Source: Stutzerimonas stutzeri
Lineage (GTDB): Bacteria > Pseudomonadota > Gammaproteobacteria > Pseudomonadales > Pseudomonadaceae
DNA length: 64,000 nt
Direction: 5' to 3'
Assembly: GCF_000219605.1 (NCBI RefSeq)
Contig: NC_015740.1
Coordinates: 2,232,001-2,296,000 of the forward strand
Made by a program: the position numbers and the translations under genes
The notes under the pieces: generated by a model
Database searches by the model: none
The model's input: the letters and a program-made list of their open reading frames with translations, nothing else
What the model was told of the DNA's origin: nothing
Shown: positions 1-64,000 of the stretch, one piece after another
How positions within the stretch are numbered: position 1 is the first letter of the stretch
Layout: every line of letters starts with the position of its first letter

Positions 1-290
1 GGCATCAGCACGCGCTGGATGGCCTCGACGGTATCGACGAACACCGCGTTGGACAGCGAGGGGATGATCACCGCCACCAGGTTGGATCGCGAACTGGCCA
101 GGCTGCGCGCCGCGGGGTGCGGCACATAGCCGAGCGCCTTGACCGCCTGCTCGACCCGCTCACGCAATGCATCGGAAACCAGCTCCGGTTGTGACAACGC
201 GCGGGATGCCGACATCAGCGAGCAGCCGGCGTTGCGTGCGACATCGGACAGGGTTACCCGCTCGGCGGAGCGGCGACGGCGTGTGGTCAT
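1..290 (-). CDS. gntR: LacI-family transcriptional regulator, GntR-like (N-terminal part, cut by window edge)
   Basis: The first 96 codons of a LacI-type repressor are present and the rest lies beyond base 1. The ATG is read at 290-288. Residues about 12-58 form the LacI helix-turn-helix plus hinge helix: TLSDVARNAGCSLMSASRAL is followed by an alanine-rich PHPAARSLASSRS hinge and then NLVAVIIPSLSN, where the sugar-binding domain begins. It is the last gene of a minus-strand operon with gluconokinase-DctQ, DctM and DctP, so a repressor answering to gluconate or 6-phosphogluconate is the natural inference. It probably binds the two TAGCGCTA-core palindromes in this operon. I recall that P. aeruginosa GntR is reported to use a TAGCGCT-containing operator. 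The ligand cannot be read from this fragment. Confidence 0.85.
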   Translation of the reverse strand, partial: MTTRRRRSAERVTLSDVARNAGCSLMSASRALSQPELVSDALRERVEQAVKALGYVPHPAARSLASSRSNLVAVIIPSLSNAVFVDTVEAIQRVLM

Positions 291-348
291 GCGCAATCCA
301 TGGGTCGAAAGCGGCGGATTCTAGCAGCGGGCAGGTGCCGATCGGCTC

Positions 349-1365
349 CTAGCGCGCGGCCTTTTCGACTTCGGCCTGGACCTGGTCGAACAGCTCCTGG
401 CCGACGGCGTCGATCACCGTCTGGATCGCCGGCTGCGCCTGTTCGCGCATGCGCTGGACCTCCTCCGGGCTGACCTCGTTGATCTGCATGCCGTGCTCCT
501 TCAGCGCCGCCAGGGCCTGGCTCGCCTCGCGACGGGTGTCCTCGCGCTCGGCATCACGCGCCTTCTGGGCCGCCGCCATGATGATGCCCTGCTCGGTTTC
601 CGAGAGCCCGTCCCACCAGCGCTTGGACGCCGTGACGATCCAGGGGCTGTAGACGTGATTGGTCACGCTGAGGAACTTCTGCACTTCATAGAACTTCGCG
701 GACAGGATGGTGTTGTAGGGGTTTTCCTGGCCGTCCACCGCCTTGGTTTCCAGCGCAGTGAACAGCTCGGAGAACGGCAGCGGCACCGCATTGGCGCCCA
801 TGCGCTTGAAGGTGTCGATGAACACCGGATTGGGCATCACGCGCAGTTTGATGCCATTGAAGTCCTCGAACTTCTCGATCGGCCGCGCGCTGTTGGTCAC
901 GTTGCGAAAGCCATTCTCCCAGTAGACCAACCCGACCAGCCCCTTTTCCTCGAGCTTGTCCATAATCTGCCGACCCACCGGCCCGTCCAGTACCTGATCG
1001 GCCTGCCCAGGATCGGTGAAGAGAAACGGCGTGTCCCACACCGCCATTTCCTTGGTGATGCCAACCAGCGTCGCGGTCGAGCCAACCATCATTTCCTGTG
1101 CGCCGCCGATCAGCGCGTTCTGCATCTGGTCGTCCGAGCCGAGGCTGGCCGAACCAAAGGTACGCACTTTCAGCTTGCCGTCCGAAGCCTTGGCCACCTC
1201 TTCGGCGAGCAGTTTCACTGCCCTGCCCTGATTGCTGTCTTCGTTGAGGCCGTAGCCGAAGCGGATCATGCGCGGGCGGATGTCGTCGGCGGCGTGGACC
1301 TGGCCGAGGCCGAGTGTGCTGCCGAGCAATGCGGCGGTCAGGGTGCTGATGATGAGTCGTTTCAT
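349..1365 (-). CDS. dctP: TRAP transporter substrate-binding protein, DctP family
   Basis: This 338-residue periplasmic binding protein has a clear signal peptide (MKRLIISTLTAALLGSTLGL..., likely cut after VHA at about residue 25). DctP-family landmarks follow: FGYGLNEDSNQGRAVKLLAEEV near the mature N-terminus, and GIKLRVMPNPVF carrying the conserved arginine that usually pairs with a substrate carboxylate. The segment LFTALETKAVDGQENP is also typical. It delivers a carboxylate-bearing substrate to the DctQM membrane unit. Its gene lies 61 bp after dctM and 58 bp before gntR, on the same strand. The gluconokinase in the operon makes gluconate or a related sugar acid the likely substrate; this is inference, because DctP specificity is not legible from sequence. 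Confidence 0.93.
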   Translation of the reverse strand: MKRLIISTLTAALLGSTLGLGQVHAADDIRPRMIRFGYGLNEDSNQGRAVKLLAEEVAKASDGKLKVRTFGSASLGSDDQMQNALIGGAQEMMVGSTATLVGITKEMAVWDTPFLFTDPGQADQVLDGPVGRQIMDKLEEKGLVGLVYWENGFRNVTNSARPIEKFEDFNGIKLRVMPNPVFIDTFKRMGANAVPLPFSELFTALETKAVDGQENPYNTILSAKFYEVQKFLSVTNHVYSPWIVTASKRWWDGLSETEQGIIMAAAQKARDAEREDTRREASQALAALKEHGMQINEVSPEEVQRMREQAQPAIQTVIDAVGQELFDQVQAEVEKAAR

Positions 1366-1426
1366 GGAGCGGTACCTTTCTTGTTGTTGGGCTGTTGGGT
1401 GTGTCGTTGGAGTTGCACGACCGGCG

Positions 1427-2704
1427 TTACCGCAGCCAGGCCAGGGGTACGGTGATGATCGAGGGCACGGCTATGAGCAGCCCGACGATCACCAGGTAGA
1501 CCAGGAAGAACGGCATCACGCCGCGCACCAGGGTTTCCATGCGCAGCCGGCCGATGCCGCCGACCACGTTGAGCACGGTGCCTACCGGCGGGGTGATCAG
1601 CCCGATGGAACCGATCAGCACGAACATCACGCCGAAATACACCGGATCGATGCCGGCCTTGATCGCGATCGGCGCCAGCACCGGACCGAGGATCAGAATG
1701 GTCGGGGTCAGGTCCAGCACCATGCCGACAGCGATCATCAGCAGCATGATGGCGACCATCAGCAGCTTGGGATCCTGCGCCAGCGGACCGAGCATCGCCG
1801 CGATCTCGTCGGGCAGCTGGGCCAGGGTGATCATGTACGCCGATACCGTCGCCGCGGCGCAGAGAAACATCACCGACGCCGTGGTGCGGCTGGCACGCGT
1901 GAGCACCTCGACCAGCCCGGCCCAGGTCAGTTCGCGATACAGCAGGGTCGAGACCGCCAGCGCGTAGACCGCGGCGACCACGGCGGCTTCGGTCGGGGTG
2001 AACAGCCCGCCGCGCAGGCCGCCGACGATGATCACCGGCAGCATCAGCGCCGCCGCCCCATCGACCAGCACGCGGCGGCGCACGGCACCGCTGGCCTTTT
2101 CCTGCTTCGGTTCGTCGATCCGCCGGGCGATCAGCGTCCAGGCGACGATCAGGCCCATGCCCATGATCAGCCCCGGCACCATGCCGGCGAGAAACAGCTG
2201 GCTGATCGACGTGCCGGTCACCACGCCGTAGATCACGAACGGCATCGACGGCGGAATGATCGGGGCGATGATCCCGCCCGCCGCCACCAGGCCCGACGAC
2301 GAACTCAGCGGGTAGCCGCGCTCGCGCATCATCGGCAGCAGCAGCGTCGCCAGCGCGGCGGTATCGGCCAATGCCGAGCCGGACATGCTGGCCAACAGCA
2401 CCGAAGCGGCAATCGCGACGTAACCCAAGCCGCCACGCTTGTGGCCGAAATAGGCCTGCGCCATGGCGATGATGCGCCGTGAGATGCCACCCGCATTCAT
2501 CAGCTCGCCGGCCAGGATGAAGAACGGCACCGCCAGCAGCGGGAAGCTGTCAGCGCCAGCCTGCAGGTTCTGCGCGAGCAGTTGCACGTCCCAGAAATCC
2601 AGGTACCACATCAGCACCGAGCCGGTGAGCAGCAGTGCGAAGGCGATGGGCATGCCAAGCGTCATGAAGCCCAGCAACGAAGAGAGGAAGACGACGACGG
2701 TCAT
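1427..2704 (-). CDS. dctM: TRAP transporter large permease subunit, DctM family
   Basis: The 425-residue DctM is a polytopic membrane protein with about 11-12 hydrophobic segments. It has the usual MPIAFALLLTGSVL start, a GGISRRIIAMAQAYFGHKRGGLG cytoplasmic segment and a C-terminal LITPPVGTVLNVVGGIG motif typical of the family. The ATG at 2704 was chosen over the longer open frame reaching 2962, because the family begins close to this MTVVVFLSSLLGF stretch and the extension is hydrophilic junk overlapping the upstream gene. It forms the Na+ or H+-driven channel with the DctQ half of the upstream fusion protein. The gap to that gene is 50 bp, so the genes are almost certainly co-transcribed. 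Confidence 0.93.
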   Translation of the reverse strand: MTVVVFLSSLLGFMTLGMPIAFALLLTGSVLMWYLDFWDVQLLAQNLQAGADSFPLLAVPFFILAGELMNAGGISRRIIAMAQAYFGHKRGGLGYVAIAASVLLASMSGSALADTAALATLLLPMMRERGYPLSSSSGLVAAGGIIAPIIPPSMPFVIYGVVTGTSISQLFLAGMVPGLIMGMGLIVAWTLIARRIDEPKQEKASGAVRRRVLVDGAAALMLPVIIVGGLRGGLFTPTEAAVVAAVYALAVSTLLYRELTWAGLVEVLTRASRTTASVMFLCAAATVSAYMITLAQLPDEIAAMLGPLAQDPKLLMVAIMLLMIAVGMVLDLTPTILILGPVLAPIAIKAGIDPVYFGVMFVLIGSIGLITPPVGTVLNVVGGIGRLRMETLVRGVMPFFLVYLVIVGLLIAVPSIITVPLAWLR

Positions 2705-2754
2705 GAAAGGTCCTCGGTTGGGCAGTGCCCGTATTGTTCTGAATGCGGCATCGC

Positions 2755-3885
2755 TCAGTCCGCCGTGATGTTCGCGGTGGCTGCTGCCGCTGGCTGGTCG
2801 CGCCGCCAGACATTCACCAGCTGCACCAGCGCCAGTACAGCCATGGCAAACATGCTCGCCGCTACCGGCAGCATTGCCAGGCCCAGCGGGTAACCGACCA
2901 CCGGGCTGTTGATGGTCCAGCCGAACTGCATCTGGTTCCATCCGCCCCAGGCCGCCAGACAACTCGCGCCTGCCACTAGCAGCCAGCTCAGCGAGTCGAC
3001 CAGCCGGCGCATCAGATGAGGGAAACGGTCACGCAGCATGGCGAAGCTCATCAGCTCGCCGCGGCGCATGCTCGAAGCGACGCCGACGAAAACCAGCCAG
3101 ACGAATGCCAGCCGTGACAGTTCCTCGGCACCCGTCCAGCCGGTGCCGAACGCGTAACGCAGCACCACGCTGGAAAACACCACGATGACCATAAAGGCCA
3201 TCAGCGCGGCCATCAGCCAGTCGGTCAGGCGGTCGAAACGCTGCGCCAACGCGCCGCTGTAGATCGGCGCATTGGTCAGCGGCGGCGCCGTGGTAGCGCT
3301 ATCAAACGGACGCGCGGAAAGATCGACGCGGGACTCGATCAGTTCATCCACATCGGCGCCGCGCATCCATTCGACGATTTGCAGCAACACCACGTCGCGG
3401 GGCTGACTGGCATCGACGGTCAACACGCCTGGCTCACCCTCGGGCGATTCGAGGGTGGCGAACTGGCTGTCGACCAGGGAGATCGGCATGAAGTGCCCCG
3501 GTCGCGCACCGACGCGCTGCACCGCGGTGTCGTAATCGATGGCCAGATGGGCGAAGCGCAATCCCGGGACAGCACTGCGCAAGAGCTCACGATAGCTGCG
3601 CTTGAGCGCCGAGCAGGCCAGGACGAAGCCACTGCCGCTATCGAGCGTGCGCTGCATCTCGCCGATCAGGGCGTGCAGCCATTGCACGCGGTCGGTATCG
3701 GACAACGGTGTACCGGCACGCATACGCGCGACGTTTTCCGCAGGGTGAAAGTTATCCGCCTCGATGTGCGGCAGGCCGAGCGCGTCGGCGACGGCGTGGC
3801 TGGTATCGGTCTTGCCCGAACCGCTGACGCCCATGACAACCAGGACCGGCAACGCGGTAGCCCGGGAAGGCTGCTTTGAAGGCAT
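2755..3885 (-). CDS. Gluconokinase-DctQ fusion: GntK kinase joined to TRAP small permease subunit
   Basis: One uninterrupted 376-codon frame encodes two proteins that are normally separate. Residues about 13-175 are a GntK-type gluconokinase, which phosphorylates gluconate to 6-phosphogluconate: P-loop GVSGSGKT (G19-T26), EADNFHP, and the family's ALKRSYR and GHFMPISLVDSQFATLE segments. After a linker of about 35 residues, residues about 210-376 are a DctQ small TRAP permease with four hydrophobic helices (near 219-238, 250-267, 288-306 and 325-350) and the typical GAEELSRLAFVWLVFVGVA stretch. Stop-free continuity through the linker argues for a real fusion. The ATG at 3885 was chosen because an upstream TTG at 3936 lies inside an operator-like palindrome. 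The product would tether the kinase to the transporter at the inner membrane. A separate internal start for DctQ cannot be excluded. Confidence 0.88.
   Translation of the reverse strand: MPSKQPSRATALPVLVVMGVSGSGKTDTSHAVADALGLPHIEADNFHPAENVARMRAGTPLSDTDRVQWLHALIGEMQRTLDSGSGFVLACSALKRSYRELLRSAVPGLRFAHLAIDYDTAVQRVGARPGHFMPISLVDSQFATLESPEGEPGVLTVDASQPRDVVLLQIVEWMRGADVDELIESRVDLSARPFDSATTAPPLTNAPIYSGALAQRFDRLTDWLMAALMAFMVIVVFSSVVLRYAFGTGWTGAEELSRLAFVWLVFVGVASSMRRGELMSFAMLRDRFPHLMRRLVDSLSWLLVAGASCLAAWGGWNQMQFGWTINSPVVGYPLGLAMLPVAASMFAMAVLALVQLVNVWRRDQPAAAATANITAD
3291..3307. promoter_or_regulatory. GntR-type operator (site 2), inside the fused gene at the kinase/permease linker
   Basis: TGGTAGCGCTATCAAAC repeats the upstream operator with one mismatch. 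It falls in coding sequence for linker residues around 193-198 (PFDSAT), exactly between the GntK and DctQ domains. Centre-to-centre distance to site 1 is 631 bp. It could be an auxiliary looping operator or the relic operator of a once separate dctQ promoter. Confidence 0.6.
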
Positions 3886-3921
3886 GAAGAAATCCGTCGT
3901 TGTTGTGCTTGTTTGGCCGGA

Positions 3922-3938
3922 TGTTAGCGCTATCAAAC
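3922..3938. promoter_or_regulatory. GntR-type operator (site 1), upstream of the gluconokinase-dctQ gene
   Basis: TGTTAGCGCTATCAAAC lies 37 bp upstream of the fused gene's ATG. Its first 14 bases form a near-perfect palindrome with core TAGCGCTA, the usual shape for a LacI-family repressor dimer. A second copy at 3291-3307 matches it at 16 of 17 positions in the same orientation. The assignment to the operon's own GntR-like protein is inferred. Confidence 0.7.
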
Positions 3939-4005
3939 ATACAGATAAAACTACCGCTCGTCGCGCCTGACCAGACCCAGTGCCGACAGCGCAACGGCTG
4001 GACGA

Positions 4006-4033
4006 TCGACAAGCGCGGCAAGGCGACTACAAT
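4006..4033 (+). promoter_or_regulatory. Putative sigma70 promoter of ppiC
   Basis: TCGACA (4006-4011), a 16-bp spacer and TACAAT (4028-4033) lie about 30 bp before the ppiC ATG at 4063. Each hexamer matches consensus at five of six positions. This is sequence reading only. Confidence 0.5.
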
Positions 4034-4062
4034 CGCGCCCCTCAATGCACGAGGACAGCGAC

Positions 4063-4341
4063 ATGCCCAAAGCTATGGCCCGCCACATTCTGGTCAAGAC
4101 CGAAGCCGAAGCCGCGCAGCTGAAGAAGCGCCTGGCTAACGGCGAGGCGTTCGACGTGCTGGCCCGCAAGTATTCGACCTGCCCGTCCGGCAAGAAAGGC
4201 GGCGACCTCGGCGAAGTGCGCCCTGGGCAGATGGTGCGCAGCATCGATCAGGTGATCTTCAAGAAGCCGCTGCGTGAGGTGCATGGCCCGGTAAAGAGCC
4301 AGTTCGGCTATCACCTGGTGCAGGTGTTCTACCGCGACTGA
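4063..4341 (+). CDS. ppiC: Parvulin-type peptidyl-prolyl cis-trans isomerase
   Basis: The 92-residue protein is a single-domain parvulin that isomerises peptidyl-prolyl bonds in the cytoplasm. It starts ARHILVKTEAEAAQLKKRL, continues with FDVLARKYSTCPSGKKGGDLGEVRPGQMV and ends GPVKSQFGYHLVQVFYRD. The two conserved histidine blocks (RHILV and GYHLVQV) and the SxCPSGxxGGDLG loop are all present. Its length matches E. coli PpiC (about 93). The ATG at 4063 was chosen because GAGGA lies 8 bp upstream and homologues start with MPKAMARHIL; an earlier ATG at 4045 lacks support. Its 3' end overlaps the convergent zapE gene by 13 bp. No signal peptide is present. Confidence 0.95.
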   Translation: MPKAMARHILVKTEAEAAQLKKRLANGEAFDVLARKYSTCPSGKKGGDLGEVRPGQMVRSIDQVIFKKPLREVHGPVKSQFGYHLVQVFYRD

Positions 4342-5468
4342 CTCAGATGCCCGTGGCCGAAGCGCTGCAGCTGCATCTCCCGCAGCCGGCTCAGCGTGCG
4401 GCGGAACGGGAACGCCAGATACCCCTCGGTATACAGCTCGTCCAGGGCCACCTCGGCTTCGATATACAGCGGAATCCGCCGGTCGTAGCACTCGTCGACC
4501 AGGGCGATGAAGCGCCGCACCGCATCGTCCCGGGCGGCGAGCGTCGGCAGCTGGCGGTCTCCTGCGACCACTCGCGTCGCCGCATCCTCGGTGCCACGGG
4601 CGATGCGTCCTTCCCGCGGCGCGCCACCCAGACGCGGTACATCACTGATCAGTATGGCGGTGAAGCGATCGCACAGCTCGATGAAGTCCAGCGCCGAGAA
4701 CGGCTGTTCGCAAAGGTCGGCGAAGCGACACCAGAGCACCGCTTGGTCATGGCGCACCACCGCCAGGGGGCGACGGCCCAGGGATAGCGGCTCGCCGCTG
4801 CCAGGGCCTCCGGCCAGGCTGGCGAACACGACCGCCAGCGCCGAGCTAGCTCCGGGCGCGGCGACCCAGTAGCGCCGCTGCGCAGCACCCGGATGCAGGC
4901 GGTGATCGGTGTCCCCGTCCACGCTCAGCACCTGCATGTGCCGAACGATGGCATCGATGGCCGGCAGAAAACGTTCGCGATTGAAGCCATCGGCGTAGAG
5001 CTGCTCCGGTGGCTGGTTGGAGGTGGCGACGACTACCACGCCGTGCTCGAAGAGCACCTGGAACAGCCGACCGAGGATGATCGCGTCGCCGATGTCGCCG
5101 ACGAACAACTCGTCGAAGCAGAGCACGCGAATTTCCTCCGAAAGCCCTTTCGCCAGCGCCTGCAACGGATCAGCCGTGCCATTGAGCTGGTACAGCCGAA
5201 CATGTACCCAGCGCATGAAGTGGTGAAAGTGCTGGCGGCGCGCAGGCACGGGAACGCAAGCGTGGAAGATGTCCATCAGCCAGGTCTTGCCACGGCCGAC
5301 CGGGCCCCACAGGTAGACCCCGGACGGCGCGCCGTCAGCGCAACGCAACGCCTGGTGGCAGGCCTCGAGCAGTTGCGCGGCGTGCTGCTGCGCGGGATCC
5401 GGTACGAATCCACCCTGCGCAAGGGCCTGCTGGTAACGTTGCAGCGGTGAATCGTCGTGCATGGTCAT
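4329..5468 (-). CDS. zapE: Cell division protein ZapE (AFG1-like ATPase)
   Basis: This 379-residue AFG1/ZapE-family P-loop ATPase carries Walker A GPVGRGKTW near residue 53. Walker B is VLCFDELFVGDIGDA, followed by a VVVVATSNQPPEQLY sensor segment. In E. coli, ZapE acts on the FtsZ ring late in division. The frame stays open to 5945, but the upstream part is a low-complexity shadow of the LysR gene, so the ATG at 5468 (MTMHDDSPLQRYQQAL) was taken; the ATG at 5462 is also possible. The protein is soluble, with no membrane segment. It is convergent with ppiC and lies 32 bp downstream of the LysR gene on the same strand. Confidence 0.9.
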   Translation of the reverse strand: MTMHDDSPLQRYQQALAQGGFVPDPAQQHAAQLLEACHQALRCADGAPSGVYLWGPVGRGKTWLMDIFHACVPVPARRQHFHHFMRWVHVRLYQLNGTADPLQALAKGLSEEIRVLCFDELFVGDIGDAIILGRLFQVLFEHGVVVVATSNQPPEQLYADGFNRERFLPAIDAIVRHMQVLSVDGDTDHRLHPGAAQRRYWVAAPGASSALAVVFASLAGGPGSGEPLSLGRRPLAVVRHDQAVLWCRFADLCEQPFSALDFIELCDRFTAILISDVPRLGGAPREGRIARGTEDAATRVVAGDRQLPTLAARDDAVRRFIALVDECYDRRIPLYIEAEVALDELYTEGYLAFPFRRTLSRLREMQLQRFGHGHLSQSR

Positions 5469-5500
5469 CGGCGCAAAGCGCTCATGGTAACGGCCCTCGC

Positions 5501-6409
5501 TCAGGCATGCTCGGCCTGTAGCAATCGCGCGGCCTGCTCGCCGAGTGCATCGAGCAGCATTGCCTGCGCCGGCAGCGGCTGCTCGTGCACCCGGGTAAGG
5601 GCATAGAGCGGCACGCTGATGGCGGGCTCTAGCAAACGCGTCTGCACCTCGCCGCCATCGGTCGCCAGCGCGGTGAATGGATCGACCAGGGCCACGCCCT
5701 GCCCCGCCGATACCAGCTGGCGCGCCAGCTGATAGGTCTGCACCCAGGTGACCACGCGCGGCGGTGGGTCGAGCTCTTCGAGATGCCCCCGCAGCAGGCT
5801 GCCAAGGGCATCGCGGGTATCCAGGCCGATCAGCGCCCGGCCCGCCAGCGCCTGCAACCGGACTGGCGTGTCCAGCTCCTCTTGCGCCCAGCACCCGGGC
5901 GGCGCAATCACCCGCATGCGTCCTTCGGTGAGCATGCAGCTGCACAGGCCGGGGTGTTCCACTGCCTGCAGCGTCAGGCCGAGGTCCGCCTCGCGTAGCA
6001 GCAAGGCCTCGACGATCTCCACAGTGTGCTGAGTGGCGAGCTGGCAGGCGGTGCGCGGAAAACGCTCACGCCAGCGCTGCAAGGCCATCGGCAGCAGCGC
6101 CTGGGCCAGTGCCGGGGTACAAATCAGACGCAGGGCTCGGGCGTCGCCTCGCCCGAGATTGTCGGCCAGGCGGCGCAGGTTCTGCAGGTCGATGGCGAGG
6201 CGCTCGGTCTGCTGCTGCAGCAGTCGCGCCTCGGCGGTGGGCTGCAGTTTGCCGCGCACCCGATCGAACAGGGCGAAGCCGAGCTGCTGCTCGGCATGCT
6301 TGAGAATCTTGCTCGCCGCCGGCTGGGAGATATGCAGCAGCTCGGCCGCGGCAGTGAGGCTGCCGGTTTGCAGAATCGCCTGGAACAGTTCGATATGACG
6401 CAGACGCAT
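5501..6409 (-). CDS. LysR-family transcriptional regulator
   Basis: The 302-residue LysR-type regulator begins MRLRHIELFQAILQTGSLTAAAELLHISQPAASKILKHAE, a canonical LysR winged HTH. A periplasmic-binding-like effector domain follows from about residue 90. The ATG at 6409 was preferred over the open frame to 6436, because family members begin at MRLRHIELF and the extension would run into a 17-bp inverted repeat. The gene is divergent from a D-amino-acid dehydrogenase-like gene that starts 117 bp away. Between them lies a perfect palindrome with the LysR T-N11-A signature. The simplest reading is that this protein controls that oxidase, and perhaps the TAXI gene after it, in response to an amino-acid ligand. 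Confidence 0.9.
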   Translation of the reverse strand: MRLRHIELFQAILQTGSLTAAAELLHISQPAASKILKHAEQQLGFALFDRVRGKLQPTAEARLLQQQTERLAIDLQNLRRLADNLGRGDARALRLICTPALAQALLPMALQRWRERFPRTACQLATQHTVEIVEALLLREADLGLTLQAVEHPGLCSCMLTEGRMRVIAPPGCWAQEELDTPVRLQALAGRALIGLDTRDALGSLLRGHLEELDPPPRVVTWVQTYQLARQLVSAGQGVALVDPFTALATDGGEVQTRLLEPAISVPLYALTRVHEQPLPAQAMLLDALGEQAARLLQAEHA

Positions 6410-6433
6410 GTGCGGCCCTCCTCCAGCCCCGAG

Positions 6434-6450
6434 CATAACCGCAGGTTATG
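6434..6450. promoter_or_regulatory. LysR-type operator between the divergent lysR and dadA-like genes
   Basis: A perfect 17-bp inverted repeat, CATAACC-GCA-GGTTATG, lies 24 bp from the LysR ATG and 76 bp from the dadA-like ATG. T6436-N11-A6448 matches the LysR box rule (T-N11-A within a dyad). It is the only strong dyad I see in this intergenic region. Confidence 0.65.
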
Positions 6451-6526
6451 GCTGGCCTCCATCCTTTCATTGGCCGCCTCGCTGGCTGGCGCCTAGGCTG
6501 CGCTGATCGAATACGAGGGGCAGTGC

Positions 6527-7771
6527 ATGCGTGTTGCAGTCGTCGGCGGCGGCGTCATCGGGCTGGCCACCGCTTATTCTCTGGTGCGCCAAGGGCACTC
6601 GGTCGAGCTGATCGAACGGCGTGACGATGTGGGTCAGGAAACCAGCTTCGCGAACGGCGGCCAGCTGAGCTATCGCTACGTCTCGCCCCTAGCCGATGCC
6701 GGCGTGCCGCTGCAGGCACTGGGCTGGATGCTGCGCGGGCAGACGGCGCCCCTGCGCTTCAGTCCGCGGGCGAGCCTGCGGCAATGGCGCTGGTGCCTGC
6801 GCTTCCTGGCGGCCTGCCGGCGCTCGGTCAACCGCCGCAACGCCGCTCATCTGCTGCGCCTGGCCCTGCACAGCCAACAGGTTCTGCGCAGATGGCGCGA
6901 GGAGGACCGATTGGACGGCTTCGCCTGGCGCGCCAACGGCAAGCTGGTGATCTACCGTGATCGGGCAAGCCTCGCCAAAGGCGCTGCGGCGCTGGATGAG
7001 CGGTCCGGTCAACGGCTGCTGGATGCGGCTCAATGTGTGGAGATCGAACCTGCACTGGCGCCACTGAGCGCCGCATTGCAGGGCGGCATCTACTCGCCAG
7101 GTGACGAGGTCGCCGATTGCCAACGGTTCTGCCACCAGCTGCTGCAGCGGCTGCAGTCCTCGCCAGCGTTCCGCCTGCACACCGGGCAGGCGGTGGAGGC
7201 GCTGCCCAGCGACGGTCGCCGCGTGCGTGCCGTGCGTATCGGCCGGGAGGAGATCACTGTCGATCATGTGGTGATCGCCGCCGGAACATCCAGTGTTGGG
7301 CTGCTGCGGCCCCTGGGCATCGATCTGCCGATCTATCCGCTCAAGGGCTACAGCCTGACCCTGCCGCTGGGCGAACGGAGCCAGGTGCCGCAGACCAACG
7401 TCACCGATTACGACAACAAGGTCGTCTATGCCCGCCTGGACGATCAGCTGCGCGTCGCGGCAATGGTGGATATCGGCGGCTGGGACAGCGCACTCGACCA
7501 CAAACGCATCGCGACGCTGCAGCGCCTGGCTGGCGCGACCTTCCCCGACGCGGGGGACTACCGGCACGCCCGCCAATGGGCCGGTCTGCGCCCAGCCACA
7601 CCGGAGGGCACGCCGCTCATCGGCCGCAGCGGCATCGATAATCTCTGGCTCAACGTCGGCCACGGCAGCCTGGGCTTCACGCTCGCCTGCGGCAGCGCCG
7701 ACCTGCTGGCCAGCGAAATCGGCGGATCGCCGCCAGCGGTTTCGCTGCAGGGGCTGAGCCTAACCTGCTGA
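6527..7771 (+). CDS. FAD-dependent D-amino-acid dehydrogenase-like oxidoreductase (DadA family)
   Basis: The 414-residue flavoprotein has an N-terminal Rossmann motif VVGGGVIGLATAYSLVRQGH (residues about 4-23) with the acidic ELIERR strand end. It also has the DadA-type ETSFANGGQLSYRYVSPLAD segment. Near the C-terminus is GLRPATPEGTPLIGRSGIDNLWLNVGHGSLGFTLACGSADLLA, the substrate and flavin-closing region of the DAO/DadA fold. Such enzymes oxidise D-amino acids to oxo acids and pass electrons to the respiratory chain. Length agrees with DadA (about 416-432). The canonical dadA usually sits with dadX and an Lrp gene; here the neighbours are a LysR gene and a TAXI binding protein, so this is probably a paralogue with another amino or imino acid substrate. 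Confidence 0.85.
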   Translation: MRVAVVGGGVIGLATAYSLVRQGHSVELIERRDDVGQETSFANGGQLSYRYVSPLADAGVPLQALGWMLRGQTAPLRFSPRASLRQWRWCLRFLAACRRSVNRRNAAHLLRLALHSQQVLRRWREEDRLDGFAWRANGKLVIYRDRASLAKGAAALDERSGQRLLDAAQCVEIEPALAPLSAALQGGIYSPGDEVADCQRFCHQLLQRLQSSPAFRLHTGQAVEALPSDGRRVRAVRIGREEITVDHVVIAAGTSSVGLLRPLGIDLPIYPLKGYSLTLPLGERSQVPQTNVTDYDNKVVYARLDDQLRVAAMVDIGGWDSALDHKRIATLQRLAGATFPDAGDYRHARQWAGLRPATPEGTPLIGRSGIDNLWLNVGHGSLGFTLACGSADLLASEIGGSPPAVSLQGLSLTC

Positions 7772-7817
7772 TCTCACAGCCGTACCGTTCCGACTAAACC
7801 AACAAGAGGGAACCACG

Positions 7818-8795
7818 ATGAACCACCAGATCCGTATCGGCCTGTTCGGCATCACCCTGGCAGGCGCGCTGACAATGGCGAGCCCAGGCGCGCTCGCCCA
7901 GGAGCGTTTCGTCACCATCGGCACCGGCGGCCAGACCGGCGTGTACTACACCGCCGGCCAGTCGGTGTGCCGCTTCCTCAATCGCGCGGAGGTGAAGCCG
8001 GCCATCAAGTGCAACGCACCCTCCACCGCCGGCAGTGTGACCAACATCGTGGCGTTGCAGAATGGTGAGTACGATTTCGGTTTCATCCAGTCCGACCATC
8101 AGCACAAGGCCTTGCAAGGCCTGGCCCCGTTCGACCGCGACGGTGCCGTCGACGAGCTACGCGCGGTGTTCTCGCTGCAATCGGAAATTCTCACCGTGGT
8201 GGTGCGCGAGGACAGCGGCATCCGTGATCTGGATGGCCTGGAAGGCAAACGCGTGAACATCGGTGTGCCCGGCTCCGGCAGCCGCGATACCTTCGAGGAA
8301 GTCATGAAGGCCAAAGGCTGGAGCAATGCCAGCTTCGCCCTGGCCGCCGAACTCAAACCCGCAGAGATGGCCTCGGCACTGGGCGACAACAACCTGGATG
8401 CCATCACCTATGTGGTGGGCCATCCCAGTGGTGCGATCCAGGAGGCACTGACGAACGTGAAGGCGCGGATCATCCCGGTCGAGGGCGAGGCGATCGACGC
8501 CCTGCTCGCCAAGGCCGACTACTACAGCGCGGCGCCGATCCCCGGCGGGCTCTATCCGGGCGTCGATGACGCGGTCCCTTCGATCGGCGGCAAGGCGGTT
8601 ATGGCCACCACCAGCAAGACCGACCCCGAAGTCGTCTACCAGCTGGTCAAGTCGGTGTTCGACAACCTCGAACGATTCAAGCGCCTGCATCCGGCCTTCG
8701 CCGAGCTTCAAGCCGAGGACATGATCCGCGTCGGCCTGACCGCGCCCCTGCACGAGGGCGCGGAACGTTACTACCGGGAAAAAGGCTGGCTGTGA
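7818..8795 (+). CDS. TAXI-family TRAP transporter solute-binding protein
   Basis: This 325-residue periplasmic protein has a signal peptide ending ALAQ at about residue 27. The mature sequence opens ERFVTIGTGGQTGVYYTAGQSVCRFLNR, the TAXI-family hallmark. Later come CNAPSTAGSVTNIVALQNGEYDFGFIQSD, VNIGVPGSGSRDTFEEVM and a C-terminal LHEGAERYYREKGWL. TAXI proteins normally feed a fused 4TM-12TM TRAP permease and often bind glutamate or related acids. No such permease follows: the next gene, on the opposite strand, is a TonB receptor. The protein must therefore use a permease encoded elsewhere. It lies 46 bp after the dadA-like gene on the same strand, with AAGAGGGAAC as ribosome binding site. 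Confidence 0.9.
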   Translation: MNHQIRIGLFGITLAGALTMASPGALAQERFVTIGTGGQTGVYYTAGQSVCRFLNRAEVKPAIKCNAPSTAGSVTNIVALQNGEYDFGFIQSDHQHKALQGLAPFDRDGAVDELRAVFSLQSEILTVVVREDSGIRDLDGLEGKRVNIGVPGSGSRDTFEEVMKAKGWSNASFALAAELKPAEMASALGDNNLDAITYVVGHPSGAIQEALTNVKARIIPVEGEAIDALLAKADYYSAAPIPGGLYPGVDDAVPSIGGKAVMATTSKTDPEVVYQLVKSVFDNLERFKRLHPAFAELQAEDMIRVGLTAPLHEGAERYYREKGWL

Positions 8796-8810
8796 CGCAG
8801 CCGACCGCCG

Positions 8811-10922
8811 TCAGAGCGCCAGGGACAGGCTCAGGCTGAGGTTGCGCGGATCGCCCGGCATCACCCAGACGTTGCTGTACGAGCGCTCGTAGTAGGTACG
8901 GTCGAAGGCGTTGTTCAGGTTGACTCCCAGCGTCAGGTTCTGCGTGGCCTGGTAGCGCGCGAGCAGGTCGACCGTGGTGTAGGACGGCAGTTCGAAGTCG
9001 CTGTGGGCCTGCCCTGCCCGATCGCCAACATAGTTCAGCGCACCGCCCAGGGAAAGACCGCGCAGATCGCCATCCTGGAACTCGTAGGTGGTCAGCAGGC
9101 TGCCGCTGTGGCGCGGCACGTTGAGCAGGCGACTGCCGCGCGCCAGGGTGTTGTCGCGGGTCACTTCCGCATCCACGTAGGCGTAGGCGCCGATCACTCG
9201 AATGGCGTCGGTGAGCTGGCCGGCGAGCTGCAGATCCACACCACGGCTGCGAACTTCGCCCGCAGCGATCTGGAAGCCATCGTTGGCCGGATCGCTGGTC
9301 AGCACATTCTCCTTGGTCAGGTGGAATGCCGCGGCGGTCAGGCCCAGACGGCCATCGAACAGGTCGAGTTTGACGCCCGCCTCGTAGCCCATGCCCTCTT
9401 CCGGATCGAAGGTCGCGCCACTGGCAGCGGCTCCGTTGTTCGGTTTGAACGACTGCGAAGCGTTGGCGAACAAGCCGACCTCCGGCAACAGCTGGTAGAG
9501 CACGCCGACCCGAGGCGTGATCTTTTCGTGCGTCTGCTCGGCTCGCCGACCGCTCACCTCGTTGTCCAGGCGCTGCTCGTAATGGTCGTAACGGGCCCCC
9601 ACCACGCCGAACAGCTTGTCGGTCAGACGCATCTGGTCCTGCAGATTCAGTGCGCGGTTGTGCACCAACTCGTTGCGATCGACCGTGCGGGCCGGATTGA
9701 ACGCCGGTCGCGGTGAGCCATAGACGGGATTGTAGAGGTCGATGCTGCGCAGGTTGTCGGAGCGCAGCATGAATTCGCTCAAGGCATAGCGTTCGTACTC
9801 GGTGCCGATCAGCAGCTGATGTTCGATCGAACCGGTGTCCACCCGGCCGTGCAGCTCCAGTTGGGTGATCGCGTCCTGCCAGTCATAGTCGCGATAGCGC
9901 AAGTTGCGCGACAGCGTTCGGCCGTCTGCTGCGACCGCCGCTGCTTCGGTGGCATAGCCGTCCATGCGCCCCTGCTTGTAGTGACTGGCCAGGCGCAGTG
10001 TCCAGACCTCGTTGAGGTCGTGTTCGAGTTCGGCCTGCAGCGTTTCGTTGTCGTTGCTGATCGGACCATCGGAGGGTTCGCCATAGAATGCCGAGCGGGA
10101 CACCCGGCCCAGGTTGCCGCCGGGTGCGACCACCCCGCGGTCGAAGGTCTGCCGGTTGCGCACCACCTCAGCCTGCACCAGCAACCGCGTATCGGGACTC
10201 AGCTCCCAGCTGAAGGACGGCGCCACGAACTGCCGCTCGGATTCGCGATGGTCGCGGAAACTCTTGTTGTCTTCGACGGCGATGTTCATGCGGTACAGCA
10301 TATTGCCGTCTTCACCCAGCGGCGTGTTCAAGTCCAACGCGCTGCGGTAGCGATCCCAACGCCCGGCGCTCAGGTCGAGACGGGCGAAGCTATCCAGCTG
10401 CGGCCGCTTGCTGACGATGTTGAGGGTGCCGCCCGGATCGCCACGGCCGTACAGGCTGGCGGACGGTCCCTTGAGAACCTCGACACGTTCGATGCTCGCC
10501 GCGTCCGGCGGGTTCATGTAGCCCCGGTTGACGCTGAAGCCATCCTTGTAAAACTCGCTGGTGGTCAACCCGCGGACGCTGTACTCGTACATCGTAAGGC
10601 CGCCGAAGTCGTTCTGCCGTGCAACGCCCCCGGCGAAGTCCAGCGCCCTTTCCACTCGCGGGCTGTCCAGGTCGTCCAGCACCGAGGCCGGGACGACGCT
10701 GATCGACTGCGGTATTTCCTCGATGGGCGTATCGGTCCTGGTGGCACTGCGCGTGCGCTTGGCGCGATAACCCTGCACCGGTCCGTCGGCACGTTCCTGA
10801 TCGGCAGTGATGACGACCGAATCCAGCACCGCCGCCTCCTGCGCGCCCGCCAGCGGCGCACCCGCCAGCATCAATGCCGCTCCGGCACCCACCCACTTCA
10901 ATACCGCGACTTTCTCACTCAT
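8811..10922 (-). CDS. TonB-dependent siderophore/metallophore outer-membrane receptor
   Basis: This 703-residue outer-membrane receptor has a signal peptide (cut near AGAQ, residue 28) and a TonB-box-like SVVITAD. Its plug domain contains IPQSISVVPASVLDDL, YSVRGLTTSEFYKDG and IERVEVLKGPSASLYGRGDPGGTLNIVSKRP. A 22-strand barrel follows, ending in LSLSLSLAL, the aromatic-poor terminal strand of this subfamily. It imports a metal chelate using TonB energy. There is no N-terminal signalling extension, so it is not a FecA/FpvA-type sensor receptor. A Zur-like palindrome lies 24 bp upstream of the ATG, which points to zinc control and a zincophore-type ligand (CntO/ZrmA-like), rather than a plain Fe siderophore. 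No biosynthesis gene is nearby. Ligand identity is inferred. Confidence 0.9.
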   Translation of the reverse strand: MSEKVAVLKWVGAGAALMLAGAPLAGAQEAAVLDSVVITADQERADGPVQGYRAKRTRSATRTDTPIEEIPQSISVVPASVLDDLDSPRVERALDFAGGVARQNDFGGLTMYEYSVRGLTTSEFYKDGFSVNRGYMNPPDAASIERVEVLKGPSASLYGRGDPGGTLNIVSKRPQLDSFARLDLSAGRWDRYRSALDLNTPLGEDGNMLYRMNIAVEDNKSFRDHRESERQFVAPSFSWELSPDTRLLVQAEVVRNRQTFDRGVVAPGGNLGRVSRSAFYGEPSDGPISNDNETLQAELEHDLNEVWTLRLASHYKQGRMDGYATEAAAVAADGRTLSRNLRYRDYDWQDAITQLELHGRVDTGSIEHQLLIGTEYERYALSEFMLRSDNLRSIDLYNPVYGSPRPAFNPARTVDRNELVHNRALNLQDQMRLTDKLFGVVGARYDHYEQRLDNEVSGRRAEQTHEKITPRVGVLYQLLPEVGLFANASQSFKPNNGAAASGATFDPEEGMGYEAGVKLDLFDGRLGLTAAAFHLTKENVLTSDPANDGFQIAAGEVRSRGVDLQLAGQLTDAIRVIGAYAYVDAEVTRDNTLARGSRLLNVPRHSGSLLTTYEFQDGDLRGLSLGGALNYVGDRAGQAHSDFELPSYTTVDLLARYQATQNLTLGVNLNNAFDRTYYERSYSNVWVMPGDPRNLSLSLSLAL

Positions 10923-10945
10923 GCCTAATGCTCAAAGGTAACGAC

Positions 10946-10958
10946 GTTATATCGTAAC
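10946..10958. promoter_or_regulatory. Zur-like box upstream of the TonB receptor gene
   Basis: GTTATATCGTAAC matches 10 of 12 defined positions of GTTATAnTATAAC, the Zur core I recall for gammaproteobacteria. It is a dyad with GTTA/TAAC arms placed 24-36 bp upstream of the receptor start. No GATAAT-type Fur box is visible nearby. Confidence 0.4.
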
Positions 10959-11252
10959 AATGCTGTCCGTTTGGCTTGGCGCTGTCAATGGAACGATTCG
11001 CATCTGCTTCGCCGCGAAAGGCCAATGCCTCGATCGCTGCGTGCGGCCCTGCTTACTCCGATGGCGTAGCTATGCGACAATGCGCGCCTTTCGCTCGGCC
11101 GCAATCCCCGCATTCGTTCTGACAGCCGGCCTCCGTCGCTGTCGTTCTCCTCAACACTGCAGGATCACCAGCTCCTTCGCTGCGAGCTGGAGCGCCGAGT
11201 ATTGCTGCCGGATCGGCGATGCACGCCGCCACATACATTGATAGGTAAGTCC
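10959..11252 (+). other. Intergenic leader between the TonB receptor and ybiT
   Basis: About 290 bp separate the Zur-like box from the ybiT start. I see a CGACAATGCGCGCC pseudomonad-type -10 region near 11077-11090, which could start a ybiT transcript with a leader of about 160 nt. I see no convincing riboswitch, attenuator or small ORF. Confidence 0.3.
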
Positions 11253-12842
11253 TTGATCTCCACCGCCAACATCACCATGCAGTTCGGTGCCAAGCCGCTG
11301 TTCGAAAACGTCTCCGTCAAATTCGGCGGCGGCAACCGCTACGGTCTCATCGGCGCCAACGGCTGCGGCAAGTCGACCTTCATGAAGATCCTCGGTGGCG
11401 AGCTGGAGCCATCGGCCGGCCAGGTGATGCTCGAGCCCAACGTGCGTCTGGGCAAGCTGCGCCAGGATCAGTTCGCCTATGAAGATTTCAGCGTGATCGA
11501 CACGGTGATCATGGGTCACACCGAGCTGTGGAAGGTGAAGGCCGAGCGCGACCGCATCTACTCGCTGCCGGAAATGAGCGAAGAAGACGGCATGGCTGTC
11601 GCCGAGCTGGAGGTGCAGTTCGCCGAGTTCGACGGCTACACCGCGGAATCGCGCGCCGGCGAGCTGCTGCTCGGCCTCGGCATCCCGCTCGATCAGCATT
11701 TCGGCCCGATGAGTGCCGTGGCGCCCGGCTGGAAGCTGCGCGTATTGCTGGCCCAGGCGCTGTTCTCCGACCCGGAAGTGCTGCTACTGGACGAACCGAC
11801 CAACCACCTGGACATCAACACCATCCGCTGGCTGGAATCGATTCTCACGGCGCGCAACAGCACCATGATCATCATTTCCCACGACCGCCACTTCCTCAAC
11901 AGCGTCTGCACCCACATGGCCGACCTGGATTATGGCGAGCTGCGGCTGTTCCCGGGCAACTACGACGAATACATGACCGCCGCGACCCAGGCCCGTGAAC
12001 GTCTGCTGTCGGACAACGCCAAGAAGAAGGCGCAGATCGCCGAACTGCAGACCTTCGTCAGCCGCTTCTCGGCCAACGCCTCCAAGGCCAAGCAGGCCAC
12101 CAGCCGCGCGAAGCTGATCGACAAGATCCAGCTCGACGAAGTGAAGCCGTCCAGTCGCGTCAGCCCGTTCATCCGTTTCGAGCAGTACAAGAAGCTGCAT
12201 CGCCAGGCGGTCACGCTGGAGCGCGTCAGCCAGGGCTATGACGGCACGCCGCTGTTCCGAAACCTGGATCTGCAGGTCGAAGCCGGCGAGCGCGTGGCCA
12301 TCATCGGTCCGAACGGCATCGGCAAGACCACCCTGCTGCGCACTCTAGTCGGTGAATTGCCACCCATGTCCGGTGAAGTGAAATGGACCGAAAGTGCCGA
12401 CGTGGGCTATTTCGCCCAGGACCACGCCGAGGACTTCGAGGACGACGTCACCCTCTTCGACTGGATGGGCCAGTGGACCCAGGGCGGCGAACAGCTGGTG
12501 CGCGGTACCCTTGGCCGCATGCTGTTCTCTAACGACGAGATCAACAAATCGGTCAAGGTCATTTCCGGTGGTGAACAGGGCCGCATGCTGTTCGGCAAGC
12601 TGATCCTGAAGAAGCCCAACGTGCTGGTGATGGACGAACCGACCAACCACCTGGACATGGAATCCATCGAGGCGCTGAACCTGGCGCTGGAGAACTATCC
12701 GGGCACGCTGATCTTCGTCAGCCATGACCGCGAATTCGTCAGCTCCCTGGCCACACGCATCATCGAACTGTCGGAGAACGGCGTCACCGATTTCAGCGGC
12801 AGCTACGACGACTACCTGCGCAGCCAGGGCGTACAGGTCTGA
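11253..12842 (+). CDS. ybiT: ABC-F family ATPase YbiT
   Basis: This 529-residue soluble protein has two ABC ATPase domains and no membrane segments. Domain 1 has Walker [10 protein letters not shown] near residue 36 and [11 protein letters not shown]. Domain 2 has GPNGIGKTT and [11 protein letters not shown], with the ABC-F linker between them ([42 protein letters not shown]). ABC-F proteins bind the ribosomal E site and adjust translation. The sequence matches the YbiT branch ([35 protein letters not shown]). The start is probably TTG at 11253, giving (M)[11 protein letters not shown] as in pseudomonad homologues, with GGTAAG just upstream. The longer frame from 11202 has no support. A strong terminator follows. 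Confidence 0.93.
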
Positions 12843-12862
12843 CCGTCGAATCAGCCCCCAAA

Positions 12863-12888
12863 AAAAGCCCCGCACTAGCGGGGCTTTT
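12863..12888. terminator. Bidirectional rho-independent terminator between ybiT and uppP
   Basis: The arms AAAAGCCCCGC (12863-12873) and GCGGGGCTTTT (12878-12888) form a perfect 11-bp stem around an ACTA loop, with a T-run on one side and an A-run on the other. It lies 20 bp after the ybiT stop and 15 bp after the convergent uppP stop. Confidence 0.92.
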
Positions 12889-12903
12889 CATTTCTTTGAC
12901 GCT

Positions 12904-13734
12904 CTAGCCGACAGCCGTGCTCCAGTCGATCATGCCCAGCTGCCAGGTCGCCAGGATCAGCAACCCGAAACCGATCCGGTACCAGGCAAACGCGGCATAG
13001 CTGTGGTTGCCGATGAATTTCAGCAGTGCCCGCACGGCCAGCATGGCGAAGATGAACGAAGTGACGAAGCCGATGGCGAACACGGCAAAGTCACCCGGCT
13101 GGAACAGATCGCGATACTTGTAGCCGGAGTAAACCGCAGCACCGACCATGGTGGGCATTGCCAGAAAGAACGAGAACTCGGTGGCGGCCTTGCGCGACAG
13201 GCCGAACAGCAGCCCGCCGATAATGGTCGAGCCCGACCGCGAGGTGCCCGGCACCAGCGCCAGACACTGAGCGAAACCGACCTTCAAGGCCAGTGTCCAG
13301 GTCATGTCATCGACTGTCTCGGCGCGGATCGCGTGGTCACGACGCTCGGCCCAGAGCATGACGATGCCTCCGATGACCAGCGCGGCGGCCACGGTGATCG
13401 GGTTGAACAGGTATTCGTGAATCAGATCGGCAAAGGCGACGCCGAGCACCACGGCCGGCATGAAGGCAATCAGCAGGTTGACGGTGAACTTCTGTGCCTG
13501 ACGCTCCTTGGGCAGGCCGACCACCACGTCGATGATCTTGCGCCGATACTCCCAGATCACCGCGAGGATCGCCCCCAGCTGAATGATGATATTGAAGGCC
13601 AGCGCGCGTTCGCCGCCAAAGCCGATCAGATCCGCCACGATGATCTGGTGACCGGTGCTGGAGACCGGAAGAAATTCGGTAATCCCCTCGACGACACCCA
13701 AGATCAGCGCCTGAATCGCAACCCAAAGATCCAT
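12904..13734 (-). CDS. uppP: Undecaprenyl-diphosphatase UppP (BacA)
   Basis: This 276-residue integral membrane enzyme dephosphorylates undecaprenyl diphosphate to recycle the lipid carrier of peptidoglycan synthesis. Both family signatures are present: [18 protein letters not shown] near residues 17-34, with its glutamate and histidine, and [17 protein letters not shown] around residues 160-176, with the catalytic arginine. About eight hydrophobic helices are visible and length fits the family (266-276). Overproduction of this protein gives bacitracin resistance in E. coli, hence the older name bacA. It stands alone, convergent with ybiT and divergent from the chemoreceptor gene. Confidence 0.95.
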
Positions 13735-13993
13735 CTATTCCCCTACAGCGATGCAGTCCATCGCGACTCAATGCAACCAAGGTATATGTCAGAAAGCCAT
13801 CTGGCCGGCTGTTCTGACTCGTCCAGGAGAATTAAATTCCTCGACGGACGACAAAAGGGGGCTCATTTTTAGCCACGCGCGGCCGAAAAGCTACTCAGAG
13901 TGCCGCGGCACGACCGCTATGAGAGGTCGGAGCGATGCGCTAGCACCGACCCGTCAGATACAACGATAAGAAAGAAACCTCAGGAGCCTATTC
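13735..13993 (+). other. Intergenic region between uppP and the chemoreceptor gene
   Basis: These 259 bp separate divergent genes. I see an A/T-rich patch (13825-13870) that may hold the promoters, and the chemoreceptor ribosome binding site (CAGGAG near 13981). No palindrome or coding sequence convinces me. Confidence 0.3.
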
Positions 13994-15628
13994 ATGAATC
14001 TGCTGCGCAATGTCCCCATCAGCAAGCGCCTCTGGCTGATCCCCGTGGTCGCCGTGGTCATGCTGTTCATTCTCGGCATGCTGATGATTCAGCAAGTCCG
14101 CTCCGACCTGTACCGCGGCAAGCAGGAAGCGACCCGCAACGTCGTGGAAGCAGCCGCCGGTGTGTTCGAGCACTACCACAAGCTCGAAACCAGCGGAGCC
14201 ATGACCACGGCCGACGCTCAGCAGGCCGCCATCGAGCAGATTCGCCTGCTCCGCTACGACGGTCAGGACTACTTCTGGATCAACGATCTCGGCCCGAAGA
14301 TGATCATGCATCCGATGCAGCCGAAGCTCGACGGTCAGGATCTGTCGAAGATCAAGGACCCGGAAGGCAAGGAGCTGTTCAACGAGATGGTCGCCATTGC
14401 CCGGCGTGACGGCGCCGGACTGGTGGACTACATGTGGGCCAAGCCCGGTGAAGAGAACCCGGTTCCGAAGATCTCCTACGTGCAGCTGTTCAAACCCTGG
14501 GGCTGGATCATCGGTTCCGGCATCTATGTGGACGACGTCGAGCAGGAGTTCTGGAACTACCTGACGCGCTTCTCGCTGATCGGCCTGCTGATCTCGGCAA
14601 TCATGGCGGTTCTGGTCGCCATCCTGATTCGCAGCATCGTCCGACCGCTGCGCCATACCATGGCGGCCATGGCCAATATTGCCAGCGGCGAAGCCGACCT
14701 GACCCGCACGCTGGACGTCTCCGGCAACGATGAGCTGACCACCCTGGGGCGCGACTTCAATCGCTTCACCCAGAAGCTGCGCACCGTCGTCGGCCAGCTG
14801 TTCGAGACTTCCGGCGCGCTGGACCAGTCGTCCCGCGCGCTGAGCGAACTGTCCAGCCAGGCCCATGAGCAAAGTCAGCAGCAGATGCTGCAGATGGAAC
14901 AGGTCGCCACCGCGGTCAACGAAGTCACGTACGCTGTGCAGGAAGTGGCGAAGAATGCCGAACACGCTTCCACCGAAGTGGGCAGCGCGGAAAACCAGGC
15001 TGGCCAGGGACAACGCAACATCGAAACGAGCCTGCAGCAGATCGACGCGCTGTCGGCAACCATCGGCCAGGCGGTGGATGTGATCCAGTCGCTGGCCGAC
15101 GAAACCACCAAGATCGGTTCGGTGCTCGAGGTGATCGGCTCGATCGCCGAGCAGACCAACCTGCTCGCACTCAACGCCGCGATCGAGGCTGCCCGTGCCG
15201 GCGAACAAGGCCGTGGCTTCGCCGTGGTGGCCGACGAGGTCCGCCTGCTGGCGCAGCGCACCCAGCAGTCGACTGCCGAGATTCACAGCATGATCGAACG
15301 CCTGCAGAAGAACTCCGGCGCCGCGGTGAACGTCATCATGGAAAGCAATCGCGCCTCCCAGCTCACCGTCGAGCAAGCCAGTCAGGCCGGCGAAAGTCTC
15401 GGTGAGATCGCCCAGGCGCTGCGCAACCTTTCCGGCCTGAACGCCTCCATTGCCAGCGCAACGCTGCAGCAGTCCCACGTGGTGGAAGACATCAACCAGA
15501 ACGTGACCCAGACCGCCGGACTCGCGCAGGAAAGCACCTTGGCCGCCGAGCAATCCAGCGAAGCCGGCAAGCGACTCGGCGAACTCGCCGGTCAGCTGAA
15601 TCGCCTGCTGAGCCAGTTCCGCGTCTGA
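13994..15628 (+). CDS. Methyl-accepting chemotaxis protein with a single-Cache sensor domain
   Basis: This 544-residue chemoreceptor has TM1 at about residues 14-33 and a periplasmic single Cache domain (residues 35-180) with [21 protein letters not shown] and [17 protein letters not shown], as in the sCache_2 family. TM2 is at about 188-210. A HAMP domain follows (residues 211-265), then the signalling coiled coil with the conserved tip [32 protein letters not shown] near 388-420. There is no C-terminal CheR/CheB pentapeptide. sCache_2 receptors often sense small organic acids; P. aeruginosa CtpM (malate) is the kind of relative to compare. It directs flagellar behaviour through CheA/CheW encoded elsewhere. 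The ligand is inferred. Confidence 0.92.
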
Positions 15629-15636
15629 CCGCCTCT

Positions 15637-15663
15637 GCGGCTCGCCCAGCGTGGGCGAGCCGC
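15637..15663 (+). terminator. Strong GC hairpin after the chemoreceptor gene
   Basis: A perfect 12-bp stem, GCGGCTCGCCCA / TGGGCGAGCCGC, closes a 3-nt GCG loop nine bases after the stop codon. No T-run follows, so it is either a rho-assisted terminator or an mRNA 3' stabiliser. Confidence 0.6.
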
Positions 15664-16028
15664 ACGGCACCATCCTCTGGCACACCCCCTCCTCTCGGCA
15701 CCATGGTGAGGCCGAAACACACCAGCTGAACGACCGCGCCATTCGCGACAGGTTGTCGCAGCCGGATTTTTCCGTGACCTGGCGAGAACAACCGCATTCG
15801 TTCTGCCGAAAACGGTTTTTCCCGTATTTCCAGCGACTTAAGTCCGCTTACCGAACGACTGCCGGAGAACCGCCAGCCTTATACCTTTGGCTAATTGCAA
15901 AGGCCTTCAAATTTTTTCGAACTCGCATGTGACTCGCCAGTCCTCTGGGTACATCAACTGCAATGTAAGGCCAACGCCAACGAGCTTGGCTGTAGGTATT
16001 TTGGGTATCACACAGAGAGACATGCCCC
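15664..16028. other. AT-richer intergenic region of about 365 bp
   Basis: No credible ORF lies here. Composition is clearly more A/T-rich than its surroundings (15780-15990). A small dyad CCTTTG-N8-CAAAGG lies at 15884-15903. The stretch before the next ATG (15995-16028) looks like a promoter or leader. An unannotated small RNA would fit but has no direct support. Confidence 0.3.
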
Positions 16029-16298
16029 ATGCACACCCCGCTGCGTATCAACGAAGCCCTTTTGATCACCGACCGTGCGTTCAAGCCTTTCCAGTGCGTC
16101 GCCTGGACGCTGCCCGAAGGTAACGGTGAAGTCAGCATCACCGTCGTCGATCGCGACGAAGCCCGACTGCTCGGCCGCTGCAAGATGTCCAGCAGCGTAT
16201 TCACCGACCCGGTGAAACTGGGCGAAACCCTGGAAAAGACCCGCGCGCAGCTAAGCCGCGACGGTGCTCATTTCTCGCCCTGGCACATGCCTGAATAA
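16029..16298 (+). CDS. Conserved small hypothetical protein (89 aa)
   Basis: The 89-residue soluble protein begins MHTPLRINEALLITDRAFKP and has an even, globular composition (FQCVAWTLPEGNGEVSITVVDRDEARLLGRCKMSSS). It has neither signal peptide nor membrane segment. I do not recognise a domain; it looks like the many short proteins conserved only within Pseudomonas. Coding is supported by regular third-position GC, a proper hairpin terminator 19 bp after the stop and its own upstream leader. No ribosome binding site stronger than GAGAGACATG is visible. It is a single-gene transcription unit. Function is unknown. Confidence 0.75.
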   Translation: MHTPLRINEALLITDRAFKPFQCVAWTLPEGNGEVSITVVDRDEARLLGRCKMSSSVFTDPVKLGETLEKTRAQLSRDGAHFSPWHMPE

Positions 16299-16316
16299 CG
16301 ATGGGCAGCACGAATC

Positions 16317-16348
16317 AAGGCCTGCAGCCAACGCTCCAGGCCTTTTTT
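16317..16348 (+). terminator. Rho-independent terminator
   Basis: An 8-bp stem, AAGGCCTG / CAGGCCTT, with a 12-nt loop is followed by TTTTTT. It lies just after the small gene ending at 16298. Confidence 0.8.
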
Positions 16349-16440
16349 CATGCCCAGCGCTTGGCGGCACGCACCGTTCGCGACTGACCCATTCGCCCGT
16401 TTGGCGGTCTCAACACCAACGAGCGAAACAGGAGAAAACC

Positions 16441-16722
16441 ATGAAAGGTGCAGAAGCGTACGTGAACGATCAGTGGCAGAGCTGCGGGCTCGCTGACCTG
16501 CCTCAGGGCTCCAGCGCCCAAGCGGTCAAGCTGCACTTCATTGTCCCGCGCGACGTCCAGATGCCCGGGCTGATCGATCACATCAGCGAGATCGCTCAGC
16601 GCCATCTGAGCGAGGCCTACGAAGGGCGCAAGGTCACACGCAAGCCCGCCGTCGGTTCGGTGGTCGGAGATGGCACTGGCGATGGCATCGATCTGGAATT
16701 CGAGGTAGCGGCGGCGGAGTGA
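16441..16722 (+). CDS. Conserved hypothetical protein (93 aa)
   Basis: The 93-residue protein starts at an ATG preceded by CAGGAGAAAACC, an excellent ribosome binding site; a longer frame from 16264 runs through a terminator and is rejected. It is soluble and acidic, with a LHFIVPRDVQMPGLIDHISEIAQRHLSEAYEG segment and a glycine/aspartate-rich C-terminus (GSVVGDGTGDGIDLEFEV). I do not recognise the family. It stands between the small 16029 gene and the DUF421 membrane protein, all on the plus strand but separated by gaps, so a separate promoter is likely. Function is unknown. Confidence 0.75.
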   Translation: MKGAEAYVNDQWQSCGLADLPQGSSAQAVKLHFIVPRDVQMPGLIDHISEIAQRHLSEAYEGRKVTRKPAVGSVVGDGTGDGIDLEFEVAAAE

Positions 16723-16815
16723 CTGCGGCCTGCATTCGTCGACGCTGACGTTTCAGAATAGGTCGAATGCTATGCCTGCCGGCCATGCGCCGGCTTCTCG
16801 GAAGGACGATCCCAG

Positions 16816-17508
16816 ATGACCCCCTTTGATCTGCAGCGCATGCTTCTGCATGAGTTTCCGCTGATGTTCGTTGCGGAAGTGGCGCTACGGGCGCTGCTTG
16901 CCTTTATCGCGGTATTCGTCTTCCTCAAGGTGAGCGGACGCCGAGGCATACGGCAGCTGTCGGTGTTCGAGCTGGTGATCATCCTGACCCTCGGCTCGGC
17001 GGCGGGAGACGTCTCCTTTTACGACGATGTTCCGCTGCTGCCGGTTGCGGCCGTATTCGCCACGCTGCTGGCGCTGTACCGCCTGACGGTGTTTCTGATG
17101 AGCCGCAGCCCGCGGTTCGGCGTGTGGCTGGAAGGCAAACCCGTCACCATCATTCGCGACGGCATCTACGAACTGCGCAGCCTCGACAGCATGAACATTT
17201 CGGCGGACGAGTTCTTCATGGAGCTGCGCCAGCAGGGCGTGGAGCATCTCGGCCAGGTCAGACTCGGCATACTGGAAAACGACGGCAACGTGAGCCTGTT
17301 CTTTCATGAGCCGGAAGCGGTACGCCCCGGGCTCTCGGTTTTACCGCCCGAGTACCGGCCGGTCTTCCGGCAGATCCCGGCATCGGGCATGTATGCCTGC
17401 AACCGCTGCGGCTTTCCGCAGGCGCTGGAAAGCCAGCAAGCGCTGCGATGCCCGCGGTGCTCCAATCCGACCTGGTCGAAGGCGCTTTCCACCCGCCGCT
17501 CGCGCTGA
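16816..17508 (+). CDS. DUF421 (YetF/YdfS-type) membrane protein with C-terminal zinc-ribbon-like tail
   Basis: The 230-residue protein has three N-terminal hydrophobic helices (about residues 17-37, 45-66 and 72-92). A cytoplasmic DUF421 domain follows, with GVWLEGKPVTIIRDGIYELRSLDSMNISADEFFMELRQQGVEHLGQVRLGILENDGNVSLF. This is the YetF-type fold. Beyond the usual end it carries a four-cysteine knuckle, C195-N-R-C198 ... C212-P-R-C215, followed by SNPTW, which looks like a small zinc ribbon. Function is unknown; relatives occur in Bacillus spore and envelope biology. The gene is monocistronic here. A ribosome binding site, GGAAGGACG, precedes the ATG. Confidence 0.85.
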   Translation: MTPFDLQRMLLHEFPLMFVAEVALRALLAFIAVFVFLKVSGRRGIRQLSVFELVIILTLGSAAGDVSFYDDVPLLPVAAVFATLLALYRLTVFLMSRSPRFGVWLEGKPVTIIRDGIYELRSLDSMNISADEFFMELRQQGVEHLGQVRLGILENDGNVSLFFHEPEAVRPGLSVLPPEYRPVFRQIPASGMYACNRCGFPQALESQQALRCPRCSNPTWSKALSTRRSR

Positions 17509-17612
17509 TGCACGGTACGAACCGCCAATGCTCCTGCCGGTCAGTTAATAGAGGCGGTTCGCGTCCATGCGCAACGGCCGGCTACCTTCCCGATCAACAG
17601 CAGGAGCAGACC

Positions 17613-17777
17613 ATGCTTGGCGACTACTCATCGATCAACGATCACCTCGAAACCGCGCGCAAGCACGCCGACCAGGCGGAGACCGAAGCGAAGCCCGAAC
17701 TCTATCGCGAGGCCGTCGACGAACTTGTCGCGGCAATTCGCCTGTTGATGCGCAACAGTACAGAAAAGGACAACTGA
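17613..17777 (+). CDS. Small conserved hypothetical protein (54 aa)
   Basis: The ATG at 17613 follows CAGGAGCAGACC, a strong ribosome binding site, and gives a 54-residue, highly charged helical protein: MLGDYSSINDHLETARKHAD, then a run of E, A and K residues, ending IRLLMRNSTEKDN. Longer frames in this region start within the neighbouring DUF421 gene and have no ribosome binding site. It has no membrane segment. It looks like a short two-helix hairpin protein. It lies 56 bp upstream of the broken topoisomerase IB gene on the same strand and may be its operon partner. Function is unknown. Confidence 0.65.
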   Translation: MLGDYSSINDHLETARKHADQAETEAKPELYREAVDELVAAIRLLMRNSTEKDN

Positions 17778-17833
17778 GCCCATTCCATCGCCTCGCCAGC
17801 TCCCTGGCGAGGCCTAGCGGGGACCCGCCATCC

Positions 17834-18930
17834 ATGCGCCACGACACTGCGACGGAACCGCCACCCCTGGCCGAGGGCACCCTCCCTGTCCCGCTGGACG
17901 AAACCGCCGACACCGGCACGCTGCTTTGCCCTACCCTGCCACCCGACCTGCATTATGTGGACGATGCGCAGCCAGGCATCCGCCGCCGACAGCGCGTGGA
18001 AAGTTCGCCTATTTCGCTCCGAGCGGCGAGCGCATCCGTGATGAAGAAGAGATTCGCCGGATCAACAAACTGGCGATCCCCCCGGCCTATCGGGACGTCT
18101 GGATCTGCCCCGACCCGCAAGGGCATCTCCAGGCCACGGGACGCGATGCCCGCGGACGCAAGCAGTATCGTTACCATCCGCGCTGGCGGGAAATCCGCGA
18201 CAGCGACAAGTACGAGCGCATGCTGGAGTTCGGCGAAGCCCTGCCCAAGCTGCGCCGCGATCTGGAAAAGCACCTGGCCCTGCCCGGCATGCCACGCGAC
18301 AAGGTCATGGCGCTGGTGGTCACGTTGCTCGAATCGACCCTGATTCGCATCGGCAATTCCCGCTACGCCAGGGACAACCGGTCCTACGGCCTGACCACAC
18401 TGCGCACGCGCCACGTGAACGTTAGCAGCACCGCGGTCCGCTTCCATTTCCGCGGCAAGAGTGGCGTGGAGCACGAGGTGACGCTGCGCGACCGGCGCCT
18501 GGCCAGGCTCATGCGCCGCTGCATGGAGCTACCGGGCCAGCAGTTGTTCCAGTATCTGGATGAGGATGGCCAACGCCGTGCAGTCAGCTCCAACGACGTG
18601 AATCTCTATTTACGGGAAATGACCGGCCGCGATTTCACCGCCAAGGACTATCGGACCTGGGCCGGCAGCGCGTTGGCGCTGGAACGGTTGCGCAAGCTCG
18701 ACGCATCCTCGGCAAGTGTCGCGCGACAGAACCTGGTGGAAACCGTCAAGCAGGTCGCGAGCCAGCTGGGCAATACCCCGGCGGTCTGTCGCCAGTGCTA
18801 TATCCATCCGGCGATTCTGCAAGCCTTCAGCGATGGGGAGCTGGTCAAGCTACGGGTAGCGCGCAAGCGCAAATGGCTGAGCGCCGAGGAAGTCGCCCTG
18901 CTTGCGTTTCTGCGCAAAGCGGCCGATTGA
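17834..18930 (+). pseudogene. DNA topoisomerase IB, interrupted by an apparent 1-nt frameshift
   Basis: The gene encodes a poxvirus-like type IB topoisomerase, which relaxes supercoils through a 3'-phosphotyrosine. The N-terminal part (ATG 17834, reading ...TLPPDLHYVDDAQPGIRRRQR) is in one frame. From about 17996 the remainder (RGKFAYFAPSGERIRDEEEI...) is in another, and runs to 18930. One missing base near 17992-17997 restores a continuous protein of about 365 residues. The second part holds the catalytic core: RIGNSRYARDNRSYGLTTLR, HFRGKSGVEHEV, KDYRTWAGS and the catalytic tyrosine in RQCYIHPAIL. A frame opening at 17926 could make a 334-residue protein, but its first 25 residues are nonsense. 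It may be a real mutation or a sequencing error. Confidence 0.8.
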
Positions 18931-18948
18931 GCGTCAGCTTCGACGCGG

Positions 18949-19907
<959 letters not shown>

Positions 19908-19911
<4 letters not shown>

Positions 19912-20891
19912 TCCATCAGGTGGGCGAGCTTGCGGGTCAGCAGCTCGACCGAATCTTCGGTGAACAACAACAGCAGGTCAAAGTGGATGTCATGCCCTTC
20001 CAGGCTGTAGCTGATCTCCACCGCCAGGGTTTTCTTCCAGCGTGCGCTGTTGAGCCGGATCAGCTCGTCGATGGATGCATGCTGCCCCAGCACCTGCGGG
20101 TGCCCCTGGGAGAACACCACCTCGATCTGCTCGGCGATGCCACTCAGACAGGCGCTGATCAGCAGGCTCGACAGATCCAGCAGCATCTCCATCTCCAGGT
20201 AGTCCTGCCGGCGCATGAGGCGTGCCATGTCGGCGACTTCCGAGTCATGGAACAGCAGCAGTGCCTCACCGGCGATGCCACCCCCGATGTAGCCCTGGCA
20301 TACCGCCGTAAGCTTGTCGCCACGGGCCGCATCGGCCAGCGCCATGTGCAGCTCGCCGACCTCGAGAATGTTCACGTTGGGTATCGGCAACTGGATGAAT
20401 ACGCCCAGCACCCGCGCCAGCAGCGCAGCGGCGCGACCCATGGCGACGTTGACCACTTCACGGAAGGTGTCGCGGAAGCTGATCCGGCCGCCCTCGACGC
20501 GACCGATGAATGACGACACATCGTCCAGCAGGCCGAGGCTCGCCAGCGTCTGATGAAGATGCACCGGATCGGCGGGTTTCTTGATGAAGGCCAGCGCGCC
20601 GAGTGCCAGCACGCGGCGCACGGCCTCATCCTGGATATCCGCGGAGATGACGATGGTCTTGCACTGGAGCTGTTCTTCGCGCAGCTGCGCAAGCACCTGA
20701 TAGCCGTCCAGCTCCGGCATCGTGAGGTCGAGCAGCATCACGTCGACGCCACCCTGGCGAATCCGCTCCAGCGCTTCCAAGCCGGTCGCCGCCTGACAGA
20801 CGGTTACCGGCCAGCCAGCTGGCAGCGCTTGCAGCAGCTGCTTGCGCGCGAGGGCTGAGTCATCGCAGATCAACAGGGAAATGGCAGACAT
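19908..20891 (-). CDS. Response regulator with C-terminal CheC/CheX-like domain
   Basis: The 327-residue protein has an N-terminal receiver domain (residues 1-120): acidic pocket D10-D11, phospho-acceptor D55 in MLLDLTMPELDG, the SA switch region and K in AFIKKP. A CheC/CheX-like domain follows (residues about 130-320), with the repeated helix motifs FREVVNVAMGRAAALLARVLG and EMEMLLDLSSLLISACLSGIAEQI. CheC-type domains dephosphorylate CheY-like proteins. The fusion could therefore tune a chemotaxis-type phosphorelay, or hand its phospho-state to the diguanylate cyclase it is coupled to. No histidine kinase is adjacent. The second CheC motif's exact catalytic E..N pair should be checked by alignment. 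Confidence 0.88.
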
Positions 20892-20966
20892 GGTACGAGC
20901 TCTCGTTGCCCGGACAACCTAGGCGCAAGAGCTTATCGCAGGACAAGGACGCTGTGTGCCCCATGA

Positions 20967-20990
20967 AGGCAAAATAGTGGCATTTTGCCT
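20967..20990. other. Hairpin between nfuA and the REC-CheC gene
   Basis: AGGCAAAAT (20967-20975) and ATTTTGCCT (20982-20990) form a perfect 9-bp stem with an AGTGGC loop. It lies about 75 bp upstream of the REC-CheC start, so it is either an operator-like dyad or part of an mRNA leader. Confidence 0.45.
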
Positions 20991-21004
20991 GGAAACCTGC
21001 CGAA

Positions 21005-21032
21005 CGGCCCGGCGGACGCCGCCGCCGGGCCG
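21005..21032 (-). terminator. GC-rich hairpin after nfuA
   Basis: A perfect 11-bp stem, CGGCCCGGCGG / CCGCCGGGCCG, with an ACGCCG loop lies 6 bp beyond the nfuA stop. There is no T-run on either side, so termination may need Rho; it may instead protect the 3' end. Confidence 0.6.
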
Positions 21033-21038
21033 CCGCCA

Positions 21039-21623
21039 TCAGTAATAGGCGTTCTCGCGGTTGGTGTGATCGGTCACGTCGCGCACGCCCTTGAGCTCGG
21101 GAATCCGGGCCAGCAGGGTTTTCTCGATACCCTCTTTCAGGGTCACGTCCGCCTGGCCGCAGCCCTGACAACCGCCACCGAACTGCAGCACGGCGATGCC
21201 TTCCTCGACCACATCGATCAGCGTTACCTGGCCGCCGTGGCTGGCCAGTCCCGGATTGATCTCGGTCTGCAGGTAGTAGTTGATGCGCTCGTTCATCGGG
21301 CTGTCTTCGTTGACCATCGGCACCTTGGCGTTCGGCGCCTTGATCGTCAGCTGGCCACCCATGCGGTCGGTGGCGTAGTCGACCAGTGCGTCTTCCAGAA
21401 ATGGCTCGCTGGTACCGTCGATCCAGGCAGTGAAGCTCTTGAGTGCCAGGGCGATGTCGTCCGGCTTTTCTTCACCGGGCTTGCAGTAGGCGATGCAGGT
21501 TTCCGCGTAGGGCGTGCCGGGCTGGGTGATGAAGATGCGAATTCCGATGCCGGTGGTGTTCTGCTTCGCGAGCAGGTCGGCCAGATAATCGTGTGCAGCT
21601 TCGGTAATGGTGATCGCGCTCAT
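21039..21623 (-). CDS. nfuA: Fe-S biogenesis protein NfuA
   Basis: The 194-residue protein has an N-terminal degenerate A-type scaffold domain ([29 protein letters not shown]). A C-terminal Nfu domain carries the cluster-binding C152-x-x-C155 in [23 protein letters not shown]. It receives 4Fe-4S clusters and delivers them to apo-enzymes such as aconitase, especially under oxidative or iron stress. Both the length and the two-domain order match E. coli and Pseudomonas NfuA. A single-gene unit with GGAGTTCCC as ribosome binding region; the nearby cysI and RlmN-like Fe-S proteins are possible clients but nothing links them directly. Confidence 0.96.
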
Positions 21624-21746
21624 GGGAACTCCTCGCAGACATGCGTGGCAGTGTACGTCAAACCACTGCCACGGTTAAGTCCTAGTATTTTAGTCGGACT
21701 ATCGGATTTCAAGTTCCACGTTCCGTGGATCGCCCTGGAACGCCTG

Positions 21747-24023
21747 CTAGAGGTTTTCATAACGGTTCATGTCCAGAACGCCGGCCTCTACCGGCTCGGT
21801 CTCCTCGAGATAGCGCGTCAGATCGTTGAAGTAGTGCCAGAACTGCGGATGGCTGCGGCGGATGCCCCAGCGCTCGACCAGCCGCTCGAGATCGGCGCCC
21901 GCCTTCACCTGCTCCATCGCCGCAACGAAGGTCGGGACGTCCGCCGCCGGCAGGTTGAAGATGAAGTTCGGGTAGCTGCTGAGGATGCCCGGATAGACTG
22001 TCAGGGTATCCAGGCGCGGCTGCCAACGCAGCGACTCGCCAAACATGAACGCCACATTGCTGTGAGCCCGGTTGCGCAGCAGGCTGTAGATTTCCCGGCG
22101 GTCCCCGGCGTACTCGACCCGCACCAGGGTCGCCTCGGGCAGATGCAGGATGGCAGGCATACCGGCCGCCATCCGGTTGGTCAGCCGGCTGAGCGCCTGT
22201 TCGACACGCTGCAGCTCGGCCGGCTGGTGGTCGCGATAGCAGTGCGTGCCCTGACAGCGGTTGATCGGATCGGGAGCGGCGTTGATACCCGCGTGCCGCG
22301 CCAGCAGCTGCCGGGCGAACGCGCGCTTGGGATCGCCACTTTCCAGCGCAAGCTGTGTGGGTGTCGCGCGGTCGACCGATGTGTAGGCCAGCAGCAGCTT
22401 GAGCTGACCGCTTTTCTCGTACCAATCATCCAGGATGGCCTGACGCGATGCAGGTGGCAGCAGCCGCAGGAAGTTGAGCTCGGCGCCGTTGCGGATCAGG
22501 TCGAAATACAGCCGCGTCTGGCCCTGGTGGGACACATTGCCGAACACGTCGAAGTTGACCACCAACTGGTAATAGGTGCGCTCCAGCAGCGGATAGTCCA
22601 TCCACCAGAGCGTCTGCGGAATTTCGCCAATCAGCCCTTTGCGCACCGAGGCGCTGTCATGCTGGCGGAACACGCTGAGCAAGGCGTTCTCGTTACCTGC
22701 CCAGATCTGCGGCCAATCGGCCGGTGCATTGGCGTAAGCCTTGGTGCGCAGCTGCTCGTACTGGTTGCGCTTCACGCGATAGGTCTTCCAGAACGCCAGC
22801 AGGTCGCCCATTTCGTCGAACTGCCCCGGCATGGCCAGCAGCGGTGTGGCCTGCTCACGAAAGCGCCGATCGGTGACATAGAGATCGTGCTGCGGGTCCT
22901 GGAAGAACACCCAGAAGTTGTCGCGGATGACGTCAGTGGCGATCTGGCCTCGGCAGACCGGGCCGCGAATGAAGGTGCGCACGAAGTACTCAGCGTTATC
23001 CAGCATGAACTGGTATCGCGCCTCGGCAGGAATCGCCTGGAAGGTCTTGAACGGATTGGCCCGGTGATTCGCGCCATAACCGGGTAGCGATTCGACGGTC
23101 CAGTCGCCTGCGAAGAACAGCGCTCTGACCCGCGCCAGCTTCGTCGCACTCAAGGGATAGGTGATATGCGTCTTGTGCACGATCACGTCGCTGATGGGCC
23201 GCAGGCGGTAGCTGAAACGGGTACCCGGATCGTCATTCGGCCGTCGCGTGGCGATCGCATCGACCGGCTCGCCGCTGGGCGTACGCGAACGCACCAACTG
23301 ATAGAAGTGACCGGGTTCGCCTCCCTCGAAATACAGATGGGCAATAAAGAGGTGCTCATAGAGCCAGCGCGCGACCAGGCTGCCGCGCGGGCCTGGCGTA
23401 TTGAGCAGGCGTTCCCACTGTTCGATCTGCGTCGCTTCCCGGGCCGAGGGCTGCAGCTGTCGAGGCTCGACCGCGCCGCCCTGCTCCAGCCAGCGTTGCA
23501 CCGTGGCGTATTCCTGATCGCTCAGGCCGGTCACGGCGAAAGGCATGCCGCCGTGCCGGGTCTTGCGAGCATAGCCATCGAACTCGTCGGGCAACGGGCA
23601 GTTGTTCTCCCGGTCGATGCCGATATTCAGCTCCGCAGGCAGCTTGGCATTGGGCGTCAGCGGCTGGCTGCGACCCAGATCCAGCATGCGCGCCATCAGC
23701 GCCGCCTGACCGCCCTGGGCGTCGAGCACCGAATGAAAGCCTTTGCGTCGCCAGGCCTGCTCGCCTTCGGCGTCGAAAAACAGGCGAGTCGGGGCCTGGG
23801 CCTTGGAGCGTACGCCGTTGTACACCGGCAATTTGTTCGCACCACGCTCGGCACCCTCGCCGCTGCCCAGATTGAGCTGGCACGGCGAGTCATAGCAGGC
23901 ATGGCAGGCCACGCACTTGGCGGTGAAGATCGGTTGGATATCGCGCTGATAGGAGAGGACTTCGGCCTGTGCAGCGCTGCCGATGAGCAGGAACAGACAG
24001 CCGAGCCAGAAACGGTGGGACAT
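21747..24023 (-). CDS. cti: Fatty acid cis/trans isomerase
   Basis: This 758-residue periplasmic enzyme has a signal peptide cut after AQA (residue 20), then a cytochrome-c-type haem site C37-V-A-C-H41 in IFTAKCVACHACYDSPCQLNLG. Cti converts cis-unsaturated phospholipid acyl chains to trans, a fast membrane-rigidifying response to solvents and heat in Pseudomonas and Vibrio. The rest is Cti-specific, for example RNEDP-like loops, RTPSGEPVDAIATRRPNDDPG and MFGESLRWQPRLDTLTVYPGILSSYPN. Length is within the family's usual range (about 740-770). The gene is divergent from metH with 162 bp between the starts. No regulatory gene is adjacent, and the enzyme is generally regarded as constitutive. Confidence 0.95.
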   Translation of the reverse strand: MSHRFWLGCLFLLIGSAAQAEVLSYQRDIQPIFTAKCVACHACYDSPCQLNLGSGEGAERGANKLPVYNGVRSKAQAPTRLFFDAEGEQAWRRKGFHSVLDAQGGQAALMARMLDLGRSQPLTPNAKLPAELNIGIDRENNCPLPDEFDGYARKTRHGGMPFAVTGLSDQEYATVQRWLEQGGAVEPRQLQPSAREATQIEQWERLLNTPGPRGSLVARWLYEHLFIAHLYFEGGEPGHFYQLVRSRTPSGEPVDAIATRRPNDDPGTRFSYRLRPISDVIVHKTHITYPLSATKLARVRALFFAGDWTVESLPGYGANHRANPFKTFQAIPAEARYQFMLDNAEYFVRTFIRGPVCRGQIATDVIRDNFWVFFQDPQHDLYVTDRRFREQATPLLAMPGQFDEMGDLLAFWKTYRVKRNQYEQLRTKAYANAPADWPQIWAGNENALLSVFRQHDSASVRKGLIGEIPQTLWWMDYPLLERTYYQLVVNFDVFGNVSHQGQTRLYFDLIRNGAELNFLRLLPPASRQAILDDWYEKSGQLKLLLAYTSVDRATPTQLALESGDPKRAFARQLLARHAGINAAPDPINRCQGTHCYRDHQPAELQRVEQALSRLTNRMAAGMPAILHLPEATLVRVEYAGDRREIYSLLRNRAHSNVAFMFGESLRWQPRLDTLTVYPGILSSYPNFIFNLPAADVPTFVAAMEQVKAGADLERLVERWGIRRSHPQFWHYFNDLTRYLEETEPVEAGVLDMNRYENL

Positions 24024-24185
24024 GAAACGAACGCCTGAAAGTGACCCTGCATTCTATGCGTGCACGACAAACGCCGCCTGCCTGCCTAACCTGAATAATC
24101 TTCATGCAAATGCGCGACAGCTAAAAAAGCATGCAGCTTTGCTATCATTCGCGCTCTTTTCGTTCCCGCTTTTCAGGTAGTTCCC

Positions 24186-27878
<3,693 letters not shown>

Positions 27879-27932
27879 TCTCGACGCGGGCGTCTCCCGA
27901 CGCCTGCGTTCGATCCACGGAGCAAGTGCACC

Positions 27933-28265
27933 ATGTCATCGGAAACACCCTGGCTGATCGACGAACTCGAAAATGCCGACATGCTGATCATCGACGGCCT
28001 GCACGCGTGGCAGTTCGCGCTCGACGAAGCCGTGCTGGATCAGGCCGACGCAGCCGCCGAAGCCAACCAGCCGTTCGCCAGCGAGGCCACCTTGCTGACC
28101 ATCGACCTGGTGGACGGCCGGACCCGCCGCCAGTGGCGGTTCAGCTACAACCAGATCATGGAGGCACAGCGCGACGCCGAAGATGAAAGCTGGCTGCTGG
28201 AAGGCCCGCACCGCCTGCAATGCCTCAGCGCCATTGGCGGCGAGGACGAGGACGAGGACGAGTAG
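27933..28265 (+). CDS. DUF5629-like conserved hypothetical protein
   Basis: This acidic 110-residue protein begins MSSETPWLIDELENADMLII and has a compact domain (HAWQFALDEAVLDQADAAAEA ... LLTIDLVDGRTRRQWRFSYNQIMEA). It ends in a run of alternating Glu and Asp (GGEDEDEDE). I take it for the Pseudomonas-restricted DUF5629 family on overall look, with moderate certainty. It has no signal peptide or membrane segment. It lies 54 bp after metH on the same strand with GGAGCAAG as ribosome binding site, so it could be read through from metH. A hairpin with one mismatch lies between them at about 27884-27909. Function is unknown. Confidence 0.7.
   Translation: MSSETPWLIDELENADMLIIDGLHAWQFALDEAVLDQADAAAEANQPFASEATLLTIDLVDGRTRRQWRFSYNQIMEAQRDAEDESWLLEGPHRLQCLSAIGGEDEDEDE
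28241..28263 (+). repeat. GAGGAC hexanucleotide tandem repeat encoding the EDEDED tail
   Basis: GAGGAC is repeated three times, followed by GAG, at the 3' end of the small acidic-protein gene. The unit is a multiple of three, so slippage would lengthen or shorten the Glu-Asp tail without a frameshift. Confidence 0.6.
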
Positions 28266-28319
28266 TCCACTGCACCTCAGCGCACCCGTCGAGGCGCCCC
28301 CAGCTAGGCGCCCCATCCG

Positions 28320-29417
28320 TCAACGGCTGCGGACGGCTGCGCGGGTGCCCACCTCGTCAATCGCCGGTTCACGCGATACCGCCCCTTCGGTCAGCGGTCG
28401 CTCGATATACCGGTAGCTGAGCCCGGCGACGATCAGCGAGACCGTCACGCAGAGCGCAACGCGCGGTAGCACCGGCTGATCGTCTAGCCAGTGCATGCAC
28501 AGCAGCCAGACCGGGATATGGCAGAGGTACAGCGAGAAGGAAACCTGGCCTATGGCTTCCAGCGGGCGCGAGAGCGCGCCGAAGATGGCTTCGCCGGAAC
28601 AGGCCGCGAGCATGAAAGGAACGGCCAACACCAGCGTCGTCGCCGCCCAGCGGAACGACGCGAACGGCTCCAGCGCGATGGCCAGCACGCTGGCCGCCAG
28701 CACCGCCAGGCCCATCACCAGCACCTTGCTCACAGGCGACATCGCCTCGATGTCCCGTTCGACCAACCGAAACGATTCCAGGGACGACAGTTTCCACAGC
28801 AACAGGCCGAGGAACAGCCCGTTGGCTCGGAACAGCCACTCGGGCGCAAACGGATTGGCAAAACTGAACCACAGCACGATGCCGATCACCGCCGGCCAGA
28901 ACGCCCTGCCCAGCAGGAGCAGCAGCGGGAAAAGCAGGTAGAACTGTACTTCCAGGGCGATCGACCAGAAGTAGCCGAAATCCGTCTCGTGCAGCGCGTT
29001 GAACACATTGGCGAGAAAGAACGCCGCGCTCGCCGTCACGCCCAGCAGGGTGTCCAGCGAATAGCTGGGTGCGCCGCGTGGCGGCTCGAGCACGGCGAAC
29101 AGCAATACCACCGCAGACCAGAACCAGGTCGGCAGCAGCACGCGGCGAATGCGTTTCTTGTAGAACCCGTACACCGCCGCCGCGTCGAATTGCCTGTGCT
29201 TGCGCAGGAAGGTTGCACCCATCAGGAAGCCGGATATCAGGAAGAACAGGTCGACTCCGACACCCGGCAGGAAGCGCTGCAGCACCCCATCCCACCAGAC
29301 AGCCTCGGCACCTATCAGCATGACCGAGCCGTGGGCCAGCAGCACCAGCACGATTGCCAGGCCACGAAGAAATTGAATGTTGCGATTCTTGCCGTGCCGC
29401 GCTCCGGCATCACTCAT
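28320..29417 (-). CDS. Acyltransferase 3 family membrane protein (OafA/YrhL-like)
   Basis: The 365-residue protein has about ten hydrophobic helices and the acyltransferase-3 signature at its N-terminus: IQFLRGLAIVLVLLAHGS, with the catalytic-type histidine, followed by GVDLFFLISGFLMG. Such enzymes move acyl groups (often acetyl) onto extracytoplasmic sugars of O-antigen, peptidoglycan, exopolysaccharide or lipids. There is no C-terminal SGNH domain. No polysaccharide cluster surrounds it, so the acceptor cannot be guessed. It is a single gene, divergent from pnuC. The start at 29417 fits the family, although a hydrophilic run of about 13 residues precedes the first helix. Confidence 0.88.
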   Translation of the reverse strand: MSDAGARHGKNRNIQFLRGLAIVLVLLAHGSVMLIGAEAVWWDGVLQRFLPGVGVDLFFLISGFLMGATFLRKHRQFDAAAVYGFYKKRIRRVLLPTWFWSAVVLLFAVLEPPRGAPSYSLDTLLGVTASAAFFLANVFNALHETDFGYFWSIALEVQFYLLFPLLLLLGRAFWPAVIGIVLWFSFANPFAPEWLFRANGLFLGLLLWKLSSLESFRLVERDIEAMSPVSKVLVMGLAVLAASVLAIALEPFASFRWAATTLVLAVPFMLAACSGEAIFGALSRPLEAIGQVSFSLYLCHIPVWLLCMHWLDDQPVLPRVALCVTVSLIVAGLSYRYIERPLTEGAVSREPAIDEVGTRAAVRSR

Positions 29418-29647
29418 AAGCCATCCGTTGTTCGCCAGCCGCCGCGACTACCAGCCATTGCCTGGGTCATTCAGGATCGATTCCATCGCCTCGCGGCCTC
29501 GTTCGACATCAGGCCAGCCTCCCGCTGCGCCTTTGCATTGTCCAAGACAGGTCGATGTCGGGGTCGTTCAATCTCGCCGGCCGCGATCCGGACGAGGCCC
29601 GGCTCCGTTATGATCGCGCCCCTCGTTCTTCGCCACCGGTCACCGCC
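29418..29647. other. Intergenic region between the acyltransferase gene and pnuC
   Basis: The 230 bp hold divergent promoters. TATGAT at 29609-29614 is a fair -10 for pnuC, but I see no matching -35. I found no recognisable riboswitch or operator for pyridine nucleotide control. Confidence 0.3.
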
Positions 29648-30208
29648 ATGTCGCTTCTCGAACTGATCGCCTCATTGCTGGGCGTTGTCGCCGTCTGGCT
29701 GACCGTGCGGCAGAACAGCTGGTGCTGGCCCATCGGGCTGGGCATGGTGTCGCTGTATGCGTGGTTTTTCTTCGATGCCAAGCTGTACTCCCAGGTGCTG
29801 TTGCACGGCGTCTTCGCGGCGATGCAGCTGTATGGCTGGTGGGCCTGGACCCGCGGCACCGACGGAAACGGCCGGCGCGTGAGCCTGGCCAGCGGGCCGG
29901 AAGTGCTGGTCGGCATCGGCATGGCGGTGCTAGGCAGCCTGCTGCTCGGCAGCGCAATGGCTCGCTTCACCGAGGCGGCGTTTCCCTGGATCGATGCCAG
30001 CCTGACCGCCTTCAGCCTGCTCGCGCAGCTGTGGATGGCACTCAAGCGCCTGCAGTGCTGGCCACTGTGGATCGTGGTCGATGCCTTGTTTGTCGGCTTC
30101 TTCAGCTTCCAGGGCTACTGGTTGACGGCCGGGCTCTACGCGCTGTTCACCGCACTGGCGGTGATGGGGCTGCGTGAATGGCGTGCGACCCTGGTGGCCG
30201 CCCGATGA
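29648..30208 (+). CDS. pnuC: Nicotinamide riboside transporter PnuC
   Basis: This 186-residue membrane protein has about seven hydrophobic helices. Family motifs are visible: RQNSWCWPIGLGMVSLYAWFFFDAKLYSQVLLHGVFAAMQLYGWWAW, containing the aromatic WxxW substrate-binding residues, and LQCWPLWIVVDALFVGFFSFQGYWLTAGLYALF. PnuC imports nicotinamide riboside by facilitated diffusion, which then needs a kinase to trap it. The next gene, overlapping by 4 bp (ATGA), encodes exactly such a kinase. This pairing argues for nicotinamide riboside rather than thiamine (PnuT) as substrate. The ATG at 29648 was chosen on homology; longer frames lie in the promoter region. Confidence 0.93.
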   Translation: MSLLELIASLLGVVAVWLTVRQNSWCWPIGLGMVSLYAWFFFDAKLYSQVLLHGVFAAMQLYGWWAWTRGTDGNGRRVSLASGPEVLVGIGMAVLGSLLLGSAMARFTEAAFPWIDASLTAFSLLAQLWMALKRLQCWPLWIVVDALFVGFFSFQGYWLTAGLYALFTALAVMGLREWRATLVAAR

Positions 30209-30729
30209 AGGTCGTCGTGCTCACCGGACCGGAATCCACCGGCAAGAGCTGGCTGGCCGATCGCTTGCGACGCCGCTTTGGCGGTCTATTGGTCGACGAG
30301 TACGTGCGTCACTACATCGAGCGGACGCAACGCGACACGACGCTGGCCGACATCCCGGCCATTGCCCGCGGCCAACTGGCCCGGGAAGACGCCGCACGGG
30401 CCGCCGCACCGCATCTGCTGATCCTCGACACCCATCTGCTGAGCAACATGCTCTGGAGCCGCACGCTGTTCGGCGACTGCCCCGATTGGCTGGAAGCCGA
30501 ACTGCAGGCGCGCGAATACCACCAGCACCTGTTGCTCTCGCCCACAGGCGCCGAGTGGCATGCGGACGGCCAGCGCTGCCAGCCGGATCTAGACGACAGG
30601 CAGCGCTTCTACGAGCAATGCCGTGACTGGCTTCGGCAGCATCGGCAGCCGTTCGTTGAAATCGCTGGCGACTGGGCCGAGCGCGAACGTCAGGCAATTG
30701 CCTGGACACGAGCGCTGCTGGATGGCTGA
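30205..30729 (+). CDS. NadR-like ribosylnicotinamide kinase
   Basis: The 174-residue P-loop kinase begins MKVVVLTGPESTGKSWLADR, the NadR C-terminal kinase motif (GPESTGKS). It continues with LLVDEYVRHYIER, LLILDTHLLSNMLWSRTLFG and a C-terminal RQAIAWTRALL helix. It would phosphorylate nicotinamide riboside to nicotinamide mononucleotide. Unlike enterobacterial NadR it lacks both the HTH repressor and the adenylyltransferase domain, so it is a stand-alone kinase of about the size of the NadR kinase module. Translational coupling to pnuC (ATGA overlap) makes a two-gene import-and-trap salvage operon. It is convergent with the DMT transporter gene, 5 bp apart. Confidence 0.88.
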   Translation: MKVVVLTGPESTGKSWLADRLRRRFGGLLVDEYVRHYIERTQRDTTLADIPAIARGQLAREDAARAAAPHLLILDTHLLSNMLWSRTLFGDCPDWLEAELQAREYHQHLLLSPTGAEWHADGQRCQPDLDDRQRFYEQCRDWLRQHRQPFVEIAGDWAERERQAIAWTRALLDG

Positions 30730-30734
30730 CCGCC

Positions 30735-31724
30735 TCAGCGGCTTGGCTGCCCGTCCCGGCGCAGCAGCAGGCCGATGGCGAGGATGACCAGCAGGCTGCC
30801 CGGCAGCCAGTGCCAACCCATGCGCGCGGGCTGATCGAAGAACAGCAACAGCATCGAGACGAAGGGCACCAGGTAGCTGTAGGCCGTTACCGCCCCGGGG
30901 GTCAGTGCGCTGGTGGCGCGCTGCTGCAGGAAGAAGGTCATCGCGCTGGAGAACACGCCCAGGTAGGTCACCAGCAACAGGTCCAGCAGATTCATGTGCA
31001 GCAGCGCCGCCGGGCGCTCCCATATCGCCCCCATCAGGCCGATCAGCACAGCGCCCGCCACCAGGCTCCAGAAAGTGCGCAGGCCCGCCTGGGTCGGCAA
31101 CGATCCGTTGGCCAGCCCCCATTTGCTGAGCACCGGATAGAGCGCCGAGGCGACGCAGCCGAAGAAGAAACCCAGCTCGCCGAAGCCCAGCTGCATCCCG
31201 GAGAAGTCGCCGCCGTTCTCGGCCCAGACCAGCCCCAGAGCCCCGCTCGCCCCGAGCGCGAGAATGGCGAGCAGCCTGCCCGTGCGCTGTTCGACGCCCA
31301 GTCCCCGGCCGAGGCAGTACGCCAGCAGCGGCACGCTGACGAACAGGGTCGCCATGGACAGTGCACTGACCCGATGCGCCGCCCAGAACATGGTGCCGAA
31401 GAAGCCCGCCAGGCAGAGCCCCATGGCCGCATAGAGCAACAGGGTTCGCCAGCCCGGGCGCCCGTCGCTCTGGCGCCACGCCAGCGGCGCGAGAACCAGC
31501 GCGGCGATGCCGAAGCGCATCGCCGTCAGCAGCAGCGGGGGCAGCCCGTCACTGAGCAGCCCGACCGCGGGAAAGGAAAGCCCGACGAACAGCGCCCAAA
31601 GCAGCATGCCGAGATGGGCCTGGGTGACACGCTTGCGCTCATGGCCGCGCGTCGTCGCGCCTGCGCGCGGATCGTCTCGGCTGATGGTGGGCGCATGGCT
31701 GGGCTCTTGATAGCGACGACTCAA
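30735..31724 (-). CDS. EamA/DMT-superfamily transporter
   Basis: The protein has ten hydrophobic helices arranged as two EamA repeats: MLLWALFVGLSFPAVGLL at the start of the first, and GELGFFFGCVASALYPVLSKWGL at the start of the second. It ends SLLVILAIGLLLRRDGQPSR. Members export amino acids, purines, drugs or metabolites; the substrate cannot be inferred here. The start is uncertain. The frame opens at a TTG (31724), giving 329 residues with a long hydrophilic head, whereas an ATG at 31607 would start directly at the first helix (290 residues, close to the family's usual 285-300). I give the longer frame as the outer limit. Confidence 0.85.
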   Translation of the reverse strand: MSRRYQEPSHAPTISRDDPRAGATTRGHERKRVTQAHLGMLLWALFVGLSFPAVGLLSDGLPPLLLTAMRFGIAALVLAPLAWRQSDGRPGWRTLLLYAAMGLCLAGFFGTMFWAAHRVSALSMATLFVSVPLLAYCLGRGLGVEQRTGRLLAILALGASGALGLVWAENGGDFSGMQLGFGELGFFFGCVASALYPVLSKWGLANGSLPTQAGLRTFWSLVAGAVLIGLMGAIWERPAALLHMNLLDLLLVTYLGVFSSAMTFFLQQRATSALTPGAVTAYSYLVPFVSMLLLFFDQPARMGWHWLPGSLLVILAIGLLLRRDGQPSR

Positions 31725-31764
31725 ATCTTCGCTCCGGCGGGATGGTTTCGGGCTGGCGCGGCGT

Positions 31765-32064
31765 CTATGAACGCGACGCCGACCGTCGAATGACCTTGAT
31801 GGAATAGGTGAGGTTCGGTTTGCGCGTCACGCTGATCGGGCGCCGAGTGACGGTGTCCAGGGTGATGTTCCAGAAACCCGAGCTTGGCGCGACGATCTTC
31901 GCTGGAAAACGGTCGAACGCACCGCCGTGGTAAGTGTGCCGGCCGCCATTCTTGAAGCTGCGAAAGTTCGCGTCGTTCATCAGACGAATATTGCAGGTCT
32001 GCGAACACTGGATAACGACGATGTCACCTTCTTCAAGGTGCTCGCGCTGGTGTATGAACTTCAT
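31765..32064 (-). CDS. DUF1883-domain protein
   Basis: The 99-residue protein starts MKFIHQREHLEEGDIVVIQC and continues QTCNIRLMNDANFRSFKNGGRHTYHGGAFDRFPAKIVAPSSGFWNITLDTV. I recognise this as a DUF1883 domain, a small beta-rich fold found either alone or at the N-terminus of TIR-like and other effector proteins. The domain ends with WNITLDT...YSIKVIR. Function is unknown. The ATG at 32064 was chosen on the family pattern; the longer frame from 32151 adds unrelated sequence. It stands alone on the minus strand 40 bp from the DMT transporter gene, and may share its transcript. Confidence 0.82.
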   Translation of the reverse strand: MKFIHQREHLEEGDIVVIQCSQTCNIRLMNDANFRSFKNGGRHTYHGGAFDRFPAKIVAPSSGFWNITLDTVTRRPISVTRKPNLTYSIKVIRRSASRS

Positions 32065-32156
32065 CAACTGCTCCGACACGGTTTGCGGCAAAGCGCAGAA
32101 CGATAGCATGCATACCGCTGGAACCGGCCTGCCGACGATCCCGGTCCGCACAAGGC

Positions 32157-32270
32157 ATGCAGCCCAAGTGGCTGACCCAGGGCATCCTGCTTGGCGTGGC
32201 CATCGACATGTGGACGGGCGACATCGGCGCTCGTATCGGTATCGCCCTGGGCCTGATGCGCCGAGGTTGA
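32157..32270 (+). CDS. Possible 37-aa glycine-rich membrane peptide
   Basis: A short frame, ATG 32157 to TGA 32270, encodes a peptide with QGILLGVAIDMWTG and GARIGIALGLM segments: spaced glycines in a hydrophobic context, as in glycine-zipper small membrane proteins. The ribosome binding site is poor, because AAGG lies only 1-2 bp from the ATG. It sits in an otherwise empty 440-bp gap between the DUF1883 and MFS genes. It could instead be the remnant tail of a longer gene. Confidence 0.3.
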   Translation: MQPKWLTQGILLGVAIDMWTGDIGARIGIALGLMRRG

Positions 32271-32503
32271 CCGCGCTCGCCGCGAGCGGGTTGTCCTACG
32301 GACCGGGTTGTGTATGCTCTGCCGACCTGTCCGAAAGTCTCCTTCCTGCCATGTACAGCACGTCACGTCCCTGCTCTGTCAGCCTGCCCGCAGGAAGTTG
32401 GCTGCTGTTTCTCTTCGATACCGGATTGCTGGCCGTGTGGTGATGGCGCCCAGTCGCGCCTTTTCCTGCACATCCATTTCCTGCTTATCGAGGTCCGCCG
32501 CCC
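32271..32503 (+). other. Leader region of the MFS gene
   Basis: This is non-coding as far as I can see. It precedes the MFS start and has GAGGTCCGCCGCCC before the ATG as ribosome binding site. I see no clear operator. Confidence 0.3.
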
Positions 32504-33652
32504 ATGTTCGCGGTTCGTAACACCGTTCAGATTGATGCCCCCATCGTGCGCAACGCGACCCGTTGCGGTTTCTTCATGGCCGGGTTCGGTCTTTCCGTCT
32601 GGGCGCCGCTGGTGCCTTACGTCCGTGAACGCATCGAGATGACCGATGCGGTGTTCGGTCTGTTGCTGCTTTGCATCGGGATCGGCTCGCTGACCTGGAT
32701 GCCCATTTCCGGCGTCCTGGTGGCCCGCTGGGGCATTCGCCCGGTGCAGCTGTGCAGTGTTGCGCTGCTGGCCCTGGCGCTGGCCGGCATGGCGCTGACC
32801 GATTCGATCGGGTGGCTGGGCCTGGCGCTGTTCTGTTTCGGCGGCAGCCTGGGCGTCATCGACGTCATCATGAACATTCAGGCGGTGCTGGTGGAAACCG
32901 CTGTCGGCCGCCGGCTGATGTCCAATTTTCACGGCATGTACAGCCTCGGCGCCATCAGTGGTGCGCTGGTGTTGACCGGCCTGCTGAGCCTGGGTCTGGC
33001 ACCGGAGGTCGGTAGCTTCATGATGATCGGCGTGATCGTGGCGGCGAACCTGGCCCTTGCGCGCGGCTACCTGCCGAATCGCGCGCCCGGTGGCGGCCTC
33101 GCCTTCGTCCGCCCGACCGGGCTGGTGATGCTGGTCGGCCTGATGTGTTTCGTCGTGTACCTCGCCGAGGGCGCCGTGCTGGACTGGAGCGCGCTCTATC
33201 TGACCGGTGAGAAAGGCCTGGAAGTCGCCAGAGGCGGGCTCGGCTATGCGGCCTTCGCGCTGATGGTCACCATCGCCCGTTTCGCTGGCGCTCCGCTGGT
33301 GAACAGCCTAGGCACGGCGCGGGTCATCGCCTTCGGCGGCATGCTGGCGGCATTCGGCATCGGTCTGAGCCTGACTGCCGATCACTGGGCGCTGGCATTG
33401 GTCGGCTATGGGTTGTGCGGCCTGGGGTGCGCCAACGTTTCGCCCGTGCTGATCTCCTCGTTGAGCCGGCAGGACGGCATGCCGGTGCAGCTGGCCGTCA
33501 CCGTCGCCACTACCATTGGCTTTGCCGGCGTGCTCGCCGGCCCGGCGATGATGGGCATGGTCGCCCATTTCAGCTCGCTGGGCATGGCCTTCGCACTGCT
33601 CGCCGTCCTGCTGCTCGGTATCGTGCCGTTCTGCCGTCGCTTCGCGGCGTGA
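32504..33652 (+). CDS. Major facilitator superfamily transporter (YbjJ-like)
   Basis: The 382-residue protein has 12 hydrophobic helices and an MFS loop 2-3 region (SLTWMPISGVLVARWGIRPVQL). It also has the YbjJ-type stretch CFGGSLGVIDVIMNIQAVLVETAVGRRLMSNFHGMYSLGAISGAL, typical of the FucP/YbjJ-related family often annotated as sugar or drug permeases. The second half starts at about residue 205 (GLVMLVGLMCFVVYLAEGAVLDWSALYL). The substrate is unknown. It is followed after 22 bp by the RlmN-like gene, whose own -10-like TAGAAT suggests separate transcription. Confidence 0.87.
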   Translation: MFAVRNTVQIDAPIVRNATRCGFFMAGFGLSVWAPLVPYVRERIEMTDAVFGLLLLCIGIGSLTWMPISGVLVARWGIRPVQLCSVALLALALAGMALTDSIGWLGLALFCFGGSLGVIDVIMNIQAVLVETAVGRRLMSNFHGMYSLGAISGALVLTGLLSLGLAPEVGSFMMIGVIVAANLALARGYLPNRAPGGGLAFVRPTGLVMLVGLMCFVVYLAEGAVLDWSALYLTGEKGLEVARGGLGYAAFALMVTIARFAGAPLVNSLGTARVIAFGGMLAAFGIGLSLTADHWALALVGYGLCGLGCANVSPVLISSLSRQDGMPVQLAVTVATTIGFAGVLAGPAMMGMVAHFSSLGMAFALLAVLLLGIVPFCRRFAA

Positions 33653-33674
33653 GCCCGGCTAGAATGCGCGCCCT

Positions 33675-34703
33675 ATGCGCATCCCCGACTTCCAGCAACG
33701 CCTCGCCGATATCGGCGCCAAGCCCCGTCATATCGGGCGGATGACCCGCGCCTGGCTCAAGGGCCTGCCGCTCGATGTCGGGCGGCGCCAGCAGCAGGCC
33801 GAGGACTTCCTGCCGCTGAGCGTGCGCGAAGGTCTGCCGGCGCTGAGCCTGGAAATCGACGCACTGGCCCGCCTGCGCTCCGAGCACCCGGCCGCCGATG
33901 GTTCGGCAAGACTGCTGGTGGAGCTTGGCGATGGGCAGATGGTGGAAAGCGTGCTGCTGCCGCGCGACGGACTGTGCGTGTCCAGCCAGGTCGGCTGCGC
34001 GGTGGGCTGCGTGTTCTGCATGACCGGCAAGAGCGGCCTGCTGCGCCAGCTGGGCAGTGCCGAAATCGTTGCTCAGGTCGCCCTCGCCCGCCGCTTCCGC
34101 CCGGTGAAGAAGGTGGTGTTCATGGGCATGGGCGAGCCGGCGCACAACCTCGACAACGTACTCGAGGCGATCGACCTGCTCGGTACCGAGGGCGGCATCG
34201 GTCACAAGAACCTGGTGTTTTCCACCGTAGGCGACCTGCGCGTGTTCGAGCGCCTGCCGCAGCAACGGGTCAAGCCGGCCCTGGCGCTGTCGCTGCACAG
34301 TACCGACGGTGCCTTGCGCCAGGCGCTGCTGCCGCGCGCACCGCAGATCGCCCCGGAGGAACTGGTCGAGCTTGGCGAGACCTACGCCCGCGCGACAGGC
34401 TTCCCGATCCAGTATCAGTGGACGCTGCTCAAGGGCATCAACGACAACCAGGAGGAGATGGACGGTATCCTGCGCCTGCTCAAGGGCAAGTATGCGGTGA
34501 TGAACCTGATCCCCTACAACAGCCTGGAAGACGACGCGTACCAGCGGCCTGAGGGTGAGCGCATCGTGCAGATCGTGCGCTATCTGCACAGCCGCGGCGT
34601 GCTGACCAAGGTGCGCAATTCGGCCGGCCAGGATATCGATGGCGGCTGCGGCCAGCTCCGCGCCCGCGCCGAGCAAGTGCTCGGACGCAGGCGGCCGCGC
34701 TGA
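33675..34703 (+). CDS. RlmN/Cfr-family radical SAM RNA methyltransferase
   Basis: The 342-residue protein has the radical SAM triad in CAVGCVFCMTGKSG (CxxxCxxC), GEPAHNLDNVLEAIDLL, and the RlmN/Cfr methyl-carrying C-terminal cysteine in QDIDGGCGQL. These enzymes methylate adenine C2 (RlmN) or C8 (Cfr) of 23S rRNA A2503. Housekeeping rlmN in pseudomonads is normally next to ndk, pilF and ispG, so this is probably a paralogue. It differs in a short N-terminus and a shorter sequence than the usual 370-380 residues. Both radical SAM and acceptor cysteines are intact, so activity is plausible. It is not necessarily an antibiotic-resistance enzyme. TAGAAT lies at 33660-33665, just before its start. 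Confidence 0.85.
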   Translation: MRIPDFQQRLADIGAKPRHIGRMTRAWLKGLPLDVGRRQQQAEDFLPLSVREGLPALSLEIDALARLRSEHPAADGSARLLVELGDGQMVESVLLPRDGLCVSSQVGCAVGCVFCMTGKSGLLRQLGSAEIVAQVALARRFRPVKKVVFMGMGEPAHNLDNVLEAIDLLGTEGGIGHKNLVFSTVGDLRVFERLPQQRVKPALALSLHSTDGALRQALLPRAPQIAPEELVELGETYARATGFPIQYQWTLLKGINDNQEEMDGILRLLKGKYAVMNLIPYNSLEDDAYQRPEGERIVQIVRYLHSRGVLTKVRNSAGQDIDGGCGQLRARAEQVLGRRRPR

Positions 34704-34794
34704 TCGGGCCTGAACCCACCTCGCCAACGGCTGTCGGAGCGCTGTAGCAGACGCCGTTTCGGTGTTCATCTCAGCAAGGAAAGCGCAACACCGC

Positions 34795-36105
34795 ATGCAT
34801 ACCCTGGAACAACTCGAACGTGGCGAACTGGCCGGCATCAGCCGCCTTGATCTTTCCGCCGGCCTTGACGTCTTTCCCGACGCGATCTTCGGCCTCGCCG
34901 ATACGCTGGAAGTGCTGAACCTCTCGGGCAACCAGCTCGACAGCCTGCCAGCCGACCTATCCCGGCTGCGCAAGCTGCGGATCCTGTTCTGCTCGGACAA
35001 CCCGTTCACCGAGGTGCCGGAGTGCCTCGGCGATTGCCCGCAGCTGGAAATGGTCGGCTTCAAGGCCAATCGTATTCGTCATCTGCCTGCCGATTCCTTG
35101 CCGCCGGCTCTGCGCTGGCTGATCCTTACCGATAACCAGCTGGAAAGCCTGCCCGCCGAGATCGGCAACTGCCGAAGGCTGCAGAAGCTGATGCTCGCCG
35201 GCAACCGGCTGACCAGCCTGCCGCTGTCCCTGTCCGAATGCACCCAACTGGAGTTGTTGCGCATCGCCGCCAACCGCCTGCAGCTGCTGCCAGACTGGCT
35301 GCTGACACTGCCGCGCCTGAGCTGGCTGGCCTTCGCCGGCAACCCCTTCAGCGACGCCAACGAGGCCGCGAGTCTTGCACGCCACTCGCTACCCGCGATT
35401 GCTCGAACGCAAGTCGTGCTGCATGAACAGCTCGGCCAGGGTGCCTCCGGCGTCATTCACCGAGCGCAATGGCAGGTGCCCGGCCAGGCACCGCGACCCA
35501 TGGCGGCGAAGCTGTTCAAGGGACACGTCACCAGCGACGGCCTGCCGCATAGCGAAATGGCCGCGTGCGTGGCGGCTGGCCGTCACGCCAACCTGATCGA
35601 CGTCGCCGGCCCACTTGCCGACCACGCAGAGCTGACGCCCGGCCTGCTGATGGATCTCGTCGACCCTGGCTTCCAGCCCCTGGCCGGGCCACCCTCGCTG
35701 GCCAGCTGCACGCGCGACAGCTACGGTGCCGAGCAGCGTTTCAGCCTCGAACAGGTCCTGCGCATCGCCAGCGGCGTCGCGTCCGCCGTTGCTCACCTGC
35801 ACCGCCGCGGCATCCTGCATGGCGACCTCTATGCCCACAACCTGCTGGTCGATCCGAGTGGCGCCTGCCTGCTCAGCGATTTCGGCGCGGCCTCCTTCTT
35901 CGAGCCCGACAGCGCAGCCGGACAGCACCTCAAGCGCATCGAAGCCCGCGCTTTCGGTTGCCTGCTGGAAGAATTGCTGCAACGCTGCCCAGACACCGAT
36001 CCACGTCAGCATGTCCTGCTGGATCTGCAACGACACTGCCTGAACGACGACATCGAGCAGCGACCGGACTTCGACCGTCTGCATAGCCTTCTCGCCGCGC
36101 TCTGA
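34795..36105 (+). CDS. Leucine-rich-repeat protein kinase
   Basis: In this 436-residue fusion, residues about 15-205 are roughly eight leucine-rich repeats of the LPxx type (LEVLNLSGNQLDSLPADLSRL, RWLILTDNQLESLPAEIGN, QKLMLAGNRLTSLPLSLSE). Residues about 212-436 are a Ser/Thr-type kinase: glycine loop LGQGASGVIHRA, lysine K239 in MAAKLFKG, catalytic loop H342-G-D344-LYAHN349 and D362-F-G. The HRD arginine is replaced by glycine. The protein is cytosolic, with no membrane segment or signal peptide. The ATG at 34795 follows AAGGAAAGC. LRR-kinases of this sort occur in Pseudomonas, but their targets are unknown. No phosphatase lies next to it. Confidence 0.88.
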   Translation: MHTLEQLERGELAGISRLDLSAGLDVFPDAIFGLADTLEVLNLSGNQLDSLPADLSRLRKLRILFCSDNPFTEVPECLGDCPQLEMVGFKANRIRHLPADSLPPALRWLILTDNQLESLPAEIGNCRRLQKLMLAGNRLTSLPLSLSECTQLELLRIAANRLQLLPDWLLTLPRLSWLAFAGNPFSDANEAASLARHSLPAIARTQVVLHEQLGQGASGVIHRAQWQVPGQAPRPMAAKLFKGHVTSDGLPHSEMAACVAAGRHANLIDVAGPLADHAELTPGLLMDLVDPGFQPLAGPPSLASCTRDSYGAEQRFSLEQVLRIASGVASAVAHLHRRGILHGDLYAHNLLVDPSGACLLSDFGAASFFEPDSAAGQHLKRIEARAFGCLLEELLQRCPDTDPRQHVLLDLQRHCLNDDIEQRPDFDRLHSLLAAL

Positions 36106-36133
36106 TGCGCATTACCGGAGCGACTACACCGCC

Positions 36134-36583
36134 ATGACCTCACCCGAAGCGGACGAGCCGCGCTCGCCCTACCCCAAGCCCTACGCCGACACTCCGCTGG
36201 ACCAGGACCCCTTCGTTCGTGGACTTAAGCAGCGGCTGCCCGAGCACCTGCGTGATTCGTTCAATGAGGAGCAGCTGGCGGCATTGCGCGGTGTGTTCGG
36301 CGCACGCTCCTGGGTCAGGCACCAGGTCGACCTACGCGGCACGGTGCGGCTGTGGCGCAATCACTACTATTTCGCGATCGTCGCGGGGCGCAACAAGCGC
36401 AACCTGACCCGCCCGCAGCAGAACCTGTCGCTGATCGCCAAGGCTGCGCTGGCGACCCTCTTCCTGCTGTTTTCCGCCCTGGTCGGGCTGGTAATCCTCT
36501 ACCTGCTCAAATCCGCGCTGGGCATCAATCTGTTCCCCGATTTTTCCCTCGGACTCTGGGACTGGTTCAAGGAGAGCCTCTGA
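36134..36583 (+). CDS. Hypothetical single-pass membrane protein
   Basis: This 149-residue protein has a hydrophilic, proline-rich N-terminus (EADEPRSPYPKPYADTPLDQDPFVRGLKQRLPEHLRDSF), a basic middle (RLWRNHYYFAIVAGRNKRNLTR) and one strong C-terminal transmembrane helix (AALATLFLLFSALVGLVILYLLKSAL). A 19-residue tail ends it. I do not recognise a family. It starts 28 bp after the LRR-kinase gene on the same strand, so it may be co-transcribed, and a membrane protein could serve as the kinase's anchor or target. The latter is only a suggestion. Function is unknown. Confidence 0.75.
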   Translation: MTSPEADEPRSPYPKPYADTPLDQDPFVRGLKQRLPEHLRDSFNEEQLAALRGVFGARSWVRHQVDLRGTVRLWRNHYYFAIVAGRNKRNLTRPQQNLSLIAKAALATLFLLFSALVGLVILYLLKSALGINLFPDFSLGLWDWFKESL

Positions 36584-36734
36584 CCGCCTGCGTCTTGTAG
36601 CTGGCCAGGAAGACGCTACGCTGAATGACGCGCGGAGAGTGGATCGGGGTTGATCGGAATCAAACTTCAATCTGCCCGCCGGTAGAACACTAAATGCGCT
36701 CTGACCTTCCCGAGCTTCTACAGGAGTTTGTGAA

Positions 36735-37265
36735 ATGAACGACGCTTCGAACAAACCTGCAGTCAGTACGGATGAAAAGAAGGTGCCGACGGCACCGCAA
36801 GACCCATGGCGCCCCTTCGACACCCTGCGGCGACAGGTCGACCGGCTTTTCGATGAGTTCGATCGCCCCTGGCATCTGCCCTTCAGTCGCCACGGCCTGG
36901 AAACGGCGCCTCTCTGGCAGGGCGGACCCAGCCGGATGCCGGCGGTAGATGTGGTCGAGAAGGAAAATTCCTTCGAAATCACCGCCGAGTTGCCTGGCCT
37001 CGATGAAAAGGATGTCGAGGTGAAGCTGGTCGGCAACAGCCTGGTGATCAAGGGAGAAAAGCGCCAGGAGCACAAGGAGGAGAAGGACGGCTATCACCTG
37101 TCCGAGCGCTCCTTCGGCAGTTTCCAGCGCAGTTTCGCACTGCCGGACGGGGTGGATCGCGAGCAGATCGAAGCCAAGTTCGGCAAGGGTGTGCTACGTG
37201 TTTCGCTGCCCAAGCACCCCGGCACTGGTGAAGGAGCGAAGACCATCTCGGTCAAGGCCGAATGA
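36735..37265 (+). CDS. Hsp20-family small heat-shock protein
   Basis: The 176-residue protein has a variable N-terminal arm with DPWRPFDTLRRQVDRLFDEFDRP and an alpha-crystallin domain at about residues 73-170: PAVDVVEKENSFEITAELPGLDEKDVEVKLVGNSLVIKGEKR. It ends with the FGKGVLRVSLPKHP strand. It is an ATP-independent chaperone that holds unfolding proteins for DnaK/ClpB. There is no canonical I-x-I motif near the C-terminus, and the domain ends on ISVKAE. No sigma32 promoter is obvious in 36584-36734, although TTCAATCTGCCCGCC lies upstream. GGAG is placed 7 bp from the ATG. A hairpin follows the gene. Confidence 0.93.
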   Translation: MNDASNKPAVSTDEKKVPTAPQDPWRPFDTLRRQVDRLFDEFDRPWHLPFSRHGLETAPLWQGGPSRMPAVDVVEKENSFEITAELPGLDEKDVEVKLVGNSLVIKGEKRQEHKEEKDGYHLSERSFGSFQRSFALPDGVDREQIEAKFGKGVLRVSLPKHPGTGEGAKTISVKAE

Positions 37266-37274
37266 CCAGCGAAA

Positions 37275-37300
37275 GGGCCGGCTGCCAGCATGGCCGGCCC
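37275..37300 (+). terminator. Hairpin after hsp20
   Basis: An 8-bp stem, GGGCCGGC / GCCGGCCC, with a 10-nt loop lies 9 bp after the stop. It is followed by a C/T-rich run rather than a pure T-run, so termination efficiency is uncertain. Confidence 0.55.
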
Positions 37301-37392
37301 TCCTCCCCCCTTGATGCGGGCTGCCCGGGTCAACGCTCCGCCGACCTCGGATCACTCGACTAGACTTCGGAAAACCCTGATTCGAGGCAGCC

Positions 37393-37608
37393 ATGAACGA
37401 CGAGCAGGAAAAGAACCTGACATTGCGGCAAATGCTCGGCAGTGTGCTGGCCGCCGCCTTGGGTGTGCAAAGCGGCAAGAACCGGGCAAGAGACTTCAGC
37501 CACGGCAAACCCAGCCACTTCATCATTCTCGGCGTGGGGTTCACCGTACTGTTCGTGCTGATCGTCCTGGGTGTGGTCAAGCTCGTGCTTTATCTGGCGG
37601 GTCTGTAG
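37393..37608 (+). CDS. DUF2970 membrane protein
   Basis: The 71-residue protein matches DUF2970: TLRQMLGSVLAAALGVQSGKNRARDFSHGKPSHFIILGVGFTVLFVLIVLG. It has a short cytoplasmic amphipathic start with the conserved GVQSxKNRxRDFxHGKPxHFI motif and a single C-terminal helix that ends LVKLVLYLAGL. The family is small and widespread in Betaproteobacteria and Pseudomonas, with no known role. The gene is preceded by CGAGGCAGCC, a fair ribosome binding site, and is convergent with the 33-codon ORF whose stop lies 3 bp away. Confidence 0.85.
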   Translation: MNDEQEKNLTLRQMLGSVLAAALGVQSGKNRARDFSHGKPSHFIILGVGFTVLFVLIVLGVVKLVLYLAGL

Positions 37609-37611
37609 CCG

Positions 37612-37713
37612 CTATTGGTGGCTGACCCAGAAAATTGCCGTTCCCACGGCGAGCATGATCAAGGCAAATATCGCCGCGGCATCCACAACACTGTCGCGCT
37701 GGTCATTTCTCAC
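37612..37713 (-). CDS. Predicted 33-aa single-helix membrane peptide
   Basis: GTG 37713 to TAG 37612 encodes (M)RNDQRDSVVDAAAIFALI followed by MLAVGTAIFWVSHQ: a short charged head, one hydrophobic helix of about 20 residues and a hydrophilic end. GAGGAG lies 7-12 bp upstream of the GTG, a near-ideal ribosome binding site. Every feature of a real small membrane protein is present. It is divergent from cysI with 232 bp between starts, and convergent with the DUF2970 gene. Function is unknown. The nearest functional idea is an accessory subunit of a membrane enzyme, but nothing supports a particular one. Confidence 0.6.
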   Translation of the reverse strand: MRNDQRDSVVDAAAIFALIMLAVGTAIFWVSHQ

Positions 37714-37945
37714 GGGACTTCTCCTCTAGCAGCTACGGTCGCAGCCTGTTCTTCTCGCAGTTAAGACCAGGGAACGAGGTTGCTCAAGGCGTGTTGGCCG
37801 TAAGTCCATTTCGCTTGGTTTAGTTCTAAACATATTCCCAAACATCACTTTTGCGCATAACAAGTAGCTGGTATCGTGCCGCCCTCCCTAAATGGGTGCG
37901 CGGCCGTGCGCGCGAAAGCTGTAGCAGCCTGAGAACAGGACATTT
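37714..37945. promoter_or_regulatory. cysI upstream region with a GTTTAG-TT-CTAAAC dyad
   Basis: This 232-bp region holds a perfect inverted repeat, GTTTAG-TT-CTAAAC, at 37818-37831, about 115 bp before the cysI ATG. A second A/T-rich stretch (ACATATTCCCAAACATCAC) follows directly. Sulfur genes are usually activated by the LysR protein CysB binding upstream of -35; this location is compatible, but I cannot verify a CysB site. Confidence 0.35.
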
Positions 37946-39604
37946 ATGTACGTTTACGACCAGTACGACCAACACATCATCGAGGATCGGGTCCGGCAGT
38001 TCCGCGACCAGACCCGCCGCTTCCTGGCCGGTGAACTCGCTGATGAGGAATTCCGCCCGCTGCGCCTGCAGAATGGCCTGTACATCCAGCGCTACGCGCC
38101 CATGCTGCGCATTGCCGTGCCATATGGCCTGCTTTCCTCGACGCAGGTGCGCAAGCTGGCAGAGATCGCTCGTCGCTACGACAAGGGCTATGCCCATATC
38201 AGTACCCGTACCAACGTGCAGTTCAACTGGCCTGAGCTGGAAGACGTACCCGAGATTCTCGCCGAACTGGCCACGGTGCAGATGCATGCCATCCAGACCA
38301 GCGGCAACTGCATCCGCAACACCACCACCGATCAGTTCGCCGGCGTGGCTCGTGATGAGCTGATCGACCCGCGGCCCTGGTGCGAAATCATCCGCCAGTG
38401 GTCCACCTTCCACCCCGAATTCGCCTTCCTGCCGCGCAAGTTCAAGATCGCCGTCAACGGCGCAGTGAGCGATCGCGCTGCGATCGAAGTGCACGATATC
38501 GGCCTGGAAGCGGTGAAGAACGATGCAGGCGAGCTGGGCTTCCGCGTTTCGGTCGGTGGCGGCCTTGGCCGGACGCCGATCGTCGGCAGCTTCATCAACG
38601 AATTCCTGCCGTGGCAGCACCTGCTGAGCTACCTCGATGCCATCCTGCGGGTTTACAACCGTTACGGCCGCCGCGACAACAAGTTCAAGGCGCGCATCAA
38701 GATTCTGGTCAAGGCGCTGACGCCTGAAGTATTCGCCGAGCGCGTCAACGCCGAGTGGGCGCACTTGAAAGACGGCCCCACCACCCTGACCGAAGCCGAA
38801 GTGCAGCGCGTCAGCAAGTTCTTCGTCGATCCGCAGTACAAGGCTCTGCAGGATCAGGACACCGCCCTCGCCCAGCTGGACGCCGAACATCCCGGTTTCG
38901 GCCGCTGGCGCCAGCGCAACGTGGTGGCGCACAAGAAGCCCGGCTACGCCGCCGTGACGCTGTCGCTCAAGAGTACCGGCGTGGCCCCTGGCGACGTCAC
39001 TGACAAGCAGCTCGACGCCATCGCCGATCTGGCCGATCGCTACAGCTTTGGCGAGGTGCGCAACTCCCACGAGCAGAACATGATCCTGGCGGACGTAGAG
39101 CAGGCCAGGCTGTTCGAACTGTGGCACGAACTGCGCGAGCTGGGTCTGGCCACGCCGAACATCGGCTTGCTGACCGACATCATCTGCTGCCCGGGGGGCG
39201 ATTTCTGCTCGCTGGCCAACGCCAAGTCGATCCCGATCGCCGAAGCCATCCAGCGTCGCTTCGACAACCTCGATTACCTGTTCGACCTGGGCAACATCGA
39301 CCTGAACATCTCCGGTTGCATGAACGCCTGTGGCCATCACCATATCGGCCACATCGGCATCCTCGGCGTGGACAAGAAAGGCGCCGAGTTCTACCAGGTC
39401 TCGCTGGGCGGCAGCTCCGGCCGCGACGCCAGCCTCGGCCAGATCCTCGGCCCATCCTTCGCCCAGGATGCGATGCCCGACGTGATCGAGAAGATCATCA
39501 CCGTCTACGTGGAGCAGCGTACCGAAGATGAGCAGTTCATCGATACTTTCCGCCGCATCGGCATTGATCCCTTCAAGGAGCGCGTCTATGCAGCGAATCA
39601 TTAA
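37946..39604 (+). CDS. cysI: Assimilatory sulfite reductase haemoprotein (CysI-type)
   Basis: This 552-residue sirohaem/4Fe-4S protein reduces sulfite to sulfide in cysteine synthesis. The cluster-binding cysteines are visible: C415 and C421 in CCPGGDFC, and C458 and C462 in SGCMNACGHHH. The N-terminal half has the parachute-domain pattern RLQNGLYIQRYAPMLRIAVPYGLLSS and HISTRTNVQFNW, with TSGNCIRNTTTD in the middle repeat. It is the Pseudomonas-type, shorter than and only distantly related to enterobacterial CysI, and without a CysJ partner here; the electron donor would be ferredoxin or another protein. The DUF934 gene overlaps its end by 17 bp. Confidence 0.93.
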   Translation: MYVYDQYDQHIIEDRVRQFRDQTRRFLAGELADEEFRPLRLQNGLYIQRYAPMLRIAVPYGLLSSTQVRKLAEIARRYDKGYAHISTRTNVQFNWPELEDVPEILAELATVQMHAIQTSGNCIRNTTTDQFAGVARDELIDPRPWCEIIRQWSTFHPEFAFLPRKFKIAVNGAVSDRAAIEVHDIGLEAVKNDAGELGFRVSVGGGLGRTPIVGSFINEFLPWQHLLSYLDAILRVYNRYGRRDNKFKARIKILVKALTPEVFAERVNAEWAHLKDGPTTLTEAEVQRVSKFFVDPQYKALQDQDTALAQLDAEHPGFGRWRQRNVVAHKKPGYAAVTLSLKSTGVAPGDVTDKQLDAIADLADRYSFGEVRNSHEQNMILADVEQARLFELWHELRELGLATPNIGLLTDIICCPGGDFCSLANAKSIPIAEAIQRRFDNLDYLFDLGNIDLNISGCMNACGHHHIGHIGILGVDKKGAEFYQVSLGGSSGRDASLGQILGPSFAQDAMPDVIEKIITVYVEQRTEDEQFIDTFRRIGIDPFKERVYAANH

Positions 39605-40088
39605 GAACGACCAGTTGGTCGACGAAACCTGGCACCTGCTCCCCAAGGAGCAGACCCTGGACGACCTGTGCAATAGCGACGATCTGATCGTGCCGCTGCA
39701 CCTGTGGCTCGATCATGCACATGCGCTCAAAGCCCGTGACGGTGGCCTGGGTGTGTGGCTCGATGCCCATGAGCAGGTGGAAGATATCGCTGACGACCTG
39801 CAGTACTTCCAGGTCATCGCGCTGAACTTCCCGAGCTTTACCGATGGTCGTCACTACTCCAGCGCGCGCCTGCTGCGTGAGCGCTACGGTTACAAGGGTG
39901 AGATCCGCGCCATCGGCGATGTGCTGCGAGACCAGCTGTTCTACATGCGCCGCTGTGGCTTCGACGCCTTCGCCATCCGCGCCGATCGCGATCCCGTCGA
40001 TGCCCTGGAAGGTCTCAAGGACTTCTCGGTGACCTATCAGGCCGCGGCCGACGACGAACGCCCGCTGTTCCGTCGCCGTCAGGTCTGA
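39588..40088 (+). CDS. DUF934 protein linked to sulfite reductase
   Basis: The 166-residue DUF934 protein starts MQRIIKNDQLVDETWHLLPK. It has the family's core DLQYFQVIALNFPSFTDGRHYSSARLLRERYGYKGEIRAIGDVLRDQLFYMRRCGFDAF. DUF934 genes almost always follow cysI-type genes and are thought to help sulfite reduction, possibly as an electron-transfer or assembly partner; the biochemical role is not settled. The ATG at 39588 lies within the end of cysI (17-bp overlap), so translation is coupled. The longer frame from 39528 lies fully in cysI and is not needed. A strong terminator follows. Confidence 0.92.
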   Translation: MQRIIKNDQLVDETWHLLPKEQTLDDLCNSDDLIVPLHLWLDHAHALKARDGGLGVWLDAHEQVEDIADDLQYFQVIALNFPSFTDGRHYSSARLLRERYGYKGEIRAIGDVLRDQLFYMRRCGFDAFAIRADRDPVDALEGLKDFSVTYQAAADDERPLFRRRQV

Positions 40089-40106
40089 CGACAACGCCAG
40101 CAAGTG

Positions 40107-40132
40107 AAAAGCCCGCCAATTGGCGGGCTTTT
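40107..40132. terminator. Bidirectional terminator, perfect 26-bp palindrome
   Basis: AAAAGCCCGCC and GGCGGGCTTTT flank an AATT centre, giving a fully self-complementary 26-nt sequence. It lies 18 bp after the DUF934 stop and 8 bp after the convergent 33-codon ORF, and serves both. Confidence 0.92.
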
Positions 40133-40140
40133 CATTGGCG

Positions 40141-40242
40141 TCACTGATACATCCAGAAGTTCGGATGCTCGACCGGCACGGGCACTGCAGCGGTCTTTTT
40201 TCCGGAAGCGATCTGTTTGATCTTTTCGGCGAGCTTTTTCAT
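40141..40242 (-). CDS. Predicted 33-aa basic peptide
   Basis: ATG 40242 to TGA 40141 encodes MKKLAEKIKQIASGKKTAAV followed by a PVPVEHPNFWMYQ tail. The first half is a strongly basic amphipathic helix, and the second is proline-rich with an aromatic end. GAGGAAATC places a ribosome binding site 6-12 bp before the ATG. A shared terminator lies 8 bp beyond the stop, so it has a complete transcription-translation layout. I do not recognise a family. It is convergent with cysI-DUF934. Function is unknown. Confidence 0.62.
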   Translation of the reverse strand: MKKLAEKIKQIASGKKTAAVPVPVEHPNFWMYQ

Positions 40243-40355
40243 GAGCGATTTCCTCGGTTGCGGTCAGGAGTGGCGATAGATTCGACCAAACACAGCGCCC
40301 GAGGAAATTCATTGCCGCTATCGTACCGATTGACCAGACGAGGCTGCGTCAGCCC

Positions 40356-41348
40356 TCAATCCAGACGCACCAGCACGCGCCCGACCTGACCGCCCGCCAG
40401 GATGCGCTCGATGGCCTCCGGCAGTTGCTCCAGACCGATCTCATAGGCCAGCTCATTGAGGTTGGCCAGCTTCCATTGCAACGACAGCTTGTCCCACATG
40501 GATGCCTTGACCACCAGCGGAATCTCCACCGAGTCCACGCCCAGCAGGTTCACGCCGCGAAGGATGAACGGCAGTACACTGGCCTGGAAATGCGTGCCGG
40601 CAGTGAGACCGCAGCAGGCGGCACTGGCGCCGCGCTGCAGCGACTTGACCACGTTGAACAGGATGTCGCCGCCCACGGTATCCACCGCCCCGCCCCACTG
40701 CTCCTTCAGCAAGGCCTTGTCCACGCCGGCGTGCAATGCAGCACGTTCGACGATCTGCGTGGCCCCCAGGCGGGTCAGGAAATCGGCCTGGTCGGCCTTG
40801 CCGGTCACGGCCGCGACCTTGTAGCCGAGGCTGGCCAGCAACGCCACCGCAATGCTGCCGACACCGCCGGTCGCACCGGTCACCAGCACCGGCGCGTCTC
40901 CCGGCTCGAGGCCAGCCTGTTCCAGCTTGTCGACACAGAGTGCGGCAGTCAGGCCGGCTGTGCCGAGTATCATCGCGTCACGTAGTGACAGTCCCTGCGG
41001 ACGCTTGATGACCCAGGCGGCCGGAACCCGGATGTACTGACCGAAGCCGCCGGCGGTATTCATGCCCAGGTCATAGCCGGTGACGATCACTTCATCGCCT
41101 TCGGCGAACTCGGCCACGCTGGACGAGGCCACGACACCGGCGGCATCGATCCCCGGAGTATGTGGATAGGCCCGGGTCACGCCACGATTGCCACTGGCCG
41201 ACAGCGCATCCTTGAAATTCAGCGAGGAATAACGCACCCGGATGAGCACCTCACCGGCGGGCAGGTCTTCGGTGGTTCGCTCGACGACCTTCGACTCGAA
41301 ACGGCCACCTTCGGTCTCGCTGACTTGTAGTGCCTTGAAGCTGCTCAT
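40356..41348 (-). CDS. Zinc-independent MDR-type quinone/acryloyl-CoA reductase (YhdH/AcuI family)
   Basis: The 330-residue medium-chain dehydrogenase/reductase has YSSLNFKDALSASGNRGVTRAYPHTPGIDAAGVV, as in YhdH/AcuI. Its NADPH-binding GATGGVGSIAVALLASLGYKVAAVTGKADQADFLTRLGA follows. There is no zinc-ligating cysteine cluster. AcuI reduces acryloyl-CoA to propionyl-CoA in DMSP and propionate metabolism; YhdH is its E. coli relative. The physiological substrate here is uncertain. The ATG at 41348 gives MSSFKALQVSETEGG, the usual family start. It lies 14 bp after sohB on the same strand, so the two are an operon. Confidence 0.9.
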   Translation of the reverse strand: MSSFKALQVSETEGGRFESKVVERTTEDLPAGEVLIRVRYSSLNFKDALSASGNRGVTRAYPHTPGIDAAGVVASSSVAEFAEGDEVIVTGYDLGMNTAGGFGQYIRVPAAWVIKRPQGLSLRDAMILGTAGLTAALCVDKLEQAGLEPGDAPVLVTGATGGVGSIAVALLASLGYKVAAVTGKADQADFLTRLGATQIVERAALHAGVDKALLKEQWGGAVDTVGGDILFNVVKSLQRGASAACCGLTAGTHFQASVLPFILRGVNLLGVDSVEIPLVVKASMWDKLSLQWKLANLNELAYEIGLEQLPEAIERILAGGQVGRVLVRLD

Positions 41349-41362
41349 CGCGGTTCCCCTTG

Positions 41363-42385
41363 TCATTGCCAAAAACGTTGTTCGTTCAGCCGGCTCCAGC
41401 CTTTCAGCAAGCCGTGCTCCATGATCGTGCTGGCCGCCATGCCGAAACGTTCCGGCAAGCTCTTCTTCTGGATGTAATGCAGCTGGAAGAGTTCGGCCTC
41501 CTGCGCGCGCTCGGCGAGATACTGATCGCTGGTCTTGAGCTCATCCGCCAGATGCTTGCCGAGTGCGGCGATCCCCAGCCACACCTCGCCCGTCGCAACA
41601 TCGTCGATCGAGAGGTTCTGGCGGTAGCGCGCCACGAAGTTCTTGAACAGCTCATGGGTCGTTTCCAGGTCTTCCTGGAACTTCTCCCGGCCCTTTTCGG
41701 TGTTCTCGCCGAACACCGTGAGCGTGCGCTTGTATTCACCGGCGGTGAGCACCTCGAAGTCCACGTCATGCTTCTTCAGCAAGCGATGAACGTTGGGCAG
41801 CTGCGCAACCACGCCGATGGAGCCGAGGATCGCGAACGGCGCCGTGAGGATACGGTTGCCGATGCAGGCCATCATGTAACCACCGCTGGCCGCGACCTTG
41901 TCGACGCAAACCGTCAGCGGCACGCCGGCATCGCGGATGCGCACCAGCTGCGAGGCGGCCAGACCGTAACCGTGAACCATGCCGCCACCGCTTTCCAGGC
42001 GCAGCACCACTTCGTCCTGAGGCGTCGCCATGGTCAGCAATGCGGTGATCTCATGGCGCAGGTTTTCCACCGCCGACGCACGGATGTCGCCGTCGAAATC
42101 GAGCACGAACACACGTGCGGACGTCTCCGATTTCTTCGTCTGCTTGGCCGCCTTCGCCTCCCGCTTGCGCAACGCCTTGAACTCGTCCTTTTCCAGCACC
42201 GCCTGCTCCAGGCGCTCGCGCATGGACTTGTAGAATTCGTTGAGCTTGTGCACCTCCAGATGTCCACCGCCCTGTTTGCTGCGTCCACGCCGCATGGACG
42301 CGAGTGCGATGAGCACGATCACGATAGCCACCACCAGCGTGACGGTCTTGGCCAGGAAGCTGGCGTAGTCGACAAGAAATTCCAC
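41363..42385 (-). CDS. sohB: Inner-membrane S49 peptidase SohB
   Basis: The 340-residue signal-peptide-peptidase-A-like serine protease has an N-terminal membrane anchor (FLAKTVTLVVAIVIVLIALASM), a charged coiled region (KAAKQTKKSETSARVFVLDFDGDIRASAVENLRHEI) and the protease core with catalytic serine in VDKVAASGGYMMACIGNRI. The general base lysine lies about 50 residues later (GEYKRTLTVFGENTEKGREKF). SohB degrades membrane-protein remnants and can substitute partly for HtrA/DegP. The start is a GTG at 42385 (VEFLVDYASF), preceded by GAGGGG. The longer frame to 42484 reads through the intergenic region. It lies divergent from the histidine phosphatase gene. Confidence 0.9.
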   Translation of the reverse strand: MEFLVDYASFLAKTVTLVVAIVIVLIALASMRRGRSKQGGGHLEVHKLNEFYKSMRERLEQAVLEKDEFKALRKREAKAAKQTKKSETSARVFVLDFDGDIRASAVENLRHEITALLTMATPQDEVVLRLESGGGMVHGYGLAASQLVRIRDAGVPLTVCVDKVAASGGYMMACIGNRILTAPFAILGSIGVVAQLPNVHRLLKKHDVDFEVLTAGEYKRTLTVFGENTEKGREKFQEDLETTHELFKNFVARYRQNLSIDDVATGEVWLGIAALGKHLADELKTSDQYLAERAQEAELFQLHYIQKKSLPERFGMAASTIMEHGLLKGWSRLNEQRFWQ

Positions 42386-42479
42386 GTATCCCCCTCGATG
42401 AGTTTCAGGCGCCCGCCGCAGCTCTTGACGCCGAGCCGCCAGCATACCGATGGCCCCTTGGCTGAGCCAGTCGGCGCGA

Positions 42480-42497
42480 TTCAAACAAACGTTCGAA
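42480..42497. promoter_or_regulatory. PsrA-like operator between sohB and the histidine phosphatase gene
   Basis: TTCAAAC-AAAC-GTTCGAA is an 18-bp dyad with 7-bp arms matching at six of seven positions. It resembles the PsrA motif as I recall it, CAAAC-N4-GTTTG. It lies 6 bp upstream of a TTGACA -35 for the phosphatase-SCP2 genes. Confidence 0.45.
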
Positions 42498-42503
42498 TTA
42501 TCG

Positions 42504-42532
42504 TTGACACTCCGGAACGATGTCCCTACCCT
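42504..42532 (+). promoter_or_regulatory. Putative sigma70 promoter of the histidine phosphatase-SCP2 operon
   Basis: TTGACA at 42504-42509 is a perfect -35. After a 17-bp spacer, TACCCT (42527-42532) is a weaker -10. It lies 33 bp before the ATG at 42565, with GGAG 10 bp before that ATG. Confidence 0.6.
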
Positions 42533-42564
42533 CGCGAAAAAACAGTGCCGGCCGGAGCAGCAGC

Positions 42565-43263
42565 ATGGGCAGTATCTACCTGATCAGACATGGTCAGGCG
42601 TCTTTCGGCGCAGAAAACTATGACGTGCTCTCCCCCCTGGGTTATCGCCAGTCCGAAGCGCTGGGCGATTACCTGGCGCAACTCGGCGTGAGCTTCGACC
42701 GCTGCCTCAGTGGCGAACTCGATCGCCAGCAGGACACCGCCAGAGCGACCCTGGCGCGGCTCGGTCCGCAACCCGATCTTGAAATCGATGCGGCCTTCAA
42801 CGAATTCCATGCAGACGCGGTGATCCGCGCCCACCTGCCCGACCTGCTGAAGGTCGAGCCCAACGCCATGCATATCCTGCGCAATGCCGCCGATCACCGT
42901 GCCGACTTCCAGAGACTTTTCACCTATGTGGTCCATCGCTGGATCTCCGGCGAGCACGAGAAAGACGAACTGGAAAGCTGGCAGCATTTCCTCGGTCGCG
43001 TGCGCGGCGGGCTGGAACGGGTGCTCGAACAAGCCGGCAAGCGCGACCGCATTGCCATCTTCACGTCCGGCGGAACCATTACCGCGCTGCTGCAACTGAT
43101 CATTGGCGTACCGCCGATCAAGGCCTTCGAGATGAACTGGCAGATCGTCAACACGTCGCTCAGCCAGCTGAAGTTTCGTGATCGCGACGTCGCGCTCGCG
43201 TCATTCAACAGTCATGCGCATCTGCAACTTCTGAAGAATCCGGAGCTCATCACCCATAGATGA
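42565..43263 (+). CDS. Histidine phosphatase (phosphoglycerate-mutase-like) family protein
   Basis: The 232-residue protein begins MGSIYLIRHGQASFGAENYDVLSPLGYRQSEALGDYL, with the catalytic RHG histidine in strand 1. The second histidine-containing region is IFTSGGTITALLQLIIG, which has a SGG rather than the common SHG. The usual second catalytic histidine is therefore replaced, or is one of the other histidines, so the activity needs checking. It is a branch-2/1 type phosphatase superfamily member, not a glycolytic mutase. The start at 42565 fits GGAGCAGCAGC. The SCP2 gene follows 59 bp later, so they probably form an operon. Confidence 0.85.
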   Translation: MGSIYLIRHGQASFGAENYDVLSPLGYRQSEALGDYLAQLGVSFDRCLSGELDRQQDTARATLARLGPQPDLEIDAAFNEFHADAVIRAHLPDLLKVEPNAMHILRNAADHRADFQRLFTYVVHRWISGEHEKDELESWQHFLGRVRGGLERVLEQAGKRDRIAIFTSGGTITALLQLIIGVPPIKAFEMNWQIVNTSLSQLKFRDRDVALASFNSHAHLQLLKNPELITHR

Positions 43264-43322
43264 GCCCAGCCCCACGCGGCCCAAAGCTGCGTGTAACCAT
43301 AACGAGCAAAAAGGAAACCCTC

Positions 43323-43637
43323 ATGAGCAACGTCGCCGAAACCTTCAAAGGCATGCAGTCGAAGTTCAACCCCAGCGCCGCCGCCGGCCTGGATCTGGTG
43401 TTCCAGTTCAACATCACCGATGCCGAGAACTACTACCTGGTCGTCAAGGACGGCACCTGTGACCTGCAGCAGGGCGACTCCAGCGACGCCAATGTCACCC
43501 TGATCATGGACAGCGAAACCATGCAGGGCATCGTCAGCGGCGAGACCGACGGCATGCAGGCCTTCATGGGCGGCAAGCTGCGCGCCGAGGGCGACATGAT
43601 GCTGGCCCTGAAGCTCAGCGAGCTCTTCCCGGCCTGA
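43323..43637 (+). CDS. SCP2 sterol-binding-domain protein
   Basis: The 104-residue protein is a stand-alone SCP2 domain: MSNVAETFKGMQSKFNPSAA, then LDLVFQFNITDAENYYLVVKDGTCDLQQGDSSDANVTLIMDSETMQGIVSGETDGMQAFMGGKLRAEGDMMLALKLSELFPA. SCP2 domains bind hydrophobic ligands such as fatty acyl-CoA in a tunnel. Its length (about 100) and the C-terminal GKLRAEGDMMLA helix are typical. It probably buffers or presents acyl-CoA, in line with the PsrA-like box and the neighbouring lipid-type genes. AAGGAAACCCTC precedes the ATG. A strong terminator follows. Confidence 0.93.
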   Translation: MSNVAETFKGMQSKFNPSAAAGLDLVFQFNITDAENYYLVVKDGTCDLQQGDSSDANVTLIMDSETMQGIVSGETDGMQAFMGGKLRAEGDMMLALKLSELFPA

Positions 43638-43663
43638 GCCTCTTTCGGCGGTCGAGAGACACC

Positions 43664-43693
43664 AAAAACCGAAGTCCCGACTTCGGTTTTTTT
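43664..43693 (+). terminator. Rho-independent terminator after the SCP2 gene
   Basis: A perfect 13-bp stem, AAAAACCGAAGTC / GACTTCGGTTTTT, with a 2-nt CC loop extends into a T-run. It is 26 bp after the stop. Confidence 0.9.
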
Positions 43694-43844
43694 ATGTCCA
43701 ACGTAGCCGTGAATGGCGGATCAGGCAGCTTGATTGACAGGCAACACGCCGGCCAATAACGGCCAGCCGCACTTGGTATCAGGCACCGCGAGCATTAGAT
43801 TGTTGAATCATCTTGGGCACCAAACATAAGCAGAAGGGATAACA

Positions 43845-44912
43845 ATGGCGCTTACAGATCAAAGCACCCCTGTCCGCACGGGTGAGGAATTGCCCGCCGA
43901 TGTCATCGACCAGTACCTCAAGGCACATATCCCGGGACTGGACGGAACACCGCAGATTTCCCAGTTCCCCGGCGGCGCGTCGAACCTGACCTACCTGCTG
44001 CAATACCCCGGCCTGGACCTGGTGCTGCGTCGCCCGCCATTCGGCCACAAGGCCAAGTCTGCCCATGACATGGGCCGCGAGTTCCGCATTCTCAATCAGC
44101 TCAACGCTGGGTTCCCCTACTGCCCCAAGGCATATGTCTACTGCACCGATGAATCGGTGATCGGTGCCGAGTTCTATGTGATGGAGCGCGTCAACGGCAT
44201 CATCCTGCGTTCGGAACTGCCTCCGGAGCTGAATTTCGACGAGGCCCAGACCCGCGCCCTGTGCGAGAGCTTCATCGACAAGTTCGTCGAACTGCACAAC
44301 GTCGACTACCAGGCCTGCGGGCTCGGCGATCTGGGCAAACCGGAAGGCTATGTGAAACGTCAGATCGAAGGCTGGAGCGAGCGTTACGAGCGCGCCATGA
44401 CCCCCGATGCGCCGGCTTGGGACGCGGTCAAGGCCTGGCTGAAGGACAAGATGCCGGCCGACCACCCAAAACCCGGGATCATTCACAACGATTACCGCTT
44501 CGACAACGTCATTCTCAATCCGGACAACCCGATGGAAATCATCGGTGTGCTGGACTGGGAAATGACCACCATCGGTGATCCGCTGATGGATCTGGGCAAC
44601 ACCCTGGCCTACTGGATCGAAGCCAACGATCCCCAGCCGATGCAGGCGATGCGCCGACAGCCGAGTCACCTGCCCGGCATGCATACCCGTCAGGGCTTCG
44701 TCGATTACTACGCTCAGCGCGCCGGCATCGAAATCCCCTGCATCGATTTCTACTACACCTACGGCCTGTTCCGCCTGGCTGGAATCGTTCAACAGATCTA
44801 CTACCGCTTCCATCACGGCCAGACGCAGGACAAGCGCTTTGCCCAGTTCATTCACATGAACAAGCTGCTGGAGCAAAAGGCGCTGCAAGTGATCGGGCAA
44901 TCGAAGCTCTGA
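43845..44912 (+). CDS. APH-fold phosphotransferase (ACAD10/FadE-linked kinase-like family)
   Basis: The 355-residue protein has the aminoglycoside-phosphotransferase fold: nucleotide loop FPGGASNLTYLLQYPGLDLVLRRPPFG, catalytic HNDYRFDN (HxDxxxxN) in GIIHNDYRFDNVILNP, and metal-binding GVLDWEMTTIGDPLMDLG. It is the type found next to acyl-CoA dehydrogenases and in ACAD10/11 proteins, where it phosphorylates 4-hydroxyacyl-CoAs for beta-oxidation. It is not an antibiotic-resistance enzyme. The following SDR gene, 56 bp downstream on the same strand, fits a joint role in acyl-chain catabolism. A TTGACA at 43734-43739 may be part of its promoter. Confidence 0.88.
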   Translation: MALTDQSTPVRTGEELPADVIDQYLKAHIPGLDGTPQISQFPGGASNLTYLLQYPGLDLVLRRPPFGHKAKSAHDMGREFRILNQLNAGFPYCPKAYVYCTDESVIGAEFYVMERVNGIILRSELPPELNFDEAQTRALCESFIDKFVELHNVDYQACGLGDLGKPEGYVKRQIEGWSERYERAMTPDAPAWDAVKAWLKDKMPADHPKPGIIHNDYRFDNVILNPDNPMEIIGVLDWEMTTIGDPLMDLGNTLAYWIEANDPQPMQAMRRQPSHLPGMHTRQGFVDYYAQRAGIEIPCIDFYYTYGLFRLAGIVQQIYYRFHHGQTQDKRFAQFIHMNKLLEQKALQVIGQSKL

Positions 44913-44968
44913 CCCCACCCAATCCGTCTGTGGCCTGCCACAGAAACGAACAAGAAAGAGGAACGACC

Positions 44969-45736
44969 ATGTCCAAGACCACCCTGTTCGACCTAGACGG
45001 CAAGATCGCCTTCGTTTCCGGCGCCAGCCGAGGTATCGGCGAGGCGATCGCAAAACTGCTCGCCCAGCAAGGCGCCCACGTAATCGTCTCCAGCCGCAAG
45101 ATCGAAGGTTGCCAGGCGGTAGCCGACGCCATCGTCGCGGCTGGCGGAAAGGCCACCCCGGTGGCCTGCCACATTGGCGAGCTGGAGCAGATTCAGGCGG
45201 TGTTCGCGCAGATCCGCGAGCAGTTCGGCCGCCTCGACATCCTGGTCAACAACGCCGCCACCAACCCGCAGTTCTGCCATGTGCTGGACACTGACGTATC
45301 GGCCTTCCAGAAAACCGTCGACGTGAACATTCGCGGCTATTTCTACATGTCCATCGAGGCCGGCAAGCTGATGCGCGAGCACGGCGGCGGCAGCATCATC
45401 AACGTCGCGTCGATCAATGGTGTTTCGCCAGGCAACTTCCAGGGGATCTACTCGATCACCAAGGGTGCCGTAATCAACATGACCAAGGCGTTCGCGAAGG
45501 AGTGCGCGCAGTTCGGCATTCGCTGCAACGCCTTGCTGCCCGGCCTGACCGACACCAAGTTCGCTTCGGCACTGGTCAAGAACGACTCGATCCTGCAGAT
45601 GGCCCTGCAGCACATTCCGCTGAGCCGCGTTGCCCAGCCGAGCGAGATGGCCGGCGCTGTGCTCTACCTGGCCAGCGAGGCATCGAGCTACACCACCGGC
45701 GTGTCGCTCAATGTCGATGGCGGCTATCTGGCCTGA
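44969..45736 (+). CDS. Short-chain dehydrogenase/reductase
   Basis: The 255-residue classical SDR has cofactor loop SGASRGIGEAIAKLL, NNAA, active-site serine in INVASINGVSPG and tyrosine-lysine pair YSITK. The terminal ASEASSYTTGVSLNVDGGYLA is family-typical. The arginine after the first strand region (VSSRKIEGC) favours NADP(H). A role in oxidising or reducing a hydroxyacyl substrate is consistent with the preceding APH-like kinase. The substrate is unknown. The ATG at 44969 was chosen because AAGAGGAACGACC precedes it; a longer frame from 44930 has no ribosome binding site. A strong terminator follows. Confidence 0.9.
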   Translation: MSKTTLFDLDGKIAFVSGASRGIGEAIAKLLAQQGAHVIVSSRKIEGCQAVADAIVAAGGKATPVACHIGELEQIQAVFAQIREQFGRLDILVNNAATNPQFCHVLDTDVSAFQKTVDVNIRGYFYMSIEAGKLMREHGGGSIINVASINGVSPGNFQGIYSITKGAVINMTKAFAKECAQFGIRCNALLPGLTDTKFASALVKNDSILQMALQHIPLSRVAQPSEMAGAVLYLASEASSYTTGVSLNVDGGYLA

Positions 45737-45753
45737 TCCGACCAGCCAAATGA

Positions 45754-45780
45754 AAAAGGGAGCCGCAATGGCTCCCTTTT
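45754..45780. terminator. Bidirectional terminator between the SDR and the convergent gene
   Basis: The arms AAAAGGGAGCC and GGCTCCCTTTT pair perfectly around a 5-nt GCAAT loop. It lies 18 bp after the SDR stop and 14 bp before the convergent gene's stop. Confidence 0.9.
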
Positions 45781-45793
45781 GTCATCTGCACGC

Positions 45794-46444
45794 TTACCAG
45801 TTCTTCAACGCTTCGGTCGCCGCTGCGTTCAACGGTCTGGCCGGCAGGCCGGTCGGTGCAAGCTCCACCGCATAGCTGGCGCCATCGGCAATCGGCATGT
45901 AATCGACACGCAATACCTGCGCCTCGACCAGGTACATGTCGCGCTGCCCCAGCTGCAGCGACTGCCAGATATCCATGCCCAAGGGCTTCTCGCTCAACAC
46001 GACGCGGCCATGCCGGGCCAGGTTCTGCTGCTCGACGGCAAGGTAACGCCCGGAGAGCCGCTCCAGGCGATAGCCCGACTCCAGCCCGATCAGCTCGGCG
46101 AGGCTCTTCCAGCGCAACAGGTTCAGGTCGAGTTGCCAGAGATCACCTTCCAGCATCACCGTTCGGGTTTCCTTCCCCTGCTCCAGCGTCACCTCGTAAC
46201 GCTGTGCGCCCTGCGCCTGGAACGTCAGCGTGACCAGGGGCTTCTGCTCAGGGGGAAGCGCTGTGTAGGTGCTGATGTCATAGCCGATCAAGGCGATCAG
46301 ACCGGCCAGCGCCAGCACGAAAAAACCACAGGTGCCGCGCAACCAGCCCATGAACCAGTGGCCCCCCAGCAGCAAGCGCAGCGCGACCAGCAGCACGATC
46401 AACGCCAGCAGAGCGACGACGATCGCAAGCCCGAGATATTGCAT
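45794..46444 (-). CDS. Conserved membrane-anchored protein of unknown function
   Basis: The 216-residue protein has two N-terminal hydrophobic helices (residues about 3-24, and 38-58, FFVLALAGLIALIGYDIS). A soluble beta-rich domain follows, with TLFPEQKPLVTLTFQAQGAQ-like strands, LEGDLWQLDLNLLRWKSLAELIGLESGYRLERLSGRY and a conserved GLPARPLN end. I recall relatives annotated as cation/multidrug efflux pump proteins in Pseudomonas, but nothing here resembles a transporter. The ATG at 46444 (MQYLGLAIVV) was preferred over an upstream TTG. It is convergent with the SDR and divergent from the TSUP permease. Confidence 0.78.
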   Translation of the reverse strand: MQYLGLAIVVALLALIVLLVALRLLLGGHWFMGWLRGTCGFFVLALAGLIALIGYDISTYTALPPEQKPLVTLTFQAQGAQRYEVTLEQGKETRTVMLEGDLWQLDLNLLRWKSLAELIGLESGYRLERLSGRYLAVEQQNLARHGRVVLSEKPLGMDIWQSLQLGQRDMYLVEAQVLRVDYMPIADGASYAVELAPTGLPARPLNAAATEALKNW

Positions 46445-46638
46445 AACCAAGCGTCCTTTTCATTGGGTGCGACATTATCCGCAGGGGCCGTCAGCGCAGC
46501 CAGCACCGAGCTGGGATGCCGATCACGAGCCGGCGTTCTTGTTCGAGCGTAGAGCGACGTCGATCATATGGGCGCAGCCCTTTCACCCGGTCGGTGGCGG
46601 CATTATCCTCCGCAGTCCCTCAACCCACCGAGATTCGC

Positions 46639-47424
46639 ATGCCCTTCGCCCTCGAGCTGGCGCTGGACCCGTCCACGCTGGCGATCCTGTTTGCCGTCGC
46701 CTTTACTGCCGGCTTTATCGATGCCATTGCCGGTGGCGGCGGGCTGTTGACCATCCCGGCCCTGCTGACCGCCGGCCTACCGCCTCATCTCGTGTTGGGC
46801 ACGAACAAGCTGTCCGCCACCTTCGGCTCGGCGACCGCCAGCTACACCTTCTACCGGCGGCGCCTGTTCGAACCAGTCGTATGGAGGCGTGCGCTGATCG
46901 GTACCGCCATCGGTGCGGCCGTGGGCGCACTGCTGGCGCAATTCATGCCGGCAAGCTGGCTCAATCAGCTGCTGCCGCTGGTGGTGTCCGCCTGCGGCAT
47001 CTATCTGCTGTTCAGCAAAGTGCCGGCGAAGGCTGCCGGTGAAGCAGCGGAAATCGGTCGTCGACGGCAGTGGCCGCAGAGCCTGTCGCTCGGCTTCTAC
47101 GATGGCGTCGCTGGGCCCGGGACGGGCGCTTTCTGGACCGTCAGCAGCATGCTGCTCTATCCCCTCGACCTGTTACGGGCCAGCGGGGTGGCGCGAACGA
47201 TGAACTTCGTCAGCAACGCCGTGGCGCTGGCGGTGTTCATCGTGGGTGGGCATGTCGCCTGGGTACTGGGGATCGGCATGGGGCTGGCGCTGATGACAGG
47301 CGCCTACTTCGGCGCACGCACGGCCATCGGCGGCGGCTCGCGCTTCATCCGGCCGGTGTTCATCCTCGTGGTACTGGCGATGAGCCTTCGCCTAGCCTGG
47401 CAGCACTGGTTCGGGGCGGCCTAG
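46639..47424 (+). CDS. TSUP-family (TauE/SafE/YfcA-like) permease
   Basis: The 261-residue protein has about eight helices and the TSUP signature near the N-terminus: [53 protein letters not shown]. The second repeat has [27 protein letters not shown] members move sulfite, sulfonates or other anions, and YfcA is the closest named relative by pattern. The substrate is unknown; cysI is 7 kb away, so no functional link follows. The ATG at 46639 was chosen on homology, because longer frames reach into the intergenic region. The 3' end overlaps convergent nudC by 33 bp. Confidence 0.88.
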
Positions 47425-48222
47425 CCGACGCGCCAGGTACAGCTCGATCAGATAGCGAGCGATTGACTGGCGCGCGGGCAACGCCGGCAGGTTGTCGATG
47501 TGAAACCAGCGAGCATCCTCGATCTCCTCGGGCTGCGGGACGATCTCGCCGCCGGCATATTCGGCGTGGAACCCGAGCATGAGGGAGTGGGGAAACGGCC
47601 AGCCCTGGCTGGCGATGTATTGCGGCGGATGGATATCCACCCCGACCTCTTCACGCACTTCGCGCGCCACGCATTGCTCCACCGACTCACCCGGCTCCAC
47701 GTAGCCGGCCAGCGTGCTGTAGACGCCAGGTGCAAAGCGAGGTGAACGCGCCAGCAGCAACTCGTCACCGCGGGTGACCAGGACGATCATGCTGGGCGAA
47801 AGCCGCGGATAGTGCTGAACACCACAGGCAGGACAGTACATGGCGCGCTCACCGGCTCGCGCCTGCATCGGCGAACCGCAGCTACCGCAGAAGCGGTGCT
47901 GGCTGACCCAGGTGCCGATCTGCGTGGCGTAGCCGAGCAGGCGAAACAGGTCCGGGTCAACCTGCTGCATGAACTGACGCAGCCCCTGCCAGCGCGCACC
48001 AGGCACATCGGCGGGGACATCCAGTTCGAAGAGAAAGACCGGCTCGCCATCGAAATGCCCCAGCCCCTGCTCGCTGAGCAGCGGCAGCTCCAGACGCTTG
48101 AGCCAGTCCCGCGGAAACAGAACACCGCTGTCGTCGACCAGAAACTGTTGCCGGCAATGCACCACTGCCCAGCCCCCCGCCAGCGAGGGGTCGAGCAGCG
48201 CCGCTTGCCAGCGCAGGCTCAT
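47392..48222 (-). CDS. nudC: NADH pyrophosphatase / RNA-decapping Nudix hydrolase NudC
   Basis: The 276-residue protein has an N-terminal domain, a zinc knuckle (FCGSCGSPM ... YCPACG, four cysteines) and a C-terminal Nudix box [22 protein letters not shown]. It ends with the [18 protein letters not shown] motif specific to NudC. It hydrolyses NADH and removes NAD caps from RNA 5' ends. Length matches the family (about 257-280). Its start overlaps the fimL stop by 1 bp (TGATG), so these two are translationally coupled. It is convergent with the TSUP gene. Confidence 0.95.
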
Positions 48223-49904
48223 CAGGCGGCGACCGGCATGCCCAGCGCGCGCACGCTCTCGCTGGCGAGATCGAGCACGCTGAGCCGCGAATCGTCGCGC
48301 CGCAGGATCGCGCCGCCCTCGAGGTAGTACTCGAGGCTGGTCAGGGCGTCGGCAAGCGTCTCGAGCAGCTGCTCGGGCGGCATCTGATTCGACTCGAGCA
48401 TGTGCTTCTGGATGAAATCGGCACAGGCTCCGATCAGCTCGGCAGCACGCTCCTGCTCGAGGAAGCGCAAGCCGCCGCGAACAGCCTGCAGGCTGAACGG
48501 CACGTTGGCCAGATGCAGCTTCTCGCCGTTGGACTCGAGATAGGCGGTGATGGCGCGCTTGGCCAGCGCAAGCCCGGCGGTCGCCTCGTCGATCACCACG
48601 ATGCAGGCTTCGGTCAGCTGGTGGTTGGCGAAGGCTTCGGCCTCCATGCCCGGACGGGCGACCTGAGGTTTGCTATCGCGCCGATCGCCACGTTCCAGGC
48701 TGGCGACCATGCTCTCGACATAGAGCACCGCATCGGCCAGGCGCAGGATGGCCTGCGGCTCGGGAGCCTGTTCCAGGCTCCAGCCGGACACATCGCCCAA
48801 CTGCGCCTGCAACGTGCTCGCAGCCGAGGACAGCCCTACCATCCCCAGGGTTTTGGCCATCTTGCCGAGCAGGTTATGCAGGTTCGAATAGGCTTCCGCC
48901 TGGGCGGTACCGCGCTCGATCAGGTCGAGCAGGTCCTTCAGGCTGGCCAGCTCTTCGCGAATCGCCGAGGACAGCGAACGCATGACGGCCTGGCCGGGAC
49001 CGGCCAGGCGCTGGGATTCATCTTCCAGCAGGTGATCGGTAAAGGGCAGCGGGCTCAGCGAGAACACCTGCCTGACCTGGCTGGCAATCGGACCTTTGCT
49101 GTCCGCCAGTGCGACGACGTATAGCAATTCCTTGAGCAGGCTACGCGGCGCTTCGTATGTCGGGTTGCCGAGCACCTGCTTGAGCTCCCTGTCGAGCCGC
49201 GAGAACAGTTGCTTGCGCGATCTACGTGGCAACAGCTGGCCATCGAGCTGCGATTCGATGGCCGCACTGCCGATCCAGCACAGGCGGCCGGCCGGTGAGT
49301 CGATGAACAGATGATCGAGTCGCGTCAGCGCCCGCCCCATCAGTTTCAGGCTGGCCGGCAGGTTTTCTTCCCGGATGAAGCCGAGCAAGCCCACCTGGTA
49401 CATCTGCCGCAGCCTGCGCGCTTCAGCTGCCGGAGCAGCGCCCGGTCGAACCGGCGTGTCGAGCGCAGGCCGGGCATGATCGAGACGAACACTGAAGAAG
49501 AAGCTTTCCGGCAGCGGCGGCTGCGCGCAGGCCTGGCGCAATGCATTGATCGCCGGCAGCAACAGCTCCGGGATTTCCTGGCGGCTGGCATCGACGCTTT
49601 CCAGGTAGCGGCGCAGCACATAGAGCGCGTTGCTCAGCGCGGCCAGCTGCCCGTCGCGATCCTCGCCCGCACCGACGGGAATATCGGTGGCCAGCTGGAG
49701 GATTTCCTGGGCGAGCAGTTCGGCACCGGTCAGTTCGATCAGATTGAGCGTGCCGCGGACCTGTTTGAGGTTCTCGACGGCCTGCTGCAGAAGACCGCCG
49801 TTGTTGCGATCGATGATGAAATGCTCAAGGCTCTGCTCGGCCTCTTCCATAGTGGCGAACAGCTCATCCCGGACCAGACCGAGTGATGTAGCTCCAGTAA
49901 CCAT
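48222..49904 (-). CDS. fimL: FimL, ChpA-N-terminus-like regulator of twitching motility and cAMP signalling
   Basis: The 560-residue helical protein begins [68 protein letters not shown], the pattern of degenerate histidine-phosphotransfer repeats in the N-terminal part of ChpA. No intact Hpt HxxKG motif and no CheA kinase core is present. I identify it as FimL, which in P. aeruginosa supports PilJ-Chp-CyaB cAMP output and type IV pili; public annotations sometimes call it 'ferrous iron transporter B', which the sequence does not support. The ATG at 49904 has GGGAGG upstream. The gene order enoyl-CoA hydratase-fimL-nudC agrees with that in P. aeruginosa. Confidence 0.88.
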
Positions 49905-49941
49905 GCCTAGTGCGCCTCCCGCGCAAACGTGTGATGGCGCA

Positions 49942-50754
49942 TCAGTCGGCAAAGTCCGGCTTCTGTTTGCTCATGTGAGCGGCGATGGCAACCTTGATAT
50001 CGGCCGACTGCAGCATGGCCGCATTCCAGGTGGCGATGTATTCGAGACCATCGTCGACGCGGTGGTCGCGCATGTAGCGGATCATTTCCTTGGTGCCACG
50101 GATGGCGATCGGTGACTTGCTGGCGATGTCGCGGGCCAGCTCCAGCACACCCTCCATCAGCGCCTGCTGATCGGCGTAGGTGCGATTGACCAGACCGATG
50201 CTGCGCGCCTCATCACCGCGGATGGTGCGGCCGGTGAAGGCCAGCTCGCGCATCATGCCGTCGCCGATGATACGTGGCAGGCGCTGCAGTGTACCGACAT
50301 CGGCGGCCATGCCCATGTCGATCTCCTTGATCGAGAACTTCGCATCCACCGTGCTGTAACGCATGTCGCACGCCGAGATGAGATCGATGGCGCCCCCCAG
50401 GCAATAGCCCTGGATCGCAGCGAGGACAGGCTTGCGGCAGTTGTCGACCGCGTTGAACGAAGCCTGCAACGACAGGATCTTGCGCCGCAGCTGCTCGGCA
50501 TTGCGCCCGACATCGCTACCCAGCTGGCTACCCACCGAGGCCAGCAGCTGAAGGTCGATGCCTGATGAGAAATGCTCCCCGGCCCCGCTGAGGACCACTA
50601 CACGCACGTCATCCGTGGCATCGACCCAATTGAAGATATCGATGATTTCCGTCCAGAACGCGGCATCCATCGCATTGATCTTCTCGGGTCGGTTGATCAC
50701 GACTCGGGCAATCTTGTCTGCCAACTCTACGCGGAAGGCTTTGTATTCGGTCAC
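49942..50754 (-). CDS. Enoyl-CoA hydratase/isomerase family protein (dienoyl-CoA isomerase-like)
   Basis: The 270-residue crotonase-fold enzyme has the oxyanion-hole strand VVVLSGAGEHFSSGIDLQLLASVGSQ and a second motif, KPVLAAIQGYCLGGAIDLISACDMRYSTVDAKFSIKEIDMGMAADVGTLQRLPRIIG. The pattern GID rather than GGD at the oxyanion hole and the DMG/D residues point to the delta3,5-delta2,4-dienoyl-CoA isomerase (ECH1-like) branch. It would help beta-oxidation of unsaturated fatty acids with odd-position double bonds. It lies 37 bp upstream of fimL on the same strand. The start at 50754 fits MTEYKAFRVELADKIARVVI. Confidence 0.9.
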   Translation of the reverse strand: MTEYKAFRVELADKIARVVINRPEKINAMDAAFWTEIIDIFNWVDATDDVRVVVLSGAGEHFSSGIDLQLLASVGSQLGSDVGRNAEQLRRKILSLQASFNAVDNCRKPVLAAIQGYCLGGAIDLISACDMRYSTVDAKFSIKEIDMGMAADVGTLQRLPRIIGDGMMRELAFTGRTIRGDEARSIGLVNRTYADQQALMEGVLELARDIASKSPIAIRGTKEMIRYMRDHRVDDGLEYIATWNAAMLQSADIKVAIAAHMSKQKPDFAD

Positions 50755-50931
50755 GCTATCATCCTCGACAGCAAGCGCATGGGAACGTCGTGACGGGAGC
50801 AGCCCGGGACGACGGTGGGCAACTATAACAACTGGTACCAGCCCGAGTGTATGCCGATGCAGACGATGTGATACAGACCACGCCGCCGGACGGCCCGTTC
50901 GTGCCGATGTAGAGCCTCGAAGCCACGACCA
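50755..50931 (-). other. Intergenic region between ldcA and the enoyl-CoA hydratase gene
   Basis: A 177-bp region with no convincing ORF, hairpin or operator. It presumably holds the ldcA terminator or read-through plus the promoter of the enoyl-CoA hydratase-fimL-nudC operon. Confidence 0.3.
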
Positions 50932-53184
50932 TCACCCCTGGCGGATGCAATCGACGGTGTATGCGCTGCCATTGGTGGTGACCTCGTGTTGCAAGCCATG
51001 GACGTCCGCATCGAAGCCCGGGAAGCGCTCGGCGAAGTCCCGGGCGAAACGAAGGTAATCGAGAATCGAGCGAGTCTCGCCGGTGAAACGCTCGCCCGGC
51101 ATGATCAGCGGGATGCCCGGCGGATACGGCACCAGCATCACCGCTGCTACGCGCCCTTCCAGCTCATCGATCGGAACTGCCTCGACCTCGCCGCGAACCA
51201 GCGCATCATAGGCCTGCGCCGGGGTCATGGCCGGCTCCGGCAGCGCCGTGTACATCCGCCGCATCGCCCGCGCCGTTGCGTTCTCGCAATAACAGGCATG
51301 CAGTGCATCGCACAGGTCGCGCAGCCCCATGCCGGCATAGGTGGCAGCGCCGCTGCGGGCAACCGACGGCAGCGCTTCGATCAGCGGGATGTTGGCGTCG
51401 TAATGGCGTTTGAATTCCAGCAACTCGGTCAGCAGCGTGCTCCACTTGCCCTTGGTGATGCCCATGGAGAACAGCACGAGCATCGAGTACAGACCGGTCT
51501 TCTCCACCACCAAGCCACGCTCCCAGAGGAACTTGCTGACCACCGCCGCCGGGATGCCACTTTCGCCCAGCGCACCGGACGCGGTGAGGCCCGGCGTCAC
51601 CAGCGTGACCTTGATCGGATCGAGCAGCACATAGTCGTCGGCAACATCGCCGAAACCATGCCAGTCGGCGGTGGGCTCCAGCAGCCAGTCCCGCGTCACC
51701 AGCTCATCGGCGCCGTCAACCCGCGGCGGCTGCCAGATACTGAACCACCAGTCGTCCGGATCGATGTGCTGACGCAGGTTGGCCAGCGCCCGCCGGAAGC
51801 TCAGGGCCTCATCGAAGGTCTCTTGGATCAGCGAGCGACCCGCCGGCCCTTCCATCATTGCCGAGGCCACATCGAGCGACGCCAGGATGCCGTACTGCGG
51901 CGAGGTGGAGATATGCATCATGAAGGCTTCGTTGAAGCGGTCACGGTCCAGCTGCCGGGTCTGGCTGTCGAGTACGTGGATCATCGAGGCCTGGCTGAAG
52001 GCGGCCAGCAGCTTGTGCGTGGAATGGGTGGTGAATACCAGCGGCCCCTGTTCACGGGTATCCATGCCGTAACGGCCATCGTAGAACTCGTGAAATGCCG
52101 CGTAGGCGTACCAGGCCTCGTCGAAATGCAGCACCTCGACGTTGTCGGCCAGGGTGCGCTTGATCAGGTTGGCGTTGTAGCACAGGCCGTCGTAGGTGGA
52201 ATTCGTGACCACCGCCAGCTTGACCTTCGGCGGGCGCCCGCGCGCCAGCGGGTTGGCGGCGATCTTCGCCTGGATCGACTCGCGGGTGAACTCCTCCAGC
52301 GGAATGGGTCCGATGATGCCCAGTTCGTTGCGTGCGGGGCTCATGTACAGCGGTATCGCACCGGTCATGATGATCGCGTGGAGGATCGACTTGTGACAGT
52401 TGCGATCGACCAGTACTAGGTCGCCACGCGCCACCATCGAATGCCAGACGATCTTGTTTGCCGTCGAGGTGCCGTTGATCACGAAGAAGGTATGATCCGC
52501 GCCGAAATTGCGCGCGGCACGGGCTTCCGCGGCGGCCACCGGCCCGGTGTGATCGAGCAGCGAACCGAGCTCCGGCACCGATACGGAGAGATCCGAGCGC
52601 AGCGTGTTCTCGCCGAAGAACTGATGGAACGCCTGGCCGACCGGACTCTTGCGATAGGCGACCCCCCCGCCGTGGCCCGGCGTGTGCCAGGAGTAATTGG
52701 ACTCGCCGGTGTGCTGCACCAGGGCTCGGAAGAACGGCGGCAGCAGGTCCTCGAGGTAGTTGCGCGCCGCCCGAGCGACCTGCCGAGCCAGAAACGGCAC
52801 AGTGTCCTCGTAGAGGTAAAGCAGCCCGCGCAGCTCGTTGAGATCGGCCATGGCCTCGGCGGGCGCATTTTCGATCGTCACCTGCTCGCCCAGGGCGAAG
52901 ATCGGCAGACGCGGCGCGCGGCGTCGGGCGACACGAATCAGTTCGACGACATCATGCAGCAGCCGCTGATTGTCACCGGCGCCTTCGGCGGCCACCAGGA
53001 TGCAGGCCAGTCCGTGGTGGGTCGACGCCACGATGCGCCCCTCGCTGGAGCTCGCTGTGGGCAGGATATTGAAACCGTCACGCTCCAGCTCCGAGGCGAT
53101 GCCTCGCACGCGTTCGCCAGCAACGGTGTCGGCCTTGATGTCGCGATGGACGATGAGGATCGGGAATTTCAGGTCTTTATACAT
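50932..53184 (-). CDS. ldcA: Lysine decarboxylase LdcA (Orn/Lys/Arg decarboxylase family)
   Basis: This 750-residue PLP enzyme makes cadaverine from lysine. A response-regulator-like wing domain opens it (residues 1-130, MYKDLKFPILIVHRDIKADT). The fold-type I core follows, with the SNYSWHTPGHGGGVAY motif, FDEAWYAYAAFHEFYDG, and the PLP-binding K391 in TTHSTHKLLAAFSQASMIHV. A C-terminal domain ends it. The length is almost exactly that of P. aeruginosa LdcA (751), where the gene is under ArgR control in arginine and lysine catabolism. The neighbouring antiporter gene that I would expect is not present here. The next gene upstream, dnaQ, is 94 bp away on the same strand. Confidence 0.94.
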   Translation of the reverse strand: MYKDLKFPILIVHRDIKADTVAGERVRGIASELERDGFNILPTASSSEGRIVASTHHGLACILVAAEGAGDNQRLLHDVVELIRVARRRAPRLPIFALGEQVTIENAPAEAMADLNELRGLLYLYEDTVPFLARQVARAARNYLEDLLPPFFRALVQHTGESNYSWHTPGHGGGVAYRKSPVGQAFHQFFGENTLRSDLSVSVPELGSLLDHTGPVAAAEARAARNFGADHTFFVINGTSTANKIVWHSMVARGDLVLVDRNCHKSILHAIIMTGAIPLYMSPARNELGIIGPIPLEEFTRESIQAKIAANPLARGRPPKVKLAVVTNSTYDGLCYNANLIKRTLADNVEVLHFDEAWYAYAAFHEFYDGRYGMDTREQGPLVFTTHSTHKLLAAFSQASMIHVLDSQTRQLDRDRFNEAFMMHISTSPQYGILASLDVASAMMEGPAGRSLIQETFDEALSFRRALANLRQHIDPDDWWFSIWQPPRVDGADELVTRDWLLEPTADWHGFGDVADDYVLLDPIKVTLVTPGLTASGALGESGIPAAVVSKFLWERGLVVEKTGLYSMLVLFSMGITKGKWSTLLTELLEFKRHYDANIPLIEALPSVARSGAATYAGMGLRDLCDALHACYCENATARAMRRMYTALPEPAMTPAQAYDALVRGEVEAVPIDELEGRVAAVMLVPYPPGIPLIMPGERFTGETRSILDYLRFARDFAERFPGFDADVHGLQHEVTTNGSAYTVDCIRQG

Positions 53185-53278
53185 GCGCGCTCTCTGCGGA
53201 CGGTCTTCCTACAGGGTAGAAGTGTCCGCAGCAAAGGAACAGCGCATTAGGAACCGGACGGATGCCGCGTGAAGACGA

Positions 53279-54004
53279 TCAGCCTTCCAGCTGCATCCAC
53301 AGCGGCGCGGCACCGGCGGCCTTCTCGATTGCCGCCATACGCGCCATGTGCGCAGCCAGTTCCTCATCGCTGGCGCGCAGCACGGCGGTGCGCGGCCGAT
53401 CAGCCGCCAGGCGGCGGATCGGGCTGGGCTGCGGTCGCCCGCCATCGGAGCTTTCGCCATCGCCGGCCAGGGACAGATTCGTCTGCCCACCGGTCATGGT
53501 CAGCCAGACATCGGCGAGAATCTCGGCGTCGAGCAATGCGCCGTGCAGGTCGCGCCCGGAGTTGTCCACACCGTAGCGCTTGCAAAGGGCGTCAAGGCTG
53601 TTGCGCTGCCCCGGGTGACGCTCACGCGCCATCAGCAGCGTATCGAGCACCGTGCAGTGGTCGGTGATTTCGGCACGATCCTGCTGGCCCAGCAGGGCGA
53701 ACTCGTTGTTGATGAAGCCAAGGTCGAACGCCGCATTGTGGATGACCAGCTGCGCGTCCTTGATGAACTCGAAAAACTCGTCGGCAATATCACGAAAACG
53801 CGGCTTGTCGACGAGGAATTCATTGGTGATGCCGTGAACCGCGATCGCCCCTTCATCAACCTCACGATCGGGCTGCAGATAGACATGGTAGTGACGCCCG
53901 GTCAGGCGGCGACCGATGACCTCGACACAACCGATCTCGATGATCCGGTGGCCATCGGTGACTGGCATACCCGTGGTTTCGGTATCGAGTACTACGCTGC
54001 GCAT
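53279..54004 (-). CDS. dnaQ: DNA polymerase III epsilon subunit (proofreading exonuclease)
   Basis: The 241-residue protein begins MRSVVLDTETTGMPVTDGHRIIEIG, with the DxE exonuclease I motif (D7, E9). Later come NAAFDLGFINNEF (ExoII) and the ExoIII H..D motif in HGALLDAEILADVWLTMTGGQTNL. It proofreads replication errors in the polymerase III core. The C-terminal tail that binds the alpha subunit is longer than the catalytic domain (about residues 185-241). The ATG at 54004 was chosen because family members begin just before the DTETTG motif; the open frame to 54286 runs through rnhA. It lies 14 bp after rnhA on the same strand. Confidence 0.96.
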   Translation of the reverse strand: MRSVVLDTETTGMPVTDGHRIIEIGCVEVIGRRLTGRHYHVYLQPDREVDEGAIAVHGITNEFLVDKPRFRDIADEFFEFIKDAQLVIHNAAFDLGFINNEFALLGQQDRAEITDHCTVLDTLLMARERHPGQRNSLDALCKRYGVDNSGRDLHGALLDAEILADVWLTMTGGQTNLSLAGDGESSDGGRPQPSPIRRLAADRPRTAVLRASDEELAAHMARMAAIEKAAGAAPLWMQLEG

Positions 54005-54018
54005 GTCGTTTCGCTCAC

Positions 54019-54474
54019 TTACACAATGGGTTGTCGTTTGGCCTGAACCACGCCACGGTTGGCCAGCAGGTCGGCCTGCTCGTTGCCTGGGTGCCCGGTA
54101 TGTCCGCGGACCCACTGCCAGCTCACTTCGTGACGATTGACCTGCTCGTCGAGCTGCTGCCAGAGGTCGGCATTCTTCACCGGCTGCTTGCTCGCCGTCT
54201 TCCAGCCGCGCTTCTTCCAGTTCGGCATCCAGTCGTTGATACCCTGCATGACGTATTGCGAATCCGTCACCAGCTGCACCTTGCATGGACGTTTCAGCTC
54301 GGCGAGCGCGCGAATGGCGGCCATGAGCTCCATGCGATTGTTGGTGGTGTCCGGCTCGCCGCCCCAGAGCTCGCGCTTTACGCCCTTATATATAAGCAGC
54401 GCTCCCCAGCCACCGGGACCAGGATTGCCCTTGCAGGCGCCATCGGTATAAATCTCGACCCAATCGTCGCTCAT
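54019..54474 (-). CDS. rnhA: Ribonuclease HI
   Basis: The 151-residue enzyme cleaves the RNA of RNA-DNA hybrids. The catalytic pattern is complete: [15 protein letters not shown] (first Asp), [12 protein letters not shown] (Glu), [14 protein letters not shown] (second Asp) and the C-terminal His-containing [18 protein letters not shown] (third Asp). Length matches E. coli RnhA (155). The start is [12 protein letters not shown] at 54474. It lies between a methyltransferase gene and dnaQ on the same strand, and the close spacing suggests one operon, a common arrangement in gammaproteobacteria. Confidence 0.97.
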
Positions 54475-54508
54475 GTGGATTGCTTACTCGTTTTGACGGC
54501 GATGGCCT

Positions 54509-55279
54509 TCACGGCAACCGGTGGTGCTCGGCATCGCGGCGGCTGATCTTGGCTACCGGCATCGGCAGCAGCTTGCCCATCCGCTCGCGACGCTCCTGGC
54601 GCAACGGCCGCAGACCGATCATCAGCTTGCGCGCCACCAACAGGTAGAAGCCTCCGGTCGGTGCCTGCAGCTGCTGCCCAATGGACTCCAGACGCGACAA
54701 TCGCGCCTGCCAGTCGCTCGAAGAAAGCGGCGGACAATAGCATCCGAAGCGGCGTTTCTCCAGCGCGAATCCCAGCAGGTTCAGCCAGTCGCCGACCCGC
54801 GACGGACGGATGCAACGGGCCTGACGAAAGCCCTCCCGCGACACCAGATGGCGCAGCCCCCAGGCGCTCCAGGGATTGATGCCGACGATCAACAGATGCC
54901 CGCCGGGGCGCACACCGCGTGCCGCTTCGCGCAGCAGGCCGTGTGGCGAGAGGCTGAAATCCAGCGCGTGCTGCAGGACGACCACGTCGGCGGCATGCTC
55001 GCCGAGCGGCCAGGCCTGTTCCTCGCAGTGGATTTCCACGCCCGGCAGAGGCGCACCAAGGCGAACGCTCCGCTTGATGTTCTGCGGCTGCACCGGTTCC
55101 CCGGCAAACGGCCCGTTGTGCACCAGATAGCTGCCGAAGCATCGGGCCAGCTCATCGGTCAGGATCTGCTTCTCCTGCGCAAGCAGCTGCTGGCCCAAGG
55201 GGCCGGCGAACCAGTCGGACGCCTGGCTGATCATGGACAGCCAATGGTCGCTGGCGTGGTTGGACGGTCGCTCGTTCAT
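54509..55279 (-). CDS. Class I SAM-dependent methyltransferase (YafS-like)
   Basis: The 256-residue protein has the methyltransferase core: [51 protein letters not shown], corresponding to motifs II-IV of the UbiE/COQ5-type fold. Motif I is degenerate because the region [16 protein letters not shown] lacks the usual GxGxG, though the protein could still bind SAM. It is the YafS-type protein located beside rnhA-dnaQ in many gammaproteobacteria; its substrate is unknown. The lysine/arginine-rich C-terminus ([20 protein letters not shown]) is notable. It is divergent from gloB. Confidence 0.88.
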
Positions 55280-55440
55280 CGCTCGGCTCCGTTCGCCCGA
55301 GGATTCGCCGGGCGCTGGGTTCGATCAGGTTCAACGCTTCCATGGGACTGCCAGAGCCCGCTCCCGTTTCCGGCGCGGGTTGCAGCCTGGCGGGAACAGC
55401 CCCTAGGATGCGCCTTTGTGATCCGCTTGGCGACCCATCC
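55280..55440. other. Intergenic region between the methyltransferase gene and gloB
   Basis: A 161-bp region of G+C-rich, weakly structured sequence. CCTAGGATGCGCC near 55402-55415 looks like a pseudomonad -10 for gloB. I examined the minus strand for a thiamine-pyrophosphate riboswitch and rejected it. Confidence 0.3.
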
Positions 55441-56220
55441 ATGTTCAAGATCGAAGCCCTGCCCGCCTTCACCGACAACTATATCTGGCTGCTCCAGGAC
55501 GACGCTGCCCGGCGTTGCGTGGCGGTCGATCCCGGTGACGCAGCGCCCGTGCTGAACTGGCTGTCGGCACATCCCGGCTGGCAGCTGAGCGACATTCTGG
55601 TGACGCACCACCATCACGACCATGTCGGTGGCGTCGAGCGGCTCAAGGCACAGACCGGCGCCCGCGTCTACGGGCCTGCCGCCGAGAAGATCCCCGCGCG
55701 TGACGAGGCGCTGAGCGACGGCCAACGGATCGAGGTGCTCGGCAAGCGCCTGCAGATCATCGCCGTCCCAGGGCACACCCTCGGACATATCGCCTACTTT
55801 CACGCTGACCCAGACCAGCCATGGCTGCTCAGTGGCGACACGCTGTTCGCAGCCGGTTGTGGACGCCTTTTCGAAGGCACGCCCGAGCAGATGTTCGAGT
55901 CGCTCACCCGCCTGGCCAGCGCCCCCGACCACACGCTGGTCTATTGCACGCATGAGTACACGCTGAGCAATCTGCGTTTCGCCCAGGCGGTTGAGCCACA
56001 CAACGCCGACATCGCTGCGCGCATCGGCGAAGTAACCCAGCTGCGCGAGGCAGGTCGATTCAGCCTGCCCAGCCGACTGGACATCGAGCGCAAGACCAAC
56101 CCGTTTCTGCGCAGCGAGGTCGAAGCGGTACGGCAGGCGGCGAGCCAGCATTGCGGCAGTCCGCTGGCGACCAACGTCGCGGTTTTCGCGGCTTTGCGTG
56201 CCTGGAAGGATCGTTTCTGA
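55441..56220 (+). CDS. gloB: Hydroxyacylglutathione hydrolase (glyoxalase II)
   Basis: The 259-residue metallo-beta-lactamase-fold enzyme has binuclear metal motif [10 protein letters not shown], then [12 protein letters not shown], a [16 protein letters not shown] motif and [13 protein letters not shown]. It hydrolyses S-lactoylglutathione to lactate and glutathione, completing methylglyoxal detoxification. Length and C-terminal HxxK/R segment fit ([18 protein letters not shown]). The ATG at 55441 gives [18 protein letters not shown], the family start. It is followed after 100 bp by mltD, with its own strong promoter between. Confidence 0.97.
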
Positions 56221-56256
56221 CAAGGTCGACAGGTTCCCGAAACGGGGCCTGCAAAC

Positions 56257-56285
56257 TTGACCCCACCTGGGTGCATTCCTAGAAT
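56257..56285 (+). promoter_or_regulatory. Putative sigma70 promoter of mltD
   Basis: TTGACC (56257-56262), a 17-bp spacer and TAGAAT (56280-56285) form one of the best sigma70-like promoters in the window, 35 bp before the mltD ATG. Confidence 0.65.
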
Positions 56286-56320
56286 CCCCCGAATTTTGTT
56301 TCCGGGGAAGATTCCAGCCA

Positions 56321-57874
56321 ATGCCGCCAGCTCCCAAGAAACGCCACGAAACGGACGCCTTGGCAGCCTCTGGTCGTGCGTTGGCCCTCGCCATTTGCGT
56401 AGCCCTAGCCGGCTGTCAGAGCAACGCCGTGCGTGACGATGCTCTCGAACAGACAAGGCGCGCAGTGGTGCCTGCGGCACAGGAGCCGATCTGGCTGAGC
56501 GACACCGCCACCGAGGTCGAGCACCAGGATATCTGGGAGCGAATCCGCGACGGCTACAAGCTGCAGGAGCATCTAGACAGCAACCCCCGCATCGAACAGC
56601 AGCGTCTCTTCTTCTCCAGCCGCCCCCGATCCATAGAGATCGCCAGCGAGCGCGGCAGCCCCTACATCCATTACATCGTCGAGCGGCTCGAAGAGCGCGA
56701 CATGCCGCTGGAGCTCGCGTTGCTTCCGATCATCGAAAGCTCCTATGACCCCTTCGCCTACTCGCCGGCGCACGCGGTCGGGCTCTGGCAGTTCATTCCA
56801 TCCACCGGCCGGCACTTCAACCTGCGCCAGACCAGCTGGTACGACGGCCGCCGCGACATCACCGCCTCGACCAATGCGGCCTTGCGCTATCTGAGCTATC
56901 TGCACGGGCTGTTCAACGGTGACTGGCTGCTGGCACTGGCGGCCTACAATGCAGGCGAAGGCACCGTCAGCCGCGCGATCGAGCGCAACCAGAAGCTGGG
57001 CCTGCCCACCGATTACTGGAACCTGCCGCTGCCGCAGGAAACCCGCGACTATGTGCCCAAGCTGCTGGCGCTGTCGCAACTGATCCAGGCACCGGAAGCC
57101 TATGGCATCAATCTCAGCCCGATCGCCAACGAACCCTATTTCGAAGTCATCGCGCTCAAGCAGCGCATGGACCTGGCACGCGTCGCCAAACTCGCAGACC
57201 TCGACGAGGACGAGCTCTACCAGCTGAACCCGGCGTTCACCCGGCGGATCACCCTGGACGGTCCGCAGCAGCTGCTCGTACCCATGGAGAAAGCCGAGAT
57301 GCTGGCGGCCAACCTCGCCCTGATGAAGCCCCAAGAGCTGGTCGACTGGCAGCAGTATCAGGTTCGCGCCGGCGATACGCTGGGGACGATCGCCAACCGT
57401 CACCACCTCACCGTCAATATCATTCGCGACGTCAATCGGCTCAAGAGCGACTCGCTGCGCGTCGGTCAGGTACTCAGCATTCCCACCAGTGGCGATGCCC
57501 AGGCGTCGCGCGAGCTGTTGCATGCCGTTGCACGTCAGCCGGCCGCGACTCCGCGTAGCTATAGGGTGAAGCCCGGCGACAACCTCTGGGACATCGCAAA
57601 GGCCCAGCGCGTATCGGTTCGGGACCTGCAGCGCTGGAACAAGCTGTCCGGCAGCCAGCTCAAGGTCGGCCAGGCGCTGTTCCTGCAGGGTCCGGCAGCA
57701 AGCGTTGCGCAAAAGAAAGGCAATGCCCCTACCTATTACAAGGTGCAGAAAGGCGATTCGCTGTACCAGATCGCCAAGCGTTTCAACGTCCAGTTGACCA
57801 ACCTCAAGACCTGGAACAAGGGCGCCGACGTGCTGCGCCCTGGTCAACTGCTGACGCTGTATCTCCCCAACTGA
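56321..57874 (+). CDS. mltD: Membrane-bound lytic transglycosylase D, lipoprotein with three LysM repeats
   Basis: This 517-residue lipoprotein has a signal and lipobox ending LAGC (C32). A transglycosylase catalytic domain covers about residues 100-270, with catalytic E139 in LPIIESSYDPFAYSPAHAVGLWQFIPSTGRHF and AYNAGEGTVSRAI. Three LysM repeats follow: YQVRAGDTLGTIANRHHLTVN, YRVKPGDNLWDIAKAQRVS and YYKVQKGDSLYQIAKRFNV. It cuts peptidoglycan, leaving 1,6-anhydro ends, at the outer-membrane face. E. coli MltD has two LysM, so one extra repeat is present. The start is at 56321; GGGGAAG is the ribosome binding site. Confidence 0.95.
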   Translation: MPPAPKKRHETDALAASGRALALAICVALAGCQSNAVRDDALEQTRRAVVPAAQEPIWLSDTATEVEHQDIWERIRDGYKLQEHLDSNPRIEQQRLFFSSRPRSIEIASERGSPYIHYIVERLEERDMPLELALLPIIESSYDPFAYSPAHAVGLWQFIPSTGRHFNLRQTSWYDGRRDITASTNAALRYLSYLHGLFNGDWLLALAAYNAGEGTVSRAIERNQKLGLPTDYWNLPLPQETRDYVPKLLALSQLIQAPEAYGINLSPIANEPYFEVIALKQRMDLARVAKLADLDEDELYQLNPAFTRRITLDGPQQLLVPMEKAEMLAANLALMKPQELVDWQQYQVRAGDTLGTIANRHHLTVNIIRDVNRLKSDSLRVGQVLSIPTSGDAQASRELLHAVARQPAATPRSYRVKPGDNLWDIAKAQRVSVRDLQRWNKLSGSQLKVGQALFLQGPAASVAQKKGNAPTYYKVQKGDSLYQIAKRFNVQLTNLKTWNKGADVLRPGQLLTLYLPN

Positions 57875-57879
57875 AGGAT

Positions 57880-59355
57880 TCAGCCGCCAGGGCGCTTGCC
57901 CAGTGACTCCAGGCAGCGTCCGGTCAGCTGGGTGAAGCGCTGGAACGCAACGAACTGCTCGTGCTTGAGCGCCCGACCGGACAGCCTGCAATCACCATAA
58001 AGCACACCGATCTCACGCGTGCCGGCCATCAACGGCGCAATGAAGAACATTCCGCTGCCCAGCCGCTGTCGTAGCGGCTGAGTCACCAGGTCCGCCAGGT
58101 TGTAGCTTGCCGGAACCCCCATCCACAGCGACTGCCGATGGCGCAACGCGTAGCTGAACACGTGTGGCTGCTCGGGCTGATCGGCCGGCAGAACGAAGCC
58201 CTGGAGCCAGTCCGCGGTTCCCTCGCCGATCGCACAGCGAACCTTGAAACGGCTCTGCTGGTCGGCCAGCACCGCCACCATCACGCGCTCCAGCCCAACG
58301 CCGCGATGCAGGCCCTGCAGCAGGGTGTCCAGGATCAAGCTGGCGTCGCCGCTGCCGTTCACCATCAACCCCAGGTCCTGCAATGACTGCTGCATCAGCA
58401 GCAGGTCCGGCTGCAGCAAGGCTGCCTGGCGCTGGGCCTGCTGCAGGCGAATCTGCTCGGGGTCGGTGCTCGGGATCAATTTGCCCAGACGACTGGCGCC
58501 AAAGGTGGCAGCCACTCGCACCGTCTCATCGGCGCTGGCGAGGATCTGCTGCAACGCGTCGTTTTCGTCCACGCCGGTAAAGTCGGCGACCGCCTTGGTC
58601 AAGGCGGTCATTCGCTCGCACTCCCATCCACCCAGCGCGGCTTCGCTGATCTGCACGCCCAGCGCGACCGCGCGGGCGGCGGGATCGCTCCCCGCTGCCT
58701 GGCTGTGCGCGAGGCTGGTCAGCTCTCCGAGATTCCAGCTCCTGACCAACCCGAGGCTGAGCTGGCGGAAGCTGGTGCCCAGCACCTGCTGCACCGCCTC
58801 GTCAGCCTTGATACCGGGTTGCGTCAGCAGCTGCGCGAGCTCCTCGACCTGCTCGCCGCCGCAGCCCCAGAACGCCAGTTCACCGACGTTATAGAGCAGC
58901 GCCGCGATGAAGACCTCTTCCTCATGCCGCGACAGCACGTAGCCGGCGATGTTGCGTGCCTGCACCGCGGCATGGAACGAGCGCGCAAGCAGCTCCAGCA
59001 GCTGCTCGCGCGGCGCACGCGCGAGCAGGCTGTCGATCAGCGTTACCGACAGACTGATCAGACGGACGTTCTCGAAGCCGATCATCACGATGGCTCGGGA
59101 TATGGTCTTGATGGTTTCCTGGGAGGGGTTGTAATAGCTGCTGTTGCCGACCCGCAGCACCTTGGAGGTCAGCGAAGCATCGCGCAGCAGCACATCGGCA
59201 AGCTGCTGGACCGATGCATGCTCGTGCGCGGCCAGGCGTTGCAGATCCTTCACCACGGACGCCAGCGCGGGCAGCTCCGATTGATTGAGGCGCTCGATCC
59301 ACGCCTGCACACCCTGGGCACGTACATCCAAGAGGTCACCTCTCCACAATGCCAT
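57880..59355 (-). CDS. HDOD-domain signalling protein with C-terminal GAF-like region
   Basis: The 491-residue soluble protein has an HDOD domain at about residues 15-220 (LPALASVVKDLQRLAAHEHASVQQLADVLLRDASLTSKVLRVGNSSYYNP ... ALLYNVGELAFW). A GAF-like domain follows from about residue 330 (LQDLGLMVNGSGDASLILDTLLQGLHRGVGLERVMVAVL). The HD phosphohydrolase metal residues are lacking, as is normal for HDOD. Such proteins act in signalling and stress responses, often near c-di-GMP networks. The ATG at 59355 (MALWRGDLLDVRAQG) was chosen because the open frame to 59532 overlaps the yejA leader. It ends only 5 bp from mltD and is convergent with it. Function is unknown. Confidence 0.85.
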   Translation of the reverse strand: MALWRGDLLDVRAQGVQAWIERLNQSELPALASVVKDLQRLAAHEHASVQQLADVLLRDASLTSKVLRVGNSSYYNPSQETIKTISRAIVMIGFENVRLISLSVTLIDSLLARAPREQLLELLARSFHAAVQARNIAGYVLSRHEEEVFIAALLYNVGELAFWGCGGEQVEELAQLLTQPGIKADEAVQQVLGTSFRQLSLGLVRSWNLGELTSLAHSQAAGSDPAARAVALGVQISEAALGGWECERMTALTKAVADFTGVDENDALQQILASADETVRVAATFGASRLGKLIPSTDPEQIRLQQAQRQAALLQPDLLLMQQSLQDLGLMVNGSGDASLILDTLLQGLHRGVGLERVMVAVLADQQSRFKVRCAIGEGTADWLQGFVLPADQPEQPHVFSYALRHRQSLWMGVPASYNLADLVTQPLRQRLGSGMFFIAPLMAGTREIGVLYGDCRLSGRALKHEQFVAFQRFTQLTGRCLESLGKRPGG

Positions 59356-59470
59356 TACGGGAAATGGACGGCAGTTTGCCCGAGGTGACCGGCCTTTTTC
59401 CAGCGCATACAAGCTGTTACTGTACCGGCCCGAGAAGCCCGTAAGCGCCAAGGATCGGATCCCCCGTCTG

Positions 59471-61300
59471 ATGCGAGCCCTGCTACTGTTACTGACCTGT
59501 CTGGCCTTGAGCTTTCCCGCCCTCGCCACCATCAGCGAAAGCCATGGTTATGCGCAGTTCGGCACTCTTAAGTACCCAGCCTCCTTTACCCATTTCGACT
59601 GGGTGAACCCGCGCGCGCCCAAGGGCGGCCGGATCAAGCTGATGGCGTCAGGCACCTTCGACACGCTCAACCCCTACACATTCAAAGGCACCAGCCCGAG
59701 CGCCTCGCCCGGTTTCCTGCAGTACGGCATCAGCGAGCTCAACGAACCGCTGATGGTCGGCACCGGACTGTACGACCCATCCGGCGACGAACCCGCGTCC
59801 AGTTATGGACTGATTGCCGAATCGGTGGAGTACAGCGACAACAACAGCTGGGTGGTATTCAACCTGCGCAAGGAAGCCCGCTTCCATGACGGCAAGCCCA
59901 TCACCGCATACGACGTCGCCTTCTCCTACCGCCTCCTGATCAAGGACGGCCACCCGCAGTACCGCACCAACCTGCAGGGCGTGAAGCGCGTCGACATCCT
60001 CAACCGCCACCGCATCCGCTTCGTCTTCGAGCAGCCGAACAATCCGCTGCTCATCATGCGCCTCGGCGAACTCCCGGTGCTGCCGCAGCACTACTGGAAG
60101 AATCGTGACTTCAAGGCCACCACCTTCGAGCCGCCGCTGGGCAGCGGTCCCTACCGCATCACGCAGGTGCAACCCGGGCGCCAGGTGGTGTTCGAACGCG
60201 TGCGCGACTGGTGGGGGGCGAAGCTGCCGGTCAACCAGGGCAAGTACAACTTCAACCGCGTCGAGGTCGAGTTCTACCGCGACAACGTGGTGGCGTTCGA
60301 AGCGTTCAAGGTCGGTGAATTCGACTTCTACATCGAGCACCAGGCCAAGAACTGGGCCAACGGCTATCAATTCCCGGCCATGCTGCGGGGCGACATCATC
60401 CGCGCGGAGATTCCGCATCAGATTCCGACCCAAACCCAGGCGCTGTTCATGAACGGGCGCCGCGCGACGTTCGCCGACCAGCGCGTGCGCGAGGCCCTCG
60501 GCCTGATGTTCGATTTCGAGTGGACCAACCGCGCACTGTTCTATGGCGCCTATCGCCGCAGCGAAAGCTACTACCCCAACAGCGAGTTCAGCGCCACCGG
60601 CAAGCCCGAAGGCGGTGAGTGGCTGCTGCTTTCACCCTATCGCAAGCAGCTTCCGGCCAAGCTGTTCAGCGAGCCGTTCCAACTGCCGCAAACCGATGGC
60701 CGCGGCATCCCGCGGGATACCCTGCGCCGTGCCCTGGGCCTGCTCGCCGAAGCGGGCTGGAAACCCTCCGATGCCGGCCTGTTGAACAGCGCCGGGCAAC
60801 CGCTGCGGTTCGAGATACTGCTGGTCAATCCGCGGCTGGAGCGCATTCTCCAGCCTTATGTGGAGAATCTCGCGCGCATCGGCATCCAGGCCAACCTGCG
60901 CACCGTCGACGGCGCGCAGTACAAGCAGCGGCTGGACCACTACGATTACGACATGATCCTGATGACGCTGGTGCAGAGCCTGAGCCCCGGGATCGAGCAG
61001 CACCTGTACTTCCATTCCAGCCAGGTGGACGTCAAGGGTGGACGCAACTATGCCGGCGTCGCCAACCCCATCGTCGACGACCTGATCGGCAAGCTGCTCG
61101 CCGCGCAGACCCGCGACGAGCAGGTCGCAGCCGCCCGCGCCATCGACCGGGTGCTGCTGTGGAACCACTACACCATTCCGAACTGGTTCATCAGTAACCA
61201 TCGCCTGGCGTACCGAAATCGGTTCGCCCACGTCACCACGCCGCCCTACACGCTGGGGCTGCGCGCCTGGTGGCTGAAGAGCCTGGAGAAGAGCAAATGA
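59471..61300 (+). CDS. Oligopeptide-type ABC transporter binding protein (YejA family), first copy
   Basis: The 609-residue extracellular binding protein has a signal peptide ending in ALA (about residue 21) and the SBP_bac_5 fold. Characteristic motifs are FTHFDWVNPRAPKGGRIKLMASGTFDTLNPYTFKG and NNSWVVFNLRKEARFHDGKPITAYDVAFSYRLLIK. Later comes MFDFEWTNRALFYGAYRRSESYYPNSEFSATGKP. YejA-type proteins deliver short peptides (in E. coli, also microcin C) to the YejBEF permease-ATPase. It is 609 residues, close to E. coli YejA. The ATG at 59471 gives MRALLLLLTCLALSF. Its stop overlaps the next gene's ATG by 4 bp. Confidence 0.93.
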   Translation: MRALLLLLTCLALSFPALATISESHGYAQFGTLKYPASFTHFDWVNPRAPKGGRIKLMASGTFDTLNPYTFKGTSPSASPGFLQYGISELNEPLMVGTGLYDPSGDEPASSYGLIAESVEYSDNNSWVVFNLRKEARFHDGKPITAYDVAFSYRLLIKDGHPQYRTNLQGVKRVDILNRHRIRFVFEQPNNPLLIMRLGELPVLPQHYWKNRDFKATTFEPPLGSGPYRITQVQPGRQVVFERVRDWWGAKLPVNQGKYNFNRVEVEFYRDNVVAFEAFKVGEFDFYIEHQAKNWANGYQFPAMLRGDIIRAEIPHQIPTQTQALFMNGRRATFADQRVREALGLMFDFEWTNRALFYGAYRRSESYYPNSEFSATGKPEGGEWLLLSPYRKQLPAKLFSEPFQLPQTDGRGIPRDTLRRALGLLAEAGWKPSDAGLLNSAGQPLRFEILLVNPRLERILQPYVENLARIGIQANLRTVDGAQYKQRLDHYDYDMILMTLVQSLSPGIEQHLYFHSSQVDVKGGRNYAGVANPIVDDLIGKLLAAQTRDEQVAAARAIDRVLLWNHYTIPNWFISNHRLAYRNRFAHVTTPPYTLGLRAWWLKSLEKSK

Positions 61301-63222
61301 ACAATCGCGTGCGCCATTCGCTGTTTCGCGCCGGCCTGCTGAGTCTGCTCTGCATGGCAACCCTGGCCGAGGCCGCCCCCCGCCATGCCCTGACGCTGTA
61401 TGACGAGAAGCCCAAGTACCCGGCCAATTTCCAGCACTTCGAGTACGTCAATCCCGAGGCCCCCAAGGGCGGCACGCTGCGCCAGGCCGGTTTCGGCAGC
61501 TTCGACTCGCTCAACCCCTTCATCAACAAGGGCGTCGCCGCCGATGACATCGGCCTGATCTACGACACACTCACCACCAACAGCCTGGACGAGCCGTTCA
61601 CCGTCTACGGCCTGCTGGCGGAAAAGATCGAAAAGGGCCCGAACAACAGCTGGGTGCGCTTCCACCTGCGCCCGCAGGCTCGCTTCCACGATGGCGAGCC
61701 GGTAACCGCCGATGACGTGGTGTTCACCTTCGAGACGCTGATGAGCAAGGGCGCCCCGCACTACCGCGGCTATTACGCCGATGTGGAGAAGGTGGTGGCC
61801 GAGAGCCCGCGACGGGTTCGCTTCGACTTCAAGCACGCCGGCAACCGCGAGCTGCCGATGATCCTCGGCCAGCTGCCGGTGCTGCCGAAGCACTGGTGGG
61901 AGGGGCGCGAATTCACCTCTGGCAGCCTGGAAATCCCGCTGGGCAGCGGCCCGTACCGCGTCGAGAAGGTCCAGGCCGGGCGCTCGATCCGCTATGCCCG
62001 AGTCGAGGATTACTGGGGCAAGGACCTGCCGGTGAATCGCGGGTTCTACAACTTCGATCACGTCAACTTCGACTACTACCGGGACAACACCGTAGCGCTG
62101 CAGGCCTTCAAGGCCGGGCATTTCGACTACTGGTTCGAAACCAGTGCGAAGAACTGGGCCACCGCCTACGACATCGCCGCGGTCCGCGACGGCCGCATCG
62201 TCAAGGACGAAATCCGCAACTACAACCCGACCGGCATGCAGGGCTTCATCTTCAACATCCGCCGCACGCACCTGCAGGATCGTCGCGTCCGTGAAGCCCT
62301 GGGCCTGCTGTTCGACTACGAATGGACCAATCGCCAGCTGTTCAACGGTGCCTACACCCGCACTCGCAGCTACTTCGACAATTCCGAGCTGGCCTCCTCC
62401 GGGTTGCCGAGCGAGGACGAGCTCAAGATCCTCGAACCGCTGCGCGGCAAGGTGCCGGACGAGGTATTCGACAAGGCTTTCGAACTGCCACAAACCCCGG
62501 GCAACGGCGTGATCCGCGAGCAGCAGCGCCAGGCCTATCGGCTGTTGACCGAGGCTGGCTGGAAAGTCGAGAACGACCAGATGCTGGACGCCCAGGGCAA
62601 GCCGGTGAAACTGGAGTTCCTGCTGGTGCAGGCCGAATTCGAGCGCGTGCTGCTGCCCTACAAGCGCAACCTGGCGGACCTGGGCATCGAACTGGAGATC
62701 CGTCGGGTCGACGTCTCGCAATACATCAACCGGCTGCGCTCACGCGATTACGACATGATCGTCAGCGGCTTCGGCCAGTCCAACTCCCCTGGCAACGAAC
62801 AGCGTGAGTATTGGCACTCGGCGAGCGCGGACAATCCCGGAAGCCGCAACTTCATCGGCCTGAAGGACCCGGCCATCGACGTGCTGGTCGAAGGGCTGAT
62901 CGGCGCCGACTCGCGCAAGGAACTGGTCGCCCACACCCGGGCGCTCGACCGGGTGCTGCTCTGGGGTCACTACGTGGTCCCGAACTGGCACATCAAGACC
63001 TGGCGCGTGGCCTACTGGAACCACCTGGCGCATCCGCAGGTAACGCCGCAGCAGGACATCGGTCTGATGACCTGGTGGCGCAAGCCCGACGCCCAGGCGC
63101 CAGTAGCCGACCCGGCGGAAGCGAAGAAGGCCGAGCAGGCCGGCGCCCCGGCACCTTCGGCGGAACCGGCAGCCGACGATGCCGCTGACGACTCTGCTAC
63201 CGACGCCGAGGCGGAGCGATAA
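61297..63222 (+). CDS. YejA-family binding protein, second copy, with Ala/Glu-rich tail
   Basis: The 641-residue paralogue of the preceding protein shares the same SBP_bac_5 landmarks ([95 protein letters not shown]). A signal peptide ends AEAA, near residue 27. It differs by a C-terminal tail of about 40 residues rich in Ala, Glu, Asp and Pro ([20 protein letters not shown]...), low in complexity. The ATG overlaps the previous stop (ATGA), so the two proteins are translationally coupled. The permease gene follows after 2 bp. Together they give one transporter two alternative receptors. Confidence 0.93.
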
Positions 63223-63224
63223 GC

Positions 63225-64000
63225 ATGCTGGCCTATATCATTCGCCGACTGCTGCTGATCATTCCGACGCTGTTCGGCATTCTGCTGATCAACTTCATCA
63301 TTATCCAGGCAGCGCCAGGCGGCCCGGTCGAACAGGCAATCGCCAAACTGGAAGGCTTCGAAGGCGCCACCAGCCGTATCGCCGGTGGCGGCTCGGAAGT
63401 CGCGGTGGGCGGCACCAGCTATCGCGGCGCGCAGGGCCTGGACCCCGAGCTGATCGCCGAGATCGAGCGACTCTACGGCTTCGACAAACCGCCGGCCGAG
63501 CGCTTCTGGATCATGCTCAGCAACTACCTGCGGCTGGACTTCGGCGAGAGCTTCTTCCGCGACGCCAAGGTCACCGACCTGATCATCGAGAAGATGCCTG
63601 TCTCCATCTCGCTGGGGCTGTGGAGCACGCTGATCATGTACCTGGCCTCGATTCCGCTGGGGATCGCCAAGGCCACGCGCCACGGCAGCAAGTTCGACGT
63701 CTGGACCAGCTCGGCGATCATCGTCGGTTACGCCATTCCAGCGTTTCTGTTCGCCATTCTGCTGATCGTGCTGTTCGCCGGCGGCAGCTACTGGAACTGG
63801 TTCCCCCTGCGCGGCCTGACCTCGGCCAACTTCGACGACCTGACGCTGGGCGGCAAGATCATCGACTATTTCTGGCACCTGGCCCTGCCCGTCACCGCCC
63901 TGGTGATCGGCAACTTCGCCACCCTGACGCTGCTGACCAAGAACAGCTTCCTCGACGAGATCAACAAGCAGTACGTGATCACGGCACGGGCGAAGGGCTT
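63225..64000 (+). CDS. yejB: Peptide ABC transporter permease YejB-like (3' end outside window)
   Basis: The reading frame from ATG 63225 ([20 protein letters not shown]) runs to the window end without a stop, so the gene is incomplete: 258 codons are seen of an expected 350-360. It has the family's N-terminal helix, the [40 protein letters not shown] periplasmic loop and several helices. The conserved EAA-type cytoplasmic region is beginning at the edge ([20 protein letters not shown]). It starts 2 bp after the second binding-protein stop, so this is one operon. yejE and yejF are expected beyond the window. Confidence 0.93.

Follow-up and report, generated by a model that had tools for sequence, protein, structure and literature searches.

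What keeps an operator-like sequence in the codons that join two protein domains, and how did it get there? The question is raised by a gluconokinase–DctQ fusion gene of Stutzerimonas stutzeri, which lies in the 64,000-nucleotide stretch of DNA analysed here (the window). The initial annotation had pointed to two 17-mers in the same orientation, one before the gene and one within it, and a check of the sequence bore out their coordinates, their strand and their identity at 16 of 17 positions. We refer to them as O1 and O2 (Table 1). O1 lies 37-50 bp before the ATG at 3885, O2 encodes residues 194-199 of the fusion protein (FDSATT), and the palindromic cores of the two are spaced 631 bp apart. 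The fusion gene is followed on the same strand by dctM, dctP and the LacI-family gene gntR, which is the last gene of the operon and encodes 339 aa at full length (G000:C1:2231274-2232290). The fusion protein scores 172.8 bits against TIGR01313 (cut-off 113.75), and its DctQ half corresponds to the small permease of a TRAP transporter.

Table 1 Predicted operators, promoter-like elements and genes of the operon, in window coordinates
Feature	Position	Strand	Description
O1, predicted GntR operator	3922..3935 (core)	-	TGATAGCGCTAACA (gene strand); precedes the fused gene
O2, predicted intragenic GntR operator	3291..3304 (core)	-	TGATAGCGCTACCA; in linker codons
-10-like hexamer	3921..3926	-	TAACAT; overlaps O1 and shares its right half; consensus resemblance only
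Weak -35-like hexamer	3944..3949	-	TTTATC; 17 bp before the -10-like hexamer; 3/6 consensus matches
Gluconokinase (GntK/IdnK type)-DctQ fusion gene	2755..3885	-	376 aa; Pfam DctQ and AAA_33
Linker codons	3265..3351	-	Residues 179-207, low-confidence (pLDDT < 50), containing O2
dctM	1427..2704	-	TRAP large permease; Pfam DctM
dctP	349..1365	-	TRAP solute-binding protein; Pfam DctP
gntR, 5' part	1..290	-	LacI-family repressor; Pfam LacI

Both sites are rare. Allowing up to three mismatches, the 17-mer matches twice in the window against 0.15 matches expected, and none of 100 shuffled sequences held two or more. In the 4.55 Mb genome, the pattern TGNTAGCGCTANCA with at most one mismatch finds O1 and O2 only, and the reversed control pattern finds 12 matches. 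At two mismatches, one strand of the genome already holds 102 matches (control 203), and thus the site is specific only near its full length.

The regulator had been taken for a GntR-family protein. It is instead a LacI-family protein that bears the name GntR, matching the Pseudomonas GntR equivalog model NF052440 at 489.4 bits, above the cut-off of 400. For P. aeruginosa, the excerpt of PMC5902321 used here, recounting Daddaoua 2017, gives the GntR operator as AC-N-AAG-N-TAGCGCT, and excerpts of PMC5902321 and PMC12195362 place the core TAGCGCT/AGCGCT in two Pseudomonas species. The gntP operator of P. plecoglossicida has been footprinted, according to an excerpted report, and release of GntR by gluconate or 6-phosphogluconate is reported for relatives (PMC5902321, in excerpt). 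Both O1 and O2 have this core; their outer letters are partly unlike the published ones, which are mostly AGRYAGCGCTRTCT in the Pseudomonas operators and TGATAGCGCTAMCA here. In the Pseudomonas gntR/gnuK/gntP systems, which share a GntR of the same equivalog model, one operator precedes gnuK and another lies between it and gntP. In contrast, the operon studied here has a TRAP transporter and joins its small subunit to the kinase in one protein, so that the second operator is coding. In three genomes that carry the kinase alone, a search at E 1e-40 found no GntR relative (3/3), and the site pair is missing too, a joint absence that links the sites to the regulator. Resemblance to published operators, together with a matching regulator in the operon, suggests, short of proof, that O1 and O2 are two operators of GntR, and we infer that GntR binds them in this organism.

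To describe the distribution of the arrangement, we surveyed 398 genomes of the family and found the fusion in 73, namely 46 of 56 genomes in the genus and 27 of 342 outside it; the named relatives that carry it are Stutzerimonas and Pseudomonas. The loci of all 73 genomes and of the named relatives yielded 73 distinct fused coding sequences, the equal number being chance. Exact duplicate coding sequences were excluded, as were L097 (a stretch cut short, O2 present), L105 (a split gene, O2 present), L110-L112 (no fusion) and L037, which repeats the window. O1 is found in all 73 distinct fused genes and O2 in 68, of which 66 match strictly and two (L007, L051) have one letter changed; O2 is absent from L074, L078, L084, L091 and L096. 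Absence of O2 from all close relatives with the fusion would, according to the initial annotation, have refuted its proposal, and these counts demonstrate the opposite. Wherever O2 is present its reading frame is identical, and it is retained even where the protein is only 61% identical to the fusion of the window. Across the 73 coding sequences, the pattern TAGCGCTA is found 67 times, always at nt 560-590 and in a single frame. A strict pattern search of the 56 genus genomes, with match places taken from the genome pattern listing and completed from the fused-locus pattern search, showed that 41 of the 46 fusion carriers have at least two matches, with both located at the operon. The remaining five comprise three letter variants (G172, G186, G235) and two genomes without O2 (G143, G229). 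Among the ten genus genomes without the fusion, seven have no match, two have one and G198 has two. Those in G198 (G198:C66:97461-97675) are similar palindromes, separated by about 200 bp and next to another LacI-type gene, whose product is 37% identical to GntR and probably serves another regulon. All these counts are inflated by relatedness.

In 62 of the 73 fused rows, gntR follows the fusion gene downstream on its strand; of the other 11, nine have at most 1.5 kb of flank and two are without gntR in 5 kb. These two are L084 and L091 (G113 and G099), in which O1 is a perfect palindrome, O2 is absent and the next 5 kb downstream contain no gntR; both genomes encode GntR relatives, about 50% identical, at other places. 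The other three genes without O2 (L074, L078, L096) retain gntR. Five fused genes without O2, three of them with gntR, indicate that O2 is not essential and that its effect is modest or replaceable. In a tree built without the linker, which came from a quick search and has a weak root and some long branches, the five O2-less genes stand at three places within the fused clade, so that O2 looks early or ancestral and lost about three times.

If O2 matters as DNA, its codons should be constrained beyond the amino acids they encode. The codon triplets of O2 rank 1-3 of 308 in synonymous codon identity (0.98, 0.97 and 0.97), against a column mean of 0.58 and 0.89 for the best triplet outside O2. 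The wobble base that opens O2 is T in 67 of 68 genes, although T makes up 15.2% of third bases and the amino acid of that codon varies among nine kinds (F, L, I, V, P, D, R, G, H). This result is the one least affected by relatedness, the letter being constant while the amino acid changes. The Ala column reads GCT in 67 of 68 Ala codons, compared with 12.7% of Ala codons in these genes, and the sole exception belongs to the O2-less L074. Ser is AGC in 67/67 (background 45.5%) and Asp is GAT in 69/71 (background 51.9%). Mapped on the tree, each O2 codon has 3-4 third-position changes, where the mean is 12.4. When 14-nt windows are ranked simply by how many changes they have undergone, O2 falls outside the 12 best. 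An RNA element at O2 was rejected, local folds being no better than shuffles in 4/4 sequences tested. Together, the codon patterns point clearly to selection of O2 as DNA rather than as protein sequence across 68 of 73 fused genes.

The surrounding linker is modelled with low confidence (the whole model reaches a pLDDT of only 69.6), and among relatives the part of it that follows O2 differs in length by about 30 residues. The codons at O2 read x-D-S-A-N/T, in which D, S and A are conserved and the rest of the linker is variable. In L023 (about 5551-5600), as in some species, a repeated Arg-Gly-Gly-Gln unit directly behind O2 lengthens the linker and leaves O2 untouched. In L105 (G241:C1:266638-274764) the fusion is split behind the linker into two pieces in different frames, with O1 and O2 intact; a DctQ protein, P0002 (174 aa, 14 sequences in 11 contigs), begins at about the same point, and the split may be present in several strains.

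We then compared promoter elements at the two sites. The T that follows the 14-mer and completes TANCAT is present at O1 in 73/73 genes and at O2 in 1/68, and TTG at the -35 distance is found in 33/73 and 0/68, respectively; the -35-like position of O1 reads TTGTCG in several relatives. With its conserved hexamers O1 looks like the operator of a promoter; O2, which has none, looks like an operator that stands without one. A promoter scan of 3200-4100 found no sigma-70-like match at O1 or O2, only an unrelated one on the plus strand at 4006-4033, and being silent on both sites it supports neither as a promoter.

To trace the origin of O2, we turned to operons in which the kinase is unfused. Forty unfused gnuK loci of the family were hand-picked from the best-match list, a non-random sample in which all 40 were counted; transporter types were separated by length, with one protein per type checked against Pfam and NCBIfam. 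In 28 of the 40, gnuK is followed by a 450-aa gene (the one checked matches Pfam GntP_permease and TIGR00791), and all 28 have one operator before gnuK and a second 5-32 bp past the gnuK stop. Operons with a 457-458-aa GntP-type transporter have the second site in 1/10 (L126), and two other loci lack it (0/2). The nine remaining loci of the longer type (L114, L118, L119, L121, L125, L127, L132, L135, L154) have no operator behind gnuK, and the two transporter types, the shorter represented by L117, thus differ in control layout. In the 28 operons of the shorter type the second site lies +542 to +606 from the kinase start, a range that takes in the +560 to +590 of O2 in the fusions. An operator behind the kinase at the same position as O2 suggests that the fusion swallowed an intergenic operator. 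That the fusion captured this operator and that selection then kept it seems to us the most likely origin, although the comparison draws on operons with a non-homologous transporter, the second type of which has the site in only 1/10.

An ancestor with separate gntK and dctQ genes was not found. A search with the DctQ half in a sample of 369 genomes of the class at E 1e-25 matched its own genome only. A protein search with the same half gave 53 matches, of which those above 44% identity resemble shorter forms of the fusion; separate DctQ relatives are at most 44% identical. Among four short DctQ matches that were read, P0001, P0003 and P0009 retain the linker and part of the kinase, and P0002, which begins right behind the linker, may be a split form like L105. 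Three genomes of the same genus (G168, G217 and G237; loci L110, L111 and L112) carry only the kinase, flanked by the same zapE-like and LysR-type genes. A free kinase tree, from which the L133 kinase was omitted, nests them in the fused clade on a long branch, yet a constraint grouping them with unfused kinases was not rejected (p-AU 0.82), and they may represent either a loss or the pre-fusion state.

Other explanations of O2 were weighed against these observations. One holds that D-S-A-N/T serves the protein, for example through a modification, and that the DNA match is incidental. The retention of D, S and A in an otherwise variable linker would fit, but codon choice is fixed where it is free, the opening T persists across nine amino acids and the linker is modelled at low confidence, and we regard this explanation as extremely unlikely. 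It is also quite improbable that O2 governs an internal start within the fused gene, for dctQ-dctM-dctP-gntR or for dctM-dctP-gntR. Its position does match that of the operator ahead of gntP in unfused operons, of which the P. plecoglossicida example was footprinted according to the excerpted report. However, the hexamers conserved at O1 are missing at O2, no sigma-70-like match is found there (the scan was silent at O1 as well), and the intergenic sites of unfused operons have no conserved promoter in 27 distinct rows; the excerpt of PMC12195362 has its authors speculating likewise that their gntK-gntP gap holds no promoter. The initial annotation had proposed that O2 is the relic of a once separate dctQ promoter. 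The origin part of this proposal agrees with the operators at the matching place in 28/28 operons of one unfused type (1/10 of another), but the relic promoter does not agree with the absent -10/-35 elements or with the clear signs of selection. Even as a leftover operator of a former dctQ or transporter gene with no present task, O2 would be expected to have decayed; it sits where such an operator would and has been lost about three times, but its letters are held against codon preference and amino-acid change in 68/73 genes, and we consider this reading very unlikely.

How, then, would O2 act? Of the mechanisms considered, we rank an elongation roadblock first and a lac-type loop second. We lean towards a joint reading, slightly beyond an even chance, in which O1 and O2 are two GntR operators, O2 was captured by the fusion, and it provides a second repression step by roadblock. 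GntR at O1, which overlaps the -10 region, would block initiation. O2, with no promoter of its own, would descend from an operator just behind the gluconokinase gene and before the transporter gene; when the kinase and the TRAP small subunit fused, this intergenic operator would have become the linker codons, its DNA kept by selection. A GntR dimer on O2 would stall RNA polymerase that escaped O1, most likely its present task, and the transporter genes and gntR would thereby stay off without gluconate. However, a roadblock within the fused gene would cut off the kinase message as well, the benefit of which is not evident, and 5/73 fused genes lack O2. The alternative is that GntR bridges O1 and O2 as in the lac operon and raises its own occupancy of O1, which we think possible but rather unlikely. 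For a loop speak the two strong sites, to which a genome-wide search allowing one mismatch adds no third, the conservation of O1 and O2 mostly together, and a distance of about 640 bp, which is workable for looping. The initial annotation had cited a spacing of about 60 helical turns, but phasing had to be dropped as evidence for a loop: across relatives the spacing runs over 629-664 bp in 17 distinct values that cover all helical phases (R 0.27, Rayleigh p about 0.28), a weak test at more than 600 bp. Helical phase matters little at about 640 bp. The C-terminal helix of LacI makes the tetramer; in the alignment of GntR with LacI, residues 3-312 of the 360 in LacI pair with GntR up to residue 321 of 339, and GntR ends with its core domain where that helix would begin, so that a LacI-type tetramer is unlikely by this comparison of sequences. 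The GntR of a relative was modelled by its authors as monomer and dimer, a model rather than a measurement, in the excerpt of their report. The earlier idea of a lac-O2-like auxiliary operator is thus well supported as to the operator, which is conserved at the DNA level in 68/73, but not as to the loop, given the unphased spacing and the missing tetramer tail.

Two known systems resemble the roadblock and loop arrangements. The E. coli lacO2 lies inside lacZ and is likewise a second operator in the first gene of an operon, read by a repressor of the same family; LacI is a tetramer, whereas GntR has no counterpart of the tetramer helix and the O1-O2 spacing lacks a constant phase. He and Zalkin reportedly described in 1992 an E. 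coli PurR site inside purB that acts as a roadblock. As with GntR, the tetramer tail of LacI is missing from PurR. The purB roadblock is cited in excerpts of PMC4132739 and PMC4052901, and the latter names the lacZ coding-region operator. The purB site is alike in being a coding-region site of a LacI-family repressor without a promoter, which at O2 refers to conserved hexamers only. In contrast to purB, O2 lies in a linker between fused domains and is paired with a promoter operator, and the roadblock here is proposed only.

In the open-access literature, judged by title and the start of the abstract among the matches listed, we found no paper matching a gluconokinase-TRAP fusion or a gluconate TRAP transporter of P. 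stutzeri. Within the same scope, none of the matches on gntT looping or on LacI-family intragenic or auxiliary operators describes this arrangement, and those on binding sites in fusion linkers or intragenic sites with synonymous constraint include no such case.

Fewer than 1% of predicted LacI-family sites fall in coding regions, according to the excerpt of PMC4052901. O2, as predicted here, is such a site, conserved across genera and tied to a domain fusion. The relatives form a natural series of unfused genes with an intergenic operator, fused genes with O2, fused genes that have lost O2, and a kinase alone that lacks both the repressor and the site pair. This series makes testable the survival of regulatory DNA through a gene fusion and the role of a second operator without a promoter. 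It is also a caution that residues of a linker can be conserved for reasons other than the protein. Chances seem to us evenly balanced that the fusion swallowed an operator that has dictated linker amino acids throughout its history, and that a promoterless GntR roadblock between kinase and transporter, whether the kinase is fused or not, is an old rule of gluconate operons. If this is true, the linker sequence would exist for the repressor to read as DNA.
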